Assembly: GCF_964355755.1 (NCBI RefSeq)
Contig: NC_092679.1
Span: 1,116,001-1,180,000, forward strand
Direction: 5' to 3'
DNA: 64,000 nt
From: Antedon mediterranea
Taxonomy: Eukaryota > Echinodermata > Crinoidea > Comatulida > Antedonidae
Shown here in pieces: positions 1-64,000 of this stretch (within the stretch, counting starts at the first letter, position 1; every line of letters starts with the position of its first letter). The position numbers and the translations under genes are program-made. The notes under the pieces were generated by a model that was not told the DNA's origin, made no database searches, and worked only from the letters and a program-made list of their open reading frames with translations.

Positions 1-2655
1 TCTCCTTTGACCTTAGTTCAACTGTTCGCAGTAACTTAGCAATCTCAACTTTACTTGACTGGGTCTCAATGGAAGCCTTGCCAACAACCAGGTCACGTTC
101 ACGCTCAAATTCTTTCACCACGTGACTTAGTGCCGTTTCTAAACTCGTTACTTTCTCTTGTAACTTGAATGAAAACAGAAAAAGTCTAGTAATAGTATTG
201 AAACTAGAGAAAATATATTTAAAAATGCATATTTTATGCATACAATCTAAGATTAATAGTATTGAAAGTAGGAAAAATATATTTTTAAATGCATTTTTTT
301 GCATAAAATTAAAGAGTGAGTATTTAAAAATGTAAACATTTAAGTAAATAATTTTAAATCAAATGAGCCTTAGTATTGGTACAAAACCTAGATTTGAACC
401 CAGATTGGTCAGCAAACATGTTGACCACCAAGCTAAAATGCCATTTCTTATAATGTTGCCTCATGGCATGAAAATATTGACTTACCATTCGTATTTGGTT
501 CTTGCGTTTTTTAGCTTCTACCACTTTTTCCTGAACAAGCAGATCGTTCAGCTCCCTTCCTTCCTCTAGCTGCTTGTTCTTTTTCTCCAGCTCTTTTTTA
601 GTTTTTTCTAACTCATCTGTCTCTTTCATGTGGTAACATAATGCTTCGTTCACTCGCACGTTCTCTTTGTAAACAGATCGTGTCGTCTCATCTAATTTAC
701 TACAGAAAATTATAAAATCATAGAATATTTTGTATTGTATTGTTGATGTACAAAATGTCTCAAGCTCTCAATGCGCTGAACATTATTACCCCAGTCATTT
801 TCTTTGGATCAAACACGTATGGAAACATGCTTCCATAATGCAGCTAGTAATCAGCGCAAAGTTGGGTCTTGATCTAACCGGGTACCCATTTATACACCTG
901 GGTGGAGAGAGGCAAACGTAAGTAAAGTATCTTGCCTACGGATACAAGCAATGCGGCAGAGTTGGATTCGAACCTCGGTCTCACGATCAGTAGTCCAACA
1001 CAGTGCGCCACACACCCTCACAAGGCTATTAACTAATCAAATGGATTTTAAAGATGTGTCCACAACAGATGCATTGTTACACTTGTAATACCTTATTGCT
1101 TCTGTGTGAGCTCTCTCAGCAAGCTCAGCAATTTTCTGACTTGCTTCTTGTTGCAATCGAATCTTCTCTTCAAAGAATTTGTGCTCCATTCGTTGAAGCT
1201 GATGTTTGTGTTCTTTATTTGTTATATACATTTCTTCTTTTATCTGAATAAAGATATGATACATTTTACAGCATAGTACTACATACACCACAAACCTCTA
1301 CTCTTTTCACTTGCACAACCATGGGAAAACAGACTAATAAACAAAATAAAAATCACTATAAATAATTTACATTATATCATGTTTTTTTTTTCAAAAAGTT
1401 CAATGAAAATTTATACTTCTTGAATAGACTGTTTGTTATACCTCGTCAAGTTCTTTTTGCATCGTCCCTCGTTTTCTTCTAAATTCCTTCACAAGTTTTA
1501 ATTCACTTTGCATCATTTTCACTTCATTTGCTTTGTCTTCTAATGAATCTTCAAGTTGCTGGATCTTTTCGGTGAAATCTGAAATCTATGGAAAAAAATC
1601 AAAATAATAATATTAATAACGTTCAAAATGCAAGGGGCCTCTAAGCTCTGAACAATCAACAGAAAATGTAAAAAGAACAAAAATAATTAATGTTGAAAAT
1701 GCAAATTAAAAAGGTGGGATTTGAGGAGTTGTTTAATATGCAATTTATATGTAAATTATTATATGCAAAAATTACCTGATCAGCATTGATATAAAAATGG
1801 CAATAAATTAAATTAAATAAAAAGGAAGAACAATTGTGTTTAAATTTAAATTATAGGAAAAAATACGTACAATCATTTCTTTTTCTTTCCTGGTTTCTCT
1901 TTTCGTGTCTTTCAACTGCTTTTGTAATTTTGCAATCTGATAAAAAAGAGAAGAAAACATACAAGTTGACATACAGTACAGTAGGCAGGGTACAGTAGGC
2001 AGGGTTCCTGGATTCTCGTGCCATGGTGGTCAGCGATGGTCTAAGGCCTATTACTACAAACATTCTTCAGCAATTAGCTAATTATTTCTTATCTTGAATT
2101 TTGCACTGGATTACTTTTATTATTATTTATTTACCAAATCTTCCTTGGCTTGATCTTCTCTTTTTAAGAATGTGATCACATCCACCGTGTCTTTTTCTGT
2201 CTTCTGCATCGACACTTGCAAGGCTTCATTCTCAAGAGCAAGGTGTTTGGAACTCTCTCGGAATTCTTGTCTCGATATTTCTGTCGCTGCCAATCGAGAT
2301 TCCCATATTTTAGCATTTGCTACAGCAAGTGCCGAATCAGAAAATTTTTTTTCTTTCTTTTTTCTTAAAAATAGTAATTTCAAAAAATTATATTAAATCA
2401 TGATGGTAGCATGCATGGCTTATTTAGTCCTGGTTTTATTGGTTAGGGAATAGGCATAGCCTACTTGCCATCAAGTATCAAGTAGGCATACCTATCTAAT
2501 AAGACCAAAGCTGATTTATTGACAGACTGTGCCCGGTCGTGTTGGTTTTTCCTGTCCTAAAAATTGAGGGCTGCATTATTCTAGCTGGAGACTTACCCCT
2601 TTTTGCCTTTTCCTTTGCCCTTTCCTGCCTTACCCTTTTTCGATTTTTTCGGCAT
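1..2655 (-). CDS. BBOF1: BBOF1, basal body orientation factor 1 (partial, 3' end outside window)
   Basis: Coiled-coil protein of motile-cilium basal bodies, needed for basal body alignment in multiciliated cells. Seven exons are visible: 2597-2655, 2135-2363, 1871-1936, 1442-1585, 1092-1243, 486-699 and 1-163, all GT-AG and in phase, giving about 342 residues of a family that is about 530 long in human. The start is ATG at 2655; it opens with a Lys/Gly-rich head (MPKKSKKGKAGKGKGKGKKG), as in vertebrate BBOF1. Recognisable blocks are FFEEKIRLQQEASQKI, LAERAHTEAIR, ALCYHMKETDELEKTKKEL and ELNDLLVQEKVVEAKKR; each lines up with the vertebrate protein. Almost the whole product is heptad-rich coiled coil. 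It lies head to head with SPATA7. Introns hold SINE remnants at 385-440 and 735-1023. Confidence 0.9.
385..440 (-). repeat. tRNA-like SINE remnant
   Basis: On the minus strand this has an A-box-like segment (TTTTAGCTTGGTGG, 427-440) followed about 30 nt later by a B-box-like segment (GGGTTCAAATCT, 390-401). That is the internal pol III promoter layout of a tRNA-derived SINE head. No cloverleaf acceptor stem can be drawn. It lies in the BBOF1 intron between the last two visible exons. Confidence 0.5.
735..1023 (-). repeat. tRNA-derived SINE
   Basis: The minus strand begins with a tRNA-like head: A box TGTGGCGCACTGTGTTGG near 995-1012 and B box GGTTCGAATCC at 964-974. An unrelated body follows, containing CCCAGGTGTATAAATGGGTA. 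This head-plus-body organisation is typical of a tRNA-derived SINE. It sits in a BBOF1 intron, in the same orientation as the gene. Confidence 0.7.
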
Positions 2656-3420
2656 TTTTATTTAGTTTACATATACTCAAATAAAAACAGAAGAACTGAT
2701 CAACGTTATCTAAGCTGAAACGGCAACTAAATACATAAATAAACCAAAGTAAAACAGGTTGCTGGTGAAACTTCTGGCTGCTCAGCAGCTTCCTAAACAA
2801 TGAGCTCGCCCTCTATGTGCATAATGAAACCATGACAACAACAACAACCGGAAGCGATGCGATTGAAAATTATTATAGTTTTTATCAATGTTTGTGTTTT
2901 CATCAAACTATACCTGCTTAACTAAGGCCTAGCTAGGCCGGATCAGACATAACCATAACCCTCTCAATATTCAATATCTTGACAATTAAAATAAATTGAC
3001 ACTTGTTTTCAGGGTGCCAATGATTGTTGTTGAGGATTGAGAGGAAGACGAGCGAGAGGAGTTTCGTACCAAATCCAGGCACTGAGTAGTTGATAGGAGA
3101 AGGCATGTTTGTGGCTAGGCTAACCTACTTTGTAGTCTATAACCTAAGCCTAGGCTTGCAATTTGAATTAATAAATATTTTGTCTATAATAAAATGTTAT
3201 GGTTTATTATTCTCAGTCGCATCATAAGTTGGTTGATAGCACTTCGGTTTTGGTCGCAAAGTCAATAAATTATTTTTATGAACTTAAATTGTAAAGTAAC
3301 CTCAATTATTTTTTATTTTATTTTCAAATTAAAGATTAAAAGCTAGTAAGACGCAATGACAAACAAAGTTAAATAAATGCCATCATCGCAGTTTACAAAA
3401 GCTCAACAACAGTCCGCGAG
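2656..3420. promoter_or_regulatory. Shared intergenic promoter region, BBOF1 / SPATA7
   Basis: This 765-bp gap separates the ATGs of two divergently transcribed ciliary genes, so it must contain both promoters. I could not find a full palindromic RFX X-box by eye; only a GGCAAC half site at 2722-2727 is visible. The divergent arrangement is seen directly; co-regulation is inference. Confidence 0.5.
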
Positions 3421-6250
3421 ATGGCGGCGTCTAGAGAAAAACGCAACCAAGAAGGTCAGTTATCGATTAGGAAAGCATTTAATATAATAAAACTTTGTTG
3501 CGTAAACTATATATTTATATTTTTGGTGTTTTTTACAGAATTTACCAAATTACCCAAAAGGGACATGGTAACGCCAACGAAGGGAGCTTACAAAGGACAT
3601 GTTTCCGTCAAAAGTAGCGGTAATTTTAAAATTTATATTTTAATCATCGGCTTACAAGCTACAAACTATCATAGAATTAATTTTTTAAAATTCACTTGCG
3701 TATACATTGCAACATACCAAAACAATTGTAAAAAGTATTTCAATTTTCAATGTTTTTTTTTTTCAGTTTATGCAGCGACTGGATGTACAAGGCTAGCAAA
3801 TCAGAATATGGTCCGTGATCATTTAGATGCACACTACAAAAAAGTTAACTCTGCTAAATGTAAAATAATTTTGTTTCAATATTTTAATTTTAAAACAATT
3901 TTATTTGATTGATTCTTTTTTCTCTCCATCTCTTATTTCAAAAATGTAATTGTAGTGTGACAGATAATGTTACCAATATACTACTTTACCTCTTTGCCAT
4001 TGTTATAACTATGATTTCGACAAGAAAAATATTATTTGAAAATCTGGAATACCATTTTGCTTTCTCTTTTAGCTTGCATTGACAACGGAAAGCCTAAAGC
4101 TTGGACTCACAGTACAAAGAGTAAGAAACACATTCTCTACTGTATTTAAGAATTAGTACTGTATGCCAAGTTATATCTAAATGATCAGTTCCATTAGGAA
4201 CTGGATAGGCTACCCTCAGTAAATATGGTAATAAATAAATAAATAAATAAATATCCAAAACATTTTAGTAACGTTGTTGTTTTTATGACTGATTTATTTT
4301 TAGAACGAGATCAACTGAAGAGAAACAAGATGAAAAAAACTAGTAATTCCCGTCCTTCTTCGAGGGCTAGTAGCACAGGCAGAAACTCTCGTCTGGATCA
4401 AGATGATGTAAGTATGATACAAATTGTGGCTCTCGTTTTTATGTGGTCGAAGCATGGGAATAAAGCATTTTGATTGGTTACTTTTATTGCAAAAGAACAT
4501 TATTACTTAAGACAATTTTTGTTTTCAGGATTTTTATTTTAAAGAATTAGATTTTGATGAGTCGGGGACAGGCCAAGGTTTGTTAGCATCTTCTGAAAAT
4601 GGCCGCCAATCAACAAATGAGAGAGTACCACGAACAATGACACCATCCCAACGTGCAGGGTTGACCCCAAGGTCATCCGCACCGAAAGTTTATTCTGGAG
4701 ATGTTCTTGATAAGATGTCAACAAGCTTTGTTGCTCCTGCAAGACCTTACACGCCTCGAACAAAGAAGTCGTCTGCACAGTCCTGGCTCTCAAAATCAAA
4801 TGTTTATAACTCCCCAAAAAAAAATACACCTCCCTCCCGCAAACAGTCAAGGTATGCAGTGCTTTATATATTGTGTCTTATAGCTGTGGTATTCCCTACC
4901 AAGCTCTGTCTGAAGTGTGATGCGCCTGGTGGTAGTGATATGACATCATCATGTCCATATTTGGGCACATCACATTTTTTTCTCGCATACAGTTTGATAG
5001 TATAGACAGAGCTTTAGACACTAAGGAAAACAAAGTCATTATGCATTTATTGAAATATAGAAATTGTTATTATATTTTAGACAAAAAGTTGAATATATTA
5101 ATGAAGAGGAAAGCTATGGCAAAACTGTGAAATACCATAATGGATTAAATGATACATTTGACAAAGAGCCAGAAGAAACAGTAGGATACGCTGGAACATC
5201 TGATTGGATGTCGGAGGAGGACGGCGGCGGCTTAAATGACAGTACATATGACAACAGACACAAACCTTTATACAAGTAAGCATTGCTGTCGAAATGCTTC
5301 AACAGCAAAAACTAGAAGGGCACTCAGAGAGCGCAAACCTCCGCCTAGGCATTTGAAAATTGAATCATATGTTCCCATACAGCTATGAAACCATCCTTTA
5401 AAATCTTGTGAAAATCGGGCAATAACTTTTTGAGTAATCCTGCTAACAAAATTATTGAAACAAACAAACACACACGATCGACCACATAAGCTCTTGCCAT
5501 TCTGGCAGAGGTAACAATTGATTTATGTAGACTTTTGTTATAATATGTGATTAATCTTATTTTTTCAACTTTTCAGTTCGGCAATCAAAGATCAAAAGTT
5601 GAATTCTGAAAAAGCAATCCAATCTTCATTAAAGATTCAACAAGAGTAAGTACTGAATCCTTGGGTCGATTTAGTATGCAAGTTTAAACTGGGTATTTTC
5701 ACCACTAACCAATAGGCACATCTAAATCTGATGGGAGAAAACACATGACATGTGGAGCCTTAAAAAATATTATGCCCAAGTCGTAGGGCATAGTTAAAAT
5801 TATACCATGGCCAATCAGATGAATTGAGCGACGTCTGTTTTATTAGGGGCCGGTGTTAGTAGCAGACAAGATGAAATTTGTTTTTATCATTTAATGTAGG
5901 GAGGAAGAATTGCTATATTTAGAATTTGTGACAGATGTTACTACAGATGTTTTGAATCGTGGTGTGTACACAAACAGAATGCTGAAACAAATATTTGAAT
6001 CTCATATCACAAATAATAAAGACAGATTAGATGAGGTAAGATTCTGTATTATCAAACAGATACGACCCAATGAATGTAAAAGTAAAATGTATACTACGGC
6101 ATCTATACAAATGTTTTATCTTGAAAGAATAATAGTCGCTTATCAATTTTTTAGAGTCGTATGCAGAATTTAGTGCAACAACTTCAACAGGATTTAGCGA
6201 TTGAAGATGAGGAAATATTAGCAGACGATAAAGTTGAAGAGGGTATATAA
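3421..6250 (+). CDS. SPATA7: SPATA7, ciliary transition-zone protein
   Basis: SPATA7 acts at the photoreceptor connecting cilium / ciliary transition zone with the RPGRIP1 complex. Ten exons: 3421-3454, 3539-3619, 3767-3859, 4073-4120, 4304-4407, 4529-4851, 5081-5275, 5577-5645, 5900-6035, 6155-6250. They join in phase to 392 aa (human is about 600). Family blocks seen: YKGHVSVKSS, MVRDHLDAHYKKVNSAK, SGDVLDK followed by PARPYTPRTKK, and the conserved C-terminal block EEELLYLEFVTDVTTDVLNR with ITNNKDRLDE. The C-terminal tail beyond this block is short and acidic, so the protein is shorter than the human one. A polyadenylation signal lies at 6469-6474. A MITE (4896-5017) sits in intron 6, just after the donor. 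Confidence 0.92.
4896..5017. mobile_element. MITE family 1, copy a
   Basis: Member of a short inverted-repeat family with termini aagctctgtctacactat / atagtgtagacagagctt and a conserved core around gtgatatgacatcatcatgt and catatatgggcacatcac. Here the left end is diverged and shortened; the right end is good. It lies in SPATA7 intron 6. Confidence 0.8.
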
Positions 6251-7040
6251 AGTTGGTTTGATACATCTATCTATATTTGCGGATAGACGCGGTTTTTTTT
6301 ACCGTGAATCAGTGACAGTTCATCAAATGAAAATTGTCGTTATATTTGTGCTATTAAATAATATATGATATTTTTTTGTAAATTCTTGTAGTGTAAAGCT
6401 GTGTATTTAATTGCAATATTTAAAGTAAGTTGAAGTTTATGAACATTCCTATAATTACAGCACATTCCAATAAAACACTGGCTTTATTTGTCCGTTGATT
6501 GGATATCAAGGTACTACAGTATATTATCCCTTGTTTATCCGTACAATGAAATGTTCATTTTCATAACTACTGTATGTATCGAAAATTGCCTTTGCCAATA
6601 CATCCATGATATAACTAACAATTATTACGATATGGAATTATATGCAGAATAATGATTATTTTAGTATTTATGCAAGATTGTACGAAATGAAATAAGAGAA
6701 ATAATAACATGATAGTATATTAATACATTTTGTCCGTCCAACCTGGTAATTATTTTATATGAAACATTTGCATTGTTTTATAATATTAAATAAGTGTCAT
6801 ATAACTAAATTGTCTGTATGTTTTGTTGTGTTTTATTGTTTCTTTTAAATGATTGGTGGTTGGCATCGTTGAGTCATAAAAATAGCAAATAATTGGTGTC
6901 TGAACATGCTATGCTTTAATATCAGATTTGTGTGATACAATAAAATAATGATCTACAACAAAAGACATGGCTGTCTAGAAATCTAAGATCTTTAGTTTGC
7001 TAGACACCTAATCAATGATTCTAATTAAGACGCAAGGTAT

Positions 7041-7082
7041 CTTAGTTTTCTAGACAACTATCAATGGGTCTAGAAAACTAAG
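7041..7082. repeat. Perfect 14-bp inverted repeat
   Basis: cttagttttctaga at 7041-7054 and its exact reverse complement at 7069-7082 with a 14-nt loop. Related pieces built on ctagaaa/tttctag occur from 6970 to 7120. It may be the core of a decayed miniature transposon. Confidence 0.6.
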
Positions 7083-7274
7083 ACGCAGAGATCTAGAAAT
7101 ATATTAAGATATCTAGAAAATTTTCCCGACACCCACAAGAAGTATCTCAGAATAATAATATACTAATAATAATACAATATATTTAAGCATCACATTATAG
7201 GTTTCTACACAATTTGTATAATGCACAACATTGAGCTCATGTTTACACAAACAAGAATTCAGTTTCAGTAACAT

Positions 7275-7500
7275 TTAACCTTTACGTTCAGAGAGATCAA
7301 CACAGAATCCCACAATATTCATAGACTGTGTTTCATGTCTGGAAAACAGTTTAATATGGTAATTGCAGAGAGATTTGCCCAGTCTTATTTTGTGGTGCAG
7401 TTCATGTGCAGCTTTCATTGCTGCTATTGGCAAATTTAACTTTGAGATGTCGTCGCACAAAGGTTGTTTACAAAGTGGAAGAGTAGTTTTACCTGCAGAA
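7275..7500 (-). other. Unassigned ORF, possible terminal exon
   Basis: An open frame of about 75 codons, including LPLCKQPLCDDISKLNLP and AHELHHKIRLGK, ends at a stop at 7275. A CAG at its upstream edge could be a splice acceptor, but the pyrimidine tract is weak. I do not recognise a family and see no further exons upstream before the SNX5/6 gene. It could be a lineage-specific exon, a transposon remnant, or chance. Confidence 0.2.
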
Positions 7501-7785
7501 TCAAGACTCTATGCAACTATAATTAATTACTACTGTATTATGACACAATAACATGAAATTAGTACCTCCAACATATATAGAAATATAATAACACATTTGT
7601 AAAAAAAGAAAAAACATCTATTGTAGATACGAAACATAACACATTCTGGATATTTATTTCTACTAATTTCAAATAATGGAATTAAATTCATGGTTGTGTA
7701 TAAAAAATAGTATAATATATTCAAAAGATATTACCTTTACTTTTGAAAAGAGATCACTCACCATATTTCAATAAAATAAATCTAA

Positions 7786-8035
7786 ATGGATTTATTCCAG
7801 TTATGAGATCTTATCTAAACTGGTTTATTCCAGTTATGAGATCTTATCTAAACTGGTTTATTACAGTTATGAGATCTTATCTAAACTGGTTTATTCCAGT
7901 TACGAAATCTTATCTAAACTGGTTTATTCCAGTTATGAGATCTTATCTAAACTGGTTTATTCCAGTTACTGTACAAGATCTCATCCAAACTGGTTTCCAG
8001 TTAAAAGATATCATCTATTCAATTCTCATCTAAAC
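7786..8035. repeat. 33-bp minisatellite
   Basis: About six tandem copies of a 33-bp unit (core gatcttatctaaactggttt) run from 7786 to about 7975; more degenerate aactggttt copies continue to 8035. The unit is a multiple of three, so it creates a spurious repeat-coding ORF with an 11-residue period. Confidence 0.85.
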
Positions 8036-8084
8036 ATTTCATCAGTTTAATTCGAGTTTGAACAGCTTCTCAAACTGGTTTAAA

Positions 8085-8142
8085 CTTGTTTAATTCAGTT
8101 TTATCTGGTTTAAACTTGTTTAATTCAGTTTTATCTGTGTTA
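8085..8142. repeat. Short tandem duplication
   Basis: Two adjacent near-identical copies of a unit of about 31 bp beginning ctggtttaaacttgtttaat. Related to the neighbouring 33-bp minisatellite through the shared ctggttt core. Confidence 0.7.
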
Positions 8143-8343
8143 ATTATATGCTATATTGTTTGTTTACACATTACTTTCACATGTTAAGTACAGATCTACT
8201 AAACATATTAGCTTTCACATTATTCATACTGTACTTCAACGTATAACATAATGCAGTACAGTATTTTCTTTAGCATTTTCATTAATTTATATCTGAAAAC
8301 AAACCATAACATTAGAACCCCTTAAAATGCATTTTAGCTTTCA

Positions 8344-8432
8344 TAGTATAGTATAGTATAGTATAGTATAGTATAGTATAGTATAGTATAGTATAGTATA
8401 GTATAGTATAGTATAGTATAGTATAGTATAGT
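8344..8432. repeat. (GTATA)n microsatellite
   Basis: About 18 uninterrupted copies of the pentanucleotide GTATA. Confidence 0.95.
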
Positions 8433-8939
8433 TCTAATAGCTTTTTAAAATATATTTAACAATCAAATTCTGTTCAACAGAATCATGAGGATTTTACGTG
8501 TAAGTACAGTAAAAAGGGGAACAAATGTACTAAATTGAGTTGAGCTGTTGTTTCCAATAGTTTCATCTTTCCTTATAAGGATGTCAATAAGGAGAATTGA
8601 CAATGTATTTTTGTCAATCCATCCATGATAATATAATAAACATGACAGCTACTATCTAAATTAATTTACTGTAGCTTTGCATGGGCATTAGACCAACCAT
8701 TCATTAGCATAAATGTGTCGAGTTTATATTTGCTCTATTTTTATATGCAATATTTTTTTTAATTTTTCAAAATAGCTTTTCACAACATTAACATTTAGTA
8801 TTTAAAAACATTTTTTGAGATTTATATATAAATTGTCAAACAATACAGTAATTATTATAGTCACCTCTACAATAATAAATCCATAAAAATAATATATGAT
8901 GAGAACATGTAACAAAATTAAGATTTTTTTTTTAACATT

Positions 8940-11900
8940 TCAGTTTTCTTCTTTCAATGATGTTATGCATGTTCGTAGAAGTTGTACTTGGGCCTAAAAA
9001 ATAAAAAATCATGTTTATCTCTTTATGTTTCGATTTTTTAATTAAAAAAAAACACTTTACGAGGTGGATTTAGAGAGAAATTGAGTCCATGTCCATAAAT
9101 GGTTTTTGTCAACAAAATAATTTATACACAAATGATGGTGGCAAAAAAAAAAATAATTCGAGTGATTTTACCAGGATATTGAATTTTGCTAAATATTGTT
9201 TTTAAATTGTGTGTTACAAAATTTTTTTGCAAAACTTGTTCTGATACCTGTATAAAATAAAATATCAAATTAAATATTAAAAATAATTTTCAATATCTTA
9301 CCTTTGCATGTTTTGTTTCAAGTTCTGCTAACTCAACCAAGTACTTCCTGTAAGCTTCAACTCTACGTGCTTTAAAGTCAGTTAGTTCGCCTTTAGCGAT
9401 TTCAGATATCTTCTCAAACTTTTCGCACGCCTTTTGTTGCGCTGTTTGGGCTTGAGCTAAATCTTTGTTTTTTAGACGAGCTTTCTCTAGATTCTTATTT
9501 GCCGCTTCGTAGTTGGCAAGGGAACGAGATCGGCGAAGTAACAACGACTGTTGAAAAGATATTTAATTTCATAAGAAAATGACAAAGTAATTTATATGAA
9601 AGGCTTTTATTGTAGTAAAGTCAGAGGCGGGTGGGGTCGAGGAGGGTAGAACTAGGGCTTTATGTTCACCCTTTTGACAGCCAAAATAAAATTATGAACT
9701 ACTTTTTGACATATATTTTTGACAGACTATAAACTTTAATATTACGCTTATCCATTTAAAATCCTGGATCCAATATTTGACATCTATTATTTTAAAATTA
9801 TAATGTTATAATTTTGGATCCAACACCCCTGAAAGTAGGGCCACAAAAATGCCATATACCTTAGCGGCTGCCGAGTCTCTCATATAATATCGCAAAAGGT
9901 CTGAAAGTTTAAGATCTTCATCAGATGAAACTCTTGCTTCTAATTTCTGTATTAAATAAATAACAACAAAATAATTCAGACAAGAATGAAGCAAGCCATT
10001 TTGATTCTATAATTTGAATATTTGTGAATTATATTTCAAAATATACCATACAAATTGAGATTATTATACATTGAACATCTAGTAACTGTGTACAGAGTAT
10101 AGTAAGTTCATTGTCAACTTACTCTAACTTTTTCAAATGTGTCTGCAATTTTATTGAAAAACCTGCAAAATAAAATATAATTACTTGAAATTATATAAGC
10201 AATGAACATAAAAAAAGGAAAAAATGTATTATAATAATAACTTAGGATTCTATCTATTAATGTGCCTGTATAAAATTTGTTAATAATAAATAAATATGTC
10301 TGTAAATACGGTGACACGTACTTGTCTAAATCGGTTCTCTCAATCGTAGCAAGCCCAGTGAGACCTCCAGATATCTGAATGTAATTATCTGCAACATCTA
10401 AATAAAAAAAAGAAAGATGTTTACAATATCTGACAAAATCATAGCAAAGGTAGCTATAACTTAAAGCTATTTCTTAAATAATCTCTAAATTATTGTTTTG
10501 TATTGAATTGATTTATACTTTTTTCATATGATGTATGTACTGTTGTTGTATTCATGATATGTGATGTGCCCATATATGGACATAATGATGTCAAATTTGG
10601 CATGCAGTCTGTTTGTCATTAAGCCATGCATAGTAATGTTTATCATTGTCTACTTCAACAAACAAGCATGAACTTACTTTTATGAGTTCTTGTCATTCTA
10701 TCTGACTTAGAGGTGGAATCTTTTACTCTGGTGTGATACTCAACTAGAAAACTCTTTTCATGCTCAAAGAAGCAATCAACATCCTAAATAAAAATGAAAA
10801 ATAAATGTTAAATATATAATTATGTTTAAGAGTCACCCAGCACTAGCACTGATATACACCTATGTTATCATCAAATGGTTTATTAGTCAAATTCACCCCA
10901 AATATAACAACCAATTGAAGAATGTTCTGTTAGTGTGAGATTGATGAAATGTTTGTATGGATGGTTTGAAAATAAACTAACCTTTTGTCCAGAAAGAAAA
11001 ACTTCACTGACAGATTTTGTTAGTGATTTGTAAAGACTATCAAACCTCTCTTTCTTATTTCTTCCACGTACATTTAACTGTAACCAAAGAGAAATATAAT
11101 TGTTTAAAAAGAGAGAAGGAAAAGGATGGTGATAAAAAACACATGAAATGCTGTGAAAGAGAGAGGGGATGAATAGAAAGAGGAAAAGAAAGGAATGGAA
11201 AATAATGAAAGAAGCTTACATCTTGGTCATACTCCAAGAACACTTTAAAGTTTTGATCACTTCTTAGCGTAGGGTGAGCAGCAAGTCGTTGTAAGAACAC
11301 TTCATGCATGGCTACAGTTTTCTTAAAAGTTGCTAGATATTCCCTTAAAATAAAACAACATCAACATTAAGTTCTGTCTACACTATCAAATTAGTTTGAA
11401 AAACAAATGTAATTTGCCCAAATATGGTAGTGATATGTTCAAATATGGCAGTGATATGACATCATCATGTCCATATATGGCACATCACATTTTTTTGTCA
11501 TAAACTTTGATAGTTTAGACAGAGCTTTAACAATCTTATCATACAATACAAAGTCAAATTAGAAAATTCAAATGAATAAAGGAGACTTTACATCATCAAA
11601 ATACAAATTTGCAATCTTCATGTAAAACCGGTCTATACACCTTTTTAAAGGCCAGGTGCGGGCAAAAATTTCTATTGATCATACATTCCAATAATTATCG
11701 ATCTATAGTTTCCCCTATGTTTCATAATTTTGGGGATTTTATTTGTGTTAAAATAAGCACTTTTTTATCAGTAAAATAGTTCAAATTACACAGTAAACTC
11801 TCTATTCTTTTGTACACAAATTTTGTAAATAGAGAGGCATTTTAAAAAGCTATGAAAAATAAACGGTGTGGTAAAAAGTTTTATCAGATGACTAAATATA

Positions 11901-14900
11901 GGTAATATAACTTGAATTTTACATTTCTGATATTTTTATTCAACTTTAGATTTTTATTTTCATGCTATAGCCAAAATTATCCACCGTATACCCACCATCT
12001 TTTTTCACCTTCTAGGGAGTTACCAGATATGTTATTACATTAGGTTAAACTACCTAACTACTGAAAAAAAGTCTTCCTGGTTTTTATGGCAGAATTTTGC
12101 CAAATTTTGTATTTGACCATATTAAGGGAAATTCATGTTTTTTTGTCTTGATTTCTGTTACAAATATTTGATTTATGTACAATTAACCAGATATTATATT
12201 TAAAATTCATGCCTGTACCTGAGCTTTAAAACTTCATTTAATGTAATTTTAACCCTCCATTTAAGTTTTCACTTACGCTTCCAATTCTTGTTTCATTTTT
12301 GAGAACTCTTCTTTAGTCATTGTTCCCTCACCTTCTCCTAACTTCTGAAGCTTTTCTCTGGATGCGTCAAAGTCTGGTCTAGGCGGTGCAGGTGGGATCT
12401 AGAAAATTGAATATCTCAGTGACTATCTAAAGGAATTACTTTAAATTACTAAGTTGATAAAACTAACAGCTCTCGCACACACACCCAGTGCTTTTTGTCT
12501 TGATATATAGAATGTCATATTCAGAAAGGTTTTATAAAGTAATTGGCAGTGCTTTTACTTAACTTGTCATGGTTAAGGTGCTGGAAACGATATCCATTAA
12601 ATCAGCACACATTTAAGTCTCTATTGTTTTGGTGGTAGAGCAAATCTTCTTGAATAAGGACTTTAAATTGGAGGTCCAATGTTATGATAGTAATAGACAA
12701 TTTAGAGGAAGTTTAGCAACAGTTTAAAGGTGTAATTTGATGTACCTCTAACGGACGTTAGTACTTCCTGATTACATAGAATATGGTACAATTCAATGAA
12801 AGGTTAAAATGGGGTCATACAGTGCATACCACACAGGTGCAATGATCATTATTTCAGTTCAATAGTGTGCACTAATGCACGCCATGTGACCCACAATTGT
12901 CCAATCAAATGACAGAAATGTCATCAATGAAAAGGCTTAGAATGACCAATACAATCATTTCACAAAAAAAGAAAAACAGTACTCACAATGACACCAGCAT
13001 AGTCCTCATTCTCTTCAAACATGTGATGAAGCCAAACAAACTCTTCATGTTCTCTGACCACGGAAAACTCACTTTTACTGAAATCTGGCAGTGTTGTCTA
13101 AAATAAATTATTATTACAAACTTACACAAACATCATATGAAAGCATTTATGTATGTAAAAGTAAATACAAAGTTACAAATTATGACAAAAAACAACAACT
13201 ACTGTGAAGCAATCCAAATCCCAGCAATTATTATAAAATTATTATTTAAAAATGAAATTCATTAGATGGCTTGGAAGGCTTTTTGGAATAATACGAGAGA
13301 AACATGTTTCATTGTTAAAATATTGTTTACAAGAGCATAATATTTTTTTAGTACAATCAACTATGTAGCTGGGACATATGCGGTTTTAAAATATGTCCGT
13401 TTTTTTTTAATTCAGAAAAAAAAATATTTTTATGGTGTGTTACACATTTAGCAATGCTACCAAATTAAAGGTTTTGCAGCCTTACAAATATGTTGTTAAT
13501 ATTATAAACACTAAGTTGTTCAAAGGAATACCACTGAGAATTTCTACACCAATACACTTAAGTACACACACATTACATGCTTAGTCTAAAAAGTTCTAAC
13601 AATGTAATATACAGTATAAAGTACAAGTTGGGTTAACCATACACTGTACATTTCTACTTGTAAGTTTAATATTTTACTTAAAAATAAGCAAAATGAAAAA
13701 ACAAGCTTAAATTCTAGAAAGGTCTTTCAAATATAAAACTGCTAGATAAAACACTACTGGGGTGGACAACACACAATTAAACACATTAAAAACAAAAAAA
13801 GTATGTTGTGCCACAAGATACGTAGACTATCAGTACATATTTCATAGGGAAGACATTTATTATCATACACTAGCTTTTAACTTACAAGAATTTCTAAACT
13901 ATTGGTTGTGGGTACCACCTATGAAAAAAATATACATTTTTTATGCTAACTTTGTAGACAACTTTAAATAATATAGTAGGTAATGCAGATGGATATAAAT
14001 GCTGAACTATAAAGAAAATTTGAAGAAGCACAACACGTATGTGAAATGTGTTTGGTGAAATATCTTCAGCACATAGATGCGTTAAGCTGAACCAATAGCT
14101 GGGTGATGATTACCAGAAAACATTGTTAACATGCTGCAACTTTTCAGAAGTGAAAACAACCTTTTTCTCACATATCTCAGAAAATAACAACACTACCAAG
14201 AAATTACATAAATCAAAATACACATTTCAACATAATCTTTTAAATTTTAATGAACAAACTGAACTTGAAAAATAATTGAAAGTAATCAAGGCAAAAAGGT
14301 GGTACCTTTTGACTTTTAAGGAAGTTGAACAATTAAAAAATTGTATACATACATTTTAATTTGAATGGCAACAATACACTTAAATTTCTTAAGCTCTGTC
14401 TACACTATCAGAATAGTTTGACAAAAAAAGTGTAATCATGTGCCCAAATATGATATCGATATACCAAATATGGTAGTGATATGACATCATCATGTCCATA
14501 TATGGACAAGTTTGAAGTGTAGACAGAGCTTTAGAATATGTTTTTGAAATGATTTGTTTACCTTTGTGTGAACCGTAAACTTAACTTTCTCTCGTTCGCT
14601 CAAAGCATCAGAAATATCCACAAGCAGAGATGTGTCGGCACTCAGGTCAACGGTATCGGAACGACTTGGCTAGCGAAAAAACAACATGCATTGTATTTAT
14701 TAATATTAATGTGGATATTATTACATAATTTATTTTTTTACTTACAGTAACCTTGGTTAATTTAATTTAGTTAAAGATTTAGCCTGTTTTAAAAAAAAAT
14801 ACCTAGTGGCTATCCTTATGACAACCAATAGTATGATGATCAATAATAACGCAATGTGTTCAATGTTTTGAATTTATTAAGAATTAAAAATACATAAAAA

Positions 14901-15498
14901 CATTATAATAATAAAAAAACATAAATTATTGACATTAAAAATACAGTAAACATTTAAAAAAGATTTCCCAGGAAATCGGTTTGTAACATTACTGATGCTT
15001 ATTTTTTTCTTGTCACTCAGACTCAGAAAGTCATGACTTTTTATAATTCTAATTAATAAATATTAATATTTTTATATGAATTTTGGGAAGGAGGCAATTT
15101 AATATAATGGCATAAACTGTTAAATATTAAATATCAATATATATTTTAAAATGTCATTCATTACAGCATTAGAATACTGTATGTGCTAATAGGCCGTTGT
15201 TTATGTTATACAAAGTAGTAACAAAAAGGGGCGGATACAATGGTCTAGCCGGCCTAGCTAGGTGGTACCGAATTACAGCAACAGCAGCAGGACGGGCGTT
15301 GGTGGTGTAATTTTCCGAAAAAAATGAGGCTAGGCCTAGCTAGGCCACAAGTCTTACCTTAGTTTGGTCCTCAGCGAGAAGGTTTGGGCTTTCTTCCAAT
15401 CCATCCTAAAATTTAAATATACATTAATTGCATTCAATTATTACAAATTTCAGAAAAGTGTTGTTTATCGGTTAAATTGTCAATAAACTTACCATCAT
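8940..15498 (-). CDS. SNX6: Sorting nexin of the SNX5/SNX6 type (PX-BAR)
   Basis: Retromer-associated SNX-BAR protein (ESCPE-1 type) that tubulates endosomal membrane for endosome-to-Golgi and recycling transport. Thirteen exons: 15493-15498, 15358-15405, 14562-14669, 12987-13097, 12277-12398, 11220-11343, 10982-11077, 10678-10783, 10322-10397, 10123-10162, 9860-9946, 9302-9547, 8940-8993. They join in phase to 407 aa (human SNX6 is 406). The first exon codes only Met-Met, matching the MM start of SNX6. PX-domain blocks: [57 protein letters not shown]-domain blocks: [52 protein letters not shown]. It is close to both SNX5 and SNX6, so it is probably the single pre-duplication invertebrate gene. 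It is head to head with MGME1. Confidence 0.95.
10556..10612. mobile_element. MITE family 1, fragment
   Basis: Carries only the internal gtgatgtgcccatatatgga block and a little flank. No termini remain. It lies in an SNX5/6 intron. Confidence 0.55.
11369..11533. mobile_element. MITE family 1, copy b
   Basis: Both termini are present (ctgtctacactatcaaatta and tttgatagtttagacagagc). The interior atggtagtgatatg block is duplicated. It lies in an SNX5/6 intron. Confidence 0.85.
14390..14535. mobile_element. MITE family 1, copy c
   Basis: Left terminus aagctctgtctacactatca, the full core, then a shortened right arm ending gtgtagacagagctttag. It lies in an SNX5/6 intron, just after exon 3. Confidence 0.85.
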
Positions 15499-15748
15499 GT
15501 TTGCCTGTTCGACGGTGGTTTCGCGAAGAGTACACTGTCACGTGATATTCCGGCTTAACTTATTTTACCAGAATCAAAATAAACAAAAATAACAATATTT
15601 TACCATTTCTCATAAACTATTTAGAGTAATAACACGCTTTTATTAATTTTAAAATATTATGTAGTATATTTATTGTTTAACTAACATGATAAATTTTGAA
15701 ATTTTATATTTTTCTAGAATACAAATTGTAGATTATCCGGCAAGTACA
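15499..15748. promoter_or_regulatory. Compact bidirectional promoter, SNX5/6 - MGME1
   Basis: About 250 bp separates the SNX5/6 start codon (15498, minus) from the first ATG in the MGME1 leader exon (15749, plus). A CACGTG E-box lies in tcacgtgat near 15538-15545. Divergent transcription from here is required by the gene models; the binding-site role is inference. Confidence 0.6.
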
Positions 15749-16318
15749 ATGTTTACAAAATCGAGGTCAGCCGGTGTTTACCGTGTCACATCACTCACGT
15801 ACACACACCCGGCCCTCACACACGCGGTAAGTATAAACAACAACATGCATAGAGCTCATTACGTATTATTAATATGTAATCAGAGACTGTTTTGGTTATT
15901 TATCATCAGTATCCTTCGAAACCATAGGATAGAACATGCACAGGGTGTCAGGATGGGCCAGGGATTTTAATTCTAATAAATTAATTTATTTTATTAAGCA
16001 CACGTGAATGATGAATGGAGTTTAACTTTAACAGTATATTATCGTGGCCATTTATCTGGCACATCATAATTAACGTACCTAACCTGGTGAATGATGATGA
16101 TGTCGCTAAATGTCCAATGCCAAAACAAAAGGACGAAAATGACATGCTTTACTTTTGTTATAACCAGCATTATTAATATGAATAATTATGATATGTGTTT
16201 TGTTTCATTTATAATATTTGATTGCCAAACATTATTTTATATATTTTAATAAATATTGATATATTAATAATATTGATTGATTGAACAGATATATAGCATT
16301 GCGAGGAATCGAGCTTGA
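15749..16318 (+). other. Upstream ORF in the MGME1 leader, split by an intron
   Basis: ATG at 15749 opens 26 codons to a good donor (gtaagt at 15827). Joined to the acceptor at 16288/16289, the frame continues nine more codons and stops at 16316-16318, which is 11 nt before the MGME1 ATG. It shows no similarity I recognise. It is more likely a translational-control uORF than a protein gene. Confidence 0.5.
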
Positions 16319-16329
16319 TATTCATCAAC

Positions 16330-18442
16330 ATGGCTTCATCTGTGCAACTATACAGTAACCACGTGCGCAGTTGTCTTCTACTTCGGTCTCAGATTAGAGC
16401 TTCTTCAAGCAGCAGAACTGTATTGCAACCTCGTCATAATAAGGAAAGAAAGAAACCAACAACCTCTCAGAATGCATCTGATTTAAAAGAAAACTTCCAG
16501 TTCCACAATCTATCTGATTTTCATACCAGCAAAGACGATGGCGTTGATGCGGATGGTTTAGCAGTCAGTAGACATGGAAACTCAATCTTTTTTCCTTTAG
16601 TAAAAAAAGACAAACAAGATTTCACAAAGTGTGTCCAAAAGTCAGGTATAAATAGAATTATACCATACATACACCATTTATATTGCACCTTATCAAGAAA
16701 TGTCAAGGTGCATTACAGATAAACTAAAACTGAATATTATGTTATGAATTTGAAACCACTGTTATTTGCCAAATAAGGTTTTTTAAAATAATTTGATAAA
16801 TGCTTTCAATTTTTTTTTAACTTTCAGATTCCGCTTCAGCAAGTGTTTCAAAAGTTCTCAAAGAGACGATGCCACCAGAGAGGTTGTTGATTCTAAAACG
16901 ATGGGAAAATAAAATGATTAAAGAATTAGGAATTGAAGGTTTTGAGTCTTATAAAAAGGGTTAGTTCTTGCGGTTTAATTCCAAATATGGTACAAGAATC
17001 AAAATCTAGGATAGCGCTCCTGTAACCTTGCACGATGACAGCATAATATTGTCTTTGATAACAAAATTTCACTGCCATGTTAGTCTAAGTTCTAGACAGA
17101 GTTTTGAATTAATTAGTAAAAAGATAATTGGCAAATATGGCGTTTCATACGTATATTACTTGAACTTAGTTTTCAGACAAAAATTGTAACCAACATAAAA
17201 AGACAATAACTACTGAGGCATGTCATGTATATGTCAACAATTTAATTTTATGTAATTTTAAATGTTAATTTTCTGGATTTTAAATCTGCCTAGCACCTCA
17301 TGATTAAAAAAGGTTTTGTATCTCGTTCATGATTAAAACAGTTTAAAAATCTTGATTAATGAATTTTTTTATGCAAGAAATATTCGAGACAGGAAGTACT
17401 TTTCACCAGTATTTACAAGATTATCTTATCTCTGGCAAATCACCCGATGATATTCCAGAGAGTCTGCTGGGCTACTGGACAAGTATTAAATCGGTCATTC
17501 CACATGTCAGTGACATCGGGCTAAATGAAGAACCTGTCAGACATCCTTATCTTAACTACCATGGCATTGTCGACTGTGTTGCATCCTTCAGGTACATGTT
17601 TTTCTTTAAATTGAATTACTGTTCCTTAAAATATATTTTGAATTTAAAAATTAAAAATAAATTCACTTTAATTGTTGCAATAGGAATCACCTGTGCGTTA
17701 TTGAATGGAAAACATCTAGGAAGAGAAAGAGCAGTTTAAAGCAGACCTATGACTACCCTCTGCAGACAGCAGCCTACGCTGGTGCTATCAACTTCACAAA
17801 GGAAACACAACATCAGGTAGTTCTGCAACTTGTTTTGGCACACATGGCGTGTCATAATTATACTTGAGCTGGAATCACCAAAATTCTTTACTGGTCATGA
17901 AGAGATAATAACTTAAAGCAAGTCAACACCCACTGGTATTATGGCGTTGAAATATCCTAAACCCTGTCTACACTATAAAACTTTATGTGACAACAAAAAT
18001 GTGATGTGCCCATACATATATACTGGTACTGGTTCAAATAACCGTCTCACAGAGACATCTGGTAGCCATTGACTTAAAGTTGGCATTTGGATTCGTTACT
18101 TTTAAATGTACAGTATGAGAGTGACTACTACCAAATTGCACAGTCACAAAACAACTTATAAAACAGTTCATATGAACATGTCATATCACTACCATATTTG
18201 GGTACCACACTTTTTTTGTTTGATAGTGTAGGCAGAGCTAAAAATACCATTTTATATCCAAATTTGAATCTGAACCATTTTTTTTTCAGATAAACAATAT
18301 TGCCATTGTTATAGCATATGAGAATGGTGACCAATCAGATGTTCATTTCTTAAATAGAGACTTGACCAATTTATACTGGACACAGTGGTTGCAACGGTTG
18401 CAAGAGTATAAACAGTCACTTAAAACTGTGTCAGAGGAATAA
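16330..18442 (+). CDS. MGME1: MGME1, mitochondrial genome maintenance exonuclease 1
   Basis: RecB-type PD-(D/E)XK single-strand DNA exonuclease that trims 5' flaps and linear mtDNA in mitochondria. Coding exons: 16330-16645, 16828-16959, 17378-17591, 17684-17816, 18290-18442. They join in phase to 315 aa (human 344). The N-terminus is Arg/Ser-rich without acidic residues, as expected of a mitochondrial presequence. Landmarks: FFPLVKKDKQDF, PPERLLILKRWENKMIKELG, YHGIVDCVASFR with catalytic Asp near residue 215, CVIEWKTS with Glu228 and Lys230 (the D...ExK motif), and PLQTAAYAGAIN carrying the RecB-family Gln. A noncoding first exon ending at 15826 holds a uORF. A polyadenylation signal lies at 18511-18516. 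It is head to head with SNX5/6 and tail to tail with the next gene. Confidence 0.95.
17962..18241. mobile_element. MITE family 1, copy d, with internal insert
   Basis: Left arm ctgtctacactataaaactt near 17967 and right arm tttgatagtgtaggcagagc near 18220 are separated by about 150 bp of foreign sequence (roughly 18020-18165). The right end lies about 50 nt from the acceptor of the last MGME1 exon. Confidence 0.75.
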
Positions 18443-18945
18443 GACTAAAAATATTCTACAAGGCGATTCAATGCTTTAAAACAGTATTATTACTTCATTG
18501 TAAAATTGTTAATAAAATATATACAAATCATCTTTAGTGCTTCCGCTAAATTTAATTCATAGTGAAATTATTTCAAGTTTATTTATAAGCTACATTGGTT
18601 TGCGAATATGGTAGGCATTGAATACTAAAATAATGTATTAATAAAAAAAGCACGAGAAAAATAAAAATTTTGAATTGCAGAAAAATAAGTGCAATTTTTT
18701 ATTAAAAATTAAATTAAAAAAACCTTGTTATTGATACTACCTCATACTTTGGTTAAAAACAGTCATTGCATTTTTTAAAACATGGATCACAACAGCTATG
18801 TATCCTGTAATGCTAACAGTAGCCTGAATGTTTTGATGATTTTAGTCTTCTGTCTGTCATCACCATAAGTTTCTTTATTTGGTTGGACAAAAGCGTCTCT
18901 TCCTTTTCAATGACATCGCTGATACCATTCTGTACTAGATCACGT
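18443..18945. other. Convergent 3' intergenic region
   Basis: Holds the MGME1 3' UTR (AATAAA at 18511-18516) and the 3' UTR of the next minus-strand gene (AATAAA on the minus strand at 18874-18879). I see no other features. Confidence 0.6.
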
Positions 18946-21218
18946 TTAACAGTCTCCATCGACCATGGCTTTTGCAAGATTAACAATTTCCAGTAACTGC
19001 GAGCTTACAGACGTCTCGATGTTGCTGCCAACTTCAATTTGAACATCTTCTACTACATGAGTATTACATTCAGCCAGTTGTAATTTTTCCAACACCGCAG
19101 ATGCAGTGACACTAACAGGTACAGGTTTGATGGCAGTATCACCATCAGATTGTGTTTCTATCAATGTATTATTCTCTTGCGTGGTAAGTGATGTCGTGTT
19201 TAGTTCTGATGCTTCTCCTTGCTTGGAACTTTCTAAACTAAGTTTCTCGCTTGGATTATTGGATGAGCTGCTTTCGCTGTTATCAGTAGCACTTGTTACA
19301 CATCTAGTAGTACTAGCAACAGTATCTAAACACCTCAGCGGTAAACCTGGAAATTGAGGGCGCTGTGGGACTTTAAAGAGTTTCTTACGATTCTGTTTAA
19401 TTTTGATTCCTATCAAATTTCCTGTAACTGGGTCAAACTTTGGCCGATTATTTTCTATATCACCATGACTTTTCCACGTTCTTTTACAAACTTCCTTCAA
19501 ATCGTCATTTTCCTCAATCTTTCGCTTGACTCCTTGATTCATAACATTTTCTTCCTGGCTGACTAACTCCCTGGGTTGTTCATTTTCTTCATGATTAACT
19601 AACTCCCTAGGTTGTTCATCAGATTGTTCACTAATCAAGCTCATGTTTTCCCCACTCTCATCACAATCGTTCTCCTCATTTTCAGGCTTGTACTTAAGTA
19701 TACACTCGTTCTCCAGAGGAAATCTAAAATTTGAAACAGCAAATGCAACCGAGCATTCTTTCAAAAGATTATCCAGTGACTTGTCCATGTGGTTCAACAA
19801 CATATTCTGCGTGACAGACTCGTCCAATAGATGGTACAACTGCTCCAGCTTATGTTGTACGGATATTAATTTGGATTTTTTAATTTCTTCTGCTGCCACA
19901 GGTCCATCTTTCCGAGCTAATTGAGCCGACGGCCTTATCTTTTTCCAGGTAGATAAATGTTTATCATTATCTGCATGAAAATCTTTTGCAATTTTTCGTA
20001 GTCTCCTTCTGTTGAGGTCCCTTACTACAACTTTGTAAATAGGGTATATCGATGTTGCCTCGCCGTGGAGCATAGCATGTACATCTTCAACGGATGAGTT
20101 CAACGCAAATTGACCGTATAACTCCTGCTTGAGTACATTTGGAACTGTTTGATGTAGGGTGTCTTCTAAACTAACAGAATGGCTATGAAACTTATAGAAA
20201 ATCACATCAACTCTTCCAGAATCCGACATTTTGGCAATCATCTTAGACGGACAATTTATTCCAAATTTTTTAGTCAGTTTTGCTTTACGTAATGTCGTTT
20301 TTGTTTTGGAATCTAAGTCTCCCTCGAGTCCTGGTTTTGGTTGACCATCTCGGTAGCAGTAGTAAACAAAACGTCTGTCTTGTTTATTTCTACGGGTGTA
20401 ATAAACGTAGTTGTCCAACTCTAAATGATCTTTCCAAATTTGGAACTCTTGAAATGAATTAAACTCTTGTAACAATATGTGGTCTTTGTCTACTGCATGT
20501 TCCAATGACATGTGATTGACGCAATCTTGCTGAGTATCAAATGATTTAGAGCACTCTTCAAAAAACAGACACTTGTGTTTACATTTTATCTTCTTCTTCC
20601 CATCTTTTGTGGATTCCTGCTCATCTACTTCAACAAATTCTACATTCTCATTCTGTAAAATAAACAAAATATCCGACATCAGGTGCTCCAAGCATAATAA
20701 CATGCTGATATGCATTATTCACCTAAAAAGCGCCTAGTAAGTTACAGAGCCTAACAAAATGACAAATGTATACATTATTTGGATTGGATTTGGATTTTTG
20801 AATATCCAAACAATTAGGAGGAATTATCATTGCATTGCAGGGGGGTGCATGCAGTGTGTCATATTGGGTAATCCCAATCCAGCAGCTACCTCAAACTTGT
20901 CATGCGTGACCTTATTAGTGGGAGGCAGCGGGAGCCTGGAGTCTTACCAACTGAATTGCCTTTGCAGCTTCTCCAAATCCCTGTAGTATCGCAGTTGCAA
21001 CTGTTGTTTCCTGTCAAGAACAAAACAAAAACAAATTCAATGGCACTTAGTTAAAGTTTGCTATTTAACAAGCTTTCAGCAGACTAATTTTATGCACACA
21101 TTAAAAACAAAGTAGACATGTTTGGCGATTGCCTGTATTAACTCACCACAGTTTCATTACGGATTGCTGGGAAGCTGTCTTCATATATCACAATCGTTGT
21201 TTGTTCTTCTTCAGTCAT
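18946..21218 (-). CDS. C2H2 plus FAR1/FLYWCH-like domain protein, unnamed
   Basis: Three exons: 21147-21218 (starts MTEEEQTTIVIYEDSFPAIR), 20948-21010, and a long last exon 18946-20652; together 613 aa. Near residues 65-90 there is a C2H2 finger (C-x5-C ... H-x4-H around FFEECSKSFDTQQDCVNH). This is followed by a FAR1-like segment with the pattern F-QEFQIWKDHLEL-NYVYY and RRFVYYCYRDG, then NCPSKMIAKMSDSGRVDV and FHSHSV. That is the DNA-binding module found at the N-terminus of MULE/SWIM-type transposase proteins in many invertebrates. No transposase core or SWIM motif follows. Instead there is a charged, Ser/Glu-rich C-terminal half. It is probably a domesticated, nuclear DNA-binding protein. 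Polyadenylation signal at 18874-18879. A possible noncoding first exon ends near 24291. Confidence 0.7.
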
Positions 21219-21304
21219 TGCTGCTGGCTGGACACAATTTTAAAAAATGTTATGAGAAATTTATCCTGTATGAATGAATATTAATAGGCATGGCAACAAA
21301 ATAT

Positions 21305-21356
21305 CAATTCAATTCAATTCAATTCAATTCAATTCAATTCAATTCAATTCAATTCA
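21305..21356. repeat. (CAATT)n tail of the LINE
   Basis: Ten pentanucleotide repeats sit exactly at the 3' end, in minus orientation, of the LINE described next. LINEs of the CR1/L2 group commonly end in short tandem repeats rather than poly(A). Confidence 0.85.
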
Positions 21357-21583
21357 ATAATACATTTATTTAAGATGGTCACAATATATAACAAACAATA
21401 TTACAATAAACAATCATAAACAATTAATATAAGACCATCTTAGGGATCAAAATTAGAAGTAGAACTTGTCTCACATTGACCCCTAAAATAATAATAATAA
21501 TTCAAACAAAAATAAGAACGGTACCGTATAAATATACAAATACAACGCATACAATTAAATAAATTATACAGTGCGCAACATAT

Positions 21584-21850
21584 TTAGTAGGTTTGGTAAC
21601 AAGATAAATAAAGGATTTTTATATGCTTTCTAAATGAATTTACAGTATATAAATGATTGATGGCAGTTGAATCTAGATTATTCCAATACGTTGGTCCTAA
21701 ATAAGTAATAAAAAACTGGCTTTTTCTAAGTTTAACAAATGGAACATACAATTTATGTGGATTTCTTATGTTATAGGTATGATCTAATAAACGATTTGAA
21801 AATAACATTGAAACAGACTTTGGTAGTAAACCAGTAACATATTCAAACAT
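21584..21850 (-). pseudogene. LINE ORF2 C-terminal fragment
   Basis: Encodes the stereotyped end of a LINE ORF2: RNPHKLYVPFVKLRKSQFFI followed by YLGPTYWNNL, as in the R-N-LY-P ... G-WN-LP C-termini of CR1/Jockey-group elements. It starts only about 45 bp after the endonuclease ORF stops, so about 500 codons of reverse transcriptase are absent. Confidence 0.75.
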
Positions 21851-21895
21851 AAAAGAAGTAACTTGAAGTTTATGAAGGTCATATATTTTTAAAAT

Positions 21896-22777
21896 TTATA
21901 TATATATTATTATTCCGGATGTTATTTCAAGATTTATGTGATTTGTATAAAAATGATCAATAAGAGTCGCACTATTTGTTGTAATTCTGGTTGGTTTCGA
22001 AATAGTAGGAAAAAAAGAATTTAATAAAATAGTATTTAGATAATTATTTATATGATTATGGTTATGAAATTTAATAAGGTCAATATTAAAATCTCCCATT
22101 ATATTACAATATTTATTTTCAGAATTTACTTTAGTTAGTAGGTCATTTATTATTGTAGAGAAGGTATCAATATTGGAATCCGGTGGTCTATAGATAATGC
22201 CAATAATAGAATTTTTCTTATTTTTATGAATGATTTCTATAAATAGTGAGTCACATATTTCTTTTGGCAATATTAAGTCATTTCTGATATTATAATTAAT
22301 ATGGTTTTTAACAAACAAGCCAACACCACCTCCTGTTTTATTGCCAATGCGATCACTAGATAAAAAAGTATAATTATGAAGAAATGGATGCATTTTGCTT
22401 TCATTCAACCAGGTTTCAGAAAGGCCAATTATGCTGAATTTTAAGTTAATAGAGTGTACGAGTTCGTTAAGTTTATCAAATTTATTAGATACACTTCTGA
22501 TGTTAAGATGTAATAGAGATAGGTGATTACTATCTGGTAATTTGCCAGTAAAATTATTAAATATATTGATATCATGATATTTGCAATTATCAAGCGTGGA
22601 TGACCTTAAATTAAGATGATCTATTAACATGTTGGATTGTTGGTCGAATTTTAGGTCGTTATCTATCAGAGGATTAAAATCAGCATTATTTATTTCTGGA
22701 GGTATATCTGATGCATGTAATTCATCAGAATAATCTATATCGTGGAATGGAAGTTGAGAAAAAGTTGTATACATCAT
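21896..22777 (-). pseudogene. LINE ORF2 apurinic-type endonuclease domain (RT missing)
   Basis: 293 codons beginning at ATG 22777. APE-type endonuclease motifs are in order: LHLNIRS, IIGLSETWLN (catalytic Glu), SSDRIGNKTGGGVGLFVKN, IGIIYRPPDSN, NIMGDFNIDL (Asp-x-Asn) and LIDHFYTN (Asp-His). The domain nicks target DNA in an intact element. The frame ends in ITSGIIIYI without running into a reverse transcriptase. Confidence 0.85.
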
Positions 22778-23149
22778 ATTAATTGTACAGTATCATAAAT
22801 ATAAATGTAATGACGTGCATATAAATTTATAGTTGCGCTTTTATAAAACCGACATGTCGAGAAAAATAAAATAATAGGTAATATTAACATTAAAATAATA
22901 AATATAATAATTATAATAATGACATTATATATTATTAATAACAATTTGACAATATAATCTTGCATAATTCTTATACATTTCTATCTACCTAGCTCCTTAG
23001 TAGATTTATAACACAAATTTTCATCTTTCTTAATACTAGCTCTTAATTTTCTTGTGATATAATAATATTAATATTAATTTAAAATTAAAGAATAAGCATC
23101 AATTGAATCAATATCACCTTTTAATGTTTATTTTGTTGTTATTGTTTAA

Positions 23150-23980
23150 TCACTTGTATGGTTTCCCATTTATGAAAAGTTTACCATTTTTAAATGATGG
23201 GCGTTTACCCTCACTGAACGCTTTAGCCATAATGTCTTTCAGTTCATATTTCTTTCGAACATCCACTGCCGGCAGATCTTCCATAACGTAAAAAGTATCT
23301 ACCTTATTTTTTCTAGCCATACGAAGTACAGCAGATCTCTGCGGCCTATAAATAAACTTAACAATGATATGTCTCGGTTTAGTATCACGGCCTTCGTTTC
23401 TTATTCTGCCTGTTCTGTGAGCATTTTCAATTGATATGTTGTTTAGTTTAAGTTTATCTTCTAATAGTCCTTGCACAAGCCGAAGTGGGTCCTCTCCTGT
23501 TTTTTCATCAATACCACCGAATCTGAGATTGTAGCTTCTGGAATGTCGTTCTATTCGCAGTAATTCAGCTTCCATGTTAACTAACTTTTCCTCCTTGGAT
23601 TTGAGGTCAGTTTTAATCTGTTCAACATACGTAGCTAGTTTACTTGTTTCAGCTTTCATTTCATCATTGGATTTGCTGTAAAATTCCAAAGATTCTTCGA
23701 TGATTACTTGCTTTTTTTCCAAGTTATCCATTCGATTTAATAGAGCATGTTGGCCTTGTTTAAGCGAGTCTATACCATCGTCGATTTTGTTGTTTATGTC
23801 CGATGCGAAACAACGTAACTCAGCACGTAAGGCATTTAGTGACGTATCAACAGCTGTTTCTTTACCGGGAGTTTCTACATGCTTGCTACGCTCGCGGCGG
23901 GGCTCTGCTTTACCGGCATCATTATTTATTCTCTCTGTTTTTCTTGTATTCATAGTCAAAATACCAGTCAAACTTGACAA
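23150..23980 (-). CDS. LINE ORF1 protein (coiled coil plus RRM-like)
   Basis: 276 codons, intact. An N-terminal basic Ser/Arg/Lys region is followed by a long heptad coiled coil (about residues 45-150) and then a transposase_22-type RNA-binding part with RHSRSYNLRFGGI, IENAHRTGR, RHIIVKFIYRPQRSAVL and VMEDLPAVDVRKKYEL. In L1-type elements this protein trimerises and coats the element RNA. The frame is open throughout, while its ORF2 has been gutted. A second ATG lies at 23953. Confidence 0.85.
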   Translation of the reverse strand: MSSLTGILTMNTRKTERINNDAGKAEPRRERSKHVETPGKETAVDTSLNALRAELRCFASDINNKIDDGIDSLKQGQHALLNRMDNLEKKQVIIEESLEFYSKSNDEMKAETSKLATYVEQIKTDLKSKEEKLVNMEAELLRIERHSRSYNLRFGGIDEKTGEDPLRLVQGLLEDKLKLNNISIENAHRTGRIRNEGRDTKPRHIIVKFIYRPQRSAVLRMARKNKVDTFYVMEDLPAVDVRKKYELKDIMAKAFSEGKRPSFKNGKLFINGKPYK

Positions 23981-23999
23981 TATCTAGCTACAAGTTTAA

Positions 24000-25669
24000 T
24001 ATTCATGCTGTCTGTGCATGGAGGTATTATACCTCCATGGTCTGTGTATATATATTTAATTTTAGGTTAGTTTCGTAGCCGATTTAACTTAAGACCGAAA
24101 TAGTTCATATGCGGCCGAAATACTATCTTGTTGGATGCAGCATGCCCAAGTAAGCCTACAGGAGGCCTACTTCCCCTTATTATTTATTAATTAGGCCTAA
24201 AAATAATGGTAGCCTAACTACTAAAGGCCTACAAACTGGTCAATGACAGGCTAGGCCTAGCCTAGGGTTCTTCAGTTCTACCTACCTAAGTCAATTTCAT
24301 ACGAAAAAAACACTGATGAGAGGCCTAGAATTCTTCGTCAACTTCGATTCTCTCTGTGTGTGACTCGACTCGTCGTCAGCTGACGCGTTTTGCGAGGAGC
24401 GCAAAAAAGACCGTTGCTGATATATAGATGGCGCTATTAATTTTGTGTTCATGAAGTTTTTCAACCACCAAGATACAGAATTAACCACGGAGTAATATAA
24501 GAATTACAGTTACATGATTTACTATGCCGTAAAGCAGTGTTGTTTTTTCCATCAAATGTGTTTATTCAGTAAAATGTAAAGAATCGCTACATTTTTCATC
24601 GAAACTTCATGGATGAACAGGTAAAGTAGCTATTAATTAGAAACATTTTGAGAAAAAAAAGAAATCTGTGTCTGTGACGTATCCGCAAATTTTTATATTT
24701 CACCATGTACTCTCGTACAATATGTAACTGCAGCTCCTATTATAATGAAGGCATTAGCACTGTCAACATATTACATTGGTTATTAATTCAAAATACAGAT
24801 TACGTAACATGGTAGGCCTATTATCTTTTGATATCGTTTGTATAAAGTAAATACATTCAGAGCTACTGTGCCTATGTATGTACTGCAAACATATTTAGTA
24901 TAGTATATATAAAATTAATTATTATATTAATCCAAATACAATACTGAAAAAAAACTACAATATTGTGGATACTGTATCAGCTGGAATCGCCAAAAAAAAC
25001 CCCAATAAAACGATAAAATAAAATTAAAAGAATGTGTTAAGTACGGGAGCCCGTTCGGGCCACTGGTTAACGTAATTATATTTTAAAGAATCGTTCTGAC
25101 GGACGTCACTTTATCTGGCGCCCCCACATAATTATCTGGCCGTCCACTAAATTCTCATAAACACCAACCCATAGCTTAACCAAGCTCAAGATAGGCAAAA
25201 TAGGATATTACCCAATAGGCCTACCTATATAAAGTGTAAATTATATTATAAATTATATATTAAATGTATGCTTTTTATGATGGTTTTTGCACACGGTACT
25301 TAATGGAGAACACGTCAAACAACAACCGAGACTATGTAAACTGTGATATATATATAAACTTTATTTAGACACGAGACTGATGTGCAGTTCAATCAATATT
25401 GATTGTTTTTACACAAGTTCGTGATACTGTATTACAAAAAAAACCAACACCATATAAATACGACAAAAACGATAGAAAAAATTGAAATTGAAAAGAAACA
25501 AAATTACAGCAGTGTATTGGTTTCTTTCATTTTTAATTGAATAAAACAAAAACCAATTAATATTTGAAATTATTAAAATACGCTACTAAAAAGGAATACA
25601 ATCATTCTTTCTTTCTTCGATTACTTAATTAATTAATATTAACTTAATCTATAATATTAATAAATAATT
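24000..25669. other. Intergenic region, with possible leader exon of the FAR1-like gene
   Basis: Around 24291-24450 the minus strand has a GC-richer stretch ending in a good donor (gacttag|gtaggt near 24290) with no convincing coding frame; it could be a 5' UTR exon of the FAR1-like gene. A ggaggtattatacctcc palindrome lies near 24020. The rest is AT-rich without recognisable genes and includes the SLC5 3' UTR (minus-strand AATAAA at 25360-25365). Confidence 0.4.
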
Positions 25670-28600
25670 TTAAACAGAAAAAAATATGTAACAGAAGGTT
25701 GCAACACCCAATATTACAACTAGGTTGATATTGAGGAATATTTTCGCTCTTTTGTCCTGTTTGAGTGTATTTATCTTTTTCAATCTGTCCTCATACTTTT
25801 GATTTTCCAAACGTCCTTTGACAGAGTCATCAAAACCACAGAACCAATCATATCCTTTCTTACAGCATGAGACCTCCTTCCTAATTTCAACCACAGCACC
25901 TACAAAAGAAAAACGCAAAATGCAGGTATCATAAGGAACGCGTTTAGAGATACGGGACGACGTTCGGGAAACTGTTAAATTGTATGTCCTAAACTGCGCC
26001 CCGTATTACAAGCGTCTCACGTGCACAACGCATGAGAAACGTATAATAAGACATATTTATACTATACTAGTTAATTACCATTACTCAGGCTTTCCGTGTT
26101 TTCAAGCTCAATTCCGTCTTCTTCATACGGCGGTGGTTCACCATCATCAGGGCGTTTGACGGTGCTGTATCGAGTCCAATAAGTTGTACGAATTACCTAT
26201 CGAAAATAATATACAATGTTGTAGATAAGCCTACGCACACAAGTTATTAAAAAATGTCAATATATATATATAACCAATGGCTATGACTAACATTTTGAAT
26301 AGTGCCCTCTATATTTTGAAATATTTTCAAAATATTATAGCGCCCTCTACAAGTTGGACATGATTTCATAATTATAAAAGCTCCCAATATTTCATTTTTC
26401 AAAGTTGGAAGCATATTTGATTACTTAACTTACATTTGGTGAAATGGCTTTAAAACAAAAATCAATCATCTTTACTTTAAATATTGCGACATTGAAATAC
26501 TAACTTGGAATTGTTCAGGAGGCTCGGTAAGAAGACTCACGATAATGTTTACCAAAACGGTGACGACAAACAAAATCAACGCAAAATACATGTAATGTAC
26601 TTTGGCTGTTATGGCGGGGCGATGGTCCTCTCCCCAACATGGTGGTGATCTCCAAGTCCAGTCCAAAATCATACGAATAATACCAGTGACAAAACCCGCC
26701 ATCAAACTCCAAAAAGCGCCCTTATAAATAAAAAATATAAGTTTTTAGTCAATTATAGGCTGGGCATTAAAAAAATTACCAAAAATAATTATGTTAAAAT
26801 AAAATTCACGATTTAATTATAAGGTCCTACTTTTTCATTTCCTCTGGGCCACAGGACAGCTACGAGATAAACCGCGGCGATAGGTGGAGCCAGGTAGGAT
26901 CCTATTTCTTGCAGATAGAAAAAGATCTGACCACTTTGCATATCTTTGAGGACAGGGATAAGAAGGACACTGATGACCACCATCACTATGACTATGAATC
27001 TGTAAGTAAACATATGGTACCAAGTAAGATACTTAGCTACAGTAAAGTATTGAGTTATTGTGACGTATTGAGTTATTGTGACGTATTGAGTGACGTATTT
27101 GAGTTATTGTGGGTAAAAAGCTAATAAACCGACTTCTACTATACCACACATACTATATTACTACACTCCGAATGTCAGAACAATGCCTCTCTTTGCTTTA
27201 TAAAAAAATAATTTAATACCTTCCAACAATCATGAGCTCTCTGATTGATGGTTCCTTTTTGAAACATCTAATGCGAAAAACCTTCCAAATATCAATCGTG
27301 AACAAGGTACTAGTGCTGTTGAATATCGACGTAAGGTCACTCATCAGTGCCGCAAGCATTACGGCAAGCATTATACCACGAAAACCTGTCAATCAATCAA
27401 TCAACCAATCAATCAATCACTTAATCAATCAATAATTAATGTTAATCGCGCTTAGTTTGGGTATGCTACCAGAGAGGACGGAAACAATAACGAGTTTTCG
27501 TTTCTACGGTAAACGAAAGAGAGACGGAACACACATTTCTATTCCACTCGTCACGGTTTGTCTGTCTCCTCTTCGTCTACCGTCACCGTCACAATTCAGC
27601 CAAGTTAAGCTTGGTTCTCACTAGGACGCAACGCAATGACGTAGAAGCAACGCAAACGAGTTCGCCAATGGCATGGGACAGTCGAATAAAATCCATCGCT
27701 TTTGATTGGTCAAATCCCTACGTTGTGTTACGTCGTTGTGTTGCGTCTCTAGCGGGAACCAAGCATTAGGCCGCAAGGCACGACGGGGATTTCCACAGTC
27801 ACATCTTCCAAAAACGTCTTACGTTGGACGCGTTCTCAGTGAGAATAAAAATAATCAATTTTGCTAACCTGCTGGTAATAGGCCTAGCACCAGTTTAGGG
27901 TACGCAATGTTACTACATCCAGTTGAACTTCCACATATCTCCATGCAGGTTTCGGCTGAAGCACACGCTACTTCGTCTACAAAATAAACGTTAACTGCGA
28001 TAAATCTACTACTATGCTGGCGTTTTATCTATATTGAAAAAGGCAATTTATTATATATCTGGCTTTGATCGGATAAATCACGATGCGATGCCAGTAACAG
28101 AAAATAGTACAAAGCTGACGCATTATATCAGCTTATTATCGTGCGTATGCGCGCGTAACGTGACTTTAACGTCGGTATGAATCATAATAAGTTTCCGACA
28201 TAGAACGTACCTGTGTACAGGACACGGCTCACCATTCCCGGTATTACCATGATAAACAGTGGAAGAAGTTTGATGTAACTCGCGAAAAGACAACCGCCTT
28301 GAGCATGTGAAAGGCTTTTGGCAGCCAGTACTCGCTGTACCATCATCTACAAATTAGGTAATTAAACCAGAATAGCGAGTTAGAAACATGTGCAAAAAAT
28401 GAATATATAATATTGAAAAAAATAACATAATATTGCTACTACAGTTGTTTTGAGAATCGTGACAAGACACGGGATTTGAACCCAGGATTCTGACAGTTAC
28501 AACCACCAAGCTCGATTACCACACACGTGCTTCGTTACTAGAATAACAACAGAGTATACAGTATGAGCGTGGTTGCCGAGGTGGCACGCAAAGCGGGACG

Positions 28601-31600
28601 CGCGTACATCCAACGCAAGTGTTTACTAATCACAATTAACGCGACACTAATCCCTTTTCAGGAACTGTGATTGGTTGCTTTACAGCAGGCGACGAGAAAG
28701 ACATACCTGATCCGCGCACCAATACCAGATAGAAGCTGGAGTTTTACCCAGAAGGAATCCAATCCAAGGTATGTCAGAGTTCCATGGATCCCTCAACATC
28801 TGCCAAGCGTCCTCACGCGGATATCCACACGTGGAGTTGGGTGAATTCAATGTTTCGTTAGGAATAGCTTTCATGTACTCTATCTTCAGATTTTCATATC
28901 CACCAACTTCTTTCAAACCTGCAAATTCAGACAAAAATGATGATTATTGAATGTTTAATGGTTGAGCAGAACGTATCGCGAAAATAACATTAAAAAGCTT
29001 GCTCCCCACTTGGACGGCGAGCGACTCATTTTCTTTGCGCCTTCTACGTCATTCCGATACGTCCAAGTGGGAACCAAGCTTAAAGACGTGAATATTGGCC
29101 TATGCGCTTTCGTCTTTGCCGCCATGACTTTCAATTGACAATAAGTAAGCTGTACGATTGCCGTAAATATTTACTTACGTCGCCGTCATCCACTTTTAAT
29201 CTTCACTTCCAGGTCCTTGGATATAGGTACTGAGATAGAGGTCCTTAGATAGAGGTACTGCTAGCAGTAGCTGTGTATAAAATCTCGGCAGCAGCCGAAG
29301 TATGATGATGGCGTCTATCTTAATTCAAATATAAAAAATATAGGGACGACCAGAGATCACACAGATTCCAGGGCAAAGACCTGAAGATTATCGCAACAAC
29401 TCATTTTTATATTGATCAGGCGATGCAAACAAAAATGTTCATAGGATTCTTGAAAAAGTTGATAGAACTTGGAAGCAGTCGTTCTTTTTGACACATTTGA
29501 ATTTAAAACCATGCTTAAGTACCAGTTTAAGTACTTACTTAATATCATCACAGCAGTAGCCCCACAGATCATGATAAAGAACTGCAAAGTGTCGGTGAGC
29601 ATTACAGCCGCCAAACCACCTAGAAACAACGTATGATGCATGTTTTTAGACTAAACAAACAATATAATATAGAGACACACGGGGCGCCGTTTGGGACATG
29701 TAATAGCTGTATTGTAACAAAAGTATAATGTCCCAAACGGCGCCCCGTAATACGGAGCCTGTCTAATACTTTATAATGTTCTGGACGGGGTTTTTGATTC
29801 CCACGTTAGCGCATCGCATGTATTTGACCAATCACGACGCAAAGGATGATTGAACTATCACTTGTGATTGGTCAACTCACTTACGCTGGGCTTATGACGC
29901 GTCGTTGCGTTGCATCGCAGCGGGAACCAAGCTTTATGGATAGCCTACCTGTAACTGTACATAAAGCTGTTATTCCAAGAAGAGCGATAATCGACACGTA
30001 AATATTCCATCCAAGTGCTTGCTGAATAAATAGTGCACCGGAATATATGTCAATCTGTATAAAGAGTAGACAAAAAATATTACTCCGCGTGGCGTGCATA
30101 ACAACCAAAATGTTGAGATATTTTCAAATTGTTCTTATTGGTTAAGTTAGTGGGTCTTTAAACTATATCCTTGTTACTACAATATGGCCTAACTCACTAA
30201 AACTCATATTATTTGTAACCTCAGAATTTGCAACTCATCTAATTGCAACCTTACAACAACTTTGGTGACGACCAACTCGGGAATCTGTAAAAAAGTTTCC
30301 AGTGTAGACTTTTACTAGCAGAAAAGACGGTTGGTAGAATATGTTGTATGGATGTCTTACCGATATTTTTGCAAGAATATACAACAACAATGAAAGAAAC
30401 GCCAGGTAAACACGAATCCTTTGCCCTCCATACCGTTTCTTCATGTATTCAGGCAAAGTATTAATCTGAAAGAAAAACAAACGTTAGGCCTATTATTACA
30501 GTATATATTATTATTACTGCCTTTCCGCTGAAAAGTCTGCCGACATTTCCGCTTGAGCTGCTCCGTAAATCTCTTTACCAGTTTCTTCCAGTCTGATCTT
30601 TCATTGGCTAGTTCTTTAAGTTGTTTCATGTCTTTCTTGGTTTTCAATTGTCCGGGATACTTAAACGTCTGCGTTATGCTTATAAAGGGTGAGTAGGTCG
30701 TTGCTGAGAGTTATTGGTAGGGTGGTTCTCGGTCTTCCTCGAAATTTTATATTGGTAGTGTTGCTGAAATAATAGCTTATTGCTGTGTTGGCTGCTGTAC
30801 ATGGGTCTTGTCTAAGTATGTGACCTAATAGTCTCCATCTTGCGTCCACTATTTCTAATGAAATCGGTTTTGTTCCTGTCCTGTATAAATATTTATGTTC
30901 GATATCCTGTCTGGGAACCTGATACCTATGATTTTGCGAAGTTGCTATCTGTGAAATGTGTCGAGTTTATGTGCTTCTTCTTTTGTGAGTCCCCATGTTT
31001 TAGAGTTGTATAGTAATATACTTTTAACTAGTGAGTTGTACAGCTTGATACGTATTTTTAATTTAATTTTATCTTTTCGAAGCCACATCGAGTTTAGTTT
31101 GGTCATTGCTACACGCGCTAGTTGTTTTCTTCTAATTATGTCTTGTCCAAGGAGCGATTCTACGTTAGGCCTATAAAGTTTTAAATTACAACTACTGTGA
31201 AGAACGTATGTTTGAAAGACAAATACAGAGATACTTACCCCACTCGCGATGTACACTGGCAAAAACACCCATCCAGTGAGCTGTAGCAGAATGCACGCCT
31301 GTAATTCAATAATTGACAATTTAGTTAGCTGTATTATTTTGTTTTATTTCATTACTGTGCCAAGCAATATGATTGTTTTCTTTGGAGAAAAAAAGGCATA
31401 ATTACGTTGAGCTCGAATGCCCCGACACCAATACCAGAAGCTGCCCCAGATCCAGCTAAACCAATAAAATGCTCAGTACCAATGTTACTGACAAACAGTG
31501 ACGCACCAACCTATATAAAAAACAGGGCATTTTATTTTTGATAAAAACTTTGAAGAATCAAGACGGAGGTATAACCTCCATAGATTAACGAAGACAAAAA

Positions 31601-33864
31601 ATGAGAAAAATGATAGGATGGAGCATGGATTAAGGAATATTCCTTAATCCATGGATGGGGATAAAATGAACAGCGGTCTCTGAGTACCTGAAAGATAACA
31701 GTTGGGAGAGGTGGAACGAAGATGGAAATTGAAAATGAATCAGCGAGTTTTTTATTTCTAAAAGCTAAAGGGAAAGTGAAAAACATAGAATTAAAATATA
31801 TATTAGGCTTTACAAATATTTTGTTTCAATTATCATTCAATGTAAGTCACCTTTTGACATCTATTATGAATGTATATCTATAAAGTGATTTTTGTTTGAT
31901 TGATTGATTTAGCAGGCTTTTTTGCGAACATTAAAGCGTATTGCGCCTACAATATAATGTGCTGGTACGGTATATACGCTACCGTATGCAGTTAGCAGAT
32001 CAATTAATGCCAACACTCCTCGAGGTCGAGAAAATGTAGCACAATGAACATAAAAATGTAAGCACGTGATTTTTCACAAAAGAGGACACAATATTGCACA
32101 CGGGACACAATTGCACTTACCGGGAGCCAGAACATACTACGACCAGCAAGAAAGTAACCGGAAACCGTCCCACGATTCGATCTACACAAAGACTGTTTGT
32201 GAAAAGAAAAAAGACCGTATAGTGTTAAAGAATAGATTGCCTGTATTAAAGGCCCGTTTATACTACGGACGAATAGATTGCCTGTATTAAAGGCCCGTTT
32301 ATACTACGGACGAATAGATTGCCTGTATTAAAGGCCCGTTTATACTACGGGCGAATAGATTGCCTGTATTAAAGGCCCGTTTATACTACGGACGATCGAC
32401 GATAGATAAACAATATACCGGTACAGACTAACAAAAGAAATCGATCAAAATATATTTTGTAAATATTATTAAACAAAAGAATCAACGTTAAAGGATAAAT
32501 ATTATGTTTACAGTAAATAGATAGTAAGGAATAAGAAAGAATATGTATTGTTAAATGAAAATTTGTTTGCATAGATAAATCCAAAGAAAAATAAAATAAG
32601 ACAAACCCATAGGAGATGTTAAATTAGATGATTTTATTAAACATAAAATGCCTTTTATAATAATTGTATGAAATAAATATGCATAGATGAAAAAAATGGC
32701 TATGTAAGAAAAAATAATTGCTTGTTAATGAAAATGTATTATAGATAATATGTATAAAAAGAGGAAACTATTAAGAGAAAAGATAAAACAAAAATCAATG
32801 AGATCAAATGAACAAAATTCTTTAAAAAAAGTGTATGTAAACAGATGGTGAAAACAAACATTGTTAATATAATATATGTATAGTGTATTGAAATGTAAAT
32901 GTTTAGAGAAAAATATATGTAAAGAGAACATAATGTATGGAAATAAAAGTAGGATGAACCCATCAGTTTTCATCTTAATTTAGGATAACCATTTATGCTT
33001 GATGAAAATATTAGGCAATTTAAAATCCAATTAAAAACAAAAAAAGCGTTGTAACGTAACGAAATCACTCTTTCATGACGTCATTAATTTGATTGAACTT
33101 GTGAAAATATTATTTTCAAGACAGCATCAAATGGTTATTGTTATGCGATTTCTTTTGTTTTAAAAATGCATATTTATCTATTTATCGTCGATCGTTATCG
33201 TTATCGTCCTTGTCCTAGTTAGTAGACTGGTAAAATAGACGTCTTGGTTCTTTGACGCAACGCAGGCTACTGGCGCGTAGCGCAGATGAGTTGACCAATC
33301 ACGCGTTTGATGTAAATTGCTCGTGCGCAAGCTTCGAATAAAAGCATTAGAAATACCACCAGAGGCTCCTAAACAACTAAACGGATGCTGGATAAATAAC
33401 CTTTGACCTACAGATAGTATAATAAATAACATTTTGTCATACATTAATCGTTGAGAGTTGAGAGATATGATACATTTGAATTTAATGTGGTACCTTCCTC
33501 CTATTTCATCATAACATTAAAACTCATCAGGGACTCAGGCGTGAAATCCTGGCGCCTGTTCATCGCATTTACAAACACAAATTGCATAATGCCTACAACA
33601 AACAATATCCTTATGTTTATAATTTTATTTTTAATAACTTCGCCTAGGTATATTTAGAATTGTAGATGCTTGCTGTAACAACCCATCGCCAAGACATAAT
33701 TACGTGTTTATCCGCATCATTCTTAAAACAACAACGCTGAAATAACACAACAGTACATCTTTCTGAAATGTCATTATACTTACATACATGGCGACTGCTA
33801 ATACAAGCAATATGTATATTGCAATTGCAGCAAAATCCCAAGCATTTAACTGGTTTGTTGCCAT
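25670..33864 (-). CDS. SLC5-family Na+/solute cotransporter, SGLT-like
   Basis: Sodium-coupled sugar (or related polyol) symporter of the plasma membrane with about 14 membrane segments. Fifteen exons: 33784-33864, 32121-32192, 31406-31510, 31239-31298, 30361-30465, 29949-30054, 29539-29619, 28707-28918, 28211-28346, 27869-27976, 27220-27385, 26831-26999, 26505-26720, 26079-26196, 25670-25899. They join in phase to 654 aa (SGLT1 is 664). Landmarks: [35 protein letters not shown] with the Asn and His of the sugar site; [36 protein letters not shown]; extracellular Cys-rich loop [55 protein letters not shown] with the SGLT Gln; [11 protein letters not shown]. The C-terminus ends in a final hydrophobic segment, as in SGLTs. 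Substrate cannot be fixed: SGLT4/SLC5A9-like and SMIT-like traits coexist. Confidence 0.92.
25952..26006. mobile_element. Micro-MITE, diverged copy
   Basis: tacgggacgacgttcggg at the left and gcgccccgta at the right resemble the arms of the perfect element at 29679-29748. It lies in the last SLC5 intron. A further left-arm-like piece (acgggagcccgttcggg) occurs near 25043. Confidence 0.55.
27047..27118. repeat. Short tandem repeat, about 18 bp
   Basis: Three to four copies of tattgagttattgtgacg with slippage, directly behind the SLC5 exon 12 acceptor side. Confidence 0.7.
27389..27434. repeat. (AATC)n microsatellite abutting an SLC5 splice acceptor
   Basis: Tetranucleotide repeat caatcaatcaat-type from 27389 to 27434. 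On the coding strand it reads (ATTG)n and forms the whole upstream side of the acceptor of the exon 27220-27385. Confidence 0.85.
27607..27767. mobile_element. MITE family 2, full copy
   Basis: Termini aagcttggttctcactagga and gcgtctctagcgggaaccaa are inverted, with GACGCAACGCAA-like subterminal sequence and a ttgattggtcaaat core. It lies in SLC5 intron 10. Confidence 0.8.
28460..28530 (-). repeat. tRNA-like SINE head
   Basis: On the minus strand, an A-box-like TGGTAATCGAGCTTGG (28504-28519) and a B-box GGGTTCAAATCCC (28471-28483). No acceptor-stem pairing, so not a tRNA gene. It lies in SLC5 intron 8. Confidence 0.55.
28995..29082. mobile_element. MITE family 2, short copy
   Basis: aagcttgctccccacttgga at the left and its inverted partner tccaagtgggaaccaagctt at the right with about 48 bp between them. 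It lies in SLC5 intron 7. Confidence 0.75.
29679..29748. mobile_element. Micro-MITE: 70-bp element with perfect 21-bp arms
   Basis: The left arm 29679-29699 begins acggggcgccgtttggga; the right arm 29728-29748 is its exact reverse complement, with a 28-nt AT-rich loop. Its GC-rich arms contrast sharply with the AT-rich intron. It lies in SLC5 intron 6, and a diverged relative is at 25952-26006. Confidence 0.75.
29770..29937. mobile_element. MITE family 2, copy
   Basis: Contains tttgaccaatcacgacgcaa and its inverted counterpart gtgattggtcaactcactta, and ends gcgggaaccaagctttat. Lies next to the micro-MITE, close to SLC5 exon 29949-30054. Confidence 0.75.
30490..31200 (-). mobile_element. LINE ORF2 3' fragment (decayed RT C-terminus)
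   Basis: Minus-strand translations broken by frameshifts include [20 protein letters not shown] then [19 protein letters not shown] (reverse transcriptase thumb), [15 protein letters not shown], and FRGRPRTT with DWKKLVKRF. This is the standard C-terminal series of RTE/CR1-type LINE ORF2 proteins. It lies in SLC5 intron 4, in the same orientation as the gene. Confidence 0.75.
31624..31653. repeat. Perfect 30-bp palindrome
   Basis: catggattaaggaat joined without spacer to its exact reverse complement. A second, shorter palindrome (ggaggtataacctcc, 31565-31579) lies 45 bp upstream. Both are in an SLC5 intron. Confidence 0.9.
32231..32395. repeat. 41-bp minisatellite beside SLC5 exon 2
   Basis: Four copies with exact 41-bp period (starts at 32231, 32272, 32313, 32354); the unit contains aggcccgtttatactacgg. 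It begins less than 40 bp from the exon 2 acceptor (32193), just outside its pyrimidine tract. Confidence 0.92.
33230..33320. mobile_element. MITE family 2, partial
   Basis: cttggttctttgacgcaacg followed by gagttgaccaatcacgcg. The right end is not recognisable. It lies in SLC5 intron 1. Confidence 0.5.
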
Positions 33865-34975
33865 GATTATTAAACAATCTATTATCGGCGATGCAGTTAT
33901 GTTTCTCCTCGTATCGTATTCCGTGTTTTCGTACTAGTGGGTGAGGTCGAATCTATAAAACACGCTTGGCCAGAGATGTGTAAACGCAACACGCATGATT
34001 TAATATTACTGTGGTTAACCATGGCACTAACCATGGGTTAACCAATCACAATCAAGATCTCAGCCAGAGACAATAAACCATTTTTGGCAAAAGTTGGGGA
34101 TTAGCGTTGTTTTTTTTTTAAGCCAAAGGCATGATCAAAGTTAATCAGAATGAGAAAACCAGAAATTATTTATTTGATAAGAATAATATATAACAGATGT
34201 TGTTACGTAAACACGCAGTCAACTTGGTGATGATTATGCCTAGCCGCCTATTTACGTACATTTCTGTTTCTGCTGCCAAGTACCGGTATTTAATATTGTT
34301 TGAATACCGACGTATGTAGGCATTTTTTTTTTTCAAAAAATAACTTTTCGGACTTCCAGTCAAAGTTTTCGATCAAAACATATCTCAATGCAACGCGCCT
34401 GTTTGGCTACTCTGTATGCATAATCATAAAACTTCTCGCGATCTGTTTGAAAACACCTTCTCAACCGTGAAGTTGTAAAAAGTTTGGGGGGCATTTTTTG
34501 TTAATAGCAGGCAACCATGTTGAATGTATCCTTTGTGGGGTGACAAAAACGATAGGGGTGGATGCCATCTTCAGTTTTGGGTTTTAAGGTCAGTTTATGT
34601 GGTCAAGAGGTCAAGCAAGGTCAAAATATAGGATTTTTTTTTATTCACGGAAAATCATCTACATCATCAGATCTATCCAAAAAAGTATATCTGAAGATCA
34701 ACTGAAGCTTCATATTATAGTAATTATGAGAGAAACATTTAATTTTACACATAAAAACATAGGAAATTAAATATAAAAGTGTCATTTTCTCAAAATGTTG
34801 TTTTCACATATTTCTGTAAAGTACACACAGTTTTTTAATAGGCTTTTCCCAGTCTGTTGTAAATTTGTCTTTTTTATGTTGCCCACCAGTCATCGTTTTG
34901 ATTTTTGTCGGAAAAAATAGGTCAAGTGTTATGTATGAAACGCCATATGTACCAAAAGATTGGTCTTTTACTATA

Positions 34976-35165
34976 GTATTAATATTACTTATAATAATGT
35001 AATACAGTAATATTTAGAAATTTGTTTTTAGAAAAATTATTAATATTACCTATAATAATGTAAAATATTTAGAAATTTGTTTTTAGAAAAATTTCGAAAA
35101 CAGAGACCCCCTATATGACCTAATGTCGAGATGTTTTTGTTTGGGTCAGAGACCCCCTATAATGT
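34976..35165. repeat. Local direct duplications
   Basis: ttaatattacctataataat-type sequence followed by ttagaaatttgtttttagaa occurs twice (34976-35035, 35036-35090), then cagagaccccctata occurs twice (35101, 35147). It lies within the transposon body, left of the LINE insertion. Confidence 0.7.
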
Positions 35166-35275
35166 AATTATTTAAACATTTTTTCATTATTTCAATGATA
35201 CAAGTTTTTATTGAAGTTTGTTGAGAAACCTGGGTATCGAGTCTTTGTTTTCAAAAACCCTAACTATTGGACTTT

Positions 35276-37140
35276 GGATAGACCTTTAGAATTAAATTGG
35301 GTAAAACACCCGATCAAAATTTTAGGCATATATGTAGGGTATAATACAGAAGAATGTACCAGAAAAAACTGGGATGTTAAATTAATAGAGCTAGAAAAGA
35401 CTTTAAAACAATGGAATGCTAGAAATCTCTCAATTTTTGGTAGAATAATAATCCTGAAAAGTCTTGCACTATCTAAATTAACATATGCTGCAAATATCAC
35501 TGATGTTCCAAAATATGTATATACACAAGTTACAAATCTAATATATAATTTTATTTGGAACAATAAAAGGGAAAAGATAAAAAGAAAAACTCTAATTGGT
35601 GATGTTGAGATGGGAGGCATTAAAATGCCTGATTTTACTCTTCATGTTAACGCACTCATGTGTGGCTGGCTAAAAAGAATTATGAATGATGATGGTGCTA
35701 AATGGAAAAATATTCCAATGTATTATATTTAAAAAATATGTGATGTTAATGTTTTACTTAATATGTCATGTTATAACATTATTGATGTTAATTCTGATAA
35801 AATTCCACTGTTTTACAAAAATATGATAAAAGCCTACATAAATTATAACAGAATCTCTAAAAAAAAACCTGAAACTTATAACGATATAATGAATGAGCAA
35901 CTGTGGGGAAACCACTACGTTAAACTAAAAAAAAAATCGCTTTTCTACAAGCATTGGATTGACAGTGGCATTATCAGTATTAAAGACATTGTTAATAAGA
36001 ACACTTTTTTTAACATCAAACGAAATACTGGTGAAACTACAATGTAAAACAAACTGGTTAAATGAGTATTTGTGCATTATTAAGGCAATACCAATTCAAT
36101 GGAAACGTATTATTAAGGAGGTAGATATTTTCAATTGTGATGATAATGATGAATTAGTTGGGACCAAGTATGAGATTAATACTACCAAACTAATATACTC
36201 ATGGTTTGTGAAAGAATATTTCATTACTCCAATGTCACAACTAAAATGGGAAGAGTACTTCAATGATAACAACATTGATTGGAAAACTTCTTGGTTATGG
36301 AAAGTATGTAAAATGAAAGATAAGAAACTAGCACAATTCAATTATAAGATGTTACATAGAATACTGCCTACCAACAAACGGCTGTATCAGTGGAAAGTTA
36401 AGGAAACACAAACGTGTGACAAATGTGGAGAAATTGAAAATGAAAATCATTTGTTTTTTAGTTGTAGATTTATTCAGAAATATTGGAGGAAAATGCTTAG
36501 TATCTTTGTAAGTTTAAATCACAATAATATATCATTTAAACAATTAATACTAGGAACGGGAGATAAGCTAATAGATTATATTTAAACTTTTGCAGCATTT
36601 ACTATTTATAGAATAAAAATGTTATCTGCACTAAATAAGCCAGTGGGTAAATCTTTATGGAATTCATTTAAAAGCAATATGTTATATAATATTGAATGTG
36701 AAACATATAACAATAAAGAAACAAGTATAGAAAAATGGGTAGCTTTAAGAAATAAGATTATGATAATATAATTTCTAATTTGATACGATCAACCGAAAAA
36801 GAATTACAGTGATACGGGTTACTGGTGGTACTGAGCTATTATTGTTTTTTTTATCATGTACATAAATATATTGTATAATCCGGGTTGTAAAATGAAAACA
36901 AACAAATGAAAATGTGTGAACTATTTTAAAACGGGATAGATGATAATGATGATCCTGTCAAGTGTATAACAAAATATAAGAAAATTAATGAAAAAAGGAG
37001 TAATACAGAATTCATTATGTAAAAATGTTACTTATGAACTGTAACGACATTTACAAGTTAAATAATACGATTTTATGTAATATGAGATAACATGAATGTG
37101 AATAAAAGTGGTGTTTGTGCCACAAAAGAGAAAAAAAAAA
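35276..37140 (+). mobile_element. 5'-truncated LINE (L1/Tx1-like) with 14-bp target-site duplication
   Basis: Carries the C-terminal part of an L1/Tx1-type ORF2 in three overlapping broken frames: PIKILGIYVGYN, WNARNLSIFGRIIILKSLAL, MGGIKMPDF (about 35280-35730), and MLHRILPTNKRLYQW then CDKCGEIENENHLFFSC, a zinc-knuckle-like C-x2-C...H...C (up to 36585). A 3' UTR follows with AATAAA near 37101 and an A-run ending at 37140. The 14-mer aactattggacttt occurs at 35262-35275 and again at 37141-37154, immediately outside both ends. The element is 5' truncated and inactive. Confidence 0.88.
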
Positions 37141-37309
37141 AACTATTGGACTTTATCAAGGTTGGAAGGAGTGGTAATTGGGGACTTCTTCTTGAGGCCT
37201 TCGCATCTATGCTATCATGGCTGATGGTGAAAACTCCTTAAGTAATTAAGAAGTCCTTTATAGATAAAGACGGTTTTAACGTTATTTACAAACATTACGT
37301 TACGTACTG

Positions 37310-37720
37310 TGTCCAGGTATGAAATCCATTTCTCCAAAAAGACATAAACGCACTTGAAGAGGACAACGTCATGCGACAAATCAAATTCCAGCTATCCATT
37401 CTTATTCATATGAAGATCGTTTAAAGTTTCTTGGCCTAACAACCCTGTATGGTGGTGACTTGATTGAAAATTTTCAAAAGATTTCGAGGGTGTAGCCAAG
37501 GAAAACTTCCTTCAAATGAGATGCAATCTAAGCAGAAATACACGAGAACACCAGCTTAGACTTTTTCAACCTAAATTTCACAAAGGACTGATAGGAGATC
37601 CACTTTTTCACAATTAGTAATTATATATTTGAATAGTTTGCCAACCAAAGTCGTCATTTCTGAAACCACCAACACATTTAAAAACTGATTGGATTCGTTG
37701 TAGAAATTAGGTTAAAAGGG
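37310..37720 (+). mobile_element. Decayed Jockey/CR1-like LINE 3' fragment
   Basis: With frameshifts and stops, the plus strand reads SYSYEDRLKFLGLTTLYGGD, then NTREHQLRLFQPKFHKGLIG, then LNSLPTKVV. This matches the common C-terminal series of Jockey/CR1 reverse transcriptases (L-YE-RL--LGL-TL, TR-H, WN-LP--VV). It lies inside the inner DNA transposon. Confidence 0.6.
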
Positions 37721-38049
37721 TAAACAAGTTTCAGAACCAAATATTCTAAACACTGAGTGGATGATTGATCAATTCAAAATAGAATCATTGGTATAACAAG
37801 AAACGCTGTAATTCATTGATAGGTTCTGCATGACATGATCAGACTGATCACGAATCACACATAATAACCAATATTCTTTTGAACTGACAGATGATAAGAT
37901 CTTATATTTAAAGTAACAACTTATTGAAAGAAAAAAAACAGTAGAACTTAAAACTTCATGAGCCACTGAGAAAGCATTGCTCTAAACCTTTCTATAAGGC
38001 AACTGTTTCGATAAAGTATACTTAAAACTGACAGAAAATCTGGTGATCA

Positions 38050-39270
38050 ACCATTGGAGTATGATCATAGCCCAATTTTAATATCTTTAACCAAATATGA
38101 CTTCACATATCTTGATGGATGGCGTTGAAATACCCACAGATGTTCCAGAAGAAAACTTACTGTAAAGACATGATGGCCATGCACTATAGGATGCAGTAAA
38201 CATGGCTGTAAACATTTGGTGACAATGCAAGTATTTATGCAAGTTACCTAGATATTTCGTCATTTTGTTGTATTTGATCATTACATTGGAAAGGGGTGGA
38301 TAAAAGCAGTGACACGATTGAAAGGATAGTCCCAATGTACTAATCTGTACTTCCGTACGTGTTTTGGGCCACACTCATCGGTTTGGAGGAGAACAAATAT
38401 CACAAACTTTTTAGACATTCTTTATGTCAATAACAAAGAGCTTGCAATTATACGAAAGTTGATGTTAATTAATAATATGCACTTTGTAACAGTAGCCTAC
38501 AAAAGTATGGACGATGTCTGGTATAGTGAACAATAAAGTGGTTGAAAAACTATTAAGAATAATCTAACCAGCTTCCATGCCATTACAGGTTGCAGCACGT
38601 CATTATTTGCTGGTTATGGGAAATCATTTGTAACGCATCCACTCCTTGTAAATGGAATTGATTAAGATTAAGACTTTCCACGTACAGTGTACACTAAAAT
38701 TTAATATTGCAAAATATATGGTACTTTTGAGCAGATAACTGTATAATAACAGACTACTCTTTGGTGCTACCTCCATCTAGACTCAGTGACCATATACCAT
38801 TAATACTAGTGATGTATATTTCCCTTAAATATTAAGTATTTCACTTCACTCAATAAATATTTAAGGACTGTATTTCTACTTCGGGAAACACTTAAAATAA
38901 AAAAAACTCACCTATGGTGAATACAGACATCATAGAACCTAAACATACGAGCCAACTATCAGGCAGAGATCAGTATGTGGCCTAAATGAATCGGGTCGTA
39001 AGCCCCTAACCCAGTTGTCAGTTTGGAACTTGTTACATGTGTATGTAAACTAAAGAGCCAGATGAAGTTGTTACCGAAAGCATGCATGTGGTTGTGATTC
39101 AATCGTTTGCCGTTACCCAGATGGCCAGTAGGCATTATATATCAGTGCTTGAAGAAATACCCACCTCCGAGCGTTACCTCCTTCCATCCCAGAAAAATTT
39201 AGAATATTGGCATTTGCCCTTGCCGCCCATTACTCCCAACCCACAAACCCTCTGTGACCGTTTTTAAATG
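38050..39270 (+). pseudogene. Decayed ORF of an unnamed multicopy transposon family
   Basis: Many stops, but ordered family landmarks survive in plus-strand frames: MDGVEIPTDVPEENLL, RHDGHAL, FVVFDHYIGKGWIKAVTRLK, LEENKYHKLFRH, then FHAITGCSTSLFAGYGKSF, and further on a block ending EIPTSERYLLPSQKNLEYW. Proteins with a VVFDxY...SIKxxTRxxR block followed by HAxTGCDTxSAFxGxGK are repeated many times in fish, cnidarian and invertebrate genomes and are usually left uncharacterised. Here it is the only candidate for the protein of the enclosing inverted-repeat element. It is non-functional. Confidence 0.55.
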
Positions 39271-39782
39271 AAATTTAAGACATTCCAGTAGGCCTCCAAT
39301 TTCGGTTATATTGATACTCTAGGACTCATCCTCTCCATTCCTTGAACACCTTCCAGGAGTGACTCCAGTTTAAAATCTTCCCAGTACAATTCTGGTCTTT
39401 TTGACACCAAACTATAACCATCAGCTCCAGGCTATCATGAAAATTATATTTATTTCAATTATTAATACCGATAATTAACAGGTCTGTGCTCTATTTGACC
39501 TTATGACCTTGAAAATGACCTTTAAACTTGTAAGTTGAAAAATTGATGGACTTCACCATCTAGCAATATGTCAATAATGATCCAATAATGGTTACATTTC
39601 TTTTAATTAGCTTATATGTTGTTGAAAACAGCTTAAACCTCTATTTTACCATATTTGACCTTATAACCTTGAAAATGACCTTTGACCTGAAATTTGAGAG
39701 CGGCATCCACCCCTATCTTTTTTGTCATCCCATAAGGGATATATTCCACATGGTTGCCTGCTATTAACAGAAAATTCCCCCC

Positions 39783-41263
39783 ATGATGAAAAAGCTCACA
39801 TTGGCCGCCCTACTATTTCGCTCGCGACGATTTTCCAGACGAAATGTAATCAAACTAATTTACCTGTTAATTACATAAACTTGTTGTTTTTGGCTCAAAT
39901 TTTCGATTTAAAGTGAATAACTTTAATATTACTTTGATATGGCCAATTTAAATTTAGAAAATTTTGACCTTGATTTTTATGTGTTTCAAGAGACAATACA
40001 AGTTTTTCTCGCACAGCTTGTGAAACACAATGAACAATGCAGTTTATTCTTTGTACAGTACTACTGTTGCTGATCACAATAGTACCAATATTGTCTTTTC
40101 TAGAATAAAAAGCAATTTTAGGCTTAATATTAGAAAGTTGTCCTTCAGTTGTGAAAGTGTACTCGTGGAATAGCCTAGCGGGAGAGTGGGGTTGGTTGAA
40201 TCGGGGGCACGTTGAATCAGCCCTATTATTTGAGAAATTACAATGGTTGAACTATCTCGCATTGTTCTAAAAATCCAGCTAGGTTTATGCCTGTAAATAA
40301 ATGTTAGGTTTTTGAAAGATTTTCGTTTTATTTATTTATCATGAATATTTTCCTGAAATCTATAGTAGGCCTAGCCTTACACATTATATTAGGGCAAAAT
40401 ATTATATGATTGCTTCTTGTAGAGCCACGTATTTGTAATTGTAAACTCAATATTAAATATAGAAATGTTCTTGTACAGAAAATAGAATTTTAAAATGGAA
40501 GAAATTGTTATTATTTGGGCCTATTGTATTTTTTTAAAATATTAAATAATTAACCCTCTTTCTTTCATTTTTACGGTTTAGCCTATAAAATAGTTATCAA
40601 TTATTTAAAATATGCAATATAACAACGTATCTTTAATTATTAATATTATAATCATTCTATGAAATAAATAAAATTAAAAGGCTGGTGGCTACTTTCATTT
40701 AATATTATACTAGTCGCTTCAGTGCTACATATTTTCCATATTAATCCTAATTATTGTCGCCTCCTCTTGGTAAGTTGCTTCTAACTTCTAACTTCTAAAT
40801 ATGTTGTCTGATGTCTATATCATTCATTGTGTTGCCTAAAGGAATGTTAGGGCCAGTGGCCTATATTGAATACAAGAATGAACGAATGATTAACATATAC
40901 TGTTAATTACAGCTTCACAAAATAAAAATATGATAAAAAATAGGTTCGACCTACACAAAGGCTGTGACGTGTGCAAAGAAGAAGAAGAAAAAAAAACTTT
41001 GCAACATTAATTAAAAGTTAAGAATGAATGATTGCCTATAATTAAATCTTGGTTCCCACTGCTAGTAGAGGCGCGCCGCGCAAGTGAGTTTACCAATCAC
41101 AGGCGACAGTTCGCGGATTATCCTCCAATCATCGCGTCGTGTATGTGTGGTATGATATTACTTGCGTTGCGAGTTTTAAGCTCTATACGTAAAATTAGAA
41201 ATACCACAGATACATAATAGCTCCTGCAAAATGAACTAAACTGGAATAACAATTAAAATACTT
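39783..41263. other. Transposon flank and gene-free region
   Basis: Up to 39998 is the right end of the outer element. From 40000 to 41040 I see only AT-rich sequence without coding frames I can support. A family 2 MITE-like segment follows (41044-41190). Confidence 0.5.
41044..41190. mobile_element. MITE family 2, partial
   Basis: Begins atcttggttcccactgctag and holds gagtttaccaatcacaggcg and gcgtcgtgtatgtgtgg. The right terminus is lost. Confidence 0.5.
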
Positions 41264-41347
41264 ACATACATGGCGACTGCTAATACAAGCAATATTATAT
41301 TACAATTGCAACCAAATCCCAAGCATTTAACTGGTTTGCTGCCATGA
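41264..41347 (-). pseudogene. Broken copy of SLC5 exon 1
   Basis: 80 nt (41266-41345) match SLC5 exon 1 (33784-33864) almost base for base: MAANQLNAWDLVAIVI then a stop, against [16 protein letters not shown]. One base is missing after codon 16, which shifts the frame into TAA. The donor (TATgtaagt) and sequence on both sides (aataatc before the ATG; attagaaataccac in the intron) are also duplicated. It lies 7.5 kb upstream of the working exon and 570 bp from the JKAMP start. Confidence 0.88.
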
Positions 41348-41914
41348 TTATTAAACAGGATTTACAGTTTGTCGGATTCCGATGTCGAGCTGGTGGGTGA
41401 GGTACTGCTGAGCTTGTGGGTGAGGTCCTTCGTAAACATGCTTGACCAAACACACATACAGTATATACCTCGTGTTTAACCAATCATATAAGATCAATTC
41501 AATCAAATAATTAATTCATTAATTCGCCAGATATAAATGATCCCGTATCCCGCAGATATGAGTTTAAAGAACTATTATAAGCCTAGGCATATTATATTAA
41601 TCTTAAAAATGAATCGAAATAGATATAAATATTATAAGTCCAAAAAGAGACCGAAAGTATTTATAGGCCTATTTATTTTTTCCATCTTGTTCATCCTACC
41701 ACCTGGTATTGAGTGGAAAATGCAGTTTATAATTCTACTATACCGCCCTCATAATATTAGTTAGTATATCGATAGATCGGAACATGGAGCTAGCCTGATA
41801 TATTGTTGTTATTTTGTCTGATTTTTTTTGGTTAAAAATGACCGTCATCTTTAATTATTGATAGTACATATTAAAGTGATTATTCCTATAAGAATCACTA
41901 GTTTAATTAGAAGC

Positions 41915-44900
41915 ATGTTTGTATTACACAGAAAAGCGATGGTATTGTACATTCTGTTTGTTTTTAATCAGCCTGTTTCAAGTTTGTTCGACCCGATGAT
42001 AGATCCATTTTCACCTAGTGAGTATTACGCGAGCCCCCCAACCTCTAGGCCTAGGAGGCGCGCCTTAGTAAGATGAGGCTGCTGGGTATGATTTAGCCAT
42101 CGTCGTCAGAGCTAGACTAGAATATGATTTAGTGTAGAAGAGAAATAGTCTAGTAGGCCTAATTAATATGTCATTTTTTTCTCAATGTGAACAAAGACAT
42201 ACAATTATAGTCATCATAGTGTTGTTACTAAACTAAATGCAAGTAAGTAGTCTACTCTATACTCTACTACTAGACGATTGTGTTTCTGATTTCCTTAATA
42301 TTATTAATATATTATTGATTTTTAGTTTCAGGTAATGAATTTTCAGCAGGCACTTGTCCTGGCCTTTATTGCGGACGAGTCTTATACAATGAAACGATGC
42401 CAGACAACTCCAATTGGACTTATACGGAGTGCCGGGTACTGACTATAATTATTCAGCAAAGTTTCTCTAAAGTAATCATCAAAAATTATATTTTAATAAA
42501 TCATAAAATCAACTTTTTTTCCTTCATTGCAGGCTTGTCCAAAAGGTGAACGACCAGATGAGTACTCGATCTGCCAGTCATGCTTGGGTGATCCGGACTT
42601 GTACGCATGGCTGTACCTTGGCTTTATGTTCTTGATTACACTTGTACTTCATTTCTTTTTCATAGATCACTTTTCTAAGGAAGTCAAGTAAGCTATCTCT
42701 GGTCCATAGAAAGTAAAATTATGTAGTATAAATTAACACAAAACTGTACAAATAATTACTACACGCTATATTGTTTGTTTCTAGAGTTGTAATATTACAC
42801 ACATCTTCCTTCGTTGAGTGTGTTGCTGCTGCAATATTTACTTTACTGTCGGTTGAACCTGTAGGTAAGGCAATTTATTAACTTTATTAAAATTAAATAT
42901 TACATTTTTAGTGTTAAGATTATTACCGATTAATGACTTAAATATTTCAACTTCTATCATTAATGTTGTATGTTAATGTAAAGATAACATGACATTCTTT
43001 ATGTTTTTAGGTGATTTGAAAATTCAGTCATGTAAAGTGAACATGGTATCTGATTGGTACACCATGTTTTCCAATCCAACTCCTGACTACAAACACAAAA
43101 TTCATTGTACACAAGAGGCCGTATATCCTTTGTAAGATTCACCTTTGAAATTTGATTAATTTAAAGCCCCATTCCCTACGTTTTTTAGATCTAATTTAAG
43201 ATCACAAACTATATTTAATGTAAAAATAATACTATATGGTCTTATTGCGATAACTTTTTTCGTCTTTAAACGGTTAAAAATGTTAAAAATAAGTCGATTC
43301 TAATAATTATAGCGGCCCGCTATAAATCCCAAAATGCATTGCGCGCGGATTGATATTTTTGTTTTTCACCTGTAATTCGCCCACTTTTCGATCGATCGTG
43401 AGGCCAAAACAAATGGAAGACTCCTAACTTTTCAGCGAAAATACCGGGTTTTCCCCAATTTGTATCAACGGAAATAGAAAGACAATTAATGCAGCAACTA
43501 TACAACGTCAGGCTAGGTATATAGCTAGCGTATGATGTTCGTACGTTACCGATGTTTACCAGCTAGGCCTACAAAACTTAGCCTAGCTAGGCTAGGCCTA
43601 AGACCGTCCACGAGAGGTCGATCGCCGCGAGCTACTTAGGTAGTGCATTGTTTTTCACTTTTTATCATAATTTACCATAAAACGTACATTTAAGACAAGG
43701 AATGACATGGTTTAATGTTTTTAAAGTGATATATATGTATTATTTTCCAAAAAACGTCCAAAATTGCAGGGAAGGGGTCTTTAAGCATTTGAGACCACTT
43801 TCTGTAGTAGTACAGTAGTATATTAAGCTCTTTTTCCACTATCAAACTAGTTTGACAAAAAAAATGTGGGATGTTCCCAAATATGGTAGTGATATGACAT
43901 CAACATGTCCATATATGGGCACATCACATTTTTTGTCGCATAAAGTTTGATAGTGTAGACAGAGCTTTAGGAAATACTCAAAACTCTAGAGGGCATCCTT
44001 CTTGACAGTAATTCAGACTAACCATTAAAATCAATTTACATTTGTAAATGATTTAGCTCTAATTTTATTACACAGACTTTTTGTTTGTTTTTTTAGGTAC
44101 AGTATGGTGTTCATATTCTTTGGCTATCAGTGGGTTTTGATGGTTTTGTTTCGACCTCTGTTATCTGTAAAACTGTGTAAAAACCAAGGTCGAAATTCAA
44201 TATATGCCGCCCTCTATTTTCTGCCGATTCTTGTGGTAATTCATGCAGTGTTTGCTGGAATTATTTGTAAGTTCATGCTAAGTTCGCGCAAGTCAAAATG
44301 GTGAGGCTCACAAACCATACAATTGCTACAGCTGGGTTCAATGCACTTCTCGACCATTGTTCTTGTTGTAGAACATGTCAGGTCAAGTGTACACACTTGG
44401 CTTGCTATGTTTTCTCTTTTAAAAAACCCAGTTGATCTTTCGGAAGAGTATGGGTTACCCTGGTGTAATCATTATATAATATAATATTAACATTGTATTT
44501 ACAATTTTATTGTATTATATTGATTTAAAATTTTCTTTTTTTTCAGATTATTCTTTCCCATTTGTGGTGATTGTCATTTCTCTGATCACAAGTACAATAC
44601 ACTTTCTTAAACAACAAGATTCTGTAAGATATTGGTTATGTTGTTCTTGGTGCATCATTGTCACTATACTTCAATATCATTATCATCATCATTGTTATCA
44701 TTATCATCTCCATCATCATTGTTATCATTATCATCATCATCATTGTTATCATTATCATCCTCATTGTTATCATTATCATCATCATTGTTATCATTACCAT
44801 CATCATCATTGTTATTATTACCATCATCATTGTTATCATTATCATCCTCATTGTTATCATTACCATCATCATCATTGTTATTATTACCATCATCATTGTT

Positions 44901-45365
44901 ATCATTATCATCCTCATTGTTATCATTATCATCATCATTGTTATCATTACCATCATCATCATTGTTATTATTACCATCATCATTGTTATCATTGTTATTA
45001 TATCATCTTTATCATCATTGTTATCATTATCATCTTTATCATTGTTATCATTATCATCTTTATCATTGTTATCATTATCATCTTTATCATTGTTATCATT
45101 ATCATCTTTATCATTGTTATCATTATCATTTTCATAATTGTTATCATTATCATCCTCATTGTTATCATTATCATCTTTATCATTGTTATCATTATCATTT
45201 TCATAATTGTTATCATTATCATCCTCATTGTTATCATTATCATCCTCATCATTGTTATCATCATCATTATTATCATTACCATCATCATCATCATCATGTT
45301 AATGTTGTTGTCTGTATGTTAATGTTGTCTGTATTCCTGGAAATTGAATAAATAAAAAAAAAAAT

Positions 45366-45421
<56 letters not shown>

Positions 45422-45816
45422 GTCATCATCATCATCATTATTATTATCATCATCATTGTTATCATCATCATCATTGTTATCATTATCTTCATCATTATTG
45501 TTATCATTATCTTCATCATTATTGTTATTATTATCTTCATTATTGTTATCATCTTCATCATCAATACTCAATATTAATAGATAAATTATCAATCTCTTTT
45601 TTCTTTAAGCTGTGGCACATATTTCGTGGCAAGAGGAACATCATAATCCTGTTACTACATTGGTTGATTCACGCGTACGGAATCATATCATTCACAGAAC
45701 TCCAGAATCTCAAAGTGCATCTTCCTCTTCTTATCCTCGTCATCGTTCCATCACTTTTTTTTGTACTCACATTCAAACTATCGGAACCCACTAGGATCCT
45801 GTCCTTCCAGCCATGA
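41915..45816 (+). CDS. JKAMP: JKAMP, JNK1/MAPK8-associated membrane protein
   Basis: Multipass ER membrane protein that links JNK signalling and ER-associated degradation. Eight exons: 41915-42017, 42332-42435, 42533-42687, 42785-42864, 43011-43131, 44097-44266, 44547-44623, 45610-45816. They join in phase to 338 aa (human 311). Landmarks: CPGLYCGRVLYN, CPKGERPDEYSICQSC, LYAWLYLGFMFLITLVLHFF, FVECVAAAIFTLL, VSDWYTMFSNPTPDY, HCTQEAVYPLYSMVF, SIYAALYFLPILVVIHAVF, LHWLIHAYGIISFTEL, FKLSEPTRIL. Translation may start at 41915 or at the second Met (41939); either gives a hydrophobic leader (VLYILFVFN) upstream of the region where the human protein starts. The last intron is mostly an ATC-type repeat. 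Confidence 0.93.
43825..43971. mobile_element. MITE family 1, copy e
   Basis: Near-complete: left aagctctttttccactatca, the full core, right tttgatagtgtagacagagc. It lies in JKAMP intron 5 and is one of the best-preserved copies for defining the family. Confidence 0.9.
44667..45585. repeat. Long ATC/TTATCATTG compound repeat in the JKAMP intron
   Basis: About 900 of the 986 bases of the last JKAMP intron are ATC-type triplets: a 15-bp-period part (attgttatcattatcatc, 44667-45300), a pure (ATC)n run at about 45367-45440, and a mixed end to 45585. All long ORFs here on either strand are repeat artefacts. Confidence 0.93.
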
Positions 45817-47386
45817 ATAAAACAGTTTACTATGTTACATTTTATTCTCAGGGTGTAAAGGAATATTATTGGTAGAAATGCGGGAGTTTCATTTGGATCT
45901 GTTAAGGAATCTATTAATTCCAGTGGCGTAACGGCTATAAGCACTTACTGGATAATTGGGGCTTCAGCAGTGCCCATAGGAAAAAACAAGCATTCAAATA
46001 TTTTTAAAAATGCTAAAAACAACCGAGGCTTCCCGGGGAGGGGGGAGAGGGCACGTACAGTTCTTAAACCAGAGGCCTTGGGTCTCTATGTGACGCCACT
46101 GATTAATTGCCATAGCCAGCACACTCATTTTAGGTAATAAGATATGTGTGCACTTCAGCAGCCCTCTTAACAATGTGAGGCAATGGTTGTAAATATTGTA
46201 TATTTAATAAATAACATCATACTACAAGCTTGTGAATGTGTCTTTTGCGGGAAAAGATGGCGCTACCATGTAGATTTTGATTCGATTTAAAGACAATTAT
46301 TAATGGTAAGACTTAATAATGATGCATGAGGAACCTCAATGGGGCTAATTCTGAAGTTGGAGGTTTTATGACAAGCTTTTTAGTCATTGACGTCATGAAA
46401 TTGTTCATTAATTTTCATTCCATTTGCCGAATTTATTTGCGTGAAAAGAAAGCTTCAGCTAATTAATATGCATGCGTATTATACAAGCGCTTGTGAACGT
46501 TCTAGGGAGTCAAACCATGACCTTGGTGCACAGATAAGTGTCGAACATACTTTTTAATGTACAACGCGGTCATGTCAGCTATTCCTGGAATTACAATCAT
46601 GTCATTAGGCCTATCTTTACCACTTGTGTGGGCGTGTCTATCACATACAGTTGCCATTCACACATGGTTGAATGATTCCCAAGCGTACGCGGATTACCCA
46701 CACGTCTTAAAGACGCGTCAAACTAATATACCGTAAACTGAAGAGAGGAAACTTTTATAGTCTGTCTTAGTCGAGATTTCCCGCTTGAAACCACATGAGT
46801 ACCATTGCAGAAAAAAAAACCCGGCAAGGAATCAACATGGAAACATTATGATGATAAGGGGAAATAATCTAGACATGATTATAGCACATGAATTGTTAAT
46901 GTTCCCCACTTAAATTCCATATAATTATTTCAACTTTATTGATTAAAGTTTTAATTGCACATACCTTATTTGGAAGAATTAATAGATAATTCGGTGGATT
47001 GTTATGGTAGGCCTTCGTACACGTGGTAAATTGCCAAAAACAGCTCATGATTACCAAATTAATGTTAGTGAGAGATACTAAGAAAGCTTTTAAAACGCTA
47101 AATTATTTTAAATAAACAAATAAAATATTGCAAATTTAAAATTTGATTGGAGTTTTGCCTGGGTCACTCTTCTGAACTTCCGAACTTCTTTAATTCCTCC
47201 TCGACATTTCGAGGTCATCATTCGTAACAATTCTTTTGTTTTTTACTTCATCCACGTCTGCTAAATCGATTATCGAGATAATAATGACAGGAACTGTAAA
47301 AACTCCATCGTCGCACAATTGTCGTGTTTCTCTGTGTCTGATAAGACGACCAGTACTTTAGGTTCGGCAGTCTGTGAGCCATCATC
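45817..47386. other. Intergenic region JKAMP to ependymin-related gene
   Basis: Holds the JKAMP 3' UTR (AATAAA at 46206-46211) and the upstream region of the next gene. No other coding frame, RNA gene or repeat that I can support. Confidence 0.5.
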
Positions 47387-49565
47387 ATGAATGCAAAACT
47401 GTGCGCGTTGTTTTTTACCGTCTGCCTGGTGTACGTGGTGTCCGCGCGAGAAGCGAACCGGTGCTGTTTCCCCAAGAGGTACAGGATTGATTATGGTAAC
47501 GTTAAAATTTATTTTTATCGAATTTCTTTTTTTTATTGGAAACTTTATTGTTGTTTAAAACCGTAATTTATTTACTTGTGTGATAACGTAAACGATAACT
47601 ATGAAAAATTTCAACAATACCATCGTAGATAATATTTAGAATGGGTACGTTTCTCTCTTTAGATTTAGATACCGTATTTACAATGGAAAATGGCTTTTTG
47701 GGTTACTACCCAACCAACTTCAGCATCACGTTCGACTTCACCAAGCCACGGTCCTTGTTCACAACTGGTAGGTTCGACGTGGAAACTGGATCTACAACTT
47801 ATACAAATCGCATACGTCATTATTCTAAGGTCAGAACCTAAATAGCTCATTGGCCACTACGCACAGTAGAGACGCGCGCGTTCAAACGATGATATCAACG
47901 GTATGGGGTTGTACGCGCGCGTAAATAATGTGCCTCCTCTTTCGAAGAGTCACTGACAGTTCGTTAATATTATCTTTTTTTTGATACGACTTCTTTGTTA
48001 AATAAATTAATGAATTCATTCTACATTATTTTAAAAAGAAATTGGAGTGGATATTCAGTGACAGCTCTCCAAATTGTACTTTACGAGAACTGACAGCACC
48101 AGATCCACTAAAATGCATTCCAGGTTTGTAGTCTATCTTATTATATCTTAACAAGTACGTTGAAACCTCGGAGCTGGCATTGGGCGTGGTTAGTGTGAGG
48201 GACCCTAACCCTAAACCACCACATTATGGCATCAATTATTCCCTAATTCGAGTAATGTAATAAATAATAGTAAGCCTAAAGCTTTGTCGATCCCCAATAT
48301 GAGGACGTAAATAAAGTCTGTAAACGCAACGCAATTAATTTGACCAATCACGACGAGATGGATCTTCTAAACTGTCGCCTGTGATTGGTCAACTCATTAC
48401 TTGTGTCCATGGTGGGAACCAAACTTTTAACAAACTTTTGTAATTGTAGACACTGCGGAACTTATACAAGAATACCACATGATGGAGAACATTGAGATGG
48501 CAGACTGGGAGATTCAGTTAAATAGATCAGGGATTATCGGTGAACAGACATTGTCAGTTACTAAAGAAGGTTGTTTGCCCGTCTCAGAAATGTTCCATCT
48601 CATTAATTTTAACGTACCGCAACCGGGTGAGTGTTATATGAATCCGATTTCAATGTATTATTGATTTTTGGTCAGTGTTTCGCTCTACTCAGACCAATTA
48701 CACCGGCCGACATTAGGTAGTAGTAAGCACCTCTATGGTCAAAACTATTATCATGTTGTCGAGAACTCTCATGGCATAGACCTACATTTTAAAAATCTGT
48801 GAATAATGGTATAGTTTGACATCACCACCTTTATGCATCATCGTCATCGTCATCAGCATCCTTAATTATAACATTTTAAATCAAATTTCTCTACTTAACT
48901 TAACTAAGAAACACAATCTACTTTCTTTAGCCCCCTTTTTCCAAATCGGAAAATACAAGAATTTTCAGAAGATATCACAGTCGCGTACAAATAAGGACTT
49001 TAAGTTGCCCAAGAATTGTCCGAAAGAGCTTGCATCGACACTGAGAAAACGAAGTATTGACGACGACCAAGAAAAGGTATGTTAATTATCTTAAATTTAG
49101 TTCACCCACTGTTGGACGGATGTGCAACGTACGGTAAGTGATTTGACCAATCACAAGTGATTACTGAATTTATTGGTCAACTAGTCGATTACGTTGCGTC
49201 CACGTACGTCTTTGCGTTGCGCTATACGAACTTTCTCGACCTGTTTTGTGAAGTTTTGTACTATAAGTTGAGAACACTTCATCCAAACCAGCCTCTCATT
49301 AAGGCGTCCTATGAAATAATCTATAGTAGGCCTAGGCCATATTTACCAGCAATTTCTTATCTTATAGTTTTAGTGAAAACCACTCAATTTTGAGTTAATG
49401 CTGAGCATTGCTGGATTGAGCCGGTATAGTGTAGAGGCTGAGTGACCTAAGTAAAAAACTGAGATCGATGTTAATTAATGAACACGTGACTTTTGTTTTT
49501 AGGAAATCGATATTGAGAAAGAAATGGAAGAATTTATGATGATGCAGCCGCTCGCAAACTGGTAG
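47387..49565 (+). CDS. Ependymin-related secreted protein
   Basis: Secreted, Ca2+-binding-type extracellular or lysosomal lipid-pocket protein of the ependymin-related family, which is expanded in marine invertebrates. Six exons: 47387-47495, 47663-47829, 48039-48123, 48450-48626, 48931-49076, 49503-49565; 248 aa in phase. An N-terminal signal peptide (MNAKLCALFFTVCLVYVVSA) is followed by a Cys-Cys pair (RCCFPKRY). Family landmarks: DFTKPRSLFTTGRFDVETGS, CTLRELTAPDPLKCIP, LSVTKEGCLPVSEMF and FKLPKNCPKE, with Cys spacing as in ependymins. After the last Cys there is a RKRS site near residue 218 and an acidic Met-rich tail. Polyadenylation signal at 49709-49714. It is tail to tail with the PLD gene. 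Confidence 0.85.
48310..48428. mobile_element. MITE family 2, copy
   Basis: atttgaccaatcacgacgag and the inverted gtgattggtcaactcatta, ending atggtgggaaccaaac. It lies in intron 3 of the ependymin-related gene, ending about 20 bp from the next acceptor. Confidence 0.7.
49105..49225. mobile_element. MITE family 2, diverged copy
   Basis: gatttgaccaatcacaagtg and ttggtcaactagtcgattac with GACG-rich flanks. It lies in the last intron of the ependymin-related gene. Confidence 0.6.
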
Positions 49566-50819
49566 TGACGTCATTGTGGAGCACCACACGTATTTGGAAT
49601 ATTTCTATATAACACGTTTTAATTTTAAACTCTTAAGTTATAGGACCATTTTATTTACATTCATCTTGAATCATTTAAACTCTGTAAATTATGATATATA
49701 CACAAAACAATAAAGTTAAAAACAGTTAAAATTATGATTTCTATTTTTTAACGCGCGCGCATGCCAAAATCGTCTGGTGACTTACAGGCCATCTAGAATG
49801 AAACTAAAAACTCCGAAATAGTCTTCTATACGATAAGGTCAGTTTACTTAACGGTAAGCGGAAAACCGCATAGCCTTTGCCACGTAGAATCTATCCTGAG
49901 CGCAAACCGCCCCTCCCGCTACGTGTTGTGTGTAAATGGTTGTGTCTGAACGGTTTGATTGTGGTACTTCCCGCTCTTCGTTTCACTGTCTTCATATAGT
50001 ATGGGTTTCTCAAAGGAGAGGTACTCTACTGGACAATTGAGTGCTCTGTGTACGATACAGGACACCGGAAACTGTATTTCTGTGCTACTCAGGCTTAAGC
50101 CTTACTTCCTTAGATGGTCAAGTAGCCTCCAGTAAATTGTTGACAAAATATTATATTACATTATTATTCGTTTGTGAATGCAGCCCGCAGCCTTACGCAT
50201 ATTTTATTGAGACAAAATTTTCGGTCCGTACGTTGGCCCTTTTCTTTTTTTCAGGACTTTTTTAAAACAGTCAACAATATTAGCAAAACATTAATTGGAG
50301 CCATACTTATAAACAAATAATCATATCAATTTTATTCATTTACTAGCATATAACATATAATATATAACTTCAGTACTGTTGTAATTAAAGTACAGCTAAG
50401 AGAAGAAATTAGACAACAAATTTACTACACTACTCGTAGATTAAAATATCAGATTATGCAATGAACAAATGAACACTATACATTACCCTGGATATACCAC
50501 CATGTTTCCTCCATATACCACCAACTGTCAATCAACACACGTGACAGTGTTATATCAGTGTGCAGCAAATTATGTGATAAGCTAGCTATGCTAAAACAGC
50601 ACCTTAAAAGGTAGCTCCGGGCATAAAATTCCAATATGTATATTATGAGATATAAACCTTTGAAACATTACAAAAAAAGTCCTATAGCAACATTTTTTTA
50701 ATAAAAAGGATTATTTAACGATGTTTTTTCTGCTTTTCTTTATCAGAAAATAAGTGGGGTTATTATCAATGTTGATGCAAAGATTAAAATTTTTTTTAAA
50801 ACCCAGAGCTCCCCTTTAA
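49566..50819. other. Convergent 3' region, ependymin-related / PLD
   Basis: Contains the 3' UTRs: plus-strand AATAAA at 49709-49714 and minus-strand AATAAA at 50331-50336. I see no further gene or repeat. Confidence 0.5.
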
Positions 50820-53800
50820 CTAAATGGAGAGTTCTTCGGCATATTTAGATTCCCAGTCTCGATTAAATACGTCACGTAATTGATCCTGAAGACTGTTGGA
50901 ATCATTTGAGGTTGAGTGAGTGTTGTTAACAATTAGTCCTACACCACCAGTCAACGTGAAGTAGCTCCCATCCCAGTTTGAAGTACCTATTAATCATCAC
51001 AACACAAATCAATGCATAATAATCACAGTTAATTAAATTATTACTCAACAGTCACATAATCAAATTTAATTAACAAGATTAATCATTGAAAATGACAATC
51101 AATAATACTTAGTTTAATAATCAACATTTTAAATGATAATATTGAATTTCTGGAAAAAGATGATAAGCTGATGATGAGTTGAATGGGTTAATTGTAATGG
51201 TCAAAGGTAACAACTTAGAAAAATGAAATATCAGGAAAGAACTTAAAATCACTCAAAAAGTTGGGAAACTATCGGGAGACTTGGGAAATTATCAGGAGAC
51301 TTGGGAAACTATCGGGAGACTTGGGAAACTATCGGGAGACTTAGGAAACTATCGGGAGACTTGGGAAACTATCGGGAGACTTGGGAAACTATCGGGAGAC
51401 TTGGGAAACTATCGGGAGACTTAGGAAACTATCAGGAGACTTGGGAAACTATCGGGAGAGTTGGGAAATTATCTGGAGACTTGGGAAACTATCGGGAGAC
51501 TTGGGAAACTATCGGGAGACTTAGGAAACTATCGGGAGACTTGGGAAACTATCGGGAGACTTAGGAAACTATCGGGAGAGTTGGGAAATTATCTGGAGAC
51601 TTGGGAAACTATCGGGAGACTTGGGAAACTATCGGGAGACTTAGGAAACTATCGGGAGACTTGGGAAACTATCGGGAAACTTGGGAAACTATCGGGAGAC
51701 TTAGGAAACTATCGGGAGACTTGGGAAACTATCGGGAGACTTGGGAAACTTGGGAAACTATCGGGAGGTCTTCATTAAACATAGACTGTTAAAACTCACC
51801 AATATAAGCCGCATTGTCTGTCACCATATATTTATTATGGTTGACCCTTGAATATGGAATATACCTTTGATCGTCAGGAACTCTGAACAATTTCTAATGG
51901 CAAAGAATTGAATTCATTAGAACACTAAATGTAAAATCTTGTAGTATTTCTATACCATGCCTAACCTGCTAGGATACTCACAACATCAACTTTGTTTTCA
52001 CCAATTTCATTTATGACTTTAAATGACCGCAGGTAAGGAAGCATTTTGCTGGAAGTATGGTTCCATATGCTGCCTAGAATTTGAACTTCAACCCCACGCT
52101 CTATCGCTGCTTTTCTAAGACGATCATCAATCACTGGCCAAAACCTAAAAAAAACCAAAAAAAACAACAAAATGAAATAAAAAAATTAAATTAAAAAAAA
52201 GTACTTGTAAGAAACATTTTCTCTGTAAAGAATAATTAATAAAATGGCTGGCAAATATAAAATATTGAATTCCTATTTTAATTGTATTCATTGTAATTTA
52301 CACGAGTTTCTGCAAAAAAGAAATATTTTTGTAGAAATTTGGTTGGTCACTTAATTAATTAACACAAAAAGGAACATACAACTGCTCTGCTTCTCCTCTC
52401 CTATATTCTGGGATAATTGGCAAGTAGTCCATGACAGCCACCTTGATAAATGTCTTTGCTCTGTCAATCACATGAAGAATGGCATCAATGTCCGACACCC
52501 TTCCTTTGGGGCAAAACGAAGGAGGGGAACTCTATAAAAAAAAACACGAAAGAACAATTTTGAAAGAGGTTTACTACACAAATTAGTGTTAAAATTGCTC
52601 CATAGTATGAATGAACTACTATATGGTTGTTTTGTTTCTGTTTTTGTTTGCATTGATATGGATATAATAAAACGGGATCTCCTCTCCTATATTCTGGGAT
52701 ATTTGGCAAGTAATCCATGATTAGTTTCATTTAAATAACTTGATATATAATGAAACTAGTGAAAGGTGACTGAAACTTACCGAGAGAACTACCCTTGCAT
52801 TAGTGTTATTAAAAGGGACAGGCATTGTGTTGTTAAAGTTATAGTCCGTATTGAGATCTTGTGGCCAACTTGACGGTACATAGGCATCCTTTTCACCAAG
52901 TTTCCAATACACTTCAAATATTTTAGCCATGTCTTGAGCAAGACAACTGCAATTGTAAACTGCTGCTCCTAGTTCTTTTACCTAAGTATTCATAAGAAAT
53001 AAAAAGTAACAATGAAAGATAATCAAAAGGAAAATTACTGGGAAAAAGAAGACAATGCTGTGTGTATCAGTGGTTGGATCACAATGAAGATAAAAGTTAA
53101 AGATGTATTGTCCCTTTGACTAATCCCCAAAAAATAAAAAATAAAAGATTTCGAAAAAAGGTGGGTCATTTTGAAGTATCATAATAGTTATTAACTATCA
53201 CCAAAAATTTGTCGAAAAAAAAATCATTTAACTAAAATACAGACGTTTTTTTGTTTAAAAAATAACTTTGACTTCCAGTCAAAGTTTTCCATCAAAACAT
53301 ATCCCATAATGAAACGCGCTTGTTTCGCTACTCTGTATGCATATTTCATAAAACTTCTTTACGATCTGTGTGAAAATACCTTCTCAACTGTGACAAGTTG
53401 TAAATAATCCTAATTAGCATATGCATAATGCATACTCGTGGTTTGAAATCTTTGTTTACTTTCACTCGCGACGATTTTCCAGACGAAATGTTATCAAACT
53501 AATTTAGCTGTTATTTACGTACTTGTTGTTTTTGGCTAGAATTTTCGACTTAAAGTGAATAACTTTAATATTACTTTGATATGGCCAATTTAAATTTAGA
53601 ATATTTTGACCTTCATTTTTTTGTGTTTCAAGGGACAATACATCATTAAACAAAAGGCTAAAATAAAATCCAGAATATCCGAATAAGAAATTGCAGAGCT
53701 TCCAGGTAGCACTAACCATTTCTTCAGTTAACAATGAAAATATAAATAATAATAAATACAACTGTTACCTGAGCTACTATACCTTTAATATTTCATTTGT

Positions 53801-55036
53801 TTATTATTTTTATTTAGTCTGGTGGCCATGACTTAAAGTTTGCCTCCAAACTCTATTTTGGCCTTCTGTGTAATTTTAATATTTTAAATTGTAAATGTTA
53901 TGTGTTCGTGTGCAGAGAAACAATAAAAACAAACAATTAACCTCTGCAAGAGAACGAAAATCAATATTTGCACTTCCAACATAGAAATGTGTATCGTCAA
54001 CAAGCAGCATTTTGGTGTGCAAGATGCCTCCGTTCATTAGCCTGGAAAAGTTCAATGACCTAGCTTCCACGGCTTTTGCTTTCACAAGATCTAAGACATC
54101 CCAATCTGGAAATTTAGTAGATGGCATGTTGTATGCAATACGGATGTCAATGTTTCTGGTCGTACCAGCTTTCAACAGCTCCTTATAGATTGTTTCTCCC
54201 TAAGAAAAAAATATATTACTGTTAGAATCTGGCATAAACAATCCTTCTTAAGCTCTGTTTACACTATCAAACTAGTTTGACAAAAAAAGTGTAACCAAAT
54301 ATGGTAGTGATATGCCAAAATATGGTGTAGTGATATGGCATAATCATGTCCATATATGGGACATCACATTTTCTTGTCCCAAGTTTGATAGTGTAGACAG
54401 AGCTATATTGATTACTAATATAATTGTGTTGTTTTCACTTTTAATCTGACAAAAACATAACATAAACAACTGTGACAAAATAATTCTATTGTACATCAAC
54501 TGTAGAGGGAGACTCAGTGACGTTGACATCTTGAGCACGTAACGTCCAATAAAATGAAGCAACATCTATTTTGGTTTTAGCAGACTGTATCAAGTTCATC
54601 CAAGTATTGAAAGTGGATACGTGGGATGGAGCGCCCTCAGCGTATGTCAGATTCTTAGGAATGCTTTCCACAAGCACAACTCTAAACAAAAAAATAATTA
54701 AGATAAACATTATTCCAAGGGAACTATTAAATCTATAATAATGGCATAGTTAAAGGTAGCATATAGTTTTGACTGGATGGACCACCCTCGTAAAATATTG
54801 AATATTGAAATAAGAATGTTTAATTTGCATATATGTAAATTAGTTCACCTGCATTCACTGGTACATACAGTATCTTCTGTCGACGGCTTGTTGTTTAGAA
54901 AAGGAAGCACAAACAGATAACATATACCAAACAGTGAAAACATTAGAATAACTATTTGTACAACAATCAGAAGTGAGAGTTTCTTCTTTGGTATTTTAAG
55001 TTCTTCCTCATACTGTGTTAAGAGAGGCGTGTTCAT
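50820..55036 (-). CDS. PLD3: PLD3/PLD4-type phospholipase D family protein
   Basis: Type II membrane protein of ER-to-lysosome traffic; vertebrate PLD3/PLD4 are lysosomal 5' exonucleases and also make the lipid BMP. Eight coding exons: 54849-55036, 54495-54681, 53942-54199, 52781-52981, 52380-52531, 51982-52144, 51800-51893, 50820-50986; 469 aa in phase (human PLD3 is 490). A short cytosolic N-terminus is followed by one membrane segment (about residues 20-46). Landmarks: [27 protein letters not shown], first HKD motif LHTKMLLVD with His near 186, [47 protein letters not shown], second HKD motif NHNKYMVTD with His near 402, [13 protein letters not shown] likely 5' UTR exon ends at 55758 (donor gtaagt) and joins at 55048. 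Confidence 0.93.
51259..51771. repeat. 20-bp minisatellite with higher-order pattern
   Basis: About 25 copies of ttgggaaactatcgggagac. Variant units (ttagg..., ...attatctggagac) recur in a fixed order, and the block starting gggagag-ttgggaaattatctgg repeats after 120 bp (51450, 51570). It lies in PLD intron 7. The ORFs across it are repeat artefacts. Confidence 0.95.
52678..52731 (-). pseudogene. Partial duplicate of PLD exon 5 in the preceding intron
   Basis: The minus strand reads [18 protein letters not shown], against [19 protein letters not shown] in exon 5 (52380-52531). About 54 bases are near-identical (tctcctctcctatattctgg at both places). It lacks the rest of the exon and a clear acceptor, so it is probably a dead partial duplication. 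Confidence 0.75.
53103..53645. mobile_element. Short non-autonomous copy of the outer element
   Basis: Perfect 15-bp terminal inverted repeats gatgtattgtccctt (53103-53117) and aagggacaatacatc. The interior matches the two flanks of the 34-40 kb block. It contains no ORF of its own. It lies in PLD intron 3. Confidence 0.8.
54248..54404. mobile_element. MITE family 1, copy f
   Basis: aagctctgtttacactatca left, tttgatagtgtagacagagc right, with the internal atatggtagtgatatg block duplicated as in copy b. It lies in PLD intron 2. Confidence 0.88.
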
Positions 55037-55758
55037 TTCATTCAGTTTCTGAAAAATAAAAGACTCAATTTGTTGTCAACAACTTTCTTAAGATGAACAT
55101 AACACTGTATGAGGTAATAACAACTTCTTTAATTACAACTTTAACTTCCTGTATTCATAAGGAAATGATATTAATATCTAACAATGGACCCAAACAAAGA
55201 CCAACAGTTAGACCCCAATTATTACATCGTAAACTTGGATATTAAATATTATATATAGAATGTTTACACATCAAAAGAGTTGTTAGTACCTGATTATTTT
55301 TATCACACATTCTGATGCTATTACTGTACTTATAAAACCTTGGTTTCAAGCTATGTGTTTATATGATTTGTTGATGCTCTAGTCTAATCAATTGGTTTTG
55401 AATCTTGTCATTATACTTGGACAATCTATAATGGAACATAAATGGAACATAATTATTAATAGCAAGTAGGCCTACATAGGCCTACTGGCTGTAGTGTAGG
55501 CACTGGAGTAGGCAAACTGCATAAAAAAAACCATGGAGTAAACTCCATGAAAAAATCAAGGAAAGTGAAACCTATACAATTCTACTTAGTCTTGTTAGAC
55601 TTAGAGTAAAATCTAGATGTTGTTTGGTAGGCCTATTATATAATAATAGGGCCTTTAAATCCATTACAGAGCTTTCGGGCAGCACTAGCCCTTCCTTAGT
55701 TAATATAAAATATACATTAAAATAAGAAAATGAATTTCTTGCAAAAGAGGAACTTACC

Positions 55759-55955
55759 TTGTTTTGTGTTAGTGTTCAAATATTTATTTTTTATCATGGG
55801 ATAATTTTCATTGTGCTATGCTCATTCAAGCGTGAAAACTGACCTGAACAATTAAATCGAGTCTGTGATTGGTCAGTCATTTTAACAATAAACAACAAAA
55901 GCAACTGTCACATGTCATAACGTAGCAGCGAACAACTGCGTAACAAAAATTCGTC
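55759..55955. promoter_or_regulatory. Bidirectional promoter, PLD3-like / cathepsin F
   Basis: About 200 bp separates the PLD leader-exon donor (55758) from the cathepsin F ATG (55956). It contains an inverted CCAAT box (attgg, 55868-55872) and gtcacatgtc (55907-55916), an E-box close to the CLEAR/M-box site (GTCACATG-type) bound by MiT/TFE factors that switch on lysosomal genes. Sites are seen; binding is inference. Confidence 0.5.
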
Positions 55956-61075
<5,120 letters not shown>

Positions 61076-61857
61076 CACTCTACAGATCTCCTCTGAAATA
61101 CAAAATAATATCTACTCAAGAGTATCATTTTAAATTTTAACTTGTAAAATGTTCTTTGGACACATTTTAAATTATTAGATCTAATTATAAATATATCAAA
61201 ATTTTAAGGTAAACAATAACAGGTTTTTAAAAATAAATTGTTAAATAATAAGGAATATAATGATAATACAATAATAATATACTTTTATATGAATTTTGAA
61301 AGTATTTAGTATTTTAAATTTTAAAACGTTTTTTTGGACACATTTTATCTATTATTTAAGTAGGTATGAGATCTAATTATAAAGATACAAACATATTAAG
61401 GTAAACAATAACAGGTTTTTTAAAAATAAAAGATTAAATATTAACGAATAATATAATACAATAATAATAATTCTTAAATATATGAATTTTGAAATAGCAA
61501 TAGGATCAATATTTTTATGAAGAGTAAATATTAGATGAAAAGATTTTATACATTTAAATTACAGTATTGTGAATAATTGATATTTGTAAGTAAAATGTTA
61601 TCAACTGGATAATAATATTGTTTTATGTTTTTTATTGGTAGTATTTAGTGGTCTCTAGGTCCATTCATTGTTTCTATTTGATGTCGAACACGTTTATCAC
61701 ACATTTTAGCATAAGACAACTGGATACATAACAGTTGATCTGTCGATTGTGATTGGTTAAAACAATGTGCGTACAATATTGCAGTATTACTCCACATCGG
61801 AGATTTGACCAATCATAAGCGATGGATTATTGGAACTCGTCATTAGTCAACTTGCTT
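61076..61857. other. Cathepsin F 3' flank with a diverged tandem duplication
   Basis: AATAAA at 61232-61237. Segments 61130-61310 and 61312-61495 share ordered blocks (tggacacattttaa, gatctaattataaa, aggtaaacaataacaggttt, atatgaattttgaaa), so they are an old tandem duplicate of about 185 bp. No coding sequence seen. Confidence 0.7.
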
Positions 61858-61990
61858 AAGATTGGTTCCCACTGAGACGCAACGCTAGGATGTAAGAGAA
61901 ACGCAATTGATTTGACCAATGTCACGCGATAGTTTGATAATCAAACGCTTGTCAAATTGCTTACGTTCCTGCGTTACGTCCTAGTGGGAA
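61858..61990. mobile_element. MITE family 2, full copy
   Basis: ttggttcccactgagacgca left and gcgttacgtcctagtgggaa right, inverted, with tttgaccaatgtcacgcg internally. Its right end continues into the tandem array that follows. Confidence 0.85.
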
Positions 61991-62337
61991 CCTATCATTA
62001 CGTTGCGCGTCTACGTCCTTGCGTTGCGTCCTAGTGAGAACAACAATCATTACGTTGCGCGTCTACGTCCTAGTGGGAACCAATCATTACGTTGCGCGTC
62101 TATGTCCTTGTGCGCGTCCTAAGTGAAAACCAATCATTACGTTGCGCGTCTACGTCTTTGCGTTGCGTCCTACAGTGGGAACCAATCATTACGTTGCGCG
62201 TCTACATCCTTGTGTTGCGTCCTAGTGTGAGCCAATCATTACGTGGCGCGTCTAAATCCTTGTGTTGCGTCCTAGTGTGAGCCAATCATTACGTTGCGCG
62301 TCTACGTCCCTGCGTTTCGTCCTAGTGGAAACAAAGT
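61991..62337. repeat. About 50-bp tandem array derived from MITE family 2
   Basis: Seven copies starting atcattacgttgcgcgtcta at 61994, 62046, 62083, 62133, 62185, 62235 and 62285 (period about 50, one copy shortened to 37). Each unit ends in the MITE terminus gcgtcctagtgggaac. Confidence 0.92.
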
Positions 62338-63670
62338 TTAAGCAAGACCATGTTGCTTGGCTGTCCTAGTGCTGCTAAGTCTATTATATTGGACATTGTA
62401 TATGCTAATCCATATCGTATTCTTCCGTCGGTTTGTTTGTTTTCATCACGTACGTACCAGCCATATTATTTTATTGCAAATAAATGTATTGTGTTTGATA
62501 TTGATGAAATAAACAAGTAAAATAATAATAATATTTGTGGTTGGGAGACGGCAAAGGCCATGTTGGGTCGCAAGTACAAGGATTTTGATTATTGTGCTTC
62601 ATTAAATTATATTATTTCTGTATTTCTACTATGACCTCACATTAGAATAGGTCAAGGCATTATTTTCACATAAAAACAAGATTACATACCGGTAGAATTT
62701 GTTTTCCAGAGGGAAGAAACATTTTACTATATAAAACACACCCATGATACATGCACATTTTAGAAAATTAAATAGGGCGTAACGTATTTTTGCGATCTGA
62801 CGCCGCCGAAATGAATGATGAACCACCAGACAAATAAAATAAATGATGAATTATGTAGACTATTATACTGTACTACTGTTAAGAACAATTAAGGGACCGA
62901 TACAAAGCAACTAATGACAATAGCCTACTACCAGTACATATCTCGCATAACTAGTTCACTTATGCTGCGAAAACATCTATAAAATATTATTTGCTGCTGT
63001 GTTGTTGCATAAATATTAAACGGATTTTGATGGTAGTCCGTCGTCGTCGTTCAGTTAGTCGTGGCGTTATTGAATATAAAGCAACCAATTAACGCGGAAT
63101 AGTGATCGATCACGGCGCTTGAATACGAGTAGAAAACCTGACGGATTCATTTCAACTGGTGGTGGTAATACGCTATTGATAAGCGCTAAAATATTGCAAT
63201 ATTACAAATGGTGTTAATTAATAGGTGTCGTATACTTCTTGGTATTCTGTACGACATTTGTTAGTTTTTTGCTTCTGAATCTTGGAACATATTTATAACA
63301 TTGTGGAAAGAACGTTTTAAACTAACGATCGTACGTTTATGATGACAATATTTTGACAAGCAAGAAAATATACTATTGATGTTGATATGTTTACTTGACG
63401 GAAAATACGGTACCATTCCCGTAAACAACTTTTGTTGGCAGATTTTCCGAAACACTAAATTCAAATTTGAGAAAAACATCTGTACTTTTAAGAAGTTTTA
63501 ATCGGAAAAATACGAAAGTGAACAACATTGATTTGAAGAAAGCACAGAAAAAAAGGTATAGGCCTACCGATGTTTCATCTAATGTTTTTTTTGTGTGTAA
63601 ATTTTAACTGAGGAAGTATAGGGATCCGAAGTATTAGTCGTTAGTCTCATATTTGCTTGCCTTCTATGAG
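62338..63670. other. Gene-free region
   Basis: No coding frame that I can support and no strong repeat. Two minus-strand ORFs (62629-62826, 63261-63479) have no recognisable similarity or splice context. A GC-richer patch at 63030-63170 could be a promoter of a gene outside the window. Confidence 0.4.
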
Positions 63671-63679
63671 CCGTTATAC

Positions 63680-64000
63680 AGGGCTAGGCCTACTGCATGG
63701 CATATAGGGCTTGGCCTACTACATGACATACATGGTTTTATAGGCCTACTTCATGACATAGGGGCTAGGCCTACTACATGACATACATGGTTTTATAGGC
63801 CTACTTCATGACATAGGGGCTAGGCCTACTACATGACATACATGGTTTTATAGGCCTACTTCATGACATAGGGGCTAGGCCTACTACATGACATACATGG
63901 TTTTATAGGCCTACTTCATGACATAGGGGCTTGGCCTACTACATGACATACATGGTTTTATAGGCCTACTTCATGACATAGGGGCTTGGCCTACTGCATG
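63680..64000. repeat. 55-bp satellite, cut by the window edge
   Basis: Exact 55-bp period: catggttttataggcct at 63731, 63786, 63841, 63896 and 63951. Each unit contains two ggcctact sites. It continues to the last base, so the array is longer than seen. Confidence 0.93.

Follow-up and report, generated by a model that had tools for sequence, protein, structure and literature searches.

A single SNX5/6/32-type sorting nexin gene (SNX5/6) and MGME1 stand head to head in an ambulacrarian genome. We consider it likely that this pair and that of human SNX5 and MGME1 are orthologous, inherited from the deuterostome ancestor, and that the two genes are most likely driven by one short, CpG-edged, nucleosome-poor promoter that fires both ways. 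The bidirectional promoter of human SNX5/MGME1 was already known; what is added here is the pair in an ambulacrarian. The arrangement is probably more than 500 million years old. A pair spanning an ambulacrarian and human extends the small set of very old divergent pairs; in one survey, 60 of 821 human divergent pairs were kept in all seven vertebrates compared, fish included.

Gene models of SNX5/6 and MGME1

The two genes lie in a 64-kb window (the whole stretch of DNA that was analyzed, to which positions refer unless a chromosome is named). Both were found to be complete and divergent at the coordinates given in the first-pass annotation (Table 1), on the basis of gene models, Pfam domains and matches to solved human structures. 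All SNX5/6 introns in the gene model have GT-AG borders, and the encoded protein carries PX (E 1.8e-15) and Vps5 (BAR; E 3.1e-12) domains from Pfam. Its best solved structure was human SNX5 (8afz_B, E 4.8e-154), with 242 of 391 aligned residues identical (62%), covering human residues 12-402. The PX helical insert falls within this alignment and the Vps5/BAR region is C-terminal, which identifies the protein as SNX5/6/32-type. The cargo-binding groove around EAEYLA-FKKTV is also kept, with a 12-residue stretch here aligned to EAEYLAVFKKTV in human SNX5; these groove residues have a role in cargo binding. Identity to human SNX6 was 67%, a value that is based on an unverified SNX6 sequence and says nothing about whether the protein is more SNX5-like or SNX6-like.

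The MGME1 protein has a PDDEXK_1 domain (Pfam, E 2.1e-6) and matched all four solved MGME1 sequences (E 4e-48 to 6e-47), the best being human (8xa9_A, E 4.4e-48), with 81 of 202 residues identical to human (40%). The PD-(D/E)XK site is present (NYHGIVDCVAS...LCVIEWKTS here, NYIGLLDCVAE...LCVIDWKTS in human); its second acidic residue is E here and D in human, both of which fit the motif. The first 45 residues, with 9 R/K, 1 D/E and 12 S/T, have a composition typical of a mitochondrial import presequence and may function as one. For each of the two genes, one matching locus was found across the entire 354-Mb assembly.

Two further coding features were observed next to these models. A 590-residue open frame (18949-20718, minus strand) lies tail to tail with MGME1; its start resembles a zinc finger, and Pfam gave no match for it. 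The third SNX5/6 intron holds a possible 33-bp in-frame microexon (13886-13918, minus strand; 11 residues, with AG and GTAAGT borders) that would insert into the PX domain, and its occurrence by chance is quite possible.

Table 1 Positions of the SNX5/6 and MGME1 genes and of the features in the gap between them.
Feature	Position	Strand	Description
SNX5/6 (SNX5/6/32-type sorting nexin)	8940..15498	-	13 coding exons, 407 aa; ATG 15498, stop 8940
SNX5/6 coding exons 1-7	15498-15493, 15405-15358, 14669-14562, 13097-12987, 12398-12277, 11343-11220, 11077-10982	-	gene model
SNX5/6 coding exons 8-13	10783-10678, 10397-10322, 10162-10123, 9946-9860, 9547-9302, 8993-8940	-	gene model
Gap between coding starts	15499..16329	.	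831 bp; presumed shared promoter, presumed MGME1 leader exon and intron
SNX-side CpG-rich edge	15499..15556	-	GC 0.52, 6 CpG in 58 bp
TCACGTGA palindrome	15538-15545		SNX-side edge; sole copy in window; 40 bp before SNX5/6 ATG
ETS-like CCGGAA	15548-15553		SNX-side edge; beside the TCACGTGA palindrome
Presumed bidirectional promoter, AT-rich core	15557..15735	.	GC 0.17, 1 CpG in 179 bp
CpG-rich edge with predicted MGME1 leader exon (non-coding)	15736..15826	+	GC 0.54, 8 CpG in 91 bp
Predicted 5' UTR part, second MGME1 exon	16289..16329	+	follows AG acceptor with weak pyrimidine tract; predicted from sequence
MGME1	16330..18442	+	5 coding exons, 315 aa; ATG 16330, stop 18442
MGME1 coding exons	16330-16645, 16828-16959, 17378-17591, 17684-17816, 18290-18442	+	gene model

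The presumed shared promoter and retention of the pair

The divergent coding starts are 831 bp apart, within the spacing of less than 1 kb by which bidirectional pairs are recognized. The nearest transcription start sites should thus fall inside the gap, barring a further upstream exon. The distance of about 250 bp given in the first-pass annotation separates the SNX5/6 ATG (15498) from an ATG (15749) that lies within the predicted MGME1 leader exon; it does not apply to the coding starts. The ATG at 15749 was ruled out as the start of MGME1, since splicing to the best acceptor (16288/16289) yields a 35-codon upstream open reading frame that stops ahead of the ATG at 16330.

The part of the gap next to SNX5/6 consists of an AT-rich core between two CpG-rich edges, and because of that core the overall GC content remains near 0.31. 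This GC/AT/GC layout occurred once in the 64 kb in a scan with loosened limits, which were set post hoc, once the layout of the gap was known. The CpG observed/expected ratio was 1.5-1.6 at 15401-15900 versus a window mean of 0.72, and fell to background by 15800-16100. Since ~6% of the window has a ratio of at least 1.4, this peak by itself is not exceptional. The predicted MGME1 leader exon, with an approximate 5' end, closes at a GTAAGT donor (15826/15827). Among the motifs, sites for NRF1, SP1 and CRE were not found within the gap, and the presence of TCACGTGA and CCGGAA is weak evidence, as 13 motifs were tried. We propose that the AT-rich core (~180 bp) would remain nucleosome-free and that distinct initiation sites would lie at both CpG-rich edges, from which polymerase would proceed leftward into SNX5/6 and rightward into the MGME1 leader exon.

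Alternatively, the pair may be homologous but served by separate promoters, with SNX5/6 starting near 15520-15560 and MGME1 at ~16250-16330 with no leader exon. The leader exon is predicted from the letters of the DNA alone, and the acceptor ahead of 16289 has a weak pyrimidine tract, both of which fit this alternative. However, the CpG-rich edge at 15736-15826 finishes at a consensus donor, no second GC/AT/GC layout occurs in the window, CpG enrichment is back at background by 15800-16100, and the human SNX5/MGME1 pair has a common promoter (PMC8943175). We therefore regard separate promoters as unlikely and favor a shared one.

The back-to-back arrangement does not show that the SNX5/6 and MGME1 proteins cooperate. 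Shared promoters are common among broadly expressed genes, and their partners are mostly functionally unrelated. The simplest cause of retention, and in our view the probable one, is that the promoter is not divisible without damage to a gene: splitting two broadly used genes would leave one or both with a harmed promoter, and protein cooperation would not be the reason.

A benefit of co-regulating SNX5/6 and MGME1 as such, linking endosomal retrieval with mtDNA maintenance, appears to us an improbable alternative cause of retention. The very long conservation and the TFE/USF-type TCACGTGA site in the gap would agree with such co-regulation, but a single motif match among 13 tried is weak, and SNX6 and SNX32 persist in vertebrates with no MGME1 known to adjoin them. 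In one survey, functional relatedness was more frequent among conserved divergent pairs than among those with poor conservation (PMC2871058), but another survey found little functional relation between bidirectional partners: of 35 bidirectional DNA-repair genes, not one had a further repair gene as its partner, and co-regulation was concluded not to be the main force behind bidirectional pairs (PMC3403606). The link from endosomal traffic to mtDNA maintenance that the first-pass annotation had read into the arrangement is a hypothesis that none of our results directly supports. A more specific proposal, in which a shared E-box/ETS promoter (TCACGTGA and CCGGAA) jointly tunes endosomal retrieval and mtDNA turnover, for instance through TFE-type factors answering lysosomal or mitochondrial stress, and in this way explains retention for more than 500 million years, seems very improbable. 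HSPD1/HSPE1 and PPAT/PAICS are likewise ancient head-to-head pairs with a gap of less than 1 kb (PMC2871058). Their partners have a common pathway, however, whereas SNX5/6 and MGME1 have none, as far as known. The findings also suggest that sequence changes close to the starts of human SNX5 and MGME1, whether variants or edits, may alter both genes.

Age of the pairing and its chromosomal context

Human SNX5 and MGME1 are adjacent and divergent, as stated in the first-pass annotation. Their promoter has been presented as one case of a bidirectional promoter to which RCOR1 binds (PMC8943175), and a human gene list has the order SNX5, SNORD17 and C20orf72 (the former name of MGME1), with OVOL2 further along. 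In cattle gene lists the two genes appear in succession, in one case with an RF00567 RNA between them and in an interval that groups SNX5, MGME1, NKX2-4, NKX2-2 and PAX1 (PMC6375599), and they are neighboring entries in a chicken gene list. We found no literature on a SNX5/6-MGME1 pair in any invertebrate. Viral and prokaryotic contig collections yielded no related locus, as one would expect of a gene from an animal. The human pair at 20p11 is like the one described here in its gene families, head-to-head orientation and short gap. It differs in that the sorting nexin here is the single SNX5/6/32 pro-orthologue, neither SNORD17 nor any other Rfam family was found in the gene and the start sites are predicted. 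SNORD17 is located at human SNX5; here, no Rfam family reached the gathering score anywhere in the window, and a relaxed threshold gave chance-level matches only.

Of the sequences that make up the 354-Mb assembly, 11 are large (22-41 Mb) and 7 small; mitochondrial COX1 was not found in it. Chromosome number and GC content would tentatively suggest a crinoid. C2 bears the single Hox cluster (C2:7827797-8206135, ~380 kb), which has 12 genes and seems intact; among these genes are one of Hox9/10 type and three of Hox11/13 type, one of the latter being inverted. Four posterior Hox genes of the Hox9/10 and Hox11/13 kind are a mark of Ambulacraria. Hox clusters of echinoderms and hemichordates have been compared previously (PMC11310086). 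The ambulacrarian-type cluster, together with one Pax1/9 and one SNX5/6, places the genome outside the vertebrates. Since there is one SNX5/6 in this ambulacrarian versus several in vertebrates, the pairing most likely predates the vertebrate duplication, in line with the earlier suggestion that it is older than the split of SNX5 and SNX6. After that duplication, MGME1 remained beside SNX5 only. For the lineages compared, one ambulacrarian and the vertebrates, the evidence is best read as descent from a single pair that the deuterostome ancestor already had prior to the SNX5/6 duplication.

C10, the chromosome of the SNX5/6-MGME1 pair, bears the only Pax1/9-type paired domain found in the assembly (11.48 Mb), as well as Nkx2.1 (15.15 Mb) and Nkx2.2 (15.21 Mb), which are 58 kb apart, and PRORP (1.51 Mb), 0.38 Mb from the pair. 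The window also contains SPATA7, JKAMP and a DUF4515-matching gene, which we read as BBOF1-like. In human, SNX6, PRORP, PAX9, NKX2-1, JKAMP, BBOF1 and SPATA7 are on 14q and SNX5, MGME1, PAX1 and NKX2-2 on 20p11, and these two stretches are duplicates of one ancestral region. With the human relatives of the C10 genes on 14q and 20p11, SNX5/6-MGME1 lies on the expected ancestral chromosome, and the pair can serve to mark the chromosome from which human 14q13 and 20p11 derive.

On C10, 3.7 Mb separate Pax1/9 from the Nkx2 genes, and the deuterostome pharyngeal gene cluster thus appears partly dispersed here. POLR3F (Rpc34), a 20p11 gene in human, failed as an extra linkage marker, since it is on C5 and not on C10. 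Its sole match (C5:25839567-25840472) is an uninterrupted 332-residue frame covering nearly the full family model, suggestive of an intron-less or retrocopied gene that may have replaced its parent.

A second divergent pair and a repeated element in the window

Short divergent gaps are not rare here, as the same window holds a second one. The BBOF1-like gene (minus strand, start ~2656) and SPATA7 (plus strand, start ~3421) are head to head, with coding starts ~765 bp apart and a CpG observed/expected ratio of up to 1.5 around 3251-3400 in the gap, in which the RFX X-box consensus was not found. BBOF1 and SPATA7 are both linked to cilia, and their human counterparts, both on 14q, are megabases apart and not known as a pair. 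This pair is divergent with a short gap, as is SNX5/6-MGME1, but unlike the latter it is not conserved as a human pair; what makes SNX5/6-MGME1 informative is which two genes are paired. MGME1 would be the divergent neighbor of SNX5/6 by chance in ~1 in 3,500 cases within C10, if the genome is taken to have ~25,000 genes, ~1,700 of them on C10, and with the short spacing not counted. Against an ancestral pair we counted the location of POLR3F on another chromosome and this second, unconserved head-to-head pair. An independent origin of the pairing in vertebrates and in the ambulacrarian lineage is nonetheless very improbable: divergent gaps of less than 1 kb are easily found in the window (the second at 2656-3421), but the specific partner matches, at the above chance even inside one chromosome, and the C10 context corresponds to human 14q/20p11.

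A short element, rich in AT and bounded by inverted ends (AAGCTCTGTCTACACT...AGTGTAGACAGAGCTTT), was observed at 11374, 14396-14516, 17964, 43952, 54390 and 60811, that is, in introns of SNX5/6 and MGME1 and elsewhere in the window. It recurs on every large sequence searched, with 1,762 first-look candidates, 40 of which were scored, and looks like a MITE.
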